Below are positions 1 through 64,000 of a stretch of 64,000 bases of DNA, piece after piece (the stretch's first letter is position 1; each line of letters begins with the position of its first letter). The translations under genes were made by a program, and so were the position numbers. Below the pieces are notes generated by a model, which saw only the letters and a program-made list of their open reading frames with translations, was not told where the DNA came from and did no database searches. The DNA comes from Aurantiochytrium sp. KH105 (Eukaryota; Sar; Bigyra; Thraustochytrida; Thraustochytriidae): contig BGKB01000164.1 of the NCBI GenBank assembly GCA_003116975.1, positions 71,518 to 135,517 of the forward strand. The letters run 5' to 3'.

Positions 1-1
1 C

Positions 2-466
2 CAAACCGCGTTTACGTGCATACGGGCGCTTCACGATCACTTCGTTCGGCCTCACGAATGCCTGATTGGATATGAAACTGTCCTTCCATTCGTCGCAACT
101 GGGCGCCTCGTGGACGTTTCGGGTGGCCACTGCTCGAGTATTTTGCAGAAATCAAACATCTTGCCGAAGACTATTCTCGAAACCTTCGAAATGCTCGAGT
201 CATTACCTCCGCCAATTGCCTTCAACGATAGTTCGGACGCTGATCAAGAGTGCGAAGAGACGAGCTCCAACACGCATGTCAGGTCTACGCAATGCTCCGC
301 GTCATGGGGCCACTTAACGTGGGGTTTGTTTCGGCGGCAAGGAGTCAAGAAAGCGTCTTGGATTAAATTTAGAAGACGTACTCGTGGTCGTCAGGCAGGC
401 TCACCTGCGGCTGCTCTTGCAGCAAATGGAAGTTCGGCTTTGTCTCTCGCTGCAGCTGCAAGCTAA
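2..466 (+). CDS. ABHD18: ABHD18-like alpha/beta hydrolase, 3' end only (5' part outside window)
   Basis: An open frame runs in from the left edge and stops at 466. Its first 60 or so residues align with the C-terminal part of the complete ABHD18-like protein at 1159-2388. Shared segments include a 'RALHD' stretch carrying the likely catalytic acid, 'DVSGGH' carrying the likely catalytic His, and 'SSILQ' followed by 'TFE'. After that the tail diverges and becomes Ser/Ala/Arg-rich. This is therefore the end of a tandem paralogue. The nucleophile region lies outside the window, so whether the gene is intact cannot be judged. Family membership (DUF2048) is inferred from the neighbour. Confidence 0.75.
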   Translation, partial: QTAFTCIRALHDHFVRPHECLIGYETVLPFVATGRLVDVSGGHCSSILQKSNILPKTILETFEMLESLPPPIAFNDSSDADQECEETSSNTHVRSTQCSASWGHLTWGLFRRQGVKKASWIKFRRRTRGRQAGSPAAALAANGSSALSLAAAAS

Positions 467-1158
467 GTAGTAAGCGCTTGCCTCGTTTCTGACATAAATT
501 GTTGAACATGGATTTGCCGCAGGCAAACTTTGCTTCCTTCCCACCCAAGTTGTGTTCTCCTGATCTCGCCTCTTTTCAGAGCAGCTAACCCGATCAACTT
601 CGCCTTTGCGCTTTCTATGCCTCGGAGCCCATCCTCCCATTCGCCTTCACCTGCGATGATGCGACCGGCGCCGGCGTGTCTTTCTCTCTTGGTCTCTTCG
701 ACTCTGCCCCCCTCTCCGCGCGTCTCTGGAGGCGCTCACGTGCCGCGCTCCCGCGACGCTTGCGGGTCTCCGCGACCGGCAGCCCCGCGAGGGGTCACGG
801 CGGAGAGGAGAGGCGGAGGCGCGACGTGCAATCGTACGTGTGTATACGTGCGTGCGTGCGTGCGTGCGTGTGTGCCGCGGTGGGCGCGTGCAAGAGTGCC
901 CAGGGCAAATCGACCGACCTGCCCCCCCTTCCCGCGCTGGCTCCGCGCTGCACGTGCCGGGCAAGAAGCGCGACTGGGAAAAGGTATGCGGCCCTCGAGT
1001 GAGAGCAGACACGCTTCGGGCCTGCGCGGCAAAGCGGCGCCCTCGGCCTCCTCTGTCTGGACGGACGGCGCGGACCGGGCCGGCAGCGGTGGGCAGCAAA
1101 AGTAGAACTGCGACCCGACGAGCGTGGCTGGTCTGGTCGGGTGATCTGGTCTCTCAAG
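467..1158. other. Intergenic, between the two ABHD18-like genes
   Basis: 692 bp, increasingly GC-rich toward the right. No convincing gene is seen. Overlapping open frames on both strands are Arg/Pro-rich and typical of GC-rich noncoding DNA. It must hold the 3' end of the first gene and the promoter of the second. It includes a TGCG microsatellite at about 845-874. Confidence 0.6.
845..874. repeat. (TGCG)n microsatellite
   Basis: Six or so tandem copies of a TGCG tetranucleotide, seen directly, in the upstream region of the ABHD18-like gene. Confidence 0.9.
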
Positions 1159-2388
1159 ATGAGCGCGGCGCTAGGACGCCTCGCGGGAGGCTTCGACAGC
1201 GTCTACGTGAGCGGCCGCAGAGTCAAGTTCTTTGCAGACGGCTGGGGCGGAGACGCCATGGATGCGGACAGGGAGCTCATCTCCATGATCCAGGACAAAG
1301 GCACGACGGGCTTTGCAGACATTACGCACATTTCCTATGGTAATCCCGCGCCTGACGGATCGCGAATCGGAACCTTTCCATCTCCCTGCGCAGCGTGGCT
1401 CCCCGAAGAGTCGAAGACGGCCCATGTCATGTGCGTAACGCCTCCGTCACGAGTTCCCTTGCGCGGTGTGGTGGTCCACCTTGCGGCGACCGGTGATGAA
1501 GGCTTTGCTATGCGTCGCGACCAGGTTGCCAAACCCCTGGCAAAGGAAGGCTTTGCCTCGCTTATCCTCGAAACTCCATTCTACGGCCATCGCCGGCCCG
1601 TCAACCAACGAGCCTACTTTATCACCTCCGTTGGGAGCTTTTTGCTGCAAATGCCAACAACCCTGGTTGAGGCGGCCAAGCTTGTGAAATACGCTACTCA
1701 CCTCTATCCCGGCATCCCCATCGGGCTCTCAGGCACGAGTTTTGGAGGTGCCGTCGCAGCGGCTGCATATCCATCTGCCGTGATTGAGCTCGAGAGCATC
1801 GACGACCTCGATGTCGTGCCTCCACTCGCACTTTGCACCTTTGCTGCACCTTCGCGAAGCATGGCGCTCATGACCGGCGTCTTTCATCGCATTTGCCACT
1901 TTCGCACACTCACAAAGGACGAAGAAGGCTTTCGCACGAAAACAGAGGCCAAAGCCCGACTCACCGAGGTCCTCGAGCCTCGCGAGCTGGACCCCTTCTT
2001 TGACATCCTTCGTTGTCGCCAATCTCCTCCTCCCCGTGCAGCTTTCACTTGCGTGAGAGCTCTTCACGATATGTACGTCAGACCACAGGAAAGCATGATG
2101 CTCTTTGACATAATGCAGCCTTTCGTAATCTCTTCGCGAAAAATCGACATCTCCGGAGGCCATGTGTCCAGCATTCTTCAGACTTCAAGAATCTTCCCGC
2201 GTGCCATTCTTGATACCTTTGACGCGGTCGATGACTTTAAGGTGGATCACAATGTTTGTCAGGAAGTCCCTCGTCCCGTGAAGGGATCGAGTTTGCGGCG
2301 TGTCGTGCACGTTGGCTCGGATGCCTCCGATTCGAACTTGAATAATCCCCATCTCTCATCCTCAGCAGCAAATCTCACCGCTGCATAA
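1159..2388 (+). CDS. ABHD18: ABHD18-like alpha/beta hydrolase (DUF2048 family)
   Basis: Single-exon gene of 409 aa, close to the usual ABHD18 length. The first ATG in frame is at 1159 and is taken as the start; the frame is open a little further upstream without another ATG. A GxSxG nucleophile elbow ('GTSFGG') places the likely catalytic Ser at residue 194. The likely acid is Asp304 in 'RALHD' and the likely His is His335 in 'ISGGH', a complete triad. The family is an alpha/beta hydrolase group; in animals ABHD18 has been linked from memory to mitochondrial lipid (cardiolipin) remodelling, so a lipid substrate is an inference. The 3' end of a paralogue lies immediately upstream in the same orientation, indicating tandem duplication. 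Confidence 0.85.
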   Translation: MSAALGRLAGGFDSVYVSGRRVKFFADGWGGDAMDADRELISMIQDKGTTGFADITHISYGNPAPDGSRIGTFPSPCAAWLPEESKTAHVMCVTPPSRVPLRGVVVHLAATGDEGFAMRRDQVAKPLAKEGFASLILETPFYGHRRPVNQRAYFITSVGSFLLQMPTTLVEAAKLVKYATHLYPGIPIGLSGTSFGGAVAAAAYPSAVIELESIDDLDVVPPLALCTFAAPSRSMALMTGVFHRICHFRTLTKDEEGFRTKTEAKARLTEVLEPRELDPFFDILRCRQSPPPRAAFTCVRALHDMYVRPQESMMLFDIMQPFVISSRKIDISGGHVSSILQTSRIFPRAILDTFDAVDDFKVDHNVCQEVPRPVKGSSLRRVVHVGSDASDSNLNNPHLSSSAANLTAA

Positions 2389-2519
2389 AGTGCCGCAATG
2401 CCTGGGTCACACTGTCCGTCGTCGCGTAGAAATGTTTGGCGCAGGTCCTAGGTTGCAGTAAGACTGTCGTCGGAATACTACGCTCTCTCTGCCCGTTCAT
2501 TTGCAGAGATGACTCAGCT

Positions 2520-3990
2520 CGAACCACGCATTTGTTTTTATAATCTTCTCTACGCTGAATTCCATTGTCGAGGTTTCCGACATCTTTTGCTGGCGAAGAC
2601 CCTGCATGCATGCTCTCAATCGATTGTACCGTCAACGTCACTGAGTGCGACGCATACCTGCAGACCAACAACCACACCGCATCCGACCTCATGGACAATT
2701 TTGACAACGCATCTGAACCCTGCGCCGTGCGATTGCTGTTCCTTTGAAAATCAAGACTTTTTCTTGACCATTGCAGCCTTGATCAATACATCGCTACTTC
2801 TCCATACCGCATTTTCCGGTGCTTATGGGCCTTTTAGTTACTCTGACTTTCCTGCACACTTTCCCATGATTTACGTCGAGGAGACGGGCTACTTTCGCCA
2901 GCGCGAAATGGATTTATGCTGTACCCGTCGAAGAATTTTGCTCTGAGTATCGCCCTCTACTGCACTAGCAGCGTGACGCAGTTGATCTCTGTGTACATTG
3001 CTCGCCGCCCTCGATGATTTGATACTGATTTCCGAGTCCAGCAAGTGCCTTGATTGCACGAAAGTATTTCGTGCATGGTATCGTTAATCTTTTTGTCTTC
3101 CTGCTCCCTCTGGCTGAGCCTCTGCTCTTTTTGGAGGCCAGCTAACCATCTTCTATGGCATTTCCGTCACCCTTGCGCTCTTTTTCTTTCCTTCTTGCGT
3201 CAAGAAAATAGACCTCGTTCCACGTTCGATCGTACGTGCCATAGTGGCTGTCTGCATGCACTCCAGCTCATGCTCTACGTCCTCGGCGCCTATAGTGGTC
3301 TTGTGGCTGTCGCGTTTCACCTCAATACGCTCGAGTGCCGAGGTCACTCCGCCGGGCGTCTCTTTCGTTTGGCTCTTATTCATCTGTGAGCACGGGACGA
3401 TCCTCGAACCACTCGTGGAGATTTGGGGATCACATTTACGACAACGGATACTATCGCTGCTCCAATTGTATCATTGTCAAGCCGTGCACGCCCATGCGAC
3501 GCCAACAAGTCATCTCACAGGCGCCACAAGCTCTTCTGAAGAACAACAAATGGCGTTCGCTTTGTAAATCCCTGTCTCTCTTGCGGGGATGACACCGTTC
3601 TTCGGTCATTCGTCAGTTCACCATCAGTGTATGCTCAATCTGAACGTTATTTCCAATGGAGAGCTCGAAGAAGACAACAATGACTACGATCGCGATTCGT
3701 GCTGCGATGAGGATGGCGATACCGGTCTTTATGGCACAGGCGGCAACTCTGTCTCTGCGGTCGACGCTTTTACCGACTGTTCTACCCGTAAGTAGTTGCA
3801 ACCTGTTCGTTTTTGTTCTTACACTTTAACGTCTGGCCGGTGATCAGGAAATGCAACATTATTCGTAAATTTATGCAGGCAGGTCCTCGGCGGCCACGGA
3901 AGAAAAAAGGCAAGGAAAATTCCACGTAAATCTCTTCAACAATTTTTCAGAGGTATCTGGCTTTGGTGGATATTCTGATACGAAGAAAAT
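2520..3990 (+). pseudogene. Degenerate or many-intron membrane-protein locus
   Basis: No single long frame exists here, but coding-like pieces follow each other on the plus strand in shifting frames. At about 2610-2730 there is an acidic, Cys- and Asn-rich segment with several N-glycosylation sequons ('NVTE', 'NHTA', 'NAS'), ectodomain-like. Hydrophobic helix-like pieces follow at about 2780-2830, 2925-3010, 3142-3190 and 3267-3320. A Cys-containing hydrophilic piece lies near 3430-3560 and another hydrophobic piece at about 3690-3790. Some frame changes coincide with possible GT-AG pairs, for example 3232-3266 with a GTACGT donor, but the implied introns would be only 35-60 nt. Either this is a decayed multi-pass receptor-like gene, or a real gene with unusually short introns. 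The family is not recognised. Confidence 0.35.
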
Positions 3991-4106
3991 GCGAATGAAG
4001 GAAACTATGTATTCAAGGGTGATCGATTGCTCAACAAGAAAGGTTATATTTCTACGTGAGATTGTGTGGAGCAAAACCGCGACAGTTGATAATGTCGGCG
4101 TCTTGA

Positions 4107-7100
4107 TCAGAAAAAGCCATTACGGAGTTTTGCTTTTGCGTCTTTTGCGGCTGAAAGTGTTGGAAAGCGCTCACAAGTGCGCTGCACTGCCTCCACAGCG
4201 CCCTGTCTTCGGAGAATAGCTTTGACGGACGAGTTGAAAGCAATACTCCGAAGAGCTCCGCATGCTTTCTCCTGCACGACTTCACTTCTGGAATGAGCGC
4301 GCATGGCCGCGACGATCTCTTTGCCGACCTTGAGCTCTTGCCCGAGGATCACCTTGTTGCGATCGTTGTTACCTGCGAGACTCCAAAGCGCGGCGCATGC
4401 TTTCTCCTGCACGACTTCGCTTCTGGGATGAGCGCGCATGGCCGCGACGATCTCTTTGCCGACCTTGAGCTCTTGCCCGAGGATCACCTTGTTGCGATCA
4501 TTGTTAGCTGCGAGATTCCCAAGCGCGGCGCACGCGTTAATCTGTACGCTTTCGTTTGCGAGATGTGCGCGCATGGCCGCGACAATCTCTTTGCCGACCT
4601 TGAGCTCTTGCCCGAGGATCACCTTGTTGCGATCATTGCCAATTGCGAGAATCCAAAGAGCTCCGCATGCATCCTTCTGCACGACTTCACTTCTGGGATA
4701 TGCGCGCATGGCCGCGACGATCTCTTTGCCGACCTTGAGCTCTTGCCCGAGGATCTCCTTGTTGCGATCATTGTTAACTGCGAGATTCCCAAGCGCGGCG
4801 CACGCGTAAATCTGTACGCTTTCGTTTGCGAGATGTGCGCGCATGGCCGCGACGATCTCTTTGCCGACCTTGAGCTCTTGCCCGAGGATCACACAGTTGC
4901 GATCATTGTTAGCTGCGAGATTCCGAAGAGCTCCGCATGCATCCTCCTGCACGACTTCACTTCTGGGATGAGCGCGCATGGCCGCGACAATCTCTTTGCC
5001 GACCTTGAGCTCTTGCCCGAGGATCACACAGTTGCGATCATTGCCAAATGCGAGATTCGCAAGAGCTCCGCATGCTTCCTTCTGCACGAGTTCACTTCTT
5101 GGATGAGCGCGCATGGCCGCGACGATCTCTGTGCCGACCTTGAGCTCTTGCCCGAGGATCACACGGTTGCGATCGTTGACCGAGAGATTCCAAAGCGCGG
5201 CGCACGCGTTAATCTGTACGCTTTCGTTTGCGAGATGAGCGCGCATGGCCGCGACGATCTCTGTGCCGACCTTGAGCTCTTGCCCGAGGATCACACGGTT
5301 GCGATCGTTGAAGGCGAGATTCCGAAGCGCGGCGCACGCGTTAATCTGTACGCTTTCGTTTGCGAGATGTGCGCGCATGGCCGCGACGATCTCTTGGCCG
5401 ACCTTGAGCTCTTGCCCGAGGATCACCTTGTTGCGACCGTTGGCTGCGAGATTCTGAAGAGCTCCGCATGCTTTCTCCTGCACGACTTCACTTTTGGGAT
5501 GAGTGCGCATGGCCGCGACGATCTCTTTGCCGACCTCGAGCTCTTGCCCGAGGATCACCTTGTTGCGGTCACTGCCATATGTAACAGCTGTAACAAACCC
5601 ACAAGCTGCTGCTTGAAGGTCTTCATGGTCGCGAAACGCTTGAAATATTTCGATTGCAATACTGCCAAGATCATGCTCTTGAATGGCCGCAGCACAAAAC
5701 GAGGTACCTGAAGATCCAGACAGAGCGACCTGGAGTACCCACAAAGCCTCAGCTAAAATTTCGGGATCCGTGCTGTGCTCTAAGATCCTCTTTGTGCTCC
5801 CAATGATACCTCGAGAAAGTGCCTCTGCACGCAATACATCTCCAGCATGAGCATCGCGCTCCTGCTTGAGACTAATCCGAAGTGTCTCCAACGTGCGCAT
5901 GAGATTTCCCGTATCCTCGGACAAGTCGCGGACAAGACCTTGCACAAGCTCAATGCTGGCATCTTCGATACCATTTCTACCGCCGCGACTTCGAGAAAAT
6001 ACTGACACTAGGCCACGGATGAGTCGCGTTGACCGACGAACATTCGTGCGACCTTCGAAAGTTCTGAGAATCTCGGAAGCACGTGGACGGTCTTGCGGAT
6101 TATGCTCCCAGCACTTTTCCATCAAACGCACAACCCACAGACGAACATCAACCTCATCTGAAATGAGGGGTCGCTCTCCGTTCAAGACTCGAGTCTCTAG
6201 ATCTGAGATCGAGCGTACGCTGTGCTCAAACGGCGATTTGCCATGGTAGACTTCCCACATGACAATTCCGAAGGCATAGATGTCCGCGCGCGTCGTCCAT
6301 CGGATAGGCGCTTGCAGAACTTCGGGTGCCTTGTAGGCTGGTGTGCCAACAGATGAGATAGTGTCGGCGATGCTGCTGTTAGCCTCGACCTGTGTGGCGA
6401 GGCCAAAATCTGCTAGCTTGACGAGACCAAGATCTCGGCTGAGCAGAATATTGGCTGGCTTGAGGTCTCGATGGACAATCAAGTTGCCGTGAAGGTACTC
6501 GAGGCCACGAGCGATACCGCGCAGAACGGCTTCCTTTTCGTCGAGAGACAGTGCTAATGTCGCCGCGTCAGTCTCGCTTTCGTACAAGAGGTCGTCGAGC
6601 GACATGTCGCACTTGTCCATGACGAGATGAAAACGGTTCTCAATGATGCAGGTTCCAAGAAGACAGACAATGTTGGCATGCTCGAGTCCATTCCAGCTCG
6701 CGGCTTCACGCATGAGGGCTTGATGCTCATGCAATTGCATGCGACGAGCATTTGGCTTGACGCGTTTGATTGCCGTCTCGACTTCGGAACCATCATCACG
6801 CCGGAAAACGCCAAGGACAACTTGACCGAATTGACCTTCACCGAGAACCTGCAAAGGGGCCTTGATAAAGACTCGATCGCTGCTGAGCGAAGCGGCCTCA
6901 AGCTCTTCTGCTTGAATGAGACTACGTGTAAGACGTTCCATAGCTCCACGCTGACGGCGGGTACCGAGCTGGCCCTCGAGAACAGCGTTAATGTCGATGT
7001 CGGGGTTTTCTTGAAGAAGCGAGATGACCTCTTCAGGGTCGTTGTCAAGTAGTCCACGCTCTTGCAGCAATTCGAGCACACGAAACAAGTCGTTACGTGC

Positions 7101-7529
7101 ATCTTCGTCGTCGTTTGCATCGTCGTCGTTTGCCTCGTCTTCGTGGTCTTCTTGTATCCCCGAACGCTGCTGGCGCAGCTGCAGATCGAGTTGACAGAGT
7201 TGAAGACATGTTTGAAGATGCTGCTCGGCTTCGGTCAGCGCTTGACGAATGGCTCTGGCTTGGAGAAGGAGACGAGCTCTTGCGGCGAGGCCTTGGCGCG
7301 CATTATCGCCAAAGTATGGCTTCAGAAGGTCGAGAAGGACGCGCAGCTCCGCTTCGAGCTGAGATACGTCAATGGCCGCATCGTGCAGCTGCTCGAGGTG
7401 AGAGGCCAAGCGCTCAAGCACGGTCTTGAGATGCGTTGCCTTTCGCTTGCAGGCTACGGCATCCTCCAGCAGGGATGCGCCGTCCCGCGCCAGCTGCAGC
7501 ACAAGCGCCACGCCGGAGATGGCGTCCAT
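4107..7529 (-). CDS. Protein kinase with helical N-terminal domain and C-terminal armadillo repeats
   Basis: Single-exon gene, 1140 aa, ATG at 7529. Residues 1-120 are strongly helical and Leu/Ala-rich, reminiscent of the four-helix bundles in front of MLKL/MCA-type proteins. An acidic Asp/Glu/Asn linker follows (about 125-150). A complete kinase domain lies at about 225-490: Gly loop 'GEGQFG', Lys in 'AIKRVK', catalytic 'HRDLKPAN', 'DFG' and 'APE', most like tyrosine-kinase-like (TKL) Ser/Thr kinases. From about 645 to 1090 are ten repeats of 43-44 aa sharing 'VILGQELKVG' and 'EIVAAMRAH', armadillo-like. Two repeat flavours ('PRSEVVQ' and 'LANESVQ') intermix. Repeats are nearly identical at DNA level, suggesting recent homogenisation. 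A decayed copy of the 5' end faces it at 7770-8385. Role inferred: signalling scaffold kinase; substrate unknown. Confidence 0.88.
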   Translation of the reverse strand: MDAISGVALVLQLARDGASLLEDAVACKRKATHLKTVLERLASHLEQLHDAAIDVSQLEAELRVLLDLLKPYFGDNARQGLAARARLLLQARAIRQALTEAEQHLQTCLQLCQLDLQLRQQRSGIQEDHEDEANDDDANDDEDARNDLFRVLELLQERGLLDNDPEEVISLLQENPDIDINAVLEGQLGTRRQRGAMERLTRSLIQAEELEAASLSSDRVFIKAPLQVLGEGQFGQVVLGVFRRDDGSEVETAIKRVKPNARRMQLHEHQALMREAASWNGLEHANIVCLLGTCIIENRFHLVMDKCDMSLDDLLYESETDAATLALSLDEKEAVLRGIARGLEYLHGNLIVHRDLKPANILLSRDLGLVKLADFGLATQVEANSSIADTISSVGTPAYKAPEVLQAPIRWTTRADIYAFGIVMWEVYHGKSPFEHSVRSISDLETRVLNGERPLISDEVDVRLWVVRLMEKCWEHNPQDRPRASEILRTFEGRTNVRRSTRLIRGLVSVFSRSRGGRNGIEDASIELVQGLVRDLSEDTGNLMRTLETLRISLKQERDAHAGDVLRAEALSRGIIGSTKRILEHSTDPEILAEALWVLQVALSGSSGTSFCAAAIQEHDLGSIAIEIFQAFRDHEDLQAAACGFVTAVTYGSDRNKVILGQELEVGKEIVAAMRTHPKSEVVQEKACGALQNLAANGRNKVILGQELKVGQEIVAAMRAHLANESVQINACAALRNLAFNDRNRVILGQELKVGTEIVAAMRAHLANESVQINACAALWNLSVNDRNRVILGQELKVGTEIVAAMRAHPRSELVQKEACGALANLAFGNDRNCVILGQELKVGKEIVAAMRAHPRSEVVQEDACGALRNLAANNDRNCVILGQELKVGKEIVAAMRAHLANESVQIYACAALGNLAVNNDRNKEILGQELKVGKEIVAAMRAYPRSEVVQKDACGALWILAIGNDRNKVILGQELKVGKEIVAAMRAHLANESVQINACAALGNLAANNDRNKVILGQELKVGKEIVAAMRAHPRSEVVQEKACAALWSLAGNNDRNKVILGQELKVGKEIVAAMRAHSRSEVVQEKACGALRSIAFNSSVKAILRRQGAVEAVQRTCERFPTLSAAKDAKAKLRNGFF
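4225..5600 (-). repeat. Ten tandem coding repeats of about 129-132 bp (armadillo-type)
   Basis: The unit encodes 43-44 aa and recurs ten times in the kinase gene. On the plus strand each unit shows the block 'gagcgcgcatggccgcgac' (or a close variant) and 'accttgagctcttgcccgag' at regular spacing. Because the unit is a multiple of three, the antisense strand also stays open across the array. Confidence 0.95.
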
Positions 7530-7679
7530 CGTCTTTCTTTGTCTCTGGATGCTGACGGCACGTGCTACGCAAGCCCACTTACTTTTTTTAGAGCATTTGT
7601 AGTGTTTTGGTTATCAAATACTCAGTGCACACCCCCTTGGTCATCGCTGATTGGATGAAAGGCGGCTTCATCACGCGTT

Positions 7680-7712
7680 TACGCATTAGGCCTAGGGCCT
7701 AGGGCCTTATTG
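7680..7712. repeat. Short GGCCTAGG-type palindromic repeat
   Basis: Overlapping copies of 'aggcctagggcct' form a small palindromic cluster in the 240 bp between the kinase start and its decayed copy. Seen directly; meaning unknown. Confidence 0.7.
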
Positions 7713-7769
7713 TTAGTAAGTTACTGTTAGTACCAGGGCGAGAGGGAATAATACAATGAACTTGAAGTT

Positions 7770-8385
7770 CATCCGATCGACGCCATCTTCAGCGCGGCGC
7801 TCTTGCTACAGCTGGCGCGGGACGCCGCATCCCTGCTGGAGGATGCAGTGCTTGAGCGCTTGGCCACTCGCCTCGAAAAGGACTTGCACAATGCGAATAT
7901 TGACGCAACTCAACTCTAAGCGGAGCTGCGCGCCCTTCTTGAACTTCCGAAGAAGCCATACTCGCCGAGGCCTCGTCACAAAGGCTTGTCTCCTTTTCCA
8001 GGCCAAAGCCATTCGTCAAGCCCTGACCGATGCCGAGCAGCATCTACAAACATGTCTTCAACTCTGTCAACTCGATCTGCAGCTACGCCAGCTTTCAGGA
8101 ACGCAAAGGAGACGACGATGACGAGGCAAACGACGACGAAGATGCACGTGTTGATCTTTTTCACGTGCTCGAGATGCTGCAAGAGCGTCAAATACTTGAC
8201 AGCGATCTTGAAGAGGTCAATTCGCTCCTTCAAGAAAACCCTGAAATGCGGTTCTCAAGGACACTCGCTCTCAGCGTCCTAGTTCTGTAGCGTCTCACAC
8301 TCAGTCTCCTCTAGGGTGAAGAGCTTGAGGCCGCTTCGCTCAGCAGCGATCGAGCCTACACAAAAAGGCCCCTTTGCATGTCATC
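7770..8385 (+). pseudogene. Truncated, decayed inverted copy of the kinase gene's 5' part
   Basis: Plus-strand DNA matches the first 240 or so codons of the kinase gene at 4107-7529, which runs the other way, so the two copies stand head-to-head about 240 bp apart. The match begins at the codons for 'DAIS' (here 'DAIF', with ATC where the intact gene has its ATG start). It passes through 'QALTDAEQHLQTCLQL', the acidic linker and 'SLLQENP', and fades after 'EELEAASLSSDR' and 'KRPL', just before the kinase Gly loop. It lacks a block of about 20 codons after 'LLEDAV', carries an in-frame TAA near 7917, and changes frame several times, so it cannot encode a working protein. No kinase or armadillo section is present. 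Confidence 0.85.
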
Positions 8386-8725
8386 ATAATGCCAGTGGAC
8401 TTAGAGTGGACATGATAGGGAAAAACTTTTTTATCTGTCGCGGACGAGCGAGCAAAAACGGTGTCGTCTGCGTCCTCGACGTGGCGCACGGGGCGAGCGA
8501 GGCGGGGCCGTCAAGTGCGCGCCGCGCCTCGGCCGCCGACGCGTCGACCCTCTACGCTCCGTGCAACTGTCTTCGCCCTTCTCGCTCACCTCGTGTCGAC
8601 CAAACTTGTCGTCGGGGAGTCGAGACGTGGGCGGCATCGTCCTCCATAGACTTTGCTTGGTCTCGCTCGCGCGCTAGATTGGCGCAAGCGAGCGCTGGGC
8701 GAGAGTCGTAGCGTGTTCCAACGCC
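8386..8725. other. Intergenic, upstream of the first WDR5-like gene
   Basis: 340 bp of mostly GC-rich DNA between the decayed kinase copy and the first WD40 gene. No gene or clear promoter element recognised. Confidence 0.5.
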
Positions 8726-10016
8726 ATGTCGGCGCTCTCGTCCCTGTCCGGGCGACCAATGCCAAGCGTGGAGCCTCGGGACAAGCGGCAGACGGCCAGC
8801 CAAGAGCCTAATTTCCTGCCATGGCTCAAGCTCGAGGGCCACGACGCCGGCATTTCGGGCGTCAAATTCTCGCCCGACGGGAAACTTCTCGCGAGCGCGA
8901 GCGCAGATAAAAGCGTCATCATCTGGGATGTCTCTGATGGCGAAAACCCCGGCAGATTTAGACGCCGCGTGCGCGGACACAAGGCTGGCATTTCGGGGGT
9001 CTGCTGGTCTGCCGACTCGCGCTTCATATGCACTGCGTCCGACGATACCACTGCGCGACTCAGCGACGTGCATACCGGAAAGTGTCTGCGCACCATGGAG
9101 GGCCACCGTGATTATGTATTTAGTGTGGACTTTAGTCCGCAAGCAAATGTGCTCGTCACAGGTAAGTGTTGAGCTGTCGAAGCGAGGGGGCTTTCGCACG
9201 CACGCACGTTTGTTCACGGAAAATGCTAACAGCAACTCAACTCGCGTACGCACCAACGCAGGCTCCTTCGATTCCACCGTACGATTATGGGACGTTCGCC
9301 AGGGCAAGGCTGTGCGCACGATTCCCGCTCACTCTGACCCGGTTACCGCAACAAGCTTTAACCGCGAGGGCACCATGATCGTCTCCAGCTCATACGATGG
9401 TCTCATTCGCATATGGGATGCAGGTAGCGGGCAGTGCTGCAAGACTATTATTGGCGACACCAATCCGGCTGTGTCCTTTGCAACCTTTTCACCGAATGGC
9501 AAGTTTATTCTTGCTGGTACTCTAGATTCAACCTTGCGTCTATGGAACTTTGCAGAGGGCAAGGTCGCCAAAACCTACGAAGGCCACGTGAGTGAGCGCT
9601 ATTGTATGCTCTCCACCTTTGCTGTCACCTCCGGCCATTGGATTGCTTCTGGATCGGAGGATCATCACGTTTATATTTGGGACGTGCAAACGAAAAAGGT
9701 TGCGCAAAAACTTCTTGGCCACGTTGGCGTCGTCCTTGCGGTCGATGCGCATCCCAACCAGGATCTCTTGGCATCAGGCGAAGTTCCGGAAGGCCGTGCC
9801 ACCCATCCCGTGGTACGCGTGTGGCGCCACCAGCCCGGCCAGGATGACCCCGAGGAAGCAGAAGTGAGCGTTTGCGCTCCCACCGAAGCAACAGACACAA
9901 GCAACAAAGACACAGACAAAGGCGAAAAGAAACGAGGTCGCGTTTCTTCTCCGCGCGACGCGAACGAGAACTCCAAAAGTGCCGACATCGAGACTGATAA
10001 GAGCAAAAAGTCCTGA
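8726..10016 (+). CDS. WDR5: WDR5-like WD40 protein, copy 1 (two exons)
   Basis: Coding exons 8726-9161 and 9262-10016, joined across a 100-bp intron with GTAAGT donor and CAG acceptor. The join restores 'LVTGSFDSTVRLW'. The protein is 396 aa and carries about seven WD40 repeats. The later repeats read like WDR5/Swd3: 'YEGHVSERYCM', 'WIASGSEDHHVYIWD' and 'LLGHVGVVLAVDAHP'. WDR5 is the core propeller of COMPASS/MLL histone H3K4 methyltransferase complexes and recognises arginine-containing partner peptides; that role is inferred from family. One repeat has 'RLSD' where Trp is usual before Asp. A Lys/Glu/Asp-rich tail of about 65 aa follows the propeller, absent from animal WDR5. A second, intronless WDR5-like gene follows in the same direction. 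Confidence 0.88.
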
Positions 10017-10492
10017 CAGCCGCCGAGCTCGGGAGTCCCGAAATCTCCGAATTACTAAACACAAACAAAAACGTATAAACCGCGCCACTCTCTCCCTCTT
10101 TTGTTTTTATTTGCTTGTCTGTCTCCAAGCAAGCAAGCGAGTTGAGGGCCAGGAATCCATCCCTCCACTCATGGCACGCACGGTCTCGCGTCTTTTCTCT
10201 TTTTCACTGGCCTTGCGACTTGCTTATCTGTCCTTCTTTTTCGGCATACAGGTAGCCTCGTCAAAGACATTCATTCGTTCGTTTGTTCCGAGTCCTATTT
10301 GTCATTCCCCAGCCTGAGCCTGAGTGCGTGTGCGGTGTCTTCTGGGCTTCACGTCGATGATGATGGTCATGTCTTGTCACTGTCACAAAGATGACAAACA
10401 GATAGAGGGAGGAAGGGCCTGCTCAGAAAACAAAACCGCTTGCCTTTGCAAGCGGGACGCAGCGCCGCTCGTGTGACCGCGCTCGAGCGAAG
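10017..10492. other. Intergenic between WDR5-like copies
   Basis: 476 bp. T-rich and CT-rich tracts at about 10080-10120 and 10190-10290 may be the 3' UTR of copy 1 and promoter of copy 2. No gene seen. Confidence 0.5.
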
Positions 10493-11671
10493 ATGGGCAA
10501 GGATGTCAAGCGCATGCCGCGGTTGCAGCTGGGCCTGAGCCACGTGCTGCGCGGCCACCGCGGCAGCGTGTCGTGCGTCAAGTTCTCTCCGGACGGAGAC
10601 CTGCTTGCAACGGCCTCGGTCGACGGCCTGGTCATTCTCTGGGACGGCGTCTCCGGCGCGTACGTGCGCACGCTCGAGGGCCACCAGGGCGGCGTATCCA
10701 CCGTCGCGTGGTCGCCCGACGGCGCGCTGCTCTGCTCGGCAAGCGATGACAGGACTGTGAGGCTCTGGGAGGCAGCCACCGGCCGCATCGTGCGCACCTT
10801 GGTGGGCCACCACAACATCGTCTTCGCCGTGGACTACAGCCCGACGGGCGACCTCATTGCAACAGGCTCCTTTGACTGCACGATACGCATTTGGAATGCT
10901 CAAACAGGTCGCTGCATTCGTACAATTCGTGGCCACACGGACCCGGTCACCGCGGTAAACTTTAATCGTGACGGCTCGCTGCTCGTCTCCGGCGGCTTTG
11001 ACGGTCTTGTCCGCATTTGGGACACCAACAGCGGCCAATGTCACCGATCCATCCTGCAAAACCATAACCCGCCCGTCAGTAGTGCCACCTTTTCGCCGAA
11101 TGGAAAATTCGTTCTTGTTGGCACCTTTGGCGGTACCTTGCAGCTCTGGAACTTTGCGCAAACAAAGGTACTGAAAAGGTACCGTGGCCACCTGCACGAG
11201 CGATTTTGTCTTCAGGCCGGGTTTGCGGTTCATCAAGGAGCAGCAGCCATCATGAGTGGGTCCGAAGATGGCGTCTGCTATCTCTGGGACCTGCAAACCA
11301 AGCGAGTGACCTTGCGCCTCGAGGGTCACAGCGGGCCCGTTGTCGCAATCGACTCCCACCCCAAGCTCCCCATCGTGGTCTCTGCAGAGCTCACGTCCAC
11401 GACCGTCTCTTATTCGGAGAACGAGGCTGGATCTGAAAAATCTCAGAACGCACAAGATGATGAGATGGGAACAATCCGCCTATGGCAGCCCCCTAAACAG
11501 CAGCAACAAGTTGAAGGAGACGAGAATCGGCTTGCCGATGCCGCGTCGAGCGTGCCAGTCGTCATCCGGGCGCCTGCTCACACGCCGTCCAGCGCACGAG
11601 ATGAGAACGGGTCGTTTCAGGACTCGCCGTCGCCACTCGTGCTTCAGCCTGTGCCAATCGCGTCCGATTGA
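10493..11671 (+). CDS. WDR5: WDR5-like WD40 protein, copy 2 (intronless)
   Basis: Single exon of 392 aa from the ATG at 10493. WD40 repeats fill about residues 15-310, including 'LRGHRGSVSCVKFSPDG', 'SASDDRTVRLWE', 'GSFDCTIRIWN' and 'YRGHLHERFCL'. It aligns repeat for repeat with copy 1 just upstream, so the two are tandem paralogues. It lacks the intron of copy 1. The tail (about 315-392) is Gln/Ser/Pro-rich and differs from the charged tail of copy 1, so partners may differ. Expected role by family: histone-methyltransferase scaffold. Divergence between the copies suggests an old duplication. Some repeats lack the final Trp-Asp pair, as is common. Confidence 0.82.
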   Translation: MGKDVKRMPRLQLGLSHVLRGHRGSVSCVKFSPDGDLLATASVDGLVILWDGVSGAYVRTLEGHQGGVSTVAWSPDGALLCSASDDRTVRLWEAATGRIVRTLVGHHNIVFAVDYSPTGDLIATGSFDCTIRIWNAQTGRCIRTIRGHTDPVTAVNFNRDGSLLVSGGFDGLVRIWDTNSGQCHRSILQNHNPPVSSATFSPNGKFVLVGTFGGTLQLWNFAQTKVLKRYRGHLHERFCLQAGFAVHQGAAAIMSGSEDGVCYLWDLQTKRVTLRLEGHSGPVVAIDSHPKLPIVVSAELTSTTVSYSENEAGSEKSQNAQDDEMGTIRLWQPPKQQQQVEGDENRLADAASSVPVVIRAPAHTPSSARDENGSFQDSPSPLVLQPVPIASD

Positions 11672-11981
11672 AGTTAAAACGTACAGCTCGGTCCCAGGAC
11701 GCTCGAGACGTTTACTTTTATATATAAAACTTTTTCGCAACACTCCCTCTTCCCTTTCTTCTGTTTCTTCTGCAATGTTTCCGTTCCCTTCGATACGAAT
11801 GCAAGAATCTCAAGCTTGTGCACACAAAATGTCATTGTAAAAGCGAGATTCTCTCTTCCACTCTTCATCACAAGTAGCCTAGTAAAGAAAGAGACGTGCA
11901 AAATTCATTTCTTTGGGTGGAGGAAGTGCCTCACTTGCATACAGGCGAGTCATACGACTGCGCGCACTCGCGCTCATTAAT
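11672..11981. other. Convergent 3' intergenic region
   Basis: 310 bp between the stops of WDR5-like copy 2 and CAF-1 p60, which converge. Contains T-rich stretches and 'tatatataaa' near 11718 that could serve 3'-end formation. No gene seen. Confidence 0.5.
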
Positions 11982-14114
11982 CTAAGTCTTGACCGGGGTT
12001 GGCGCGATGCGACGCTTCTTCGGTTTCTTGGCGTCCTCGCTGCTGTCCTTCTTCTTCTCGATACTATCTGATGCCTGAGCTGATGCCGGGGACGCAGTGG
12101 GACTGGGCGAGACCGACTTTACTTGTATGGGAGTGATTCGTCGCCGTTGCAGCGTTTTGGTCACACTCGCTGTACATGAAGCCTTTGGAGTGTTGCCAGC
12201 GCCCTCGCTGGCGGCGGAGGGAGTGGTAGCCGCCGTCGGGCTCGAGCTCGAGCTTGAGGGTTTCTTGAAATAAGAATCGATCGGAATCGGCACTATTCGG
12301 CGTTTCTTCGGCGCTGGGGCCGCCGTTGCATCGCCAGCTTTTTCCGTGGACGATCGTTTTTCGTTTGTATCTTTGTTTGCTGCGGCTCCCCTCGCGTCCT
12401 CAGCGCCTTGCTTACTTCCATTATCATTGTCATCATCATCGTCATCGTCACCATCGTCATTGTCACTTCCGCTCGAAGACACCAGTGAAACGAGTGCTTC
12501 AGGCGCGCCCGCAGTCTCTACCCCCGTCTTTGTCGTTGCCTTTGATTCCGCTGCTGCGCCGAGGGTGTCCTTCGCATCGACAGTCTTCTCAGACGCCTGC
12601 TGAGCTTGAGCATCAGCGAGTCGTTGTGCAAGTATCTGATCCACGGAGACAACCTTGGGCTCGAAACCGGGTCGAGCCACAGCCGGAACTTTGGTGCCCG
12701 TCAGACGCGTTCCAATCTCGCCCTCTGCTGTGCTAATCAGAGAACAGTAACCATCTCGCGAAGATACGACGAGCACACGGCCATCGCCAGACCAAGAAAC
12801 GTCCGTGAGCTCCGCAAAGTGAAGCTGCTCGGCAGCCGCAATCGCATAGCGGTGCTGCGTGTCGTAGATGAAAATGCTGTCGAGGGTGACCACAGCAAAG
12901 ACCATCCTGTAAGGCACATTGAGCCACGGCTTGACACCCGGACGCAGAGCATAAAACGCGGGCGAAAAACGAACCGCTACAGACGCCTTTCCGGCGCCGG
13001 GAAAGTGCATAATGGGTGTCTGCCAGCCTCCGCGCATAAAGGCAAAGCTCGTGGGCTGGCCAGCTCGAATGCGCCCTGTCGGAGTAAGCAAAAGCACTCC
13101 ATCCGGAGACCAGGCGAGTCTGCGCACCATGGTGGGCACTGTGTCTGCCTCGAACATGATTCGCTTGCGGAGCTTTGAGGTCGAATCGCGAGAAGATTCC
13201 GCGTTGTCGGCCTTGGGGCTTGAAGACGGCGGCGGCGATGATGCGGACTTTTCCGGGAACTGCCGCGTGCTCAACTCGTGCGCACATACAAAACGCGGCG
13301 CAAACTCCTTTGCATCCGTAGCACCCGCGCTTTCAGCCGCTGCAGCCTTGACCTCCCCCTGGTCCGTTTCATTCTCGTTTGTGCCTGCCTTGAGCTTGGC
13401 CTTTTTCTTGCGCGTGCGCTTTGGGAGGCGCCGTTTGAAGACCTTGACGGTGCGGTCTGCGCTGCAGGTCGTGAAAAAGTTGCGAAACGGGTCCCAGGCA
13501 ACTCCTTGCACAAAGTGCCCGTGTTCATGAAAGGTTTGCAACAGTTTGCCGTCCCGGCCATCCCAAACAAGGACCGCGCCATCCACCGAGCCAGATGCAA
13601 GCAGACGCGAGTCACTTGCCCATGCCAGATCAGACACGTCGCTTGTATGTCCGCGCAGAAACTTGCGCTTTACGTCCTTCTCGTCCCGTACGCGTTCCCA
13701 TCCATGCGTGCCCGGCCCCGCGCCGTCTTCGGCAGCATTGGTCGCGCCTGGCCGGACAGTCACGAGGGCATCGTCTGGATCCGTCTTTGGGGCTTCACCC
13801 ACGTCCATGAGGGCCCTGGGCTCCTCGGGTCGTAACACGCAGACAGTGCCGTCGTCGCTGCAGGTGGCAAGGAGCGCGCCGTTGGGCGAGAACCTCGCGG
13901 CGTTGACGCTCTTGTGATGCGCCTGAAATCCGCATACAAAGGTAAAGGGGCTCTCGCCCTCCTTGGTTTCGTCAAAGCTCCAGAACTTGATCTCGTTATC
14001 GCTGCCACCGGTCACCATGACCGCCAGCTTTGGGTGCACGTCTACCGCGTACACGGGCCCATTCTTGCCGTGTTCGTCCACGTGCAGCGCAATCTCGGGC
14101 GTGGCGACCCTCAT
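11982..14114 (-). CDS. CHAF1B: Chromatin assembly factor 1, p60 subunit (CAF-1 p60 / FAS2 / Cac2)
   Basis: Single exon, 710 aa. The first ATG in frame is at 14114 ('MRVATPEIALHVD'). The open frame continues upstream but without another ATG. N-terminal WD40 repeats read like CAF-1 p60: 'VYAVDVHPK', 'GGSDNEIKFW', 'HHKSVNAARFSPNG', 'LLASGSVDGAVLVWD' and 'HGHFVQGVAWDP'. CAF-1 deposits H3-H4 on replicating DNA with PCNA. The C-terminal third is low-complexity (Asp/Ser/Lys/Ala) and carries three basic 'RRI' motifs ('KKRRIVPIPI', 'RRRITPIQV', 'KKRRIAPTPV'). These resemble the B-domain through which HIRA and CAF-1 p60 bind the histone chaperone ASF1. Long insertions lie between blades. It faces the WDR5-like pair. 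Confidence 0.88.
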   Translation of the reverse strand: MRVATPEIALHVDEHGKNGPVYAVDVHPKLAVMVTGGSDNEIKFWSFDETKEGESPFTFVCGFQAHHKSVNAARFSPNGALLATCSDDGTVCVLRPEEPRALMDVGEAPKTDPDDALVTVRPGATNAAEDGAGPGTHGWERVRDEKDVKRKFLRGHTSDVSDLAWASDSRLLASGSVDGAVLVWDGRDGKLLQTFHEHGHFVQGVAWDPFRNFFTTCSADRTVKVFKRRLPKRTRKKKAKLKAGTNENETDQGEVKAAAAESAGATDAKEFAPRFVCAHELSTRQFPEKSASSPPPSSSPKADNAESSRDSTSKLRKRIMFEADTVPTMVRRLAWSPDGVLLLTPTGRIRAGQPTSFAFMRGGWQTPIMHFPGAGKASVAVRFSPAFYALRPGVKPWLNVPYRMVFAVVTLDSIFIYDTQHRYAIAAAEQLHFAELTDVSWSGDGRVLVVSSRDGYCSLISTAEGEIGTRLTGTKVPAVARPGFEPKVVSVDQILAQRLADAQAQQASEKTVDAKDTLGAAAESKATTKTGVETAGAPEALVSLVSSSGSDNDDGDDDDDDDNDNGSKQGAEDARGAAANKDTNEKRSSTEKAGDATAAPAPKKRRIVPIPIDSYFKKPSSSSSSPTAATTPSAASEGAGNTPKASCTASVTKTLQRRRITPIQVKSVSPSPTASPASAQASDSIEKKKDSSEDAKKPKKRRIAPTPVKT

Positions 14115-14547
14115 TTCCCTGCAGAAGCGCCTGCAAAACCTGTCGCCTGTGCTGCGGACGCGCGGGCCGCCCTCGTACCGCTCGCCGCGCGCTCGCGCCG
14201 CGCCTTTCCGCGCGCCACTTCTGCCCACCGCCGCCGCGCGCGTCCCTCACCGCGTGCCCGCGTGCCCGCGCTCGCTCGATGCCGATCTGCCACTGCCAAC
14301 CTAACCGTGAAGGTGATTTTGGTCGTTAGGTTGCGCACGAGGAACCTCCCCCCTAAAAAGGCAAGAAGCAGGCGAGAGGACGGGAAAGCGAGAAGGGAAG
14401 AGCGAGTTTCATCCAAGAAAATGAAGCAAGCAAAGTCGTCAGACTCAACAAGCTCAAGCTCGAGATTGTAAGATAGAGACAGAGACAAGTGGTCGAAAGA
14501 CGGCGCGTCTTTTGTTTGTTTGTTTGTTTTTATAGATAGACTACAAA
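14115..14547. other. Intergenic upstream of CAF-1 p60
   Basis: 433 bp between the CAF-1 p60 start and the stop of the next minus-strand gene. The half nearest CAF-1 is very GC-rich and open in several frames without starts. No separate gene supported. Confidence 0.5.
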
Positions 14548-17175
14548 TTACTCCCCAGACGGAAGTGCCTCGACTGGCCGCAGCACGCGACGCTGGCCTG
14601 AACTTGAAATCTCAAGCTTGGTTCCATCGGAAAACAACGTCTCCTCAGACCCGTCTGCATTCACCGTTTTTACAGCGCCATCAACGTAGAAGATCTCCTG
14701 CACACCCGAAGGATGCTTGCGCTCCACCTGTCCGTTTGGAAATTCGCACACCACCATACCATCAGCATATGTCGTTTGCGAGGTGTCCGAGGCTGCAAAG
14801 TAGTAAATTTCCAGACCCTCGCGTGGGATCTTCTTCTTGATGTCCCCATTACTGAAAGTGACCGTCTGTTCTCCATCCGGAGAGATTTCCTTGACCGTCC
14901 CATCAGCAAATTTGATGGTTCGCGAGCCGTCGGGGTGGACGCGCTGTCTGCGCTGTGACGTTGTCTTCCGACTCTGTTTTGCGCTGTGTTCCACGTGCGT
15001 AAGAGCACCTACTGCAACTTTCGGGCCTGCAGTTTGGCCTGGAATATGAACAACTCTTTCTGAAGGATCACACTCTGCCTCTGGCGAGGGTCCATGTGGC
15101 GAGGGCTCGGCTTCCGCGAGCCGAGCTTGCTGCGCATACAATGGCTCCCCAGTTTTCTCATCCTCGAGGCCATTGTTGTGGTCAATGTAATGCTCGTCTC
15201 GAGAGCGTCGGCCATCTGAAGTGGGCTCGCGCAGCGGGGAAACAAACGATTGCGAGGTGGGCGTTACGGCCGAGGAGGCGCGAATGGACTCGAGCGCCTG
15301 TGCCAGCTGCTTCCTTTCTGCCTCTCCTGATTCAATCTTCTCTTGTGCCTGTGTGAGCTGCCCCCACAAGTCAAGACGTCGCTCCTCCGCAAAGCGAAGA
15401 GCGCTCTGCATTTGCTCTGCTTCACGTTCGAGGACGGAAATGCGCTCGCGTTTGCTTTGCATCGCCTCCTTGTGTTTGACCGCTTTTTCTTTCTCAGCGA
15501 GACGCATGCGAGCAATGGTGGCCTGGAGGGAATCGACCTGACCTCGGTCCTTGCGCTCGACACGCGCTGTTTCTCGCAAGACCTCGATATGTTGCTTTTG
15601 CCGTTCCAGCGCCACACGCTCGCGCTGCAACAATGCTCGTTCCTTGCGCACCTCTGCTCTCATTTGCTCGACTTGAGCATCGCTCTCTTTGCCGAGCTGA
15701 CGCTTTTCCTTGTCAAGTTCGAGTCGTTCTTGGACGAGATGACGACGATCGACCTCGAGCTGTTTCAGCGATACCTGGAGGCGTTCGTTGGTTTCTTTGA
15801 AGCGATCCATTTCTTCTTGCAGTTTGGCCGTGAATTCTGCGTTTGCTGAGGCAGAGGCCGGCACTACAGATTTGTTTGCGGCACTTGCCTCTTCTTCCTC
15901 CTCGCTCTCCACGTCGTCTTCGGGGTCTAGCGTCCGGAACATGCGACGCACGAGTTGCGATTGAGGCGCGTGCTCGCGCACTGGCCTCTTCCACGACATC
16001 TCTGCGTATTCCTCTGCTTCTTCTTCTTCTTCTTCTTCGTCGTCGTCGTCGTTGGCGTTGTTATTAGCTCCAAACTCTTCTTCTTTGGCAAAATGAGAAA
16101 AGGAGCCTCGTTTTGACCCCGTTTTATAGGAACCTCGATTTGACCCATTTTCATGGGAGCCTCGATTTCCCCCGTTTTGGTAGTGGTGGTCGTCATCATC
16201 GTCGTAGCTGTATGCCTCGTCCAACGCTTGATGCCCAAAACCCCAAAGCTCTTCCCGACTTGTTCCGTGAAGTAGATTTTCCATAAAACCTTTTGCTGGT
16301 GAAGCCTCAGAGACCTCCTCCGCATCATCCATATAGTTTGTCTGCGATGCGAAGCTGGCGCGTACTTTTGGAGATGACGTGTAGACATTGATAGAGGCGG
16401 TGTCGGAATCTCTCTGCTTGCGAACAGGGCTGCTAGGTCGCTGCCAACTAACCTTTTTTTCGCTGTGCTCCTGCTTCTTCTCGGCCTCCTTCGCCTTGCG
16501 TTGTTTGGCGGAGGCTGCCCAATTCCAGCTGCGGCTTCCCTTCTTCAAAAAGGGACGTTTGCCAGGTGTTTTGCTCATCGTTGAAAATGGCTTTGGATCT
16601 CCAGACGTAGAGACAATTGACTCAGTGGTAGACTGACGTGTCTGCGTTGTCGGAAGCGGAGGAGGCGGTGGTGGCGATGATGCAAAGGAATCACTTGGAC
16701 GATTCTCATAACCTGGTTTCATCTCTTGAGAGGTCCTTTTCTCCACCATACCAGATTTTCCATGACTGCTATGAAAGCTCGCAGCGTCATTGTCTCCATA
16801 ACTCTCTTTCTCCCCCGCATTCATGAACATTTGCGGTGGTGGTGGCGGCGGTGGTGGTGGTGGAGAGCGAGGTTTTCCATGATCTCCTTCATGGCCGACA
16901 ACGACCATCACACTTTCACCAACAAGAGTTGTATCGAGTTCCTCCTCGTCGTTGTGCGCGTTGTCCTTGGCCTGCCCGCCATAACCTCTGTGCCCGCCGC
17001 GCGCGTCGCGGTCCCAGGGGTCTTCTTCGTCGTTGTTGTTGTCGTCGTCGTGTTGGCTGCCGTCATCGTCGCTGCCGGCCATTTCCAGCAGGTCCAGAAG
17101 CGCGTCGCGCCCTGTTGACGCAGGCGCGTCGTTGAGCACTGTCACGTCCGCGGCGCCCGCGTACACGTCCCCCAT
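14548..17175 (-). CDS. CENPJ: CPAP/SAS-4-like centriole assembly protein with TCP10 (G-box) domain
   Basis: Single exon of 875 aa from an ATG at 17175 in good context; an in-frame ATG near 17328 is an alternative start. The C-terminus (about 738-852) is the glycine-rich beta-repeat TCP10/G-box domain, with 'HPDGSRTIKFADGTVK', 'FSNGDIKKK', 'YADGMVVCEFPNGQ' and 'DGSEETLFSDGT'. In CPAP/SAS-4 this domain binds STIL/Ana2 and organises the centriole cartwheel-to-wall link. A long coiled coil spans about 442-625. Near residue 200 'KRPFLKKGS' resembles the 'PFLKRGEG' tubulin-binding PN2-3 motif of CPAP. Polyproline tracts and an acidic Glu run lie between. Expected role: procentriole growth and basal bodies, consistent with flagellate zoospores. 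Confidence 0.85.
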   Translation of the reverse strand: MGDVYAGAADVTVLNDAPASTGRDALLDLLEMAGSDDDGSQHDDDNNNDEEDPWDRDARGGHRGYGGQAKDNAHNDEEELDTTLVGESVMVVVGHEGDHGKPRSPPPPPPPPPPQMFMNAGEKESYGDNDAASFHSSHGKSGMVEKRTSQEMKPGYENRPSDSFASSPPPPPPLPTTQTRQSTTESIVSTSGDPKPFSTMSKTPGKRPFLKKGSRSWNWAASAKQRKAKEAEKKQEHSEKKVSWQRPSSPVRKQRDSDTASINVYTSSPKVRASFASQTNYMDDAEEVSEASPAKGFMENLLHGTSREELWGFGHQALDEAYSYDDDDDHHYQNGGNRGSHENGSNRGSYKTGSKRGSFSHFAKEEEFGANNNANDDDDEEEEEEEAEEYAEMSWKRPVREHAPQSQLVRRMFRTLDPEDDVESEEEEEASAANKSVVPASASANAEFTAKLQEEMDRFKETNERLQVSLKQLEVDRRHLVQERLELDKEKRQLGKESDAQVEQMRAEVRKERALLQRERVALERQKQHIEVLRETARVERKDRGQVDSLQATIARMRLAEKEKAVKHKEAMQSKRERISVLEREAEQMQSALRFAEERRLDLWGQLTQAQEKIESGEAERKQLAQALESIRASSAVTPTSQSFVSPLREPTSDGRRSRDEHYIDHNNGLEDEKTGEPLYAQQARLAEAEPSPHGPSPEAECDPSERVVHIPGQTAGPKVAVGALTHVEHSAKQSRKTTSQRRQRVHPDGSRTIKFADGTVKEISPDGEQTVTFSNGDIKKKIPREGLEIYYFAASDTSQTTYADGMVVCEFPNGQVERKHPSGVQEIFYVDGAVKTVNADGSEETLFSDGTKLEISSSGQRRVLRPVEALPSGE

Positions 17176-17606
17176 CTCGCGTGATTGCGCGGCTAGGCGT
17201 ACCTCGCCTGCCCAGCTATCCGCGCGAGAGTTGTCTCTTATCGCGGTCGTTAGGTTTCTGCCGCTTGGGAAAAAAAAAAGAAGGGGGCGACAGCGGGCAA
17301 CAGGCAATTTTTGCAGCGACCTCTTCATGACTCCCGGGACGAGCACCATCAGGACAAATAGATGGCATGGCATGGCGTGAATTGGACTTGGGCTGGGGCT
17401 TGAAATAAAATGGTCTTGGCTCCTTTTAAGGTGATGCAAATGACCGTGGCAGACCAGTTCAGTGCGCTTGACTTTTATTGCAATGGCTGATTTCCATGGG
17501 CTCGCGAGCAGCAAGCAAAAGGCCTAGGCCTATGCCCTGACCGCAGCGAACATTCAAAGCAAAAGGAAAGGCGAGTTCAAAATTCCTTTAGCCAGCAAAA
17601 ATCTCC
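17176..17606. other. Intergenic upstream of the CPAP-like gene
   Basis: 431 bp, partly open in the CPAP frame and possibly 5' UTR, with a run of A at about 17270. No other gene seen. Confidence 0.5.
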
Positions 17607-20600
17607 CTACTCTTCCGCCTCGGAACGCTTCTGTGGAGACGTCGGTTCATTTTCGTCTCGTTGCGCTTTGTCCTGCTGCTCAACATGTTGATGTGGTTCC
17701 TGCATTGGCATCATCGTTGCATGAGGTGGCATTGCGTGGAGGTAATATGGATGCTGAGGCGGCATCGGCATAAAAGGCGGAGGAGGGTTCGGATATCCTG
17801 GCATCATGTAGGGTGTCGAATAGTACATTTCATGGCCCGAAGGCCCAGGCATTGGGCCCATTGGCACATGCATCATCGGCTGCGGTGGCGGAGGATGAGG
17901 AGGATGAAACGAAGGAGCAAATGGCATCATCCCATTTTGCATGTAGGCTTGCATGTACGGAGGCCAAAAGTTGCCTGGAGGCCCCGCGTGTTGGCCGACC
18001 TGCACAAACTGAGGCCCTGGCTGCGACTGTTCTGGAGTCACGAAATTTTGAAGAGGAGGAGATTGACCAACCTCCGGATCAGTACCTGCTGGTCCAGAAG
18101 CCTTGCTCTCGCCCTGGCCCACTGCTGGCGCCCCAGAAAGACGCTCGGAGGCCATCGTTTGGCCCTGGGCCCAAGCGAGCATTTCGTCATGGAGCTGCAC
18201 GGGTGTTACATGACGCCGCGGGCACGCATCTCCCTCGGGACAATTGCCCTGTAAAAAGAGTCGGCAAATGTCGACAACTGGTGGGCTGTTTCCTTTTGCA
18301 CCTGCTGCCGCCTCTGACGTCCCGGTGGGCTCGTGAGCTTTTTCCGAATTGGACAAAGCTGAAACACCACTCTTTTGCGTAGGCGCAGACGTAGGCGTAG
18401 GCGCAGGCGCAAGAGCATGCTCGGATGCTTCTTCAGTACTGGATGCAGGCGGCGTGGAGCTTTCCCGAGCCTCCCACGCATCAAGCGCAGCCGCCGTAGG
18501 CTTATCCACTCCGTGTTGCGAAACATGCACAGCAGCCTTATCCACTCCATTTTGCGAGACATCCACAGCAGCCTTGTCCACTACGCTTTGCGAAACATCC
18601 ACTGCAGCCTTGTCCACTCCGCTTTGCGACACCGCTTCTAGCTTCTTCGACTTGCTCGACTTCTTCTTGTTCTTCTTCTTCCTATTGTGAGTCTTCTTGT
18701 CGTGCTTCGTTGATGTCTCTGCAGCTGCTGGCGACACCGCTCCAGCCTCGGAACTGTTGGAGTCCGGCGGGGCTTGCGTGACTGCGTCGCCTCTCGTGCC
18801 TTCTTCCGTTGAGCACGAAAACTGTGAAGTGGAGCCGTTCGCTTGAGCATCTCCACTTTCTCGGTCGGCCAGCGAGGTCTTTTGACTCGATTTTGATGCA
18901 AGCTCTGATTTGGGACTCTGCGCTACATCAGACGACTTCTGCTTGGATACATCGTCTTTCGAGCGACCCTCCTCAGTTAATGCAGCAGCGCAGGAAGAAT
19001 GCAACAGCAAACTCTCCTTTTCCACATCTCCAACGACTTGAGGAGTCGCTCGATCAGACACTCTCTTCGTTGACTTTTCACTCCCTCGGCGAGATTCCAT
19101 TTTCTCTTTTGCCTGAGTTTGAAATTGTCCATCGGCAGACGCATCGGTATGCTGCGTCTTGATACGCCGATTCCCTTTTCTCCGAGCGGACACAGTTGTC
19201 CAGCTCTCTAGGCTTTCGTCTACTGACAGCTCATCCTTCTCCAAAGAAGTCTGTGTGGAAGGCGGAGAATCGTCGAGATGTACATCCTGCTCCGAAGTCT
19301 TCATGTCATGCAACACAGAAGAAGTCCCAGGTTCTTCTTCTTCTTCTTCTTTGTCTTTGCTATTTCCAATTCCGTTCTCAGTCATGCCCAAAGTATCATT
19401 AAGAGAATAAGAACGGGTCTCCTGCCGCGCACCTTCCTGTTCGCTTACACTTTTGCCGCCACGCGTTTTCCGTTTCGACTTGGCCTTGCGTGTCTTCGCA
19501 CCTCCTCCGCCTCCAGCCCCGAGAGCAAGACTTGCCGGTTCCACCTGATTCAGCAATGTAGCACGATGCTTGGCATTCACGGCACTCTGGTGAGCAATCT
19601 CGTCAACGCGATTGACAAGGAGTTGCGCGATAGCAGCAGTGAAGAATTGAAATCGCATCGTGACATTTCGTCGCAGGGCACGCTCGACTGCGCCCAAATT
19701 TTCCAGAGAGGCCTCATAATCCCGTTTCAAAGCCCGTAGACGGTGCTGCGCCGAGATGATGAGTTCACGAACGTGGCAGAGGTCGTCTTCACAGGTGAAA
19801 TTTTGCTGCACCTGCTGGCTCAAGGCAGCGTCGAGATGCACAGTATTATTCACAAGGACAAGCTGATCCTTGAATATAGCCTGTACCTTGGTTGTGACCT
19901 CCTCGTCATCCATGCGTGCGTCGGAAAGAGGGGCGGTTGCTGCAGACTCCTTGCCTGCAACCTGCACTTGCCGCACAGCCACCAACACTTGCGCCGCTGC
20001 AAGCACAAGGTCAAGAATCGCCTCGCGCTCAGAAAGGCCCAAATCGAGTGACATTCGAGGTGTCGGGTAGAAAACCCCAGCAGTCTTTGCAATACGTCGA
20101 GCTTCCTGTTGACCAAGTTCCAAACCTGGCCTTCCCGCGAAGAACTGTTCCTGCTTCCATGCAATTGTTTGCACTTCATGCATTTCCAGAGTCTCACGAA
20201 GCTTGGACGTAATTTCTTGCCGCCAGTCGTCCCATCTTTCCGTGGTCCCCGGGTCCCCCTGCTTGTCCACGCTAGCTTCTGCAATTTCACCCTCCTCGCC
20301 CTCTTTTTCCCTCTCCATGGACATCTTTCCATCTCCACCCTTGCGTGGAGTGGCGAGCAGACCCTCGTACGGATTCACGGCGGCAGCTACGCAAATCTCT
20401 TCTGATACTCGGCTCAGCGGCCCTAAAAAATCGGCACAAAACGCTAGCAGCGCGCCTTCTTTGACTGATGCCTCGTGCAAAGCTGATGCTTCGGCGCGCG
20501 CATCTTCACGAGCAGCTCGGCCCGCCGAGGTCGCGAGCGACATGACCGCGCTCAGTACACCGGCACCCCCCGCAAGCGGTGATCCGGAAGACGGCTCAGC

Positions 20601-23600
20601 GCCCGTGTGGTCTATCATGACACTCGCCCCAGTCACCTGCTTTGTCGGTGCAGAAGGCTTTGAACAGGCCTCGAGAGAGGCTTGCAATCGCATCGACAGC
20701 ATCGGGCTGTCCATAGCCACCTCAAGCAAAGATCTCGGGATTTGTTCCACCTTGCTCATCGTTTCACAGAGCGTGTTTACGCAGCTAGCAAAGTGCGAGT
20801 GCGCGCTGAGATCCTTCGTTGACGTCTGCGCCGGAGGGTCGTGAGACCGAGAATGACCACGGCGACCCTGTACATGGCGTTTTGCCAGATCAGACGTCTT
20901 GCTGTGCATGGCGTCGATCTCCTCGAGGTAGGTAAGGATGTTTTGAAGATTGAACAAACGCTCGCCCTTGGAAAAGACATCGTCGCGACGAGCCGTGTAC
21001 TGCTGCGCCAAGTCCTTGCAGCACTGCACCTCGTGCTGTAATTCGTCAGCAAGAGCAGGGCCTGTTTGCGACAGTCGCAGAATACGCTCAAACAAAGAAT
21101 GAATGCTGTCATTCGTTCGTTCGGTTCCTGTTTCAGACCGCGTCTCCCCGCTGCACCGGTTACTCTTGACGTCGCCGCCACAGGCATTGCACTGGAGAGC
21201 GAGCGGTCTCTTACCTCGGCGACCTTGCGATGGCTGCGCGCATGCCACAACGTTGCGTGTCTCTTGCCCGCTCAAGGCAGATTCCGAAGTTGACGGAATG
21301 CTCTGAACCTGGCCATCTTCCTTTGCTTTGTTTTTGGTGGTTGCCTCGCTGACGAATGTTGAAGCCTTACCGTTTGCAGCCTTACCGTTTGCAGCTGCGC
21401 CCCGTTTCTTCCGCCTGGACGGGCGCTGTTTGATTGTTATGTCTGGGGCAAAATTTGCAACATAGCAGGACAAACGCCTTTTCCCATCCGGAGAGAGCGT
21501 AGACTTTAATTTGAGTTCAGGCAGCCACGCTGTTATACGGCCATTGCTGCTGCCGCTGCCGCTGCTGCCGCCGCCACCACCGCACGAAAAATCCAAGGCG
21601 CAAGTGCTTGCGCAGCCTTGACCACATTCACAACACAGAGGCGCTTCGCCCAAGTAAATGGGAACAAGACCGACATTAGCAAAACATGCAGACGCGCAGC
21701 GCTTCGAAACAACCCAGCCATCAGAAAATACGAGCGAGCCAGGCGCTTCTTCACCAGCAGCGTTCGCCTTTTGCCGCCACTCACGAGCGTGAACGAAGTA
21801 GGTTTCCTCGATGAGGAGACCATTGCTCGAAGATGAAGAAGCGCCGAACATGGGATAACCTTGCGCCATGTCCGCGAGCACACATAAACTTGGCGGTAGC
21901 GCGCAATTTGGAATGATGCGCTCGTCCAAAGCGCCGACAGTTTGAACTGGCGGTTCCGCAACATCAATTTCGTCAAGCTCGCTCAACGCCGCAGCAGCAA
22001 AGGCAGGCGATGCCTGTAAGGCACGCATTTTGAGCTTGGTCTCGGCAAAAGCTGCAGCGAGGCGCTGCCAGCGGCGACCTGCATCGGACTTGATGAGCAC
22101 CTCGAGTTTGCTCGCGCTCGCCCCGCGACGAAGCGGCCTCTCAAAGTGACCAGCTGTGGGAGACGCGATTTTTCCATAGTCCAAACGAGAGTAGACTTCG
22201 AGCGTGTCGGCCAAGGCACGATGAAAGGTATCGTTCTCGGCTGCTGCGTCATGGTCGGTGTGCTCATGCGCAAGCGCGAACAACTTGTACGATGCAGGCA
22301 CGCGGGGCGATTCGCCGTCAATGTAAATTTCTCGCGCGACTTGAAGAACATCCATGGGTCTGCCTGGAATTTCACCTCGTAAATGTTGTGTAATAGCTTG
22401 CAAATCTTGCAAAGAAATGAGCCGAATCCGCTCCCGCTGGTCGCTATTCTGCAGCGCTTCCCATGCTTCGGCTAACTTCGCAACACGCGTGTTTCGAGCA
22501 GGTTCACGAGCGCACTCGCATGTCTTGTTGCTAGGGACACTTGACTCGCGCGTACTTTGCAAAGTCGAAGAGCTTGGTACGCAGGATGGCACGAGATTCC
22601 AAGGCCCATATCCCGTCTCAACATCGATGACTTGGCTATATGCAAAAGCCGCTTCGATGTCGTCCTCCAAGCCGCCATTGGTTGTCGTTGTGTTCTCGTC
22701 ATTGGAAGCAGCCGACGCAGTTGCCCTGGCCATCGTGTCTTGGCCGCGAGTGAGCAGAGCGTCTACGTGGGGTTCGCTGTGGCCGTGCGCAGCCGTCACC
22801 AGCCACGGTGGGGCAGCGGTCCAATTCCGATTAAGATTTAGATCTTCGCAGGAGCTCAGGGCTTCTACGTTAAAGAACGGTGCAAGCGCCTCATCCATCT
22901 CGGCAATTAAAGTCCCGTCGTCCACAGTTGTTTGTTTTGCGATCTCGATACGGAGACGCAACAAAACAACAATTTGCGTTGGGGCCGCAGCCCGAAGACA
23001 GGAGCACACGAGACGCTGCGCGAGCGCGGCAACCCCGCCGCGGCGCAAAGAGAGCGCTGTGTCGCCCTCGCCCAAGAGCGCAAAAATTACACGCTGCACG
23101 TTTGCCACATACTGCTCATAGGTTTTTACCAATGCATCGGGACTTATGATGGCAAGTAATGACCGCATGCAAACTTGTAAAACTCGGGCACTCAACGCGC
23201 TGCGCACACAACGATTGAGGCCAGTCAGACTATTTCGCGCTCCACTTTGATATGCCTCGACATCAATCGCCTCCACGAGCGAGCCAACAAGGCGTCGGCA
23301 GTCCTCCAAGGACCGCCGATCGCGCAGGAGGGCACATGTGTCAAGGGTTAGACCTGGTTTCTTTCCCCCCACCCGGCTTGGATCGAGCGCCACATAAACG
23401 AGAAGAGCATCACACATGATCCAGAGCAAGGTGTCCTCGTCGAGGCCAGATGAGAGCGGTGACGCGTCATAGAGCTTAGACTTGGCAGGTTGCGCCCCGC
23501 CGGCCTCTGGACCTTCGCTCTCGTCCAGTATCCTGAGTCCAAAGTCATTCTGATGCACCGCACCTTTGACAACAAAATTACGGGCCATTTGATCGCTAAG

Positions 23601-23981
23601 AGCAGCTTCGAAGCGCTTGAAAAGGTCTTGCGAGGCGATTGTTTTGTCGAGCGTGCGAGCCTGCTGCAATGCCCTCCCGCCGCTCTTTAGTTGCGCGGCA
23701 TTCCCCGTATGCCTTCCCAAACCAACCAGTGCGCAGCCTTTGCAAAGATGAGCGAGGGCGAGCTTTCCGTCGCGCTGGAGGGCTTGCGTGGAATCTTTCA
23801 GCGCTTCGTCCATGCGCCCCAGGAGCACGTTCGCCTTGGCGCGGCTCGCAAAGAAGGGCGCCCGCTTCGGGTCTCTGGCGATCAGTCGCGTCATGATCTC
23901 CACGGCCTTCGCATACTCGGTCTCTTCCACCGCTGCGCGAAAGGCCTGCACCTCTTCCAGCACTGCACGCGTGGCCTCCAT
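17607..23981 (-). CDS. Very large TPR and CCCH zinc-finger protein
   Basis: Single exon, 2124 aa from the ATG at 23981 that opens a tetratricopeptide-like region. The same frame also has an ATG at 24321, adding 113 Arg/Glu-rich residues that look like translated 5' UTR. TPR-like helices cover about 1-100 ('YAKAVEIMTRL', 'FFASRAKANVLLGRMDEAL'). A Cys-rich segment lies near 750-790. Several Lys/Ser low-complexity linkers follow. Near 1780-1830 a 13-aa unit ('VDKAAVDVSQ') recurs about four times. A CCCH finger of spacing C-x7-C-x5-C-x3-H ('CRLFLQGNCPEGDACPRRH') sits at about 1910-1930, so RNA binding is likely. The tail is Pro/Met/His/Gln-rich. Overall family not recognised; an RNA-binding scaffold is an inference. 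Confidence 0.8.
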   Translation of the reverse strand: MEATRAVLEEVQAFRAAVEETEYAKAVEIMTRLIARDPKRAPFFASRAKANVLLGRMDEALKDSTQALQRDGKLALAHLCKGCALVGLGRHTGNAAQLKSGGRALQQARTLDKTIASQDLFKRFEAALSDQMARNFVVKGAVHQNDFGLRILDESEGPEAGGAQPAKSKLYDASPLSSGLDEDTLLWIMCDALLVYVALDPSRVGGKKPGLTLDTCALLRDRRSLEDCRRLVGSLVEAIDVEAYQSGARNSLTGLNRCVRSALSARVLQVCMRSLLAIISPDALVKTYEQYVANVQRVIFALLGEGDTALSLRRGGVAALAQRLVCSCLRAAAPTQIVVLLRLRIEIAKQTTVDDGTLIAEMDEALAPFFNVEALSSCEDLNLNRNWTAAPPWLVTAAHGHSEPHVDALLTRGQDTMARATASAASNDENTTTTNGGLEDDIEAAFAYSQVIDVETGYGPWNLVPSCVPSSSTLQSTRESSVPSNKTCECAREPARNTRVAKLAEAWEALQNSDQRERIRLISLQDLQAITQHLRGEIPGRPMDVLQVAREIYIDGESPRVPASYKLFALAHEHTDHDAAAENDTFHRALADTLEVYSRLDYGKIASPTAGHFERPLRRGASASKLEVLIKSDAGRRWQRLAAAFAETKLKMRALQASPAFAAAALSELDEIDVAEPPVQTVGALDERIIPNCALPPSLCVLADMAQGYPMFGASSSSSNGLLIEETYFVHAREWRQKANAAGEEAPGSLVFSDGWVVSKRCASACFANVGLVPIYLGEAPLCCECGQGCASTCALDFSCGGGGGSSGSGSSNGRITAWLPELKLKSTLSPDGKRRLSCYVANFAPDITIKQRPSRRKKRGAAANGKAANGKASTFVSEATTKNKAKEDGQVQSIPSTSESALSGQETRNVVACAQPSQGRRGKRPLALQCNACGGDVKSNRCSGETRSETGTERTNDSIHSLFERILRLSQTGPALADELQHEVQCCKDLAQQYTARRDDVFSKGERLFNLQNILTYLEEIDAMHSKTSDLAKRHVQGRRGHSRSHDPPAQTSTKDLSAHSHFASCVNTLCETMSKVEQIPRSLLEVAMDSPMLSMRLQASLEACSKPSAPTKQVTGASVMIDHTGAEPSSGSPLAGGAGVLSAVMSLATSAGRAAREDARAEASALHEASVKEGALLAFCADFLGPLSRVSEEICVAAAVNPYEGLLATPRKGGDGKMSMEREKEGEEGEIAEASVDKQGDPGTTERWDDWRQEITSKLRETLEMHEVQTIAWKQEQFFAGRPGLELGQQEARRIAKTAGVFYPTPRMSLDLGLSEREAILDLVLAAAQVLVAVRQVQVAGKESAATAPLSDARMDDEEVTTKVQAIFKDQLVLVNNTVHLDAALSQQVQQNFTCEDDLCHVRELIISAQHRLRALKRDYEASLENLGAVERALRRNVTMRFQFFTAAIAQLLVNRVDEIAHQSAVNAKHRATLLNQVEPASLALGAGGGGGAKTRKAKSKRKTRGGKSVSEQEGARQETRSYSLNDTLGMTENGIGNSKDKEEEEEEPGTSSVLHDMKTSEQDVHLDDSPPSTQTSLEKDELSVDESLESWTTVSARRKGNRRIKTQHTDASADGQFQTQAKEKMESRRGSEKSTKRVSDRATPQVVGDVEKESLLLHSSCAAALTEEGRSKDDVSKQKSSDVAQSPKSELASKSSQKTSLADRESGDAQANGSTSQFSCSTEEGTRGDAVTQAPPDSNSSEAGAVSPAAAETSTKHDKKTHNRKKKNKKKSSKSKKLEAVSQSGVDKAAVDVSQSVVDKAAVDVSQNGVDKAAVHVSQHGVDKPTAAALDAWEARESSTPPASSTEEASEHALAPAPTPTSAPTQKSGVSALSNSEKAHEPTGTSEAAAGAKGNSPPVVDICRLFLQGNCPEGDACPRRHVTPVQLHDEMLAWAQGQTMASERLSGAPAVGQGESKASGPAGTDPEVGQSPPLQNFVTPEQSQPGPQFVQVGQHAGPPGNFWPPYMQAYMQNGMMPFAPSFHPPHPPPPQPMMHVPMGPMPGPSGHEMYYSTPYMMPGYPNPPPPFMPMPPQHPYYLHAMPPHATMMPMQEPHQHVEQQDKAQRDENEPTSPQKRSEAEE
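18490..18640 (-). repeat. 39-bp coding tandem repeat (about four copies)
   Basis: Inside the TPR/CCCH gene, the block 'gccttgtccact' plus 'gaaacatccac'-type sequence recurs every 39 bp, encoding variants of 'VDKAAVDVSQ'. Seen directly; copies differ at several bases. Confidence 0.85.
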
Positions 23982-24877
23982 GGCTGCGCCCCTCCGCCTG
24001 CGCTCCTCGTCTCCGTCCTCGTCCTCTGTCCTTCGTCGTCTTCGACCTTCTCCGTCTTCTTCTGGGTCTGCCTGCTCGGCTCGCTTGGCCTGCCACCAGC
24101 TTTCTTGAACAACGAGAAGAGGTGGGCGACGACACCACGACGAGCCAGAACAGAAGCCCTTCTTACTACGATCCAGCTTCGCCTGACCTGACGGAGCTTT
24201 GCGCGATGCGCTGCACTGCGAAATGCGCGAGGCACCGATGACACCGAAATTTGCGCCATGAAGTTGGCTCAGCAAGCAGCTTCGCGAGCCCAGGTGGAAA
24301 GAACCTTGCCGGTCGAGCATCTGCGTTTGCAACGGGACACGGATGATGAAGAGAACAAAAAATCAGCACGTTTCCTTGCTTCGAAGATTCAATTTCGATT
24401 CATTGACGTGGCTAAATTAATCATGATTGAGTGACAACTGTCGCGCACAAAGAGAGCCAAGAAATAGGCCTACAGAGATAGATGTAAATCAACCGTTTGT
24501 CATCACAAATGGCCAAGATCATTCGCTTTCCCAGGTATTTGGTTGACAGAGAATGCGAGACTGTGCAACACATTGAAATCTCTTTTGCTTTCTGTACATC
24601 GCAAAACCAGGAGGCCATCTTTTTCTTCTTGTTGTGGTACAAATTACAAACTATTTCCAGCCGTGCCCGGCGGCCAAAATCGAGAGACCCATACTCACAG
24701 TTTTGCACAATCACATCGCAGTTCGAATATGTTGAAGCCCGCCAATGACTCGCCTTTTCGTTGCTGCGTGCAACGCGCTTGCGACGACATAAGAGCCGCT
24801 CGCGACTGCGACCACGACCGAGACGGTGGGGCCCGTCGAAGCGGTCTATCCGTGCCCGGTTGGCGAAGGGGCCTAAG
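23982..24877. promoter_or_regulatory. Divergent intergenic region (TPR/CCCH gene and ankyrin gene)
   Basis: About 900 bp between two divergent starts, so both promoters should lie here. The stretch at about 24340-24720 is clearly AT-richer than its surroundings. No specific factor site recognised. Part may be coding if the TPR/CCCH gene starts at 24321. Confidence 0.5.
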
Positions 24878-27403
24878 ATGAATTCTAGTCCGGAGTCGCA
24901 CGGCATTGTCAGGCTCCTTCAGAAAGGCGCCAACGGGCAGAGTCGATCTGGCACACCCGCGCAGCCCGTCCCGTCGCAGCGCGTCCCTTCGCAGGCGAGG
25001 CGGGCATCGCGCCACGCCCGAGGGAGACCCGCGAGAGCTCTGGTGGTCGTGCCCTCTGCGCAGACCGTTTCGCCGCGTCGAGGTCGCCAGCGTGCGCGAG
25101 GCATCGGCGCGACGGAGGCAGCGAGCATCGATCAGGTGAGCGGCATGGCGCCGACTTCAACTACGACGGGGACGATGGCCCCGCGACGTGGCACCGATAG
25201 TGCGGATGGCGAGGAGGCGGAGGCCGCCGCCGCCCTTGAGGATCTCATCGCCAAGGCCTGCGAAGCGGGCCGCACAGATGTGGTCAAGGCGGCGCTCGAG
25301 CAGCACGGGTTCCACGTCGACGCGCCAGTCCACGTCGACGTCGGCAGCGACAACGAGCAGAGCAGCACAGGCGCGGCTGCAGAACCACGGAAGCGCCGGT
25401 CAACAGCACTTCACATTGCGTGCGAAAATGGCCAAGTGGACGTTGTTCGCGCTCTGCTTAAACTCGGCGCGCGGGCGGACGTCGAGGATGACGAGGGCCG
25501 GAAGCCGGCCGAGGTTGCCAGCCAGGCCGTGCGACAGGCTCTCGAGCAAGAACTCTTGCAGCAAGTGGCAGCAGGCGACCTCGAAAAGGTTCGCGGTCTG
25601 CTCCATGGCGGCGTCAATGCTAACGCTGATGACGGGACCGCGGCCCACGCAACGATTCTGCACTGGGCTGCCTCGTTCGGACAGCCTCGCGAGCTCTTGC
25701 AGGAACTCGTCAATGCAGGTGCCGTGCTCGAAGCCTGCAATGACAAAAAGCGGACCCCCATGCACGAGGCGTGCGAAGGGGGCCACGTGGAGACAGCGAG
25801 CGCTCTCCTGGAGCTTGGGGCAAGCCCAGACGCGCGCGACGTTGATGGACACTTGCCTGTCGAGCTTGCCAAAACCCAGGCCCTGCGGTCTGCGTTCGCC
25901 GCCCTGTTTGGCCAACTCGACCAGTTTCCGAAAGATGGGGGTGAAAACGAAGAGAGCAAAGGTCGAGAATTCAAGGGCTCAGAGGCTCTCTCAGAGTCCT
26001 CCACCTCCTCCTCCTCCAAGGATGGCGTGGCAAAGTCCACTTCTGCGGAGACCAGGCACAATGTTATTGTCGATGGACAAGAGGGAGCAAGCAAGGACCA
26101 GCATCTCGTGGATAAGGACGAAGTTCACGAATTGCGGCGCATGGTCGAAGAAAAGGATCTTACGATCGTGGCGCTCCGCGAGACAGTCGAGTCCCTCTTG
26201 GAAGAGAATGGCGTGCTCAAGTATATTTCCAAATTGCAAGACGAGTTCCGGAGTGTCTCTTCGCAGTTGCAGCGTGTCGCGGACCACAAGGAGCACTTGC
26301 AGAGCATGTATGTAAAGTGCGACATGGAGCTGGAACGCTGTCTGCAGGAGAACGCAATGTTGCGATCAGCGCTTCACGAAAAAGAGGAACGCCTTTTGTC
26401 GCTCCTTGACGAAACTGCTTCCGCTGTCTCGCGTCGCGTTTCTCTCGGGTCCGCGACGGATGGCGCGCACAGCCTCCGGTCTCATGCGAGCTCCGACGCG
26501 CGTTCTAAAACGCATGCACCTACATCTTCGACCGGTAAACAGCAGGGAGAACTCGACACATCGCAGGATCAGCAGCAAAGCCAACCAACCAAAAACGACA
26601 AACATTCTGTGGACGACGATCAGCGCGCAGAAACACGTGTGGCAATGTCTAAAAATGTTTCCGAAGAGGGTGGGACAAGCACGTTGCCAAACGTGCACGC
26701 TTTGTCACCAAGACGACGCAAGAGGTCGATGGAACGTAGCGAGTCGATCGAGTGCATTCTCATGGAGCGGGATCGACTCGGAAAAGAGCTCGAGGCCGAG
26801 CGAAGGCTCCGCTTTAGCGAAGCACGCCTCCATCTCGGCTACGCGAGCGATCTGAGGAAACAGCTTCAAGAGGCGCAAGAAGCTCTTGCAGACTTTGCTG
26901 CTAGCGGTGGGACAACGGAGGGCGTAAACGCTGGTGCCAACAAAAGTTCGGGAAAGTCGAACAAGAGCAAGAAAAAGGCATCAAAAAAGAAGGAAAAAAT
27001 AGCCGCGTCGGAAGCGGGAGGTCGTTCCGAGCAGAGTGGCTCAGCAGCGCGCGGAGGGGCTTCGCGTGCGGGAGGAGGAAAGGATGCGCAGCACGATGGC
27101 AACGATGACAGTGACTTCTCGTCCGACTCCTCTGACTCGGAAGATGAGCAGGGGGGTGGAATCTTTTCGGCAATTTACAATTCTATCTTTGGCGATGACG
27201 ACGACGACGATTCGGGTTCGGACTCGCAGTCAGAGTATGGTTCAGACGACGGGGATGTTGACGTTGACGGTGAAGAGGAGGAAAACAGGCCAGGCAAAAA
27301 TGCTGCAAACCTAAAATCGAGCAAGAAGACCGAGAACAGCGACAACAAGAACAAGAAACAAAAGAAGAAGGCCAGCAAGAAAGAGAAGAAGGCAAAAAGG
27401 TAG
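24878..27403 (+). CDS. Ankyrin-repeat and coiled-coil protein
   Basis: Single exon, 841 aa from the first in-frame ATG at 24878; an ATG at 25145 is an alternative. The N-terminal 130 aa are Arg/Pro/Ser-rich. Ankyrin repeats lie at about 135-330: 'STALHIACENGQVDVVRALLKLG', 'ILHWAASFGQ' and 'TPMHEACEGGHVETASALLELG'. Coiled coils follow at about 404-514 and 614-674. The C-terminal 160 aa alternate Lys-rich and Asp/Ser-rich low-complexity segments around a short hydrophobic motif ('GGGIFSAIYNSIFG'). Likely a protein-interaction scaffold; ankyrin plus coiled coil is too common to assign a pathway. Family not recognised. Confidence 0.82.
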   Translation: MNSSPESHGIVRLLQKGANGQSRSGTPAQPVPSQRVPSQARRASRHARGRPARALVVVPSAQTVSPRRGRQRARGIGATEAASIDQVSGMAPTSTTTGTMAPRRGTDSADGEEAEAAAALEDLIAKACEAGRTDVVKAALEQHGFHVDAPVHVDVGSDNEQSSTGAAAEPRKRRSTALHIACENGQVDVVRALLKLGARADVEDDEGRKPAEVASQAVRQALEQELLQQVAAGDLEKVRGLLHGGVNANADDGTAAHATILHWAASFGQPRELLQELVNAGAVLEACNDKKRTPMHEACEGGHVETASALLELGASPDARDVDGHLPVELAKTQALRSAFAALFGQLDQFPKDGGENEESKGREFKGSEALSESSTSSSSKDGVAKSTSAETRHNVIVDGQEGASKDQHLVDKDEVHELRRMVEEKDLTIVALRETVESLLEENGVLKYISKLQDEFRSVSSQLQRVADHKEHLQSMYVKCDMELERCLQENAMLRSALHEKEERLLSLLDETASAVSRRVSLGSATDGAHSLRSHASSDARSKTHAPTSSTGKQQGELDTSQDQQQSQPTKNDKHSVDDDQRAETRVAMSKNVSEEGGTSTLPNVHALSPRRRKRSMERSESIECILMERDRLGKELEAERRLRFSEARLHLGYASDLRKQLQEAQEALADFAASGGTTEGVNAGANKSSGKSNKSKKKASKKKEKIAASEAGGRSEQSGSAARGGASRAGGGKDAQHDGNDDSDFSSDSSDSEDEQGGGIFSAIYNSIFGDDDDDDSGSDSQSEYGSDDGDVDVDGEEEENRPGKNAANLKSSKKTENSDNKNKKQKKKASKKEKKAKR

Positions 27404-27842
27404 ACCCGCGATTCAAAGGCCCTACATTCCTTTCCTTGCCTGTTTTTCGTAGAGGCCGGCCAGTCTGGAGAGATCAAGGAGCAACTTGAAGTATCGACGA
27501 CGGCAAATTAGGAAACACCCAAACTGACCAAGAAACAAATCAACCAACGAACAAACAAACAAGCAAACAAATCAACATACATACGTACCAACAACATTTA
27601 GTGGGATATTTGCCGTGTGAGCCTGCGACCGTCTGTCTCGAGAGCATCGGTCGGACCAAGAAAGAAGGAAGGAGTGAAAGAAAAATGCAACGTAAGCTTA
27701 CTTTCGATGAGACGTAGACGCTAACAACACCAACAATGAAATCTACAGTTTGCCGTTTTCAGTATGTATTCTTCCAGCCAGGTCTCTGTGCAATGTAGCT
27801 TGTTGCTAGTAAATGGGGGCTGAAGATTTGCAGGTTGCCATG
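27404..27842. other. Convergent 3' intergenic region
   Basis: 439 bp between converging stops. Contains an A/C-rich tract with repeated 'aacaaacaa' at about 27535-27580, likely untranslated. No gene seen. Confidence 0.6.
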
Positions 27843-29897
27843 TCATGCCATGTTGAGATGGTGAAGTGCAAGCAGATCATCTCCCACCTTGACGAGCTCC
27901 TGCATCCCTTCGACCTTGGGAGATGCAGGCGAAAGTGGTGGCAATCTATCGCGAAGGCCATCTTCGAGGAGCAAGTCAGCTTCTGTTTCGACCTGCAGCG
28001 CAGAAGATTGTAGCGCCGCAGGCCCTGATCGTTTTGCATTGTGCGACGAGGATACAGGCATGGTGAAGGCAAGTCCTAGTCCTCCTGAACTTTTTCCTCC
28101 TCCTCCTACTGCTGCTGCCGCCGCCGCCGCTACGACTGCCCCCCCTGAAAAGGACTCGGGCGATTTAGAGACGACAGCCGGCATGATTGTATGATTGGTA
28201 ATAAAGGGGTGGTCCTCGAGCTCATGAGTTCGGAGGCGCGAAGCGGGATTGCGCACAAGGAGCGCGAGAAGGAAGTCCTTGCACTCCGCGGATCGAGTCG
28301 CTTGCTCTTCCATGGCGTACACGCACGACTTGAAGTTGATATGGTGCGTGATGGCATGCGGATACACTTCGCTGCTTCGACGCATCCTCGGATGGTGATG
28401 GAGAACTTCGTCCTTGGACGCGAGCAGGTTCGGCGCCGAGTTTGTCCCGACGAGGCCAGAGCATGCAACGCTTGAGACGACATTATCGTGAGCGTTATAG
28501 CTGCGTTTGTGCGAATGGCCTCCAAGGACATCCTCGCCTTCTTGCTCTTCGCCTTCCTTTTCCTCGACACTTTGGCCCGTTTCGGCACGAGGACGCGTGG
28601 TCATCAATTGTTGACCGAAAATAGCCTTGACAGCGCCAACACAGCGGAGCAGCTCGCGATCGAATTGCTGGGCGTCATGCAGGTGCTCGTACGCGTATGC
28701 AGGCATCCAAACCTCCGCGAAGCGGCCATGTCCTAGGAGCATCTCGAGCAGCACGCATCCGAGGCTCCAGACATCGAGCGTCTCGCTTGAATATGCTGGA
28801 TCGACAAGCATCTCGGGTGCAAAAAAACCAGGGGTTCCACAAAAATCGTCGAGCGTCATGTGCTTGGCGTGGTACGTGCTGAGCCCAAAGTCGACGAGCT
28901 TGACATGGCCTCGAGCGTCGATGAGAATATTCTCGGGCTTGATGTCGCGATGCACGACCTCGTGCGTGAACAAGTATCGGACGGCGGAGCAAAGCTGCTT
29001 AAAGACGCTCTGCACGAATTTCTCCTCGGCAGGACCGGGACGTACGCGATAATGCTCGAAAAGGTCCATGCCGCCCTTTTCCTGGACGAGATAGAGGTAC
29101 TTTTCAGTGTGACAGACGTCGACAAGCCGGGCGATGCACGGGTGGTCAAGATCTCGTAGGAGGCGAATTTCGTTGTTGACGCGGCCCATGTTGCGAACGT
29201 CGGTGACTCTGTCCTTGATGATGCGCTTCACGGCGAGATCCTCGGGAAGAAAACCGCTCTTGGCCAGAAGGAGCGCGGGGCCGTCCCGCACAGCTTTGAC
29301 CGTGGCAAATTGCCCTTCGCCAAGCACGCGCCCGGCGAGCCAGTCGCCGACCTCTTCGTCGGTCTCGCGGAGATCGGTCTGCATGGCGGGGATGCTTTCG
29401 AAGCCGGCAATGTGGTTTGGGATGTAGTCCCAAAGCACCTGGCGCAGCTTGAGCTTGTGCGCATCGTACTTTTCCCGGAGAGCCACGAATTCTTCAAAGA
29501 GCTCATTTTGTTGACGGTGAAAGGTCTTGATAGATTTAAGAGCCACCTTGAGGTTGTGGTCGAGCTCCTGGGCCTCACGCGTTTTTCTCGCGAGAGCGTT
29601 CTCGAGGTCTCGAGCATTGCGGAGTCTCTCCTCGTTGCCCTTGCTGTACGACATGTCCCCACTATCAATGGAGAAGGATCGTCTCGACCTGCTCTTGGAT
29701 GCAGACGAGTGCGACTCCAGAGGGGCATCGAGTTGCAGATGCAGCAGCACGACTGATTCCTTGTTGCTGGCGCCCATGACCGAGCTGCCGGCTACAATTT
29801 CGCATTCGTGGCCTGCATTGCGGAGGACCTGCGCAAGAAGGACGTCGGCCTGGAGTTCATTGTCTTTGTGGTTGAGCGTCCTGATGACAACAACCAT
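27843..29897 (-). CDS. Serine/threonine protein kinase (CAMK/AGC-like)
   Basis: Single exon, 684 aa, ATG at 29897. An N-terminal segment (about 1-185) includes a short beta-rich start and a coiled coil (about 85-150). The kinase domain starts near 187: 'GEGQFATVK', Lys in 'LAVKRI', 'HRDIKPENI' near 312, 'DFG' near 336 and 'GTPGFFAPE' near 360. Motifs are complete, so it should be active. A roughly 100-residue acidic and Ser/His-rich insert ('EEKEGEEQEGEDVL') splits the C-lobe before the last helices ('RNPASRLRTHELEDHPF'). The tail has an Ala/Gly run. The 'HRDIKPEN' motif and 'HPF' end favour a CAMK-type kinase, but no calmodulin site or EF hand is evident. Pathway unknown. Confidence 0.85.
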   Translation of the reverse strand: MVVVIRTLNHKDNELQADVLLAQVLRNAGHECEIVAGSSVMGASNKESVVLLHLQLDAPLESHSSASKSRSRRSFSIDSGDMSYSKGNEERLRNARDLENALARKTREAQELDHNLKVALKSIKTFHRQQNELFEEFVALREKYDAHKLKLRQVLWDYIPNHIAGFESIPAMQTDLRETDEEVGDWLAGRVLGEGQFATVKAVRDGPALLLAKSGFLPEDLAVKRIIKDRVTDVRNMGRVNNEIRLLRDLDHPCIARLVDVCHTEKYLYLVQEKGGMDLFEHYRVRPGPAEEKFVQSVFKQLCSAVRYLFTHEVVHRDIKPENILIDARGHVKLVDFGLSTYHAKHMTLDDFCGTPGFFAPEMLVDPAYSSETLDVWSLGCVLLEMLLGHGRFAEVWMPAYAYEHLHDAQQFDRELLRCVGAVKAIFGQQLMTTRPRAETGQSVEEKEGEEQEGEDVLGGHSHKRSYNAHDNVVSSVACSGLVGTNSAPNLLASKDEVLHHHPRMRRSSEVYPHAITHHINFKSCVYAMEEQATRSAECKDFLLALLVRNPASRLRTHELEDHPFITNHTIMPAVVSKSPESFSGGAVVAAAAAAAVGGGGKSSGGLGLAFTMPVSSSHNAKRSGPAALQSSALQVETEADLLLEDGLRDRLPPLSPASPKVEGMQELVKVGDDLLALHHLNMA

Positions 29898-30823
29898 TGC
29901 AGAGCAATCTCCTCTTTATGGCCTCTTTTTCCCTTGCTTGAGCCGCTTTACGTGCGGACGAATTTGTCACAATGCGTGGGCGGCCACGTTTCCCCGGAGC
30001 GCGCCACGCTCGCCGTCCACGCCGCTGGGTCCCTAACTTTGCGTCGTGGTTGCGGTGATGGTGAACACGACGAAGAGTACGCGGGCCGCCGGCAGGCCGT
30101 CGAGCAGGTGGAATGGCAGGGGCGAGCGCGCGTGGGAGCGCTCCCGGGATGAGCGTGGGCGCTCCGAGGCAGTCAAAAGGGCATTGTCTCGTCCTTTGGC
30201 CGGGCCTCGTCCGCGAGGAAAGTCCGCGAGGCGAGGGAAAGCAAGACAAGGAATGGCGGGATCCGATTTCCATAGGTGTCCATCCTGCTGCCCCCACATG
30301 GGACTCCATTTTCTATCCCATTTCCTGCCTCTGCATGGAGCTACGTCCGCTGCCATCCCACCTTGTAGCTCTTGGAGCAGAGAAATGGATTCGAGTCCAT
30401 CGCAGTTTAGTGCACCGCCAGCCCCTCTCGGCCCAATCTCCGTCGGCAAGGCTGCGAACCAGGCTCTTTGGCACTGCATCTAGCGCCGCGCAGCCCTTTT
30501 TCTTCGAGGAAAGAACTTGCTGGCTGGCTGGCTGGCTGCTTGGCTGCTTGGCTGAAGTTTCCGTCGTCGCCGACATAGCGGGAGCATGGCAAAGCCTGGC
30601 AAAGCATGGCAGAGCATGGCAGAGCAGCGCAGGGCCGGGTGGGGGGATCCAAGAGGCGAGACTCGAACCGTGGGTTCCCTCCCTCCCTCTCTCCCAGCTT
30701 GGGAGGATTGCCACCGCCTCCACGAATCGCGCGCTGCGACCTGCCGGTGCACATGGACGGACGAGCGGGGGCGCTCCTTTTCCCCCAAATCTCTCCTGCT
30801 TCAAATCAACGCGACGAAGCGAT

Positions 30824-30858
30824 CCATCATGATGATCATCATGATGATCATCATCATA
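30824..30858. repeat. Palindromic ATGATGATC repeat
   Basis: Tandem 'atcatgatgatc' units, each self-complementary, so the stretch could form a hairpin. Seen directly. Confidence 0.8.
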
Positions 30859-31549
30859 AAATCAGCTCTGCGCAACCCCAATCACCACCGCTGGGGCCCT
30901 CCGCGCCGCCCGCAGTGGAGCATTTGCTCTATATCCTACAAGACCCAGCTAATATTATGGTCATTATAATATGGGGTGATACCAAGTCTTTAAAACCTGA
31001 AAACTATGAGGACCGAGAGCGCCCTTAAAATGCGTTCCGCATACCGCGGCGAGCCAGTAGCCGCACCCTTGTTGCACCCTTTTACCGTGCGCCGCGAACC
31101 AGACACAGCGGCATTTGATATTACTTTGTGCATGAGTGGTGCGGAGTCTGCCGCAGATTACGATTGGCGCGGCGCGCGTTTTCAGCAGGCTGCTGCTTCT
31201 TCTCCTCCGGTAGTGGCCCCGTGAACGAAAACAACAGCCAGCTCATTGCCATTTGTTCATTTGCAGTTGTTGCTCCTTTCCCAAAGTGAAGTGACGCGCG
31301 CGTGAAAGCGAAGTGAAGCGAAGTGAAGTGACCTCGCCTCGCCCTCGAAGTGAAGACGCCGCATCGGGTCCCTCTCCCCTCCTCTCCTCTCGTCGCCGCC
31401 GCCGCCGCTGCTCTCTGCCTCGCGCAGCTCTGCTCCCGGCGCCGCGGAGCCCGAAAGCGCGCGCCGCTCGGGCCCGACGCGGCTCGAGGCGGCCGGGTTT
31501 TCAGGACTTGCGAGCCCAGGAAGATTGGCCTACTACAATTGTTAGACGA

Positions 31550-31565
31550 GATAAGATAAGATAAG
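31550..31565 (+). promoter_or_regulatory. Triple GATAAG box upstream of the desaturase
   Basis: Three overlapping 'gataag' units about 500 bp before the delta-4 desaturase start. GATA-type zinc-finger factors bind GATAAG in fungi and animals; use here is a guess. Confidence 0.3.
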
Positions 31566-32058
31566 GAGTGGCCGTGGGTGGGTGCGACCCCGTCTCCGTC
31601 GGGAAGCAGCAGCAGCAGCAGCTGCAGCAGCCGCGACAAGGCCGTGCAGACCGCAAGCGACAAGGCCGCGCAGACCGCGAGCTGCAGCTGCGCGTGGCGG
31701 GAGCGAGCTCGTGCGGGCCTCGACGTCGATATCCTCGCGGCTGCCGAACGAAGACGGCGGGACGGACGGCCGGCTGGCTCGGGACTAGATTGCAGAACCA
31801 GACCCTCGCCAACTTGGTAAGTACCTCGTGCGGCAAGACGAGCTGGAGCGTGGGCGAGCGAGCTTGCGCGTGAGCTTGCGCGTGAGCTTGCATGCGTGCA
31901 AGCGAGCGAGCGAGCGACGAGAGGCTGGTCGCCCGGCTGCGCCTTGGCCCAGTCCGGCATGAGGAATCAGTCGAAAGAACTAACGATCGCACGTGCTCTT
32001 GGATGACGTCATCCATGGTTGCAGAAAGAAGGGGGAGAAAAAGCACGCGCAGAAGACC

Positions 32059-33624
32059 ATGACGGTCGGGTACGACGAGGAGATCCCGTTTGAAAAGGTC
32101 CGCGCGCACAACAAGCCGGACGACGCCTGGTGCGCGATCCATGGACACGTGTACGATGTGACCAAGTTTGCGAGCGTCCACCCGGGCGGCGACATCATTT
32201 TGCTGGCCGCGGGCAAAGAAGCCACCGTGCTGTACGAGACATACCATGTGCGCGGCGTCTCGGATGCGGTGCTGCGCAAGTATCGCATTGGCAAGCTTCC
32301 CGACGGCCAGGGAGGCGCGAACGATAAGGAAAAACGGACGCTCTCGGGCCTCTCCTCGGCCTCGTACTACACGTGGAACAGCGATTTCTACAAGGTGATG
32401 CGCGAGCGGGTCGTGGCGCGCCTCAAGGAGCGGGGCGTGGCGCGGCGCGGCGGCTATGAGCTGTGGACCAAGGCGTTTCTCCTGCTCGTGGGCTTTTGGT
32501 CGTCCTTGTACCTCATGTGCACCTTGGACCCGTCCTTTGGCGGCATTTTCGCAGCCATGTCCCTGGGCGTTTTTGCCGCCTTTGTGGGCACATGCATCCA
32601 ACACGATGGCAATCACGGCGCCTTTGCGCAGACGCGATGGGTGAACAAGGTTGCTGGCTGGACGCTGGACATGATCGGCGCCAGTGGCATGACGTGGGAG
32701 TTCCAGCACGTGCTCGGCCACCATCCGTACACGAACCTGATCGAGGAGGACAATGGCCTGCAAAAGGTGAGCGGCAAGAAGATGGACACACAGACGGCGG
32801 ATCAGGAGAGTGACCCGGACGTGTTTTCGACGTACCCGATGATGCGTCTTCACCCGTGGCATCAAAAGCGCTGGTACCATCGTTTCCAGCACATCTATGG
32901 ACCCTTTATCTTTGGCTTCATGACCATCAACAAGGTCGTCACTCAGGATGTGGGCGTGGTCCTTCGCAAGCGTCTCTTTCAGATCGACGCCGAGTGCAGA
33001 TACGCCAGCCCCTTGTACGTGGCTCGTTTCTGGATCATGAAAGCCCTCACCGTGCTGTATATGGTCGGGCTTCCCTGCTATATGCTCGGTCCGTGGCAAG
33101 GCCTCAAGCTCTTTGCTATTGCGCATTTTACGTGCGGCGAGGTGCTCGCGACCATGTTCATTGTGAATCACATCATTGAGGGCGTCTCGTACGCTTCAAA
33201 GGACGCGGTGAAGGGAACGATGGCGCCCCCCAAGACGCTCCACGGTGTCACGCCGATGCACGAGACGCGCGAAGAGGCATCTGCCCAGGCGTCAAAGGCG
33301 GGCACTGCGGTCAAGTCCGTCCCGCTTGACGACTGGGCCGCCGTACAGTGTCAGACTTCTGTGAATTGGAGTGTGGGATCGTGGTTTTGGAACCACTTTT
33401 CTGGAGGTCTCAATCACCAGATCGAGCATCATTTGTTCCCTGGCCTGAGCCATCAGACGTACTATCACATTCAGGACGTCGTAGAGTCTACGTGTGCCGA
33501 GTATGGCGTTCCGTATCAGCACGAGGCCTCGCTGTGGTCTGCGTACTGGAAGATGCTTGAGCATCTTCGTCAACTTGGCAACGAAGAGGTGCATGAGGCG
33601 TGGCAGCATGGGACGCGGGCTTGA
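32059..33624 (+). CDS. FAD4: Delta-4 fatty acid desaturase (front-end, cytochrome b5 fusion)
   Basis: Single exon, 521 aa, ATG at 32059 ('[15 protein letters not shown]'). Residues 1-100 form a cytochrome b5 domain with haem motif 'HPGGD' at about 41. The desaturase domain has the three His boxes: 'HDGNHG' near 180, 'HVLGHH' near 216 and 'QIEHH' near 454 (Gln in the third box marks front-end desaturases). Hydrophobic stretches near 140-180 and 320-380 fit an ER membrane enzyme. From memory, start, length (519 aa) and segments such as 'FGFMTINKV' and '[13 protein letters not shown]' match Thraustochytrium delta-4 desaturase. That enzyme converts 22:5n-3 to DHA and 22:4n-6 to 22:5n-6 using cytochrome b5 electrons. 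Delta-5 or delta-6 activity is less likely but needs enzyme data. Confidence 0.93.
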
Positions 33625-33977
33625 AAAAGACGCTGGGCGTTCCATTTCCCGAGAATCAAACAATTATGTCAAGTCAACGAAAAATCTAGGAAAAGAGGAG
33701 AGACAACCGTTCAATTCTTTTCTTGTTTTTATTTTTTTGCTTTTTTGGGGGGAAAGGGGGGGGGGGGAGGGGGGAGGGGATCTGCTTGTTCGCTCGTTTG
33801 TGTGTTTGTTTGTACCGTTTGTTTGTTCTTCTTCACTTCACATCATGTGTTGCATGCACAACGATCCAGAGCAGATCACTGGAATATAGAATTTAAAGAC
33901 ATCAAAAAAAAGTCTCCTCCTCTTTTAGTCGTCTTCCATCGTCCACAGCGCGCGTGCGTGCGTGCATGCGGATTAAA
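33625..33977. other. Convergent 3' region with G-rich tract
   Basis: 353 bp between the stops of the desaturase and the AP2-type gene. Contains a T-run followed by a G-run of about 34 nt (33747-33780), likely in the desaturase 3' UTR or just beyond it. Confidence 0.6.
33747..33780 (+). repeat. Poly-G tract (possible G-quadruplex)
   Basis: Runs of 4 to 12 G interrupted by short A, directly after a T-rich stretch, 120 bp past the desaturase stop. Meets the usual pattern for a G-quadruplex on the plus strand or its RNA. Confidence 0.7.
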
Positions 33978-35127
33978 TCAGAACTCGCCCTCCTCGTCGG
34001 ACGAAAGAGACTTGGGTGGACTCAAGGTATTTGCACGGAGCCACTCGGTGACGACGCGCCCCGCCTCGTCCTCGAGGACAAACGAACCAAGGTGGACGAT
34101 ACGACCATCGTGCCAGACGCGGGCAATCCAACGCCTATCGCGTCGGTGCCATGTCACCCCGTGGTATTTGGAAGAGCCTCGCTTTGACTTTCGTAATTTT
34201 GGGCACGCCCATGCAGTTTTTTCCTTTTGATCGAAATCATTCAGCTTTCGCTTGAGCATCTGCGTCTCGCTGCCTTCGAGGCCCTTGCGTGAGCTGGTAG
34301 CACCCGATGATGATCCGGAGTGATGACTTTCATGCTCCGAGAGATTGTTAAATTTTTGTTCAGCCACAGGCATCATCTGTGCGAATTGCTGAGGGACAAA
34401 CTGCTGGCCTTGTTGTTGCAAGACAACCTGCCCTGTTGGCGAGGATGTCAAAAACATTTGGGGCGCATACATTTGCGCCTGTTGCGGCTGGTTCTGCTGT
34501 GGCATGTTTTGCTGCTGTGGCATGTTTTGCTGCTGAGACAGCTGGGATGCCGGAACGAGATAGATACCGCCCTGCGGGCTCTGTACGCTCACGTATCCGC
34601 ATGGCACTGAAATTTGTTGGGCCGGGCCCATTATGAACTGTTGTTGATTTGGCATTGCCCCGTACTCGTTTTGCCCTTGTACGGGGGTGTTGCCGTTCAT
34701 GACGAGGCCTCCTTCTCCGCCTTGCGGCTGGTATTGCACAAATTGAGGCATCATCCCATTGTTGTTGCCCTGAAAGTTTATTGGCTGTTGGCCTGAGAAG
34801 GTGGTCGTTTGCGGTTGTGGCATCGATTGAAATACTTGCGTCTGCGATGGCTGAAACTGCTGTTGTTGCACCTCTTGGAAGCCCTGAAAGTTTGAAGAAT
34901 TTGATTGGGGCTGAAAAGCGAATTGTTGTTGCTGTTGTTGTTGTTGTTGTTGTTGTTGTTGCTGCTGCTGCTGCTGCATGGGTTGCTGCTGCTGCTGCAT
35001 GGGTTGCTGCTGCTGCTGCATGGGTTGCTGCTGCTGCTGCTGCATGGGTTGTTGTTGTTGTTGTTGTTGTTGCATGGTTTGCTGCTGCCATACACCTTGT
35101 TGTTGTTGTTGTTGTGGTGGTGGTGGC

Positions 35128-35172
<45 letters not shown>

Positions 35173-35825
35173 GGAAGCAAAACAGGCGAGGGCTGTTCCT
35201 GAGGTGACGAGTGTTGAGATGGTGTTGATTGTTGCTGCGGCGATGGCGTTTGTTGCTGCATGGGCATCATGATAACTTGAGACTGTGGCTGCGAATGCGA
35301 ATGCGATTGTATTGATTGTTGTTGTTGTTGCATTTGCTGGGGCTGTCGTGTTTCGTGTTGTTGCTGTGATTGCTGCTGGTCTTGCGAGGTCGGGGAGTCT
35401 CGATGTGAACTTGGTGTAGACCAGGGCTGACCGCGACGCTCGAATTGTTGTTTGAGGAGCTGCTGCAAACGCTGGATTTGGTCATGGTTGAACGTTTGTG
35501 ACGGCTCGGTAAACGCAGGGGCCTGCGATCCTCGTTCTGTGCTGTCGCTGACGCTTTTTCCGCTCAAAGATCGATCGTAGGCCGCGAAGCGGTTGCTGAC
35601 CATGTTTCCCGGTGCCTTCCACACGACGCCGGCGTTTTGATATGCATCGCGTGGAACGCGTGTCGAGTTGGAGTTTTCAAAGACGGGCGGGCCAACGCAA
35701 CTCATTGGTGCGTTGGACGTGCTTCGTTGCCGATGTTGGTGTTGGTGGTTTCGATGCTGATGGCTTGACGACGTGCTCTGCGTATGCCGCAAACCCTGGC
35801 TCGTCGTCTGCGTCTGCGTCTGCAT
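33978..35825 (-). CDS. AP2/ERF-type DNA-binding protein with long polyglutamine region
   Basis: Single exon, 615 aa, ATG at 35825. Most of the protein is Gln-rich; pure Gln runs and 'QQQQQPM' units occupy about 215-300, and Gln/Pro/Met-rich sequence continues to about 500. Near the C-terminus (about 548-595) lies a single AP2-like domain: 'SKYHGVTWHRRDRRWIARV', 'HLGSFVLEDEAGRVV'. It is preceded by a basic stretch suited to nuclear import. AP2 domains bind DNA with a three-stranded sheet in plants and apicomplexans and also occur in homing endonucleases. Gln-rich regions commonly activate transcription. A transcription factor is the best reading; targets unknown. Confidence 0.8.
34921..35175 (-). 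repeat. CAG/CAA trinucleotide array (polyglutamine coding)
   Basis: Long runs of TTG/CTG on the plus strand, interrupted by 'catgggttg' units, encode poly-Gln with Met-Pro spacers in the AP2-type protein. Both CAA and CAG are used, in blocks. Confidence 0.95.
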
Positions 35826-36485
35826 ACTCCTCCCAAAGGGGGTCTGCTTCCGCGTGGCCTATGAACGTACGTTCGCTCCTACGCTCCTACGCGTCTACGC
35901 ACGCTCGCACGCCAGGCTGCCGCGGGCTCCAGCCGCCTTCACTAAAGTCCGAGAGAAGCCGAGGTCAGGCGCGGTGCTGGTGGCCGGCGCTTGTTCCCTG
36001 CTTGCTCGCTTGCTTGCTTTGTTACCCTATTCGCCGACGCAAGGAAGAGAGAGAGAGAAAGGGGCGAGACGAGCGCGCAAGGTCTTCGCCTCTCCGCTCT
36101 GCGCGCCGGGTACTGCCGGCCCTGTGCGTGGGCGCGCAGAGCGCGCGCCCTTCCGCGTCGCCTCTCACGCGCAGACGCGCGAGCACAGCCCGGCTGCCCG
36201 GGTGGGTAGGGCGGGGCGCCCAGCCAGGGGAGGCTAAGCCACGCTGCCTCGGCGCCTTATTTGCCGATCTGGCACGTCCAGGTCTGGGCCTGGCTGGCGG
36301 AGGGAGGGAGGGAGCGAGCGCGGGAGGGCGTCCGCGCGCGGGCAGGCTGGTCTCGAGGCCGGCCGTGGTCTGCGCGCGCTTGCTCGCTCTCTCGCTCGCT
36401 CGCGCGCTTCTTCGCTGCGTCCGCGTGGACCTCTCGCGGGCGCCGGCCGCTGCTGTTGCTTGACTTTGGAGTTTGTTGACATTTT

Positions 36486-36660
36486 GCTAGCGCTCCTTTC
36501 TGCTTTTCCGCTTCTCGCTTTCTTTCTTTCTTTTTTCTTTACTTTTTTCTTTTCCCTTTTTTTTTTTCCCCGCAGACTTCCCCCTTTCTTTCCTTCTTTC
36601 GCGCCATTTTCTTCTTCTCTCTAAACCCTTCTCCCTCCCTTCTTTCTCTGCAGGGCCTCG
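36486..36660. repeat. Polypyrimidine tract
   Basis: About 175 bp almost wholly C and T on the plus strand, with many TTTC units. Seen directly; such tracts can form triplex DNA. Confidence 0.8.
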
Positions 36661-37063
36661 CGACAGAAACTCGCCTATCTCTCCCGCCTCGCTGCGGGGA
36701 CCAACTCCACTGCGCCCGCAACCCTTCCGCCAGACTCCACTGCGGAGCCCGCCCCACAACAGCTGCGGGGCGGCCCGAGCCGAGCCGTCCGCTGCCCCCC
36801 TCTCTCTCCGCCGTCGGTCGCCTACCGCCCTCAACCCGCGGCCTTTCGCCTCCCGTCTTTCTTTGCGCTCCCATCTGCGCTCGCCCGCACCGCTTCTGCC
36901 CCGCCCTGCCCTGCCCTGCCCTCGCCCGCACGCTCGCTCGCTTCCCTTCCTTCTTTCTTTCGCACCTTCGCTCTGGCCTCGGTCGCCGCCGGCGTTCAAT
37001 TTGCCGGCCTAGCTTCGTGAAAACTGGCAGGAGCTCGGCCGGCCACGCGGATGCAGCTGGCCG

Positions 37064-37170
37064 GCCAGCTGGCTGGCTGGCTGGCTGCGTACCGGCCATG
37101 GCGGCTGGGCATGCTGGCATGCTGGCTGGCTGGCATGCTGGCTGGCTGGCATGCTGGCTGGCTGGCTGCC
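37064..37170. repeat. (CTGG)n with CATG-containing higher-order unit
   Basis: CTGG/GGCT tetramers, with a 16-bp unit 'ggcatgctggctggct' recurring in the right half. A second pure GGCT array lies at 37778-37810. Confidence 0.85.
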
Positions 37171-38311
37171 GCCCCTGGCCCGCCTGCGCGCGACGAGCGA
37201 GGTAAGCAAGCAAGCCAGCAAGCAAGCGAGCGAGCGAGCGAGCGCTGCTACCTCGCTCACCATGGTTGCTCGCTGCCCGCGTCCGCGCTCGCTCGGCCCC
37301 TCCACTCGACGCTCTTGACGCGGCCAGGCCCCGGCCAAGCCCGAGGCAAGCGATCGTGAGCGAGCGAATAGACCCAGTAGGCGACCCCGACAGCCCCGTG
37401 CCCGCGGCGGCCGCGCGGAGGTCTGACAAAGCTGCCCGCTCTGGTCTGGCGCGCGTCGCCGCTGTGTGGGCGTCAGTGGCAGCTCCGCCTGGCCTCGGAA
37501 GGCCCCGCAGCGACCCTCCTCCCGTTCCCCCCACCCGACCTCTGGGGCTGGCATGACATGCGTTTTTTGCCGTACTCCCCGATTGATTTCTCCGGCCCTT
37601 CAGGGCCAGTGGCGCTGTGTGGCCGCCGCGCCGACCGATCCGCGTTCCCCTCAGACCCACGCCGAGCCCGGGCAGGAAAGGAGGGGGAGCATGCCAGAGG
37701 GACATGAGGGAGAGCGGGAGAGAGGGAGAGGTCCGTGCCGCCGCCTCCGGCAGCTAGCTCGCTGGCTGCCTGTCTGGTGGCTGGCTGGCTGGCTGGCTGG
37801 CTTGCTGGCTGGGGTCCCGGCCGCACGTCTCTGCCTCTGAGGCAGGCTTTGCTTTCGACTGCGTCGCCCCTCCTAGACCAGCAGCGAGCGCCAATGGAGT
37901 ACAGACCGGCGCAAGCGCTGTCGCTAAAGCGTTCACCCATTCGACTCGAGGCGTTGGAAAGCCGTAGAGGCGCATGCGTTGGCGGCCTTGCCGGGATCCG
38001 CCGTATTTACCGATGCGGGTCTGGCGGAAGAACCTAGTCGGGCCCTTTGCTCCCACACCTCCTCACATCGCTTCGGCTTTTTCTTTACGAAGCGCCCCAT
38101 CTGCGGGGGTCCAGCCGTGGGGGCCGTCCGCATCCTTGCTATTCTTGATCTAGTCAGTATCATAGGACTCTCGATCGGAGCTCTCGGCGAAATCCGGCCC
38201 CACTCCCCCGCAGTGCCTTCGGTCTGCGCGATGCTCGCTTGTTGGTCGTCTGCGTGCTCGCCTCCGCGCTTTCCCCCTGTCCGCCAACGCGCGTTCTCCC
38301 TCTACCTCTGG

Positions 38312-38424
38312 CTCGTTCGTTCGCTCGTTCGTTCGTTCATTCGTTCCTTCGTTCGTTCGTTCGTTTGTTTGTTTGGTTGTTTTTTTGTTTGTTTGTTCTG
38401 TTTGTTTGTTTGTTTATTTGTTCG
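38312..38424. repeat. (GTTC)n grading into (GTTT)n
   Basis: Tetranucleotide array that shifts from GTTC units on the left to GTTT units on the right, with a few interruptions. Confidence 0.85.
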
Positions 38425-38735
38425 CTGGCCACGCGGCATCATACTGCTCGTTCGTGGTGGCTGGCAGTGGCTGCAGCACAGCCAGCAGCCGGCCAGTCAT
38501 GCAGCAAGATCAAATTTTTCGCGGCGACAATTTGCCTTTGGTCGGTCGAAGACGCAACACAGCGAAGCCAAAGCCAGCTGAGCTCGCCTCTGCGTCTCTG
38601 CCAGCAAGGCGCAGCTTCCCCCCTCCCAACACCTCCTCAACTTTTGCCGCCGCCGCAGCCAGCCAGCCTGCGTTCCTTCCTTCATCACGACCGACAGCGC
38701 TGCGACTGCGAATCGAAGTAGGCCTAGTAACGAAT

Positions 38736-38761
38736 TGACTCGACTCGACTCGACTCGACTC
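38736..38761. repeat. (GACTC)n microsatellite
   Basis: Five tandem GACTC pentamers, seen directly. Confidence 0.9.
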
Positions 38762-39562
38762 CGCGGCACGCGTCAGGAACAGCCGCTCCTCGCCAGGTCG
38801 CTCTCGCTGCGCTGCAGCTGCGCACGCAGCAGCAGCAGCTACTGCTATGATTAGAGGATCTCAACGCCCTTCACCCACCCCCATCCCCCCGTGCCCCCAC
38901 ATTGCCGCTGCGGGATTGGCGCGGCTGGTCGGCCGGGAGGCAGGTTGCGCCGCCCTCTCGCCAAGGGTGAGGAAGGGAGCAGCAGCTGCAGCTGATGGCT
39001 GGCAGAGGGCAGGCCAGGCCAGGCCCGGGGAGCCAACATCACAGTGCATGCAGCAGACGAAGCGGGGGCTGAGGCACAGGCACAGGCAGGCAGAGAGGCA
39101 GACAGGCGGAAAGGAAGCAGGCAGAAGAAGCACGCCGGGCCCTCTTTACATCATTCACTTTTTTCTTTCAATCTCCCTCTCTCACTCACATTTTCCTCCT
39201 CTCACTCTCCTTCTCCCCGTATCGACCAACTGACCAATCTATTATCCCGCCTCCCTCAGCGTCGCCCTCAGCGCGGAGAGGAGCGGGGGAGCGTTGCGTG
39301 ACTTCGCTCAACGTCGCTTGAGTGGTCGGTCAGCCCGGAGCCTCTTCAAGATCAAGTTGTGAAGGCGCGCTTCGCTGTCACACTCAGTAATTCTACCGCA
39401 TCGCCTTGCCGTTGGTCCTCCCTCGCCGCTGACCGCCCTGCACCCTACTCACCATGGTCACTGCCCTGCACACCACTGCCGCTGCAGGCACGCACCGTGA
39501 GCGGCGGTACTCGCGCTGGCCTCTGTCGCTGTGGCTTTGGCCGCCGCCCCGCCCGCGACGGG

Positions 39563-39632
39563 CCGCACCGCACCGCACCGCACGGCACCGTACCGCACCG
39601 CACCGCACCGCACCGCACCGCACGGCACCGCA
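39563..39632. repeat. (CACCG)n pentanucleotide array
   Basis: About fourteen CACCG units with point variants such as CACGG and TACCG. Confidence 0.9.
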
Positions 39633-40549
39633 TGGCGCGTTATATTATCGCTCCGCGTCTCTCCTCGCCTCCTCTCGCGGCAGCATGTATCTATTGCCTT
39701 GCCTCGCCTTGCTTGACCTGCCTCGCCCGGCCGGCTGGTTGGTCGCGGGTTGGCCGGCAATTTGGCCCACAGCTCGTGGCGCTCGACGTGCGTCGCCCTC
39801 GCGGTGAAGCGACCCGAGATGGCGAAAAGACCAGTAGACCCTTCCTCCCTCTCTGCCCGTACCAACCGCACTGATGCACCTACGCCCCCCAACTTTTCAG
39901 TGTGGCCGGCCACAGCCCAAAGTTTAAACGGTGAATCAAGGGGCTGTGTCATCCCACAACCCGCGTCGGAGGTACCGCAGCTACATGCGCGCGGAGCATC
40001 GCGGAACATCGCAAAGCAGCGTCGCCGCCGGACCGCCCCCCCCTTCCTCCACAGCTCACCGCCGCCCACCGCAGATGAACAAACCGAGGCCGTCAGAGCG
40101 GCGCGCGCGCCCCCGCCGGCCGGCCGACCGGCCCACCAGCCCACCAGCCATGCAGCTATTCGTCCGCACTACCGCGTCCGACCAGGCACCATGGCCAGTC
40201 GGGCGCCCTCCTAGCGCGCCGTTGCCCGGTGGTAAGCCCGCCCCGCCGGGCCTGTTCCCCCCCCCCCCCAGACACCTGCCCTCAGCGCCGCAGCTTTACT
40301 CAGAGGGCTCGGCGCGGTGCGGGGAAGCTGTTGCGGAGATACGGGGCCACTGTGGGCGCCGCCGCGGTTAGCGCTAGCGTTCCTAGCATGCCCCCCTTGT
40401 AGCCCCTCTCGCGTAGAGACTGCGTGCCCCCCGCTGCCGGCCGCATCGCGATCATCACAAGGATTAGAAAAAAAGAAAAAAAGAAAAAAAAAGGAAAAAA
40501 AGGATAGGAGACCTAGATCGATTGAGCGAGCGCGCCGAGGACGGGGACG

Positions 40550-41604
40550 ATGGCGCAGGAGGACGTGCCCGAGTCGCTGGACGAGGCCTTCGAGGCGCTC
40601 GAGTTCAGGTTCCTCCTCAATCTGCCCGAGCAGGAGCTCGAGACGGCGGACCGCCTCTTCTTTCAGATCGAGCAGGTAAGTCGCACGAAAACGCGGAAAC
40701 GGAGGCGGCCTGGCACAGCGCGGGTGGCGACGGCGGGCGGCTGGAGAGGCAGGCGGGCTGACGGCGCGCGCCCCGCGAGCAGGCGCACTGGTTCTATGAG
40801 GACTTCCTCGCCGATAAACACAGCCATCTGCGGCACTTCTCAGAGCTGAGAGTCTTCGCGCAGGAAATGTTTAACCGCTGCGACACGCTCAAGCCTCTAC
40901 GCTCGCACTTTGGCCAGCTCTACGATCAATTCAGGGAATATAGAGCCCGCATTCCTGTCTACGGTGCAGTGCTCCTCAACCAGGACATGACTCGCGTACT
41001 CCTGGTCAAAGGCTTCAAGGGAAACTCGTGGGGGTATCCCAAGGGCAAGGTCAACCAACACGAGGAAGATGTTACCTGCGCCGTTCGCGAGGTCTACGAA
41101 GAAATTGGCTACAACTGTGAGGGCATGATCCACCCAAAGGACTATGTCGAGTTTCCCACGAAAAAGGGACAGGGAAAGTACATGAAGCTCTTCATCGTTC
41201 GCGGCGTTGATGAGTCCTTCAACTTTGGTCCACGGGTGCGCAAGGAGATCGCAGGCATCCAATTCTTCAACGTGTCTGAGCTCCCCTTCACAAAGGAGCA
41301 GGCAAACAAGAGTGGGAACAAGTTCTGGGGGCTTCACCACTTCACCTCCCAGCTCGTCAAATGGATCCAAAAGCAGCGTGCTCAGGATCGCCGCGCTCGT
41401 TCGAATGGAAAGACCCGCGGAAGTGAAGCACCCTCGGATAAAAAGACCTTGAATAACAAAGATGCCGCGACGCCACCCTCGGTCCCCGAGCCGGCGCCTT
41501 CTACGTCGCCGTCGACGCCAGCGCTGGACTCGCACATGCCGAAGCTCTTTGCGGTTGACGTTAGTGCTGTCATGGCCTCCATGGAACCCTTTCTCACCGC
41601 ATAA
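40550..41604 (+). CDS. DCP2: mRNA-decapping enzyme DCP2 (two exons)
   Basis: Exons 40550-40675 and 40783-41604 around a 107-bp intron (GTAAGT donor, CAG acceptor); 315 aa. Exon 1 and the start of exon 2 give the DCP2 box A helical domain ('RFLLNLPEQELETADRLFFQ', 'AHWFYEDF') that contacts DCP1. The Nudix box follows at about residues 130-152: 'GKVNQHEEDVTCAVREVYEEIGY' fits GX5EX7REUXEEXGU, with the catalytic Glu pair present. 'WGYPKGK' just before it and a box B-like helix ('GLHHFTSQLVKWI') after it support DCP2 over other Nudix hydrolases. DCP2 removes the m7G cap from mRNA in P-bodies. The tail is short (about 70 aa, Ser/Pro-rich) compared with animal DCP2. Confidence 0.92.
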
Positions 41605-41974
41605 AAAGGGTAATTCTAAAATGCTTTGTCTTGCACACCTTTGACAAAAAAATTATAGAGGTCGCCTTCTCCCGTGGGCGCGAGTCCAAACTTCAATGAC
41701 ATGTTCTGATTCGAGAAAAGATCGCCGTCTGCCTCCATCTCTACTCTGTTTGAACGAAACGAACATCTTTCATTCATACGGCTGATAAGAAATAATGACT
41801 CGCTCACTCCACAAAACAAGATTTCGTCTTCTCTTTATGGTCGAATTGTTGCCAAAGACACTTCCCCCCGTTACAAAGCCAACAAAACAATCAACATTGG
41901 TTATCACGACCTTTCTACACCTCTGACATTGCTCAAGAGGAATGAATCAAAATCAGCTCCACCTACTACACAGA
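41605..41974. other. Convergent 3' intergenic region
   Basis: 370 bp, AT-richer than the neighbouring genes, between the DCP2 and VPS16 stops. No gene seen. Confidence 0.6.
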
Positions 41975-44900
41975 TCATTGCTGCGCGCAGCCTTGCGCAG
42001 CCTTGTCGCGAGCAGCGTTGAGGGCCGCAAGTGGCGCCCGGTCACGCGTCGACGCGGTCTTAATGGGCGGCCCATGCTGCGCGAGTTCTTCAAGCTTTTC
42101 ACGCACCTTGCTATCCATCGAGGGTTCGCGCCGGCGGACTGCCTCCATCACACTTGTATTGCCAATCTTGAAAGCGGCATCAACGGACTCCTCATAGAGC
42201 CCGAGGCGAAGAAGAAGCGGCGCCTTGCGTTCATTCGCATCCTCCACATTTCGTGCAAAGCGCGCAGCTTCTTCGCGCTGACCGCCCAAGAGACACACTT
42301 CGGCAAAGTCCGCATCATCGAGAACGGCACGCACTGCAGCCTGCGTCGAAAGCTCCTCGATGCGTGGCCATGCCTTGCGCGCCGCCAGACCGCGGAGTTG
42401 CACCCTTCGATACGCCTTTTCAGGAAAGTTAAAGTCGCGCGCGAACTTCTCTGCGTCCTCATCCAAGCCGCGCCGGAAACAATCCAATATGGTGTCAGCC
42501 AAAGAAAGCCCAATGAGACTCTCGCCGAGCTCGTTCTGTTTCCTCACAAGCCGAGCGTGGTCCGCAGCTAGCGCGGCCAAGCCGCGGTTCCCGCATGCGG
42601 CGAGCTCATTCGAAGCTTCCTGGACGAGGTCTGCGCGACTCTCAGCGCGCAGGGACATGCACGACTCATCCGCGAGCACAAAGGCTTTCTCGCGTTTTGC
42701 ATCGAGCCCGAGCAACAAGCGCTTGTACATGGTCTTGTCGGTGCTCCGGAAAAATAGCGTGAATAGTTCCCGAAGACGCGCAGAGCCGCCGGCCAAGGCA
42801 ACAATGCGGCTTACCGGCAAAACTGATGTGCAGCGCGCAATCGTGAACATATGTAAGTCGGGATCCCCGCCCGTCTCGGTCGCAATCGTGCGCAGCGCGC
42901 CTTCGTAATCCTCTACTTTGAGTAGAAGAAGAACGCGACGCGAAAGCTGCGTCTCGCGGTCACATAGCCGGATTGCAAGCGAATTGCGCCCCAGCGATGC
43001 GGCCACGGCAGCCAGCGTCGCAAAAGGGACTCTCGTTCCATCTTTCCGCCGACACGCTTCCACGCGCGCGGAGATCATTTCAATCAAGGCCTCGTTACTC
43101 CCTGCAGCAGTGCTTTCCGAAGGCGCAGAAACTCCCGACGCAGCGCTTTCTGCACCCTCGCCCAAGTCTGTTTCATCAAGCGGCGTTAGCCTTATCTTGG
43201 CCGCAGCCCACTGCGTCACGACGTGGGATGTGGAAACGTGCGCGAGCTGACAAAGTCGAGAGGCGAGGTGAAATTGACCTGCAAACAAGAGTCGGTCAAT
43301 GAGGACGCGAGGCGTCATCACGCGAAGCTGTTTGGTCGTAATGGCCATCCCAGCCTCCACGCGAGCCGCGCGGCACAATCTGCACAGGCGGCAAACCTCT
43401 ACAAACCTTCTCGCAAGCCGGCGTCGCGCCCGAAGGCTCTTGCGACCGGCTAGCGAAGCCGGAAGAAAACGCTTGCCGTACGAGGCCGCGCGCAGCAAGA
43501 GCTGCTGCGTCCCACTCACGCCTGTCGCGTGCTCTGCGGCGTCCAGACACGCATTGACCGCGTCGGCGACCTTATCACTGTCAACGAGCGCGCGAAGACC
43601 GGCGTCCGCGTCTGCGTCACCCCCATCAAGCATCTCCACAGTATCTAGCAACATAGCTCCTGGGTCTGTGGACCCGAGGCCGAAAACGCGGTGATAGCTT
43701 TCTGGAACCTGACGCACCATCCAAGACTTGTCACCTCCCACAATTCGGACCCCATCCGCTTCCTCAAAAGCGCGGCAGCCTGGTGGCAGCTCAAAGAGCG
43801 CAGCACGGTCTGGATCTGTCTGCAAAGCGCGATCCTGCATCGCACCGTCGAGGGCCTCACTTCCGCGCAGATGCGCTGCGGAAAGTAATGCGTACTCGTG
43901 CTCCATTGACAAGACCACCAGACCCGTATGCTGCATTCCACTCCAAGGCGCCTCGGACCAACACAGGCTCAGCGCGAAGGTCGCCAAACCACACCAAACC
44001 ACGCTCGCGGGAGCGGGAAGCGTCGAGGCTAGAGGACTCGGTGTCGCCCCTGCTTTGGATCCTCCAGCGGAAGGCGATGATGGAAAGGACAATGAGGATG
44101 ACGAAGGTGACAGTGACGAGGCGTGGATCGGCCCGGGCGCAGACAACTGTGAGCAATCATGACGCACCAGCACTTGGCAAAAATCCATTGGCAGCACGCT
44201 GAGCACACCGTCTTCGCCATAGCTGGCAATAAGTCGATACGTCGGATGCGGGACAAGGAAAAGACTTCGCGAGACCTCGTCGGAAAGCGCAAATTGAGAG
44301 CGCACCGTGCCGCCACTTTCCACAGCAATAATGCCGGCGCGGGAAGGGTTCCCCACAACAATCGTTGCGCGGCCTGGGTCGTCGCGGCTCACAAAGGGTC
44401 TGAGAACGCTAATGACCTGGGGAGAGCTGGCGCCGTCGCCGCCGACGAGAACGGGTGATAGTTGCGCGCGAACCGTGATCGTTCCGCGAATGGGGTCATC
44501 CAGATGGAAGCCTTCCACGACCTCAAGATCATGTGTAATGGCCACAAAGCCACCGGCCCAAACGTGTGCGCAAGCGATGCGCTGGTTACCCTGGGTCGGT
44601 AAGGTCAAGATGCGCGGCGCACCATCTTGGTTGGCTCGAAAAACAACAACAGTGTCCCCTTCTGCAAGGACGCACACAAGCAAGCCGCCCTGGGTCCAGC
44701 CAAAGCCGCCTGGCGCAATATGGCCTTCGTACCACGGACGCGAGAACACGGGTTTTCCTGTCGAGGTGAACACATGAAGGTCGCCATCAAAGTCGTCTAT
44801 CACATCGGGATCCCCCGGGAGTTTGCCTCCGGAAACAGCCGCGCCTTGTGCAGCTGCTGCCGCTGCAGCAACTTGCCCTTCCGGGATGCTGCTGCTGCGT

Positions 44901-45166
44901 CGGATGAGAGCAGGGGACAGAGCGAGCCTCCCCCTCGCCTGGTCCCCGACGCCAGTGCCGTCGTCATCCTCGAGGGCAAAGTCGTCAACGGCGAGCACGG
45001 CCACAAAGGCCCCCAGTGGGCTCGCAGCCTTGAGGTCGCGGCTTCGTTTCCGTCGACGCTGTCGCCTTCGCTCGCGAGCGCTCTCCTCCTTCCACTCCAG
45101 GTCGCACGCAAGTTCACGGTGGAAGGCCGTGCCGCGCGCGGACTGCCACGCCCCCTCGGCCTCCAT
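41975..45166 (-). CDS. VPS16: Vacuolar protein sorting 16 homologue (HOPS/CORVET subunit)
   Basis: Single exon, 1063 aa from the first in-frame ATG at 45166; upstream in-frame sequence has no ATG. The N-terminal half is beta-rich, propeller-like, with segments such as 'VFSRPWYEGHIAPGGFGWT' and 'GRIT/GTITVRA'-like strands. The C-terminal half (about 560-1060) is alpha-solenoid typical of Vps16_C: 'QQLLLRAASYGKRF', 'VLIDRLLFAGQFHLASRLC', 'FATLAAVAASLGRNSLAIRL', 'RLLLGLDAKREKAFVLADES'. VPS16 binds VPS33 and scaffolds the HOPS and CORVET tethers that drive endosome and vacuole fusion. It is longer than the human protein (839 aa) because of Ser/Pro/Ala/Gly insertions, for example after 'GPIHASSLSPS'. 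It is divergent from IFT88. Confidence 0.88.
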   Translation of the reverse strand: MEAEGAWQSARGTAFHRELACDLEWKEESARERRRQRRRKRSRDLKAASPLGAFVAVLAVDDFALEDDDGTGVGDQARGRLALSPALIRRSSSIPEGQVAAAAAAAQGAAVSGGKLPGDPDVIDDFDGDLHVFTSTGKPVFSRPWYEGHIAPGGFGWTQGGLLVCVLAEGDTVVVFRANQDGAPRILTLPTQGNQRIACAHVWAGGFVAITHDLEVVEGFHLDDPIRGTITVRAQLSPVLVGGDGASSPQVISVLRPFVSRDDPGRATIVVGNPSRAGIIAVESGGTVRSQFALSDEVSRSLFLVPHPTYRLIASYGEDGVLSVLPMDFCQVLVRHDCSQLSAPGPIHASSLSPSSSSLSFPSSPSAGGSKAGATPSPLASTLPAPASVVWCGLATFALSLCWSEAPWSGMQHTGLVVLSMEHEYALLSAAHLRGSEALDGAMQDRALQTDPDRAALFELPPGCRAFEEADGVRIVGGDKSWMVRQVPESYHRVFGLGSTDPGAMLLDTVEMLDGGDADADAGLRALVDSDKVADAVNACLDAAEHATGVSGTQQLLLRAASYGKRFLPASLAGRKSLRARRRLARRFVEVCRLCRLCRAARVEAGMAITTKQLRVMTPRVLIDRLLFAGQFHLASRLCQLAHVSTSHVVTQWAAAKIRLTPLDETDLGEGAESAASGVSAPSESTAAGSNEALIEMISARVEACRRKDGTRVPFATLAAVAASLGRNSLAIRLCDRETQLSRRVLLLLKVEDYEGALRTIATETGGDPDLHMFTIARCTSVLPVSRIVALAGGSARLRELFTLFFRSTDKTMYKRLLLGLDAKREKAFVLADESCMSLRAESRADLVQEASNELAACGNRGLAALAADHARLVRKQNELGESLIGLSLADTILDCFRRGLDEDAEKFARDFNFPEKAYRRVQLRGLAARKAWPRIEELSTQAAVRAVLDDADFAEVCLLGGQREEAARFARNVEDANERKAPLLLRLGLYEESVDAAFKIGNTSVMEAVRRREPSMDSKVREKLEELAQHGPPIKTASTRDRAPLAALNAARDKAAQGCAQQ

Positions 45167-45193
45167 TCTTTCGCGCGCGCGAATGGAGGTCGC

Positions 45194-45231
45194 TTTGCTT
45201 GGCTTGGCTTGGCTTGGCTTGGCTTGGCTTT
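45194..45231. repeat. (GGCTT)n pentamer array
   Basis: Seven or so tandem GGCTT units just upstream of the VPS16 start. Confidence 0.9.
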
Positions 45232-45369
45232 GCGTTGCCTTCAAGATGGTTTCTTCGAAGCTTGGATACGATTTGGTAAAAACCTTTGTATTCGTAAGAA
45301 CGGGGCCGACGAGCGAGGTTTTTCCCCATTCCGAACGGACACATTGATTGAAGTTCGCGATTGTGGCCT

Positions 45370-45395
45370 GCACGCACGCACGCACGCACGCACGC
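45370..45395. repeat. (CACG)n microsatellite
   Basis: Six tandem CACG units in the VPS16-IFT88 spacer. Confidence 0.9.
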
Positions 45396-46018
45396 GTCTG
45401 CGACGCGACACGACGCGTGCGCGTAGCGTAGCGTAGACAGACGGACGGACAAAGGAACGCATGTGCTTGCGCATGTCAAGCGTACGACCGATTGGAGTGC
45501 AACGTGAAAATTCTGAAAATTAAAGGGAGCGACTTTTAACTCGAGCATTTCGCAGGTGACCGTTTGTCTGCCCATAAACCAGTCTTACTTGCCAAAGGGG
45601 AAAAGTAACACGGAGGGAAGGGACCGTCTTTTGCCCTCTGTTTACGACGAGCAAAGAGCTTGAACCCTGCCCAAACTCAAAGTTGCGCGAAGGCTACCCG
45701 CGCGTGAATACGTGCTGGGGCATACGTGCGTGGGTGCGTTTGCGTTTGCGTGCGCTAGGTGCGCGCGCTAGGAACGCGCAAAGGACCTTCCTTGCGCAGA
45801 GCGTGCTGCTGCAAGGTCGCTCAGTTCTTCAAAAACATATAACAGAGCAGTAGGCAACATAGCCTCCGCCGAGGACACAACTACAACAACAACAAGCTTG
45901 AGAACAAGAGCGGCTAGACCACCACCACCACCACCACCAGCAGCAGCAGCAGAGGTGGCAGCGTGATTGAGCAAAGCAAGCGCGTATACAGTCGTCAATT
46001 CACTGATTCACCCGCACA

Positions 46019-48760
46019 ATGTACAGCGGCGAACCGAGCGCCGGTCGACGAGGACGACTGATGGAAGATGAAGACGAGCAGGACGATTTGTACGACGGCT
46101 TCGACGACGACAATGATGCCTTTGGGTCAGCTCTCGCAGGCACGATGAACAGCACGGGGCGAAACGCTTTCCACATACCCCCGCCGACATCGCTGGGGCG
46201 CGGTCCGCCAGGAACGCAAATGGGCTCGAGACTCATGACCAGTCAGCAGCAAAGCGGCGGAGACGCGCGTCCCATGACGGCGGTGAACGGTGCCGGATAC
46301 TCGTCAGGAGGCGGTTCGCGCGGAACGACCGCCTACGGCGGCGGCGGCAGCAGCTTCGATCCTCTGAACCAGGGGAATCGCGGCCCTGCGCCGGCGTTGG
46401 CTGCTAAATCCGACAGCTCTCCCGAGGAGCGAGCCAAGGATCTGGAAAAGACCGTCAACAGGCTTTTGGAGCAATCCGCAGAGGCGAGCGTGAAAAAGCA
46501 GCTCATGGCCGCTCTGGAACGTGCCAAAGAGGCGGCGAAACGCGAGCGCAGTTTGTGCAAGTTCCGTGAACAGAACGGCCTTGGCGATCAACAAAATTTG
46601 GAACTCACCTATGCGGTGTCCTCAAACCTGGCCAATGTCTACGCGTTGAACAACATGGACAACGAGGCTATCAATACATACTCTCTCATTGTCAAGAACA
46701 AGCAGTACCCCCAGGCGGGGCGACTGCGCGTGAACATGGGCAATGTCTATTTTAAGCAGCGCGACTTTCCCAAGGCCATTCGCATGTACCGCATGGCCCT
46801 GGATCAGATCCCGAACACGGCAAAGGAGGTGCGCTTTAAGATTATGCGAAACATCGCCATTGCCTTCATCAAGACGGGACAGTTTCAGGAGGCCATTCAG
46901 AACCTCGAGGCCGTCATGGACGGCGCGCCTGATTTGCAGAGCGGCTTCAACATGGTTGTTTGCCAATTTGCCCTCGGAGATGCGGACCAGATGCGCAAGG
47001 CCTTCACACGCCTCGTTGACGTCCCCATTCCCGGCAAGAGTGAAGACGACGACGACGATGACGACGAGCACGGCCGCGGGGACGCTGGCAGCGGAAGCAG
47101 CGACGACGATGCGGACATGCTCAACGGCGGTGTCGGCGGGGGCGCAGATGGCGAGAACGACGAGTCCAAGGGCAACGAAATGCTCGGCGGAAGCAGCAAC
47201 GGCGGCCTCGGCATGGCGGGCGCGCTGGGCGGAGATGGACTGCGGGGCGCTGAGGGCAAGGATGGGGACGAGGACGGAAGCGGTGGCGGTAGCGACGGCA
47301 ATGGCAATGGCGACGGCAAGGCGTCGGCCTCAAAGTACGTGGACGCGCTCAAGGAAGAGGTTCGCGCACGTAGCAAGCGGGCGCGCGCTTTTATCCTCGA
47401 CGCCGCGCGCCTTATTGCCCCAGTGATTGAGAGCAAGAGCTGGGTCGCCGGGTACGAGTGGGTGATTGAGACTCTGCGCGACTCTGCGCACGCGCAGATT
47501 GCCAGCGAGGTCGAGATTGCCAAGGCAATCGAGTTTCTCAAGCGCAAGCACTTTGACAAAGCAATCGAGGTCCTTAAGGCCTTCGAAAAAAAGGATCAGC
47601 ACCTCAAGGCCAAGGCAGCAACGAACTTGAGCTTTTTGTATTTCCTCGAGGGCGAGCTCGCCAGTGCGGACAAGTACGCCAACCTCGCGGTGCGACACGA
47701 CAGGTATAATGCCAAGGCGCTCGTGAACAAGGGCAACTGTCTCTTTGTCAAGGGGGAGCATGAGCGTGCGCGCGAAATGTACTTGGAAGCCATTGGCGTG
47801 GAGGCGGACTGCAGCGAGGCAATTTACAATCTGGGCCTCGTGAACAAGCGCATGGGCCATCTGGAGGAGTCGCTGCAGGCCTTTGAAAAGCTACACAGCA
47901 TCGTGCCGAACTCGCCCGAGGTGATCTTCCAGATTGCCAGTCTGCACGACCAGCTGCTCGACTTTCGGGCAGCGAGCAAGTGGTTCAACATTCTCATTTC
48001 CCGCACGCCGACGGACCCGCACGTCTTGTCGCGCATGGGCCAGATTTTCAACAAGAACGACGACGAGACGCAGGCGCTGCATTTCCACCACGAGAGTTAC
48101 CGGTATTTCCCGGTAAACCTCGACGTCATTTCTTGGCTTGGCGTTTGGTATGTCAAGAGCGAGCTGTACGAGAAGGCGATCGAGTTTTTCCAGCGGGCCT
48201 CCCAGATTCAGCCCACCGAGGTCAAGTGGCGTCTCATGGTCACGAGCTGCTACCGGCGCATGGGCGCCTATCAAAAGGCGCTCGACTTGTACGAGGAGAT
48301 CCACCGCGAGTACCCGACCAATGTGGAGTGTCTGCGATACCTTGTAGCGCTTTGCAAAGACATGGGCATGCCGTACGACGAGTACCAGACACAGCTTGCC
48401 AAGCTCGAGCGGACCTCTGGGGCCGTCACGGGCATGATGGGGCTCACGCGCGTCCAACAGCAGCAGCAGCAGCACGTTGCGCCATCGCATGGCCAGCTTA
48501 CGCGCGCCGCCGGCGTTTCGAGCGCTGGGCCGGCCTCGGGCGAGATGGCAAGGAAAAAGGCTCGCGCAAAGAAGCCTGTTCCGGCATTGGCCGAGGAGGA
48601 TCGCGCCGAGGAGGAAAAGAGTCTTGGCGACGACATTGATGCGCAGCAGCGCACCATTGCGCATTCCGTTGGCGACCGCGGGCCGGTGATCAAGGCGAAA
48701 CGTGCCGAGGACGAAGACGACTGGGCGGACGCCGATCTCGACGATCTTCTCGCCGAGTGA
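46019..48760 (+). CDS. IFT88: Intraflagellar transport protein IFT88
   Basis: Single exon, 913 aa, ATG at 46019. The N-terminus is acidic and Gly/Ser-rich ('YDGFDDDNDAF', 'GRGPPGTQMGSRL'), as in IFT88. Tetratricopeptide repeats run from about 190 to 780: 'SSNLANVYALNNMDNEAINTY', 'GRLRVNMGNVYFKQRDFPKA', 'AIYNLGLVNKRMGHLEESL', 'DVISWLGVWYVKSELYEKA'. The end 'DDWADADLDDLL' also fits the acidic IFT88 tail. IFT88 is an IFT-B core subunit needed for ciliary assembly. A low-complexity Asp/Gly/Ser insert at about 340-440 separates the two TPR blocks and is unusually long. Together with the CPAP-like gene it supports a flagellate life stage. Confidence 0.92.
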   Translation: MYSGEPSAGRRGRLMEDEDEQDDLYDGFDDDNDAFGSALAGTMNSTGRNAFHIPPPTSLGRGPPGTQMGSRLMTSQQQSGGDARPMTAVNGAGYSSGGGSRGTTAYGGGGSSFDPLNQGNRGPAPALAAKSDSSPEERAKDLEKTVNRLLEQSAEASVKKQLMAALERAKEAAKRERSLCKFREQNGLGDQQNLELTYAVSSNLANVYALNNMDNEAINTYSLIVKNKQYPQAGRLRVNMGNVYFKQRDFPKAIRMYRMALDQIPNTAKEVRFKIMRNIAIAFIKTGQFQEAIQNLEAVMDGAPDLQSGFNMVVCQFALGDADQMRKAFTRLVDVPIPGKSEDDDDDDDEHGRGDAGSGSSDDDADMLNGGVGGGADGENDESKGNEMLGGSSNGGLGMAGALGGDGLRGAEGKDGDEDGSGGGSDGNGNGDGKASASKYVDALKEEVRARSKRARAFILDAARLIAPVIESKSWVAGYEWVIETLRDSAHAQIASEVEIAKAIEFLKRKHFDKAIEVLKAFEKKDQHLKAKAATNLSFLYFLEGELASADKYANLAVRHDRYNAKALVNKGNCLFVKGEHERAREMYLEAIGVEADCSEAIYNLGLVNKRMGHLEESLQAFEKLHSIVPNSPEVIFQIASLHDQLLDFRAASKWFNILISRTPTDPHVLSRMGQIFNKNDDETQALHFHHESYRYFPVNLDVISWLGVWYVKSELYEKAIEFFQRASQIQPTEVKWRLMVTSCYRRMGAYQKALDLYEEIHREYPTNVECLRYLVALCKDMGMPYDEYQTQLAKLERTSGAVTGMMGLTRVQQQQQQHVAPSHGQLTRAAGVSSAGPASGEMARKKARAKKPVPALAEEDRAEEEKSLGDDIDAQQRTIAHSVGDRGPVIKAKRAEDEDDWADADLDDLLAE

Positions 48761-48983
48761 TTGATTGAACGAGTGAGTGAGTGAGCGAGTGAGTGATTAT
48801 CATGCGACAACTCCGTTCGTCCCCATGCGAGTTTCGCCAGACGTTACGTCCCGGCGGCTATCGTGTGATTGCGTCGAGGCGAAGCGCGTCGGGGACACGC
48901 AAACGACGCGAATGACGCAAACGATCTTGATCTCGAGTTTCAGATAACTTGCGAAGAAGTAAAGTATCCATCCATCTAAATAT
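48761..48983. other. 3' flank of IFT88 up to the transposon-like island
   Basis: Includes GAGT units right after the IFT88 stop (48770-48795). No gene seen. Confidence 0.5.
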
Positions 48984-48996
48984 CCCTATCTCAGAG
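48984..48996 (+). repeat. Left terminal inverted repeat of the transposon-like element
   Basis: CCCTATCTCAGAG, preceded by ATAT. Matches the right end exactly when reversed and complemented. Confidence 0.8.
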
Positions 48997-50542
48997 AAAC
49001 AAGGATATTAGTATCCTTATTACTGCTTATTCCCAATTAAATTTTAAAAGAAAAGTCTCCACCTTATTGATAGGGTTTTCAAAAAAGGTTATTTTTATTC
49101 GTATTTGCTATAAATGAGGTCGTGGAACGGTGTAGAACCACTTTTTTTCAAGCTCAAAAAGTTTTTTTTTGATGCTTGAGAAGGAGAGGGATGACCAGAA
49201 AACATCCTGGTGTGGACAATGAACGATGCCGGGTCTTCAGAAGTCGGCGAGCATATATCTGCTTATTTATGGTGAGAAATGCAGAACTAGTGGATATGCC
49301 ATTTATCATGTCAAGAGTGAGGTCCATTAGGAGCTGACACGTGGATGTGCAGTGGAACCTTGCACGTTGTGCACATTTTGCTTGCTCGCTTGTCGTTGTC
49401 ACCGCACCTTGCGCACATTTGCTGTATGACTTGAAAGGAAGATCTTTTACCCAGCGAGATTGATCTGTGATTCAATGACTTGTCGAGTCTGACCTGCTGG
49501 CCATTTCATTTGTTGAAGAACTCCCGGGTCTTTCCTACGTGCTTCCATTGACAACTACTCACAATCTTATCAGCCTGCGCTTAGGTGGAATGGCCGTCTT
49601 TTGAATGTGATGAAATTGGGGAAATCTGGTCTGATTGACTGCATGATTTCGACAAAGTTAGGGTCCGGACCGGTCACGTCCTTGACCACCTCTGATACCA
49701 CTACGTTTGGTGCCGCGGCTATCGTCAAGGCGCCTAAGATTGTCAACACGAGGCTCGGCTGCTGTAGATTCGTTTGACTGACTTCTGTCTTGCTGTCTTT
49801 CAAGGCTTCCTGTATGATAGACGTTAAAATATGGCCCAGGACGTTGCAGCTTTGGCTCGTTCAACCTTCGAATAACCTGAGACTATGGCGATGGCGTGCG
49901 CTCTTGTGTGGCCTGCGAGACAAGGTGCCCCAGAGTAGAGGCCGATGACACACAATCTCGAGTTGCCTGTGAATCAAAAGCCCCTTGCAATTCTGCTCGA
50001 GGCGCAGCATGTAGAACGCGCTGATCTTCTTGAGAAGAGACGGATTGCACGTCCTCTCGAGTTGCCTGCGAATCGAAAAGAATGTGCGTCACTGCAGGAG
50101 ACCGCGTCTCTGCACGAGACAGTGTCTCAGGAGCCGCAGACAAGGTATCAACACGTAAGGCGAGACGTCGTCGTTGTGGCGCTTGAGCGTGGTGGTTAAA
50201 GTTCGCTCGACGATGTTGAGTCGCGCGACAAGCTGCGCTTGCCGTCTCGTCGAGACTTAACCATCGTCAGCCGCTCTCAGGGGCGGGCCGAGCGCCAAAG
50301 ACCCTTGCGCAGCCGCTACTGCGTCTCCTTGCCTGACACTTGGGGCGCAGCAAGTTCACCGCGCGCAGAAGGTCTGCTCGCGCTCGCGAACCGAGAAACC
50401 AAAGACCAGCGCTGTCAGCAACTAACTACTTTTACCAAAAAAGGATAAAATTATCCCTATTTACTATGTAGAGCTAACTCCGGCGTAAAAATTTCTTTTA
50501 GTCAAAATTAAAAGGATAAAAATATGCTATTTTTGTATGGGG

Positions 50543-50555
50543 CTCTGAGATAGGG
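50543..50555 (-). repeat. Right terminal inverted repeat of the transposon-like element
   Basis: CTCTGAGATAGGG, followed by ATAT. It is the exact inverse of the left end. Confidence 0.8.
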
Positions 50556-50676
50556 ATATACCCATTTCTCGCTCGCTCGCACATTGCATTGCTGCTTGAG
50601 CGCTCCATGCTTGCGTTCGCACATTACGTATTCACGACGCTCCGCTCTCAGCTGCAGCGCTCTCTCTCTGAGCTTG

Positions 50677-50808
50677 CTGGCTTGCTCGTTGCAGCTGGCT
50701 GCAGCTGGCTTGCTCGCTGCAGCTGGCTGTGGCTGGCTTGCTCGCTGCAGCTGGCTGTGGCTGGCTTGCTCGCCGCAGCTGGCTGTGGCTGGCTTGCTCG
50801 CTGCAGCA
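50677..50808. repeat. 28-bp tandem repeat, about 4.7 copies
   Basis: Unit 'ctggcttgctcgctgcagct' plus 'ggctgtgg', with copies starting at 50677, 50705, 50733, 50761 and a partial one at 50789. Only one to three differences separate copies. Confidence 0.92.
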
Positions 50809-51658
50809 GCAGCTGCCACGTACTACTACCCAAAGACCCCAAAAGACGACGGCCTTGCTGATGCACTCCCAGCATCTCCTTCTGTATGAACTTGACGCTC
50901 TTTGCAGACTCGCGAGCGACTCGGACTGCGACCAGCCATTTCTCCGCCTCGCCTCGCGCCCAACGTTCGGGTTTGCGCGCAGAGAGTCCTGGACCCGCGT
51001 CTTCGATCGAGCGAGCCCTCGCGCGGCGACGCCTGGCGACGACGACGGCCGTGTCTTCTTCCTCCCAAGGCCGGCAGCTTCATCACAGTCAAGCCGGCAC
51101 GACCGCCAACTTCCTTCCAGCTGGCCGGGTCCTCGCGGCCGCAGCTGCCGCCCGCGATGCGCCGCGGCCTCGACCCCCGGGACTTGCATGCTTGCGTCGC
51201 TCGCTCGCTCGACATACGTGCCTCGCGGTTTGTTTGCGTTTAGCGGTTTGCGCGCACGATCTCGAACTCGATCGCGAAGACAAGGAAAATCTTCTCTGCG
51301 GCCTGGCTTAACAAGTTCTAACCACCGTCGCCGGCCGGCGCACTCTCTCTCGAGGCGCGGCCGCGAGCTCGACTCGCGCCGCGGAAGCCCACCGCGCACA
51401 GCGCAGGCTGCATGCAGTTCTGCGGAGCCCGAGGGTATGCTTGGTATCTTCCCGCGCAGCCGCATCCTCGCCGCGCACCAGCACCAGCTGCGCTGCGGCG
51501 ACGCCGCTCGGTCTCGCACGTCGTGCATGGTTGGCACGCATTGATTGATCTTATGGAAACGCGATGCGGCTTGACGCGAATAAGTGAAGGAAAGAAGAGG
51601 AGACGCCCGGCTGCTGGGCCGCGCGCCGCGTCTCTTCGTTGCCTCGCCTCGCTCCAGG

Positions 51659-51705
51659 TCGAGCTCCGGGTCGAGCTCCGGGTCGAGCTCCGGGTCGAGC
51701 TCGAG
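51659..51705. repeat. 12-bp tandem repeat (GTCGAGCTCCGG)
   Basis: Three to four exact copies in a row; the core GAGCTC is palindromic. Confidence 0.9.
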
Positions 51706-53139
51706 CAAGCTCTGCGGAGCTCGCGCTCGCGGCGAGGCGGCTCCGGGAAGCCGCGGGCCGGCCGCGGAGGAAGCGCGCGGGGCTCGTGCGCGCGAAGGTG
51801 CGCGCGTACGTTGGAGGTGGTAGTTCGTTGGATGTGCATCCTCCACGACTTTCTGTGCGTCATCGCCGTCTGTGTGCTTCTGTGGCGTCACGCGCGTCGC
51901 CCGTGCCGGCCGGGCGCATCGATCGCCATTTCCTCGCTGCCGATTCCGCGCTGCGCAGCGCGTTTCATCGTTGCATTGCACCGCGGTGCACTGCACTTTC
52001 CTGCGCTGCACTGCATCGCATCGCATTGCATGGCCTCGTGCATGGCATGCCCTTGCGTCATCGTCGGTTGATTTCTCGCTGCCTCGTCAATTGCACCGCG
52101 CCCAGGCATGGACGGACTCGCTCGCCGCCAGTCGCCGCCGTCGCCGCGGCCGCCAGGGCGCCAAGAAACCGTGTCCGTCCAGCCAGCCAGCCAGCCATCC
52201 TGCCATCGATCGCATTGCTCGCCGCCAACAGTAGCAGGATTTCACGGCTGCTTTCACGCCCCGGCGGCCGCCTTTTCACTCCACGCGGCCCCTGCACACG
52301 GCCGACCAGGCCCAGCATTCCCGGCCGCGCCAAGACGTCGGCCTCGCTCGCCTGCCGCCTTTTGCCACTTGCAGTTGCAGTCGCTGCCGTCCGCCTCCGC
52401 CGCGATGCCCATCGCCACCACCACCTCCATCATCGTCGTCTTCTCCGCGAGCTCGCGCCGGTCCGGGGCCTCGGAATCCTCGGCCGTTCTCTTCGTTCTC
52501 GCGTTCTCTCCCCGGGACGCCCGCGCTGGGTCCCCCGCGCGGACTCGCGCGGCGCCCCCCGCGGGGCGGCGGCGGCGCGGGTCCGGCGCGGGCGGCGGGG
52601 GGCGCGCGCGGAGTCCGCGGCCGCCGCCTGCGACGGAGCGCGGCGACGCAACAAAGCGCGGCGCGGCCGCCGGGCGTGGGCCTGCGACGCAAGCGCATGC
52701 TCGCGCGGCGCGGCGACGAGGCGGCGCGGAAAGAAAGCGAGCAGAAAGAAGCAAAGCGAGCGAGCAAACTCCGTTCGCGGCGGCGACCGTCTGTGCTGGC
52801 AGCAGAGCAGCGTCTGCGTCCATTGCACGCGAGGCCTCGCGGACCGGATTGAAGTGAGCAGACCCGAGGGATACAGGCAGGCAGACAGAATCAGACAGAA
52901 TCAGACAGACAGACCCGAGGCGCAGAACCCGAACGGCCGCAAGGCAGACAAGAGAGGTCTCGTGGCTTGACGTGGTCTGTCTGACGTGGCTTGACGTGGC
53001 TTGTCTTGCGCAGGTGTGGGCGGGCAAGCTAGGTCGGCTGTCGTTGTTATTGTCGTCATTGTCATTGTCGTCGTTGTCGTCGTTGTCGTCGTTGTTGTTG
53101 TTGTAGTTGTTGTTGGGGTTGTTGGGAGAAGACCACACC

Positions 53140-54552
53140 ATGTGGGCGCCACAGACGGTCGTGGAGCTGATGCGCAGCAAGCTGGGCGGCGCGGAGACCG
53201 ACGCGACGGTGAGCATGCCCAAGTCGAAGAGCGCCGCGAAGTCGACCACGGCGAGCGTGCTCTCGCAGTTCTCGCAGTATGTGGCCGCAGGCAGCGCCAC
53301 CATGGCGCGCGAGGAGACCGAGAAAAAGGCGAACCCATTCCAGACCATGGAGCACATCAACGTCCGCGAGTGGATCAAACTCATCGTCGGCGCGCTCATC
53401 GTCGCGCCACTGCGCTTCCTCATCATTCTCCTCGTCATCGGCATCGGCACGATCTTCATGATGCTCACCGTCGCAGGGGCGGACATCTCCAAGCCGCTGT
53501 CCCCGCGAAGAGGCTTTGCGCAGCAAATCATCACCGCCATCTGCGGCTACCTCATCTGCGCCTGCATGGGTGTCTACCGCATCCGCATCAAGGGCACGCA
53601 CGCATCCGCCGAGGAGTGCAAGATGATCATCGCCGCCCCGCACTCAACCGTCATGGACGCCGTCATCCTCGCCTACGCTTGCCGCGGACCCTCTACTGTG
53701 GGCAAAATTGAAATGTCCAAGACCTTTCTCGGACCCTTCATGAACGCCTTGCAAACCATCTACGTCGACCGTTCCGACAAGTTCAACCGCTCCAGCGTGG
53801 CAGCGCAGATCCGCGCGCGTGTGGGCGCCGCCTCGCCCTGGCGTAGGCAACTCATGATCTTCCCCGAAGGCACCTGCACCAACCGGACCAGCCTCATCTC
53901 TTTTCGCCGCGGTGCCTTCGAGCCTTGTGCGCCTGTGCAGCCGGTCGTGCTCCACTGGTCGTACACCAACTTTGACCCGACCTGGTGCGCCGGCGCGCCC
54001 TCGCGCTCCCTCATCGCCCTCCGTACGCTCTCGCAGTTCTTCCACGAGGTTACTGTTGAGTTTCTTCCCGTGTACAAGCCCTCGAAGGAGGAACGCGAGG
54101 ATTCCGCCCTGTACACCGAGAACGTGCGCAAGCTTATGGCTGTCTCGCTCGGCATCCCGACCTCGGACCACTCGTACGAGGACATGTTTCTCGCCCAGGT
54201 CGCCGCCAAAAACAAGCTCAAGCCTAGCGATGTGCTCCCCTTTACATACGCTTCCCTCCGGAGCAAGCTTCCGCCCGCAGCTGCCTCGAGCCCGCGACTC
54301 TTTGAGCGTGTGCGTGGCCTGCTCTTGTGCTTTGCCAAGGCTCCTCTCATGACAAAGGATCGCCCTCGTCTCGATCGTGCTCAATTTGATGTCGTGTCTC
54401 CTGTGGCGGCCACATCGCTCGACATTAAGATTCCGCTTACCTGGACCCAGGTCGCTTTGGAGAGCTCCGTCGCCGGTGCGCCTTCGTCTGCAGATACCTT
54501 TACCTTTTACGAGTTTGCACTCGCCCATCTCAAGGCTGCATCCTGGGACTAG
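53140..54552 (+). CDS. LPCAT: Lysophospholipid acyltransferase (LPCAT/LPAAT family)
   Basis: Single exon, 470 aa, first ATG in frame at 53140. Two hydrophobic segments (about 82-112 and 125-150: 'LIVGALIVAPLRFLIILLV', 'ICGYLICACMGVY') precede the acyltransferase domain. The catalytic box H-x4-D is 'HSTVMD' near residue 168. The 'FPEGTCTNR' substrate-binding box lies near 243, followed by 'ISFRRGAF' as in LPCAT1/2. The enzyme uses acyl-CoA to re-acylate lysophospholipids (or lysophosphatidate) at the ER. No EF hands are seen, unlike animal LPCAT1/2. In an oil-rich thraustochytrid such an enzyme could place DHA into phospholipid; that is inference. It converges with the aldo/keto reductase gene. 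Confidence 0.87.
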   Translation: MWAPQTVVELMRSKLGGAETDATVSMPKSKSAAKSTTASVLSQFSQYVAAGSATMAREETEKKANPFQTMEHINVREWIKLIVGALIVAPLRFLIILLVIGIGTIFMMLTVAGADISKPLSPRRGFAQQIITAICGYLICACMGVYRIRIKGTHASAEECKMIIAAPHSTVMDAVILAYACRGPSTVGKIEMSKTFLGPFMNALQTIYVDRSDKFNRSSVAAQIRARVGAASPWRRQLMIFPEGTCTNRTSLISFRRGAFEPCAPVQPVVLHWSYTNFDPTWCAGAPSRSLIALRTLSQFFHEVTVEFLPVYKPSKEEREDSALYTENVRKLMAVSLGIPTSDHSYEDMFLAQVAAKNKLKPSDVLPFTYASLRSKLPPAAASSPRLFERVRGLLLCFAKAPLMTKDRPRLDRAQFDVVSPVAATSLDIKIPLTWTQVALESSVAGAPSSADTFTFYEFALAHLKAASWD

Positions 54553-55253
54553 CGACTCTGCTTTTGCCAAGTTCCTTGCATGTTAGACTCCACAGGCAAA
54601 GACGGACAACCACGGCGCAGGACGACCGCGCGAGTCGTCTTTGCCTTTTATATACACACACTCCACCCACTCACAACGAGACTGAACATCACCTGACCCT
54701 TTTTTCACGCATTCGTTTGCGCGAGCGCACACACACACATGAACAAGTGATGGTGTTGGCCTCTTTTTCTTTCTTTTTGGCATATTTGTCCATGCACAAA
54801 AAGACTTTGGCCACCGCCTTTACATTGTATTGTAGTTACTACAGTTAGCCAAAGTAGCCGAGTTGCAACTTTTTTTCCCCATCATTTGCTTGATTTGATG
54901 ATTCACTCTTCGCAACAGGCAGGAAATCCGTCGAAGCCGAGCAAGCTGGGTCGCAACCTTATTTCGACTTGTTCAGTAAAAAACGGACGATGTGCAGCCC
55001 AGAAAAGGATCGAATTCTGTTATTTCTCTTTTTCGCATGAAATCTAAAGCAAAGAAACGTTGTGGGTGGTGATGCGCTAATGCAGCCAACAACCAAGAAC
55101 GAGAGACTGAATCAAGTTCTAGAATCTGCCCTTTTTCTCCTTCATCGCCTAAATTAACTTTCTGGCAACGAAGGGTCCCTTCGCGATTTCATCCACAACG
55201 CTGCTCCAAGTACGAGCGAGCCCGCAAAGAAAAGCCAACAAGCATACTTCAAC
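54553..55253. other. Convergent 3' intergenic region
   Basis: 701 bp, T-rich and AT-richer than flanking genes. 'ttttatatacacac' lies at about 54646-54660. No gene seen. Confidence 0.6.
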
Positions 55254-56726
55254 TTATGCTCCAGAGTGGTTTTTCTGCACCTCGCTCACCACACGAGCAG
55301 CCTCGTCCACATACGACTCGCGCACAGCCCCAACAAGAATGGTGGAGACGCAGGGCTGGCGTGCCAACCAGGCGAGAGCGTATTCCTGAAGCGGAGCCTG
55401 CGCTTCGGGGACAAGCCCCACGGGGAGCTCTGGTGGGATAAAAACAGAAGGATCGCAGGTCGGCCGCGCCTCAGCAAGAGCCTTGTCCTGTGAAATACTC
55501 TCGAAAATATGCGTGCGTGTCTGCTGGCCCGTCACAGAACGCACAGCCTGCTCATACTCGGCAAAAAAACCAAAGAGCCGGGCCGAGGTGTCCTCGTCCA
55601 TGCCGTCAAGTTTGGCGTTGATCATAGGTACCACCTTGCGCATCAAGTCGTCCTGGTAGTGCATCACACTTGAAAAGGCGCCAATCTGCGCATCGAGGTC
55701 TGTAACGAGCTGGCGCAACCAGTGGCAAGCTTCCAGCGTCTCATCCCACTCTTTCCTTTCTTCGGCGGAAAGAGAACGCTCCTCCTCGGCATCCAGCGGC
55801 GGTGGTGACAAGTGCTCAATCAGCGCGTCGCGCGAATCGGCGTAGCCTTCTGGGAAAGGCGCCTCGGCAAGCCGCCAGCTTCCGACATCGTCAAAGGCCG
55901 TCAGGGCACGATTCACCACGGTCCGAATCCCGCGGCTGTGTGCCCACTGCGCACAGCCATTGCCACCCGCCTCGGTGGGCGTAAGCGCGGTGCGCTCGAT
56001 GATATTGGCTGGGAATTCGATCGTCTTGAAATTGTGCTCGCTCGCAGAGCCGTGCACGCGTCGCGCCGCTTCGGTGGCCAAGTCGAGGAGTCCCTCAAAG
56101 GGCACAAAATGCGGATGCTCACGCGGAAGCGCAAAGGAATTACTGCTCACGCCGTAGCTCCCGATGCGGCCGCGCTGCACTTCGCCTTCGAGGGCCTCAA
56201 AGGTTTCCGAGAGCGCCTGCGCAAGCTGGTCGCGAAGCGCCTCGATGAGCGCCCCCCCCGTGTCAGGGCTCGTCTCGGGCGGGATCTGGCCCATGAGGAA
56301 ATGCTCTGGATTGTGCACCAGATAGGTGTCGATACATTCAACGCCAAGCCTCTGCAAGGATCCCTCGAGCTGGTGCTCCATGAGCGAGCGGTCGAGCGAG
56401 TGCCAGCAGTCGTCCGTGTATTTCACGGCGCCCTTCCACGGGTTCTTGGCGTGTGCCTCGAGGTCACTGCCCTGAATAAAGCCAAATTTGCTAATGATCT
56501 CCACCTCGCTGCGGCCCTCCCAGCCTTCCTTGCGGGCGGTGCGCAGCACCTCGCCCACCAGCGTCTCCGCGAGGCCGTCCCCGTAGTTCGGGCTCGTGTC
56601 CACCACCGCAAAGCCAGCCCGCCCGCCTGCGCCAAAGAGCGCCCGCTTCAGACACGCGGCGTGCTGCGCGTTGTGCGCCATCATGCGGTACGTGCCCACG
56701 CCCAGCTGCGCCATCTTGCCCGCCAT
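55254..56726 (-). CDS. Aldo/keto reductase family oxidoreductase
   Basis: Single exon, 490 aa, ATG at 56726. An AKR barrel begins at once: 'LGVGTYRMM', 'VVDTSPNYGDG' (catalytic Asp and Tyr), 'IISKFGF' (Lys) and 'TYLVHNPEHF' (His). The tetrad is therefore complete. The C-terminal NADP-binding strand is 'STILVGAVRESYVDEA'. The protein is about 150 aa longer than common AKRs because of a helical insertion at about 290-410 ('EEERSLSAEERKEWDE', 'FGFFAEYEQAV'). AKRs reduce carbonyls with NADPH; substrate cannot be told. It is divergent from the next gene with only 296 bp between starts. Confidence 0.85.
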   Translation of the reverse strand: MAGKMAQLGVGTYRMMAHNAQHAACLKRALFGAGGRAGFAVVDTSPNYGDGLAETLVGEVLRTARKEGWEGRSEVEIISKFGFIQGSDLEAHAKNPWKGAVKYTDDCWHSLDRSLMEHQLEGSLQRLGVECIDTYLVHNPEHFLMGQIPPETSPDTGGALIEALRDQLAQALSETFEALEGEVQRGRIGSYGVSSNSFALPREHPHFVPFEGLLDLATEAARRVHGSASEHNFKTIEFPANIIERTALTPTEAGGNGCAQWAHSRGIRTVVNRALTAFDDVGSWRLAEAPFPEGYADSRDALIEHLSPPPLDAEEERSLSAEERKEWDETLEACHWLRQLVTDLDAQIGAFSSVMHYQDDLMRKVVPMINAKLDGMDEDTSARLFGFFAEYEQAVRSVTGQQTRTHIFESISQDKALAEARPTCDPSVFIPPELPVGLVPEAQAPLQEYALAWLARQPCVSTILVGAVRESYVDEAARVVSEVQKNHSGA

Positions 56727-57022
56727 CTCGCGCGCGGCTCTTGCGCTGCAGCTGCCCGACGACGACCGGGTTTTGCTCTTCGAGCGGAGCCTTCTTGTCT
56801 CGTATCGCGATATCGTCGTATCGACTCGTATCGACGTGTTGAGAGCAGCGAGGCAGCAAATATCGTACGGCGCAGGACCCCTCCATCAAGGCAGACGAAC
56901 GCGAGCGAGCTAGCGCGCGCGGGCCGGCCGCGGGAGGGGAGGAGAACGCCCTCGCTGGCTCGTGCGCTATTCTGGCACGGCCTCGACCACACGGAGCGCG
57001 TGAGGGAGCGAGGTGCACCAGA
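56727..57022. promoter_or_regulatory. Bidirectional promoter region (AKR and unrecognised gene)
   Basis: 296 bp between divergent ATGs. Contains a palindrome-like cluster 'tatcgcgatatcgtcgta' at about 56799-56817 and repeated 'gtatcgac' nearby. Function inferred from position only. Confidence 0.5.
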
Positions 57023-59092
57023 ATGTCGCACGAGGCGGGGACCAAGACCACGCTCGCAGACTACGAGGCAGCAAGGACCACGAGCTTGCACGACTGGGTC
57101 AGTCTCGCGCGGGACATTATTGCGAACCATGCAGGGCTCCTCGACACGGTCACCCGGTATCTCGACGCATCTGGAGACGCGGCCCGGGTCCTTGTGGCAA
57201 GAGAGACAATGTGTCTCGGTCTGCAGGAGATTGTGGATACGAGCGAGCACAACCACTTTGAAAGTTGGAATGCGGCCCTTGTCCTTGTTGGGCTCGAGCC
57301 AATCAGGGCAATGCCCCTTACAAAATGGCTTGCGAACCCGCTGCGTGCCACTGTGGACCGGTATCACCTCGGTCGCGGCGCAGCTCATGACGACACTCTG
57401 GCGTCTGCAGACAGTGTGATCTTGATTTCAAGGCAAGAGCTTGCTCACTTGGACCCCCAAGCTGTTCCTGCTCCTGATCATTCAACTCCAGATGCGAGCA
57501 AGATTGCGATATTTTCTTGGCAATCTTTAGATCCGCAGCTGCACCTTGGACCACCCCTACCTCCTCCTCCTCCTCCAAGGCTTTCTTCCAGTGAAGGGCC
57601 CTTTGACAGTGAGATCTTGTATTCGGTTGTGCAGCCATTCTGCGCGCGTTGTGTGCTGCGGGTCTTGAGTACAAGCGAAAGTGCAGGTAGTTTTGGCGAA
57701 AGTGTAGGTGCTTCTGGTCATGACGATGATTTACTTGACCCGGTTCTCGGGGCCTGTCGTGATTTTTGTGCTCAATTCGACCTCTTTCCGCCTCTTCACG
57801 TGCTTAAAACCACGTGTAGTGTTGTGAATGAACCTCTGGAAGCCTCGTGGTCGCTGGAAGGCGATACGTCTCCATTTCCTTTGCCTACAGAAAGCGCTGT
57901 GGCCAAAGCTGTAGGCGAGCTGGGCGCTCAACACCAAGAGCCACTTGGTTCGAATTTCGCATCTTCAATGAGTCTTCGCAGCCCCACCTTGGTTCTCGGC
58001 GTGGCGTTGGGCAAGTTGCTTCGATTTGCAATGGCTCACACAAGATCGAGCAGCGCAAAACGCGCTCTTGCTTTGTCGTCTGCATCGTCTGCGGCGCCAG
58101 CGTCGCGTGCCGAGAAGCGAGCCCGTACGGAAGAGGAGGAGGAGGAGGCAGCAAATGGAGAGAAGGTGCAGGACAAGTTGATAAGCAGCGCGATCTCAAG
58201 TCAAGAAGAAAAGAATAAAACCATCTCGCTTGATGGACACATTAAGTTTCTCGAGCTCATCGAGACGACGCTCAAGATGAACGACCGACGCACACGCGAT
58301 TGGACAGCGCTGAGCCGCGCGTGCCTCGACTATCCTGAATGCCAGACCCGCCATATCAAGCAAAAGGTAAAGCGCGTGCTACAGGAGCGGCGGGATCGCA
58401 AGCAGCTTCGGTTTTGGGCCGACATCAAGGAGACGGAGGGCGACATACACCAAATTCTGCCAAAGGTGCGTCAGATGGTCGATGATAGACACCCTGCCAT
58501 GGACGACTTTTTCGTCGAGAGCCTTGCCGAGCATCTCGGATCGCTCGCTAGCGCTAGCAAGAAGTCACCTGGAAATTTGCTCGAGTGGAATGAGCCAATG
58601 CGCAAGCTCGTGACGGCCAAGATGGTAGACCTGCACGTCCGATACTACCCGGGACGGCCCTTTCACCATGTGCAGTCTCACTTTACGGAGCTTTTTTCTC
58701 TTGCCGATGTTGAACTCGGGATTCTCTCTGCGTGCGAGTGCGCCGAGTGCGCCGAGGACTGGAATCTTACGACGTCGATTCGCTCGAACGAGGCGCTTCT
58801 GCGGCTGCACTGGTCGCGCGAAAAGGCAGGTCTTTTACGGCGTGTCCTCGAGCTTCACCGGGACTTCAAGACAGCCATGTACAGCAAATTCGAGGGCTTT
58901 GAGAAGAAGCTGCGCAATTGGACTCGAGCGGACGTTGATTATGTGCTCCAGCTCGCGCATCCGGTCGACGAGTGCGCGGTATGTTTTGAGGGACGCAGGG
59001 AGCTCTTCACGGCCCGCCACGGCGGCGGCGGTAGTAGTGGTAGCAGTAGTAGCAGCAGCTGCAGCAATAACGGCAATGGGGCAGCAGGCTAA
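57023..59092 (+). CDS. Protein of unknown function with basic-acidic linker and Cys pairs
   Basis: Single exon, 689 aa, ATG at 57023. I do not recognise the family. The N-terminal 370 aa are of mixed helical character with a proline run ('PPLPPPPPPR') near 178-187. A possible nuclear signal with an acidic run ('EKRARTEEEEEEA') lies near 365. From about 400 a conserved-looking helical region rich in charged residues runs to about 660 ('RRTRDWTALSRACLDYPECQ', 'KQKVKRVLQERRDRKQLRFW'). Cys pairs occur in 'CECAEC' (about 572) and 'ECAVCF' (about 653) and might bind a metal. The tail is Gly/Ser/Asn. The charged C-terminal half suggests a nucleic-acid or protein-binding role, which is only a guess. 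Confidence 0.75.
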   Translation: MSHEAGTKTTLADYEAARTTSLHDWVSLARDIIANHAGLLDTVTRYLDASGDAARVLVARETMCLGLQEIVDTSEHNHFESWNAALVLVGLEPIRAMPLTKWLANPLRATVDRYHLGRGAAHDDTLASADSVILISRQELAHLDPQAVPAPDHSTPDASKIAIFSWQSLDPQLHLGPPLPPPPPPRLSSSEGPFDSEILYSVVQPFCARCVLRVLSTSESAGSFGESVGASGHDDDLLDPVLGACRDFCAQFDLFPPLHVLKTTCSVVNEPLEASWSLEGDTSPFPLPTESAVAKAVGELGAQHQEPLGSNFASSMSLRSPTLVLGVALGKLLRFAMAHTRSSSAKRALALSSASSAAPASRAEKRARTEEEEEEAANGEKVQDKLISSAISSQEEKNKTISLDGHIKFLELIETTLKMNDRRTRDWTALSRACLDYPECQTRHIKQKVKRVLQERRDRKQLRFWADIKETEGDIHQILPKVRQMVDDRHPAMDDFFVESLAEHLGSLASASKKSPGNLLEWNEPMRKLVTAKMVDLHVRYYPGRPFHHVQSHFTELFSLADVELGILSACECAECAEDWNLTTSIRSNEALLRLHWSREKAGLLRRVLELHRDFKTAMYSKFEGFEKKLRNWTRADVDYVLQLAHPVDECAVCFEGRRELFTARHGGGGSSGSSSSSSCSNNGNGAAG

Positions 59093-60595
59093 TAATGCCC
59101 GCAGAGGTAATCTTGAGGGCAACACTTTTGGGCCCATCTGTGACTTTCCATACTTCACATATGTCTCTGGCTAGATGGCGGTCGCGATTCGAGGTTGGTG
59201 GATGCCATCCCATGAATCCGTCGAGCCAAGGCTCCAACCAATCACCAGCCGCACCGCAGCAGCTGCAGCACGAAGCCGCATGAGTAATTTGTTCATTCGA
59301 CTCTCACTACTGTTGCTCCTTCTGCTGCTGCTGCACTGCTGACATGACCAACAAGAGGAAGACTGCTCTTGGACGTGTGCACCACTTTGCTCCGCTCCGC
59401 TCAACACAGCACTGCTCAGCGCTGCTTTGCTCAGCACTGCGCGCGTGTTTGTGTGTGTGTGCATGCATTGCATGTGTGTGCGACTGAGGTCTGCATTTCT
59501 GCACTTTGACATTTGGTTGCTGTTGGTTGTGTCGGCAGGCATCATGATCGTCCACCGCCGCGCTTGCGGTATATTTGTCCGAGTCTGCGCGAGATGAGCC
59601 CAAGTTTGCCCGCCTCTGGCCTGGCTGGCCGTTCGCTGGCCTGCTTGCTTGTGCATCGTGCTCGAAGCGCCCTGCTCTGCCAGTGCAGCTGCAGCTGCAA
59701 CCGGCCAGTGTGGCTGTTTGTGCGCACGCCGCGCACATTATCCTGATCTTGCCCCTCCTCGTCACACGATGCGCCAGCGTCACCCGCGCTCGCCGCATCT
59801 GGGCTCGCAGGCCGGCCCGGGACAGCGCGGCCAGCCCTGCGGACGTCGCGGCGCTCGGCGCTTGCGGCCACGCCTCGAGCCAAGCTAGCTAGCGAGCAAG
59901 CCGCGCCATGCCGTGCTGCGCCATGGCATCGGCGAGGTACGTCCTCGGAGGTCCTAACTAACCAACTACCTGCGCCGGTCGGGCACGCGCTGCGCTATTC
60001 GGAGAGGGCGCGCGCGGCGGGTGCGTGCCGCACCGAGGGAGGGCGCGCGTGCAGCAGTGCAGGGCAGGGCAGGGCAGGGCGGTGCTCGCTCGCTCGCTCG
60101 CTCGCTCGATCGATCGACCTGTCGACGGGTTGGGCTCAGGGAGGGAGGAAAGGCGTGTTATGTGCGGCACGGCGTGGCGTTATTATGGACTACCTACGAC
60201 TGGGGCCTCTCTGGGTTTATGCGGCCTGGCTGGTTTCCCACTTGCGTCTCCAGATTCCCGACTGTGGACGCCGCGAATGCCGACTTGCGCGCCGGAGCCG
60301 CCAATGGAAAGTTGAACGCGACGGCCGCCGGGGAAACTCCGGGCCGTCGGGGAAACGAAGGTCGGCCAAGGCGAGACGAGGCAAGGCGGGCGGGGCGGCG
60401 CAGGGCTCGAGGAGAGGAGGGCGAGGCGAGGAAAGGCAGAGTGCGCGCTGGCCGTCCCTGCGCGCGCCGTCGTGGCCGTGTATGTGTGTCTGTCTGTCTG
60501 CTTGGCGCGGCTGCGCTGCAGCAGAGGGCGCCGGTGTCGTCCGCCCGTGCGGAGCGGAGGGAGGTGCTCGTGCTTCCTGCTCACCTTCTTTTCCC

Positions 60596-60639
<44 letters not shown>

Positions 60640-61351
60640 TTGCTTACCCATACTGCCACTGGCACTTCTCCCTCTGCCCTCCGCTGCTCCATTTCACAAG
60701 TGCACCGTGCCATTTACCCCACTTCGCTCCCCCCAATCTCCACTTCCTCCTCACCTCTCCCTCTCCCCCGCCCATTTCTCCCGCCCCCTTCCCCCCATCC
60801 TCCGGTGTGCAGTGTGCCCTCCCGCGCGGCGCCAGTGCCCCCGGAGGGCGCTGCGGGCCAGTGTGCTCAGGGGGCGCGCGAAGAGGGCGGGCGGGAGGGC
60901 GGGCGTCGCGCGGGCGGCAGTTCTTCTTCTCCTCCCTCGCGCCCGCTCCCCCGGCGAGGTCGCACGCGCCCGCGCCCGCTCGCCCGCGCCCGCCCGCCCG
61001 CCCGCCGCCCGCCCGCGCCCCCGCCGCCGCCCGCGCGCGAGGAGAGCCCTCCCGCGCCTGCCGCCCGCCTGCCTGCCCGCCTGGCACGCGCGCGCGAGGA
61101 AGGCGTCGTACACAGCGCCGGCTCGTACAGCTCGTACGCACGCCCTCGAGGAGCAGCAGCAGCAGCAGCTGCAGGTGCTGCACAGCGCGTCGGTCAAAGA
61201 CAGCCGCCAGCCCGCCCGCCCGCCAGCCCGCCCGGGTGGAAGGCGGTCTCGCTTTCTCGCTCCGCGGGCCCTCGCCACGCGAGGGCGGAGCGCCGAAGAA
61301 GCCCAGCCAGCTTGGCCCGGCCGCGAGGCGCGGCGATAACAAGAGAGAAAG
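59093..61351. other. Gene-free GC-rich region upstream of the Rac gene
   Basis: 2.26 kb. Long overlapping open frames on both strands are Arg/Pro/Ala-rich without domains and are not called. Repeats: AGGGC and CTCG units at 60058-60118, TTTC units at 60597-60640, and a highly GC-rich CCGCCCG stretch at 60960-61080. Part is presumably the 5' UTR and promoter of the Rac gene. Confidence 0.5.
60597..60640. repeat. (CTTT)n microsatellite
   Basis: Eleven tandem CTTT units. Confidence 0.95.
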
Positions 61352-61942
61352 ATGCAGAAGCACATCAAGTGCGTGATCGTGGGCGATGGTGCCGTCGGCA
61401 AGACGAGCATGCTCATCTCGTACACGACCGGATCGTTCCCGCTCGAGTACGTGCCCACCGTGTTTGACAACTACAGCGCCCTGATCGACGTCAACAACGA
61501 GCCAGTCAACCTCGGACTCTGGGATACCGCCGGACAGGAGGATTATGACAGGCTGCGTCCTCTTAGTTACCCAGACACGCACGTGTTTATTATGTGTTAC
61601 TCCGTCGTCAGCCGCTCCTCGTTCCAGAACATTACACAAAAGTGGTACCCTGAGATCCAGACCCACTGCAAGGGAACTCCCTTCATCCTCGTCGGCACCA
61701 AGATCGATCTGCGCATGGACGCCGAGACCTTGCAGCGACTCGTGCAGATCCAGCAGTCCCCGCTCAACCAGATGGATGGCGAGCGCATGAAGAACAACAT
61801 TGGCGCCCTCCAGTACCTCGAGTGCTCTGCGCTCACCGGCCAGGGCCTCAAGGACGTCTTCGACACCGCCATCCGGATCGCCTTCAAGGCCTCCAAGAAG
61901 CGGAGCAAGAACTCGGGCGGCGGCGGCTGCCTCCTGCTCTAA
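61352..61942 (+). CDS. RAC1: Rac/Rho-family small GTPase
   Basis: Single exon, 196 aa, ATG at 61352; typical Rho length. G1 'GDGAVGKTS' at residues 10-18, switch I 'YVPTVFDNY', switch II '[17 protein letters not shown]', G4 'GTKIDLR' (most Rac proteins have TKLD) and G5 'CSAL'. The Rho-specific insert helix is present after G4. The tail has a basic cluster ('KASKKRSKN'), a Gly run and a CAAX box 'CLLL'. The final Leu predicts geranylgeranylation and plasma-membrane anchoring. Catalytic Gln in 'AGQE' and Gly in 'GDGAVG' are normal, so it should cycle GTP. Family role: actin dynamics and polarity. Naming it RAC1 is by overall resemblance. Confidence 0.92.
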
Positions 61943-62945
61943 GCGCGGGCGGCATTCACCGATGTGGCGCCGCTTGTTCGCGTCATCGCAAGGTGGCCTC
62001 GCAGACGCACATGTGGGCTGCTGCACGCAATAGGTGAGAAAACGGGCCAACAATGCTCTGTAGACCAGCCATCGGCATTCGTGTTGCATGTCCATGCGCC
62101 ACGTCTGCTTGTCTGCCTTCGATCTCGCCTTCTCGTTTGTTTGCTTGCTAGCTAGCTAGCTAGCTAGCCAGCCTTCCTTTTCTGCTCCACATCCGTTTGC
62201 CTGCCCGACCTGCTGACTGATTGACTGACTGACCCATACAAACACGGTTCGACGTGTCTGCTTGGTGCTCCTTTTCCCCATTTCCCACCCTTTAATGGTC
62301 GTGCAGGCTTGAGGGTTTCTGGGCTCGCCTCCGTCACGATGTTTCGCGCACCAACGTTCAACTCTTCTCTTCATCTTCTTCTTTCGTCAACGCCAGACCT
62401 AGACAAGACCAGGCGCGCGCACTTCCGGAAGAGAAACCTGTTTGTTCGCCCCTCCTCTTTTTACTCTACAACCACATCCTCGTGTTCCAACGCGACCCTT
62501 TCTCTCTCCCACCTTCACGCCCTCCACTCTCTCTCTCTCTCTCTCTCTTTAACCTTTTCTCTCTACCGCACTGCTCGCGATGGCATGCTCGACTCTCTTC
62601 TCCATCTGTTTCGACATCACCGCTTTGTCCTCGCGCGCGCAAAACTCGCAGCTGTAATTCTGAAGGATCATTTTCGGCCTTCTCGCGCCAATTCTTTTCC
62701 CCAATTTCTTGCTCTTTCTCTTGCGTTTGCTCATCTTTGGCAACCGACCTACTTGAACGAAATTATCAAGAACGATCTCCCACTGCTGAACAGTTTTTAA
62801 TTAATGCTTAAAGCTTTGCCTCTCGGTTCGATTTGTATTGTTCGATTCGCAAGGTAACGAAGAAACTCTGCAGGGTCAGTCAGCTCTCGCTCCATCTGTT
62901 CTTCGCGGCAAAATTCGCTTCTTGGAGATGTGTACATTTGATCCT
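61943..62945. other. Convergent 3' intergenic region
   Basis: 1.0 kb, C/T-rich, between the Rac stop and the stop of the minus-strand membrane protein. Contains GCTA units (62148-62168), GACT units (62212-62232) and a CT run (62528-62550). No gene called. Confidence 0.55.
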
Positions 62946-64000
62946 TTATTCCATAATAGTTCGATTGCTGCTAAAGCGGTGTCGCAAGGATGATCCCGAG
63001 CTCGCTTTTTCAGGAGAAGCGCCATCAGTAGCTGCAGGCTCGTCGAGACTCTGGCTCGACGACGATGCGCTCTTGGTCTCCACTTCTGCCGATTCACTCT
63101 CCTCCTCGAGGGCCTTCTTGGCTTCCTCCTCGGCTTCCAGCGCCTTTTCAATCGGGAACATGCGCTGACGTTCCGTGACCCAGCGCGCGCCAACATCGTC
63201 ATTTGACGGGATGCGGTTATAAGCACCTGTCATGGCCGTCTCAAACCACGTAACGCGCTCCTTTGAGCGGTCCGAGCGCACAAACAGAGGGTACATGATT
63301 GAGAAAAAAAGGCACAGCCCCGGAAATGAGAAACTCAGCGACCGTGACACGAATATCGCAGTTCCCAACAGCACAGACCCAGCACCAAGGGTCAGCATGA
63401 CCGCCTTGGTCGCATTCGGATCGGCAAAGTTGCTCAGGTTGATAATTTTCTCAAAGACGCAGGCCACCTTGTTTAGCAGCTGCGCGATTTCCTCGATCTT
63501 TTGCACAATGCGCGCGTAGCGCTGGAGCGGAGTCAAGGTCAGCTCCGGGTCCAGGTCGATCTCCTCGTTCCACAGCACCCAGGAGCTACGTTTCTCTTTC
63601 GAAGGCTGGCGCGCCGCCAAGCAGCTAATGGCAAACCCAAGAAAGCATACGACAGGGAGCAGAGGCGCCGTGACATAGCGCGAAAAAAGGAGCGACAATA
63701 TAGCCCCTGCCACGGACACGACGGGATTCTCCCACGACATGGCGTACGCAAATGCTTGTACAGGCACGCTTTCGGAGATGGCTTTCACGGCGCTCTTGAT
63801 GCGCGCAGCGTTCCGCTTCAAATCAGACACAGAGTCCAAGATGGCCTGCGGAGAGCTGGCCAGTGACTTAAGCGGTCCTGCCTTGCGCTGCGGGGCCAGG
63901 TGCATATATCCTGCGTTGACAAAGTACAGCGGCAACAGGCTGCCTCCGTAGCGGTGCGCTTCGTCGAGCGTCACCGTGTGCTCTACGGTGAGCAAGAGGT
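62946..64000 (-). CDS. Membrane protein resembling the MCTP C-terminal region (partial; 5' end beyond window)
   Basis: The frame is open to the right edge, so only about the last 350 aa are present. Two paired hydrophobic segments are seen: 'VVSVAGAILSLLFSRYVTAPLL' to 'VCFLGFAISCLAA', and 'KAVMLTLGAGSVLLGTAIFVS' to 'FPGLCLFFSIMYPLF'. Between them is a helical region ('RYARIVQKIEEIAQLLNKV') followed by 'FADPNATKAVM'. This order, with 'YNRIPSNDD' after the last membrane pair, resembles the C-terminal region of multiple C2 and transmembrane-domain proteins (MCTP/PRT_C), which hold ER contact sites. C2 domains would have to lie outside the window, so the assignment is tentative. The tail is Glu/Ser/Ala-rich with a short coiled coil. 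Confidence 0.6.
   Translation of the reverse strand, partial: LLLTVEHTVTLDEAHRYGGSLLPLYFVNAGYMHLAPQRKAGPLKSLASSPQAILDSVSDLKRNAARIKSAVKAISESVPVQAFAYAMSWENPVVSVAGAILSLLFSRYVTAPLLPVVCFLGFAISCLAARQPSKEKRSSWVLWNEEIDLDPELTLTPLQRYARIVQKIEEIAQLLNKVACVFEKIINLSNFADPNATKAVMLTLGAGSVLLGTAIFVSRSLSFSFPGLCLFFSIMYPLFVRSDRSKERVTWFETAMTGAYNRIPSNDDVGARWVTERQRMFPIEKALEAEEEAKKALEEESESAEVETKSASSSSQSLDEPAATDGASPEKASSGSSLRHRFSSNRTIME

Follow-up and report, generated by a model that had tools for sequence, protein, structure and literature searches.

Among the genes in the 64,000-nucleotide stretch of Aurantiochytrium sp. KH105 DNA analyzed here (the window), one encodes a protein kinase with a tandem array of armadillo (ARM) repeats at its C-terminal side. 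This architecture raises the question of whether the array forms a surface for recognition, a scaffold for ordinary signaling, or one part of a cell-death device. Two observations that bear on this question are new here: the array contains mosaic ARM units, and the amino-acid differences between units are concentrated on columns that we take to form the groove of the ARM solenoid.

Gene architecture and kinase domain

The gene occupies a single frame of 1140 codons that begins with ATG and requires no intron. Upstream of this ATG the frame contains ten stops within 300 nt, the nearest lying 27 codons before the start, and no other ATG falls between that stop and the start codon. The gene, its parts and a broken copy beside it are listed below, with the basis for each assignment.

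4107..7529, minus strand: entire open reading frame, 1140 aa (frame and sequence inspection)
7155..7529, minus strand: leucine-rich N-terminal domain, residues 1-125, probably helical as judged by eye (composition, Pfam, PDB search)
6852..7154, minus strand: acidic stretch and linker to the kinase, residues 126-226 (composition)
6060..6851, minus strand: TKL-like protein kinase, residues 227-490 (Pfam, PDB match, motifs)
5574..6059, minus strand: kinase-to-array region, residues 491-652 (by eye)
4233..5573, minus strand: array of ten ARM repeats, its units running A B B A A B A B A A (Tandem Repeats Finder, Pfam, unit alignment)
4110..4232, minus strand: basic C-terminal end, residues 1100-1140, with 9 K+R and 3 D+E (composition)
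7776..8374, plus strand: inverted, frame-broken copy of codons 1-226 (tblastn, DNA blocks)

A Pfam search with the whole protein returned 12 families at E up to 10. The Pkinase family covers residues 227-489 (E 3.6e-49), and the set of catalytic motifs is complete (AIK at residue 253, HRDLKP at 353, DFG at 374 and APE at 401), predicting a catalytically competent kinase. LRRK2 and RIPK1, both TKL kinases, head the best 60 of 2605 matches to solved chains, LRRK2 with a whole-chain E of 8.5e-37 that combines two matched stretches, RIPK1 with an E of 2.6e-31 over the kinase alone. We assign the kinase to the TKL type from this PDB ranking rather than from a tree, in agreement with a sequence-only reading of the same DNA. 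The array likewise recalls LRRK2 in fitting the ARM_LRRK2 profile (E 9.1e-37); unlike LRRK2 and RIPK1, however, the protein has no Roc-COR, LRR, WD40 or death domain in its Pfam list. Between kinase and array, residues 498-652 have no Pfam match, and by eye residues 491-652 look like degenerate ARM-type helices.

NCBIfam yielded kinase families only below their curated cut-offs, along with weak unrelated matches. We found no relatives in a viral contig collection (queried with residues 1-135 and with the whole protein) or in a collection of genome contigs (queried with the whole protein), a result that says little because single-protein queries reach close relatives only and the collections are viral or prokaryotic. 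The window contains no tRNA and no Rfam match, and a promoter and terminator scan of it with a bacterial model returned nothing useful.

Two intermixed unit types in the ARM array

Pfam detects the Arm family (PF00514) in 8 stretches (E 2.7e-27), and Tandem Repeats Finder reports a repeat at 4247-5571 with a period of 135, 9.9 copies and a score of 1663. The array spans residues 653-1099 and divides into ten units that start at residues 653, 697, 741, 785, 830, 875, 920, 965, 1010 and 1055; units 1-3 are 44 aa long and units 4-10 are 45 aa long. As the sequence-only reading had described, the units come in two intermixed flavors. Flavor A (units 1, 4, 5, 7, 9 and 10) mostly reads PRSEVVQ..ACGAL, with ACAAL in unit 9, and flavor B (units 2, 3, 6 and 8) reads LANESVQI.ACAAL.

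With gapped columns excluded, DNA identity is 85-90% between A units, 91-96% between B units and 77-87% between A and B. The earlier description of the units as nearly identical at the DNA level was therefore too strong, since they are 77-96% alike. Protein identity ranges from 66 to 93% overall (B-B 86-93%, A-A 75-89%, A-B 66-80%). The differences are unevenly distributed along the unit. A single codon is used across all ten units at 20 of the 45 codon columns, 16 of them in columns 1-25, and this first part is almost uniform (pS 0.104, pN 0.057); columns 26-45 are variable (pS 0.324, pN 0.235). The nucleotide differences that separate A from B in every unit fall in codon columns 26-35.

Elsewhere in the window, Tandem Repeats Finder reported no period above 45 nt. 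All four of the ANK, TPR and WD40 genes compared (two of the three WD40 genes in the window) lack a direct DNA repeat of at least 60 nt, in a comparison that may miss repeats less than about 65% alike. The third WD40 gene (8928-10016), which stood outside this four-gene comparison, has in and around it only matches of 40-42 nt at 60-76% identity.

Amino-acid differences concentrate on presumed groove columns

The third helix of importin-alpha repeats carries a conserved Trp and Asn, W33 and N37 in the numbering of designed ARM proteins, and designed ARM libraries randomize positions 4, 30, 33, 36, 37 and 40. We take array columns 37 and 41 to be the W33 and N37 sites, and columns 5, 34, 37, 40, 41 and 44 to be the corresponding groove set. 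These six columns hold 3, 5, 2, 5, 3 and 5 different amino acids, respectively (sum 23), and no other column of the array varies as much as the three with five residues (34, 40 and 44). At column 40 the codons CAG, CGG, GCG, GGG and TGG encode five residues with no silent change at all. Three different amino acids also occur at each of columns 16, 26, 27, 30 and 33, which lie outside the set.

In a column permutation, the concentration of differences on the six columns, whose alignment was set after the variability table was known, had P 1e-5 across all units, 1e-5 within A and 0.001 within B, and the six-column comb ranks first of 45 circular shifts. This distribution supports the earlier suggestion that the array varies in the manner of a recognition protein.

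The same counts do not establish positive selection on the groove columns. Replacement and silent differences stand at 17:6 in the groove and 24:13 in the remaining columns (Fisher P 0.57), and the comparison is similarly flat within A (15:5 vs 13:9, P 0.34) and within B (7:3 vs 4:5, P 0.37). Codon positions 1 and 2 compared with position 3, groove against rest, gave P 0.38. Relaxed constraint would fit too, because the replacement-to-silent ratio does not differ significantly between the groove and the other columns. Thus, the amino-acid differences concentrate on the six presumed groove columns, and selection is unproven by these counts.

Signs of exchange between units

In the four-gamete comparison, many pairs of two-state sites within the array occur in all four combinations and so conflict: 106 of 190 in the ARM register (10 units), and 80 of 190 when the register is moved by 25 codons (9 units). 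Individual units illustrate the pattern. Unit 9, a mosaic, is of type A at the flavor sites, but at column 37 it carries the codon of type B and at columns 28 and 38 the third base of type B. At columns 5 and 16, units 3 (B) and 4 (A) share CGT and ACA, respectively, and units 5 and 6, again of differing flavor, have TGT in common at column 5. Exchange between units is the simpler reading of these patterns, although recurrent mutation can yield some of the conflicts. The sequence-only reading had called exchange or gene conversion ongoing; its signs are indeed present between the units, and that it is ongoing was not confirmed.

Exchange biased toward neighbors was considered and set aside, since adjacent units (mean identity 0.852) are overall no more alike than others (order permutation P 0.59). 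One neighboring pair, units 2 and 3 of the shifted register, nevertheless reaches 97% identity.

A possible ligand-binding arm or a scaffold

Our preferred reading, held tentatively and with slightly less than even confidence, is that the gene encodes a TKL-type kinase of the cytosol, competent for catalysis, and that the C-terminal ARM solenoid of this kinase serves to bind a ligand and evolves in concert. Units would be copied from one another through unequal exchange or gene conversion, a process that would keep the backbone of the array uniform and reshuffle the residues of the groove. The array would bind a protein or peptide ligand in that groove, and binding may activate the kinase through release or clustering, with the N-terminus either oligomerizing or providing a second output. 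The gene product resembles a kinase of the receptor or adaptor kind. Recognition, whether of self, a symbiont or a pathogen, is a plausible and best-fitting use of this design; neither defense nor cell death is proven as its role, defense being an inference here as it was in the sequence-only reading.

Only a little less likely, in our view, is that the protein is an ordinary TKL signaling kinase like those of oomycetes, in which the array acts as a scaffold, and that it belongs to no recognition system. The units would then represent a young tandem expansion in which exposed groove residues drift under less constraint. Consistent with such drift, none of the replacement-to-silent tests is significant, and pN is below pS over the whole array (0.135 vs 0.202). 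A young expansion alone, however, does not predict differences concentrated on the groove with other exposed positions uniform (exposure here being itself presumed), and the mosaic units require exchange or recurrent mutation.

The layout of a kinase followed by ARM repeats is not new, because one TKL kinase of Phytophthora infestans, PITG_10645, is described in print as carrying ten ARM domains on its C-terminal side (PMC3019232). It belongs to Oomycete Subfamily 1, which in the account of that kinome has 13 TKL members; most of these carry protein-interaction domains, and members other than PITG_10645 have ankyrin or TPR arrays (PMC3019232). The sequence-only reading had noted the ARM array as an addition to an MLKL-like order; given this precedent, such an addition is not in itself new. 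The window gene resembles PITG_10645, compared by description only, in its TKL kinase and ten C-terminal ARM domains; the passages of that report dealing with PITG_10645 mention no N-terminal helical domain, DNA-level homogenization or groove variation (PMC3019232).

The N-terminal domain and its inverted copy

Residues 1-125 are 22% Leu and contain equal numbers of basic and acidic residues (15 K+R, 15 D+E), leaving no net positive charge. The linker that follows (residues 126-226) is acidic, with 28 D+E against 10 K+R, just as the sequence-only reading had proposed, and its residues 135-226 have no significant Pfam match.

The N-terminus had also been likened to an MLKL-type four-helix bundle, a proposal that our profile and sequence searches did not bear out. 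Pfam includes MLKL and RPW8 models. Among Pfam matches up to an E of 10, queries with residues 1-120 and 25-125 brought up none to a bundle family, in a search that ran without a positive control and whose reach to that threshold is limited, as HMMER filters discard the majority of matches weaker than an E of about 0.1. A phmmer search of residues 1-135 against PDB returned 12 sequences at E up to 10, none of them significant and MLKL not among them. The fourth match is the N-terminal domain of the Arabidopsis resistance protein At5g66900 (7l7v), which we take to be NRG1, at a nonsignificant E of 0.56; three eIF3M sequences outscore it. The alignment is collinear and gap-free, pairing residues 28-123 with NRG1 residues 31-126 and closing on CQ-(L/I)-DLQL. 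In a test that used the NRG1 segment picked beforehand by the search itself, class-preserving shuffles reached the observed score in 0.27% of 3000 local and 0.32% of 5000 gap-free comparisons, the best of them scoring 72 against the observed 63; full shuffles never reached it.

These searches bear on the possibility, which we consider unlikely, that the protein is a death executioner of the MLKL/HeLo type, in which an N-terminal bundle permeabilizes membranes once the ARM-controlled kinase module is activated. The order of N-terminal domain, linker and kinase is that of the plant protein Pm13, which is described as 476 aa comprising MLKL_NTD, brace and a kinase that keeps its catalytic residues (PMC10951266), as does the window kinase. 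According to the same description, the Pm13 MLKL_NTD superimposes on the MLKL_NTDs of animal and Arabidopsis MLKL and also on the CC-R domain of Nicotiana NRG1 (PMC10951266). HeLo, MLKL and RPW8 are termed homologous in PMC9815663, which also names HeLo-type Pfam profiles. Because this superposition and this homology are in print, the NRG1 match can be treated as a lead rather than as evidence of membership, and its collinearity and rarity among class-preserving shuffles may keep the bundle idea alive. Against an executioner stand the nonsignificant E value and higher-scoring eIF3M sequences, a best shuffle above the observed score with a segment chosen by the search, the lack of a bundle family in the Pfam results and the neutral charge of residues 1-125. 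Compared with Pm13, moreover, the N-terminus here lacks a significant sequence match, and Pm13 is described with no ARM array in the published account of its domains.

An inverted copy of codons 1-226 adjoins the gene, 82-89% identical in five gap-free blocks. ATC replaces its start codon, and in-frame stops and frame shifts interrupt it, so we rejected the idea of a working second gene. Similarity to the gene stops at codon 226 by tblastn and at codon 220 by the gap-free DNA block, which is where the kinase starts; either the duplication took in the N-terminal part as one unit, or the copy was truncated at this point. Over the 487 bases of the five blocks, 33 of 73 differences lie at third positions (chi-square P 0.09), and the silent share is 0.38, against the roughly 0.31 that an assumed transition bias would predict (P 0.16), so that the differences look near neutral. 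In the window, tblastn at E up to 0.01 found only this copy and a second kinase.

Comparison with fungal repeat receptors

The ANK and TPR repeats of fungal NLRs are reported to combine high internal conservation with variable, positively selected positions, which map to the concave face with one exception (PMC4986451). In the WD repeats of het-d and het-e, four selected residues lie at the interaction surface (PMC1805685). As far as these accounts describe them, the fungal proteins (WD, ANK, TPR) and the window array have in common internally conserved repeats, variation on the binding face (in the window array, the presumed groove) and signs of exchange between repeats (PMC4986451, PMC1805685). 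The two differ in their remaining parts: the window protein has a kinase and ARM repeats instead, and neither NACHT nor NB-ARC is among its 12 Pfam families at E up to 10. Moreover, the criterion stated for fungal NLR repeats is more than 85% identity over at least 100 aa (PMC4986451), whereas the window repeats, at 66-93% protein identity, fall largely below 85% except within flavor B.

A bolder version of the ligand-binding reading, which we regard as rather improbable, would make the protein a non-NLR protist receptor in which the kinase replaces the NOD switch, the concerted ARM solenoid senses and a HeLo-like bundle provides the death output. If so, the het-d/het-e principle would have been reinvented on an RIPK/MLKL-like chassis. 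We give almost no weight to an assembly error or spurious frame: openness of the frame is weak evidence within the array, since a 472-codon frame on the antisense side (4293-5711, plus strand) is likewise open there, but the kinase and ARM matches lie far above the Pfam cut-offs and all ten units are distinct from one another.

Our literature search returned no match for a thraustochytrid armadillo kinase, which is weak evidence because a query for oomycete TKL armadillo kinases missed the P. infestans kinome paper that reports Armadillo domains. In the literature searched, concerted repeats with groove variation are not described for an ARM kinase. If the array does evolve as a recognition surface, the gene would give a protist lineage a directly testable candidate receptor for allorecognition or immunity, and the principle of repeat shuffling seen in fungal NLRs would be able to work on a kinase. 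If it does not, the locus would still offer a clear case of ARM repeats evolving in concert.

Genes surrounding the ARM kinase

The gene for the ARM kinase, a TKL-type kinase with ten armadillo repeats (4107-7529, minus strand), lies head-to-head with a partial inverted copy of itself, separated by a spacer of approximately 245 bases. Other features of the window are listed below.

Features of the window
7776-8374, plus strand: frame-broken inverted copy of kinase-gene codons 1-226
8928-10016, plus strand: WD40 protein, top profile match WDR5 (E 1.7e-77)
10493-11671, plus strand: WD40 protein, top profile match WDR5 (E 8.3e-98)
11982-14114, minus strand: WD40 protein of CAF1B/HIR1 type (E 7.3e-95)
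17607-24320, minus strand: open frame of 2237 codons
27843-29897, minus strand: second protein kinase (E 4.9e-54)
32059-33624, plus strand: fatty acid desaturase fused with cytochrome b5

Across 222 aligned columns, the second kinase and the ARM kinase share 31% identity; repeat families are absent from the second kinase's Pfam list at E 0.001. The two WDR5-like genes form a tandem pair; judged by eye, the coding sequence of the first seems to start further upstream, at approximately 8726, and to be interrupted. The CAF1B/HIR1-type protein contains an acidic stretch in its tail.

At the same Pfam threshold, neither the 2237-codon frame nor a 541-codon antisense frame (31501-33126) overlapping the cytochrome b5-desaturase gene had any match. 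Antisense to the armadillo array (4233-5573, minus strand), a 472-codon frame (4293-5711, plus strand) is open over nearly all of the array, and is probably a by-product of its repeated codons.
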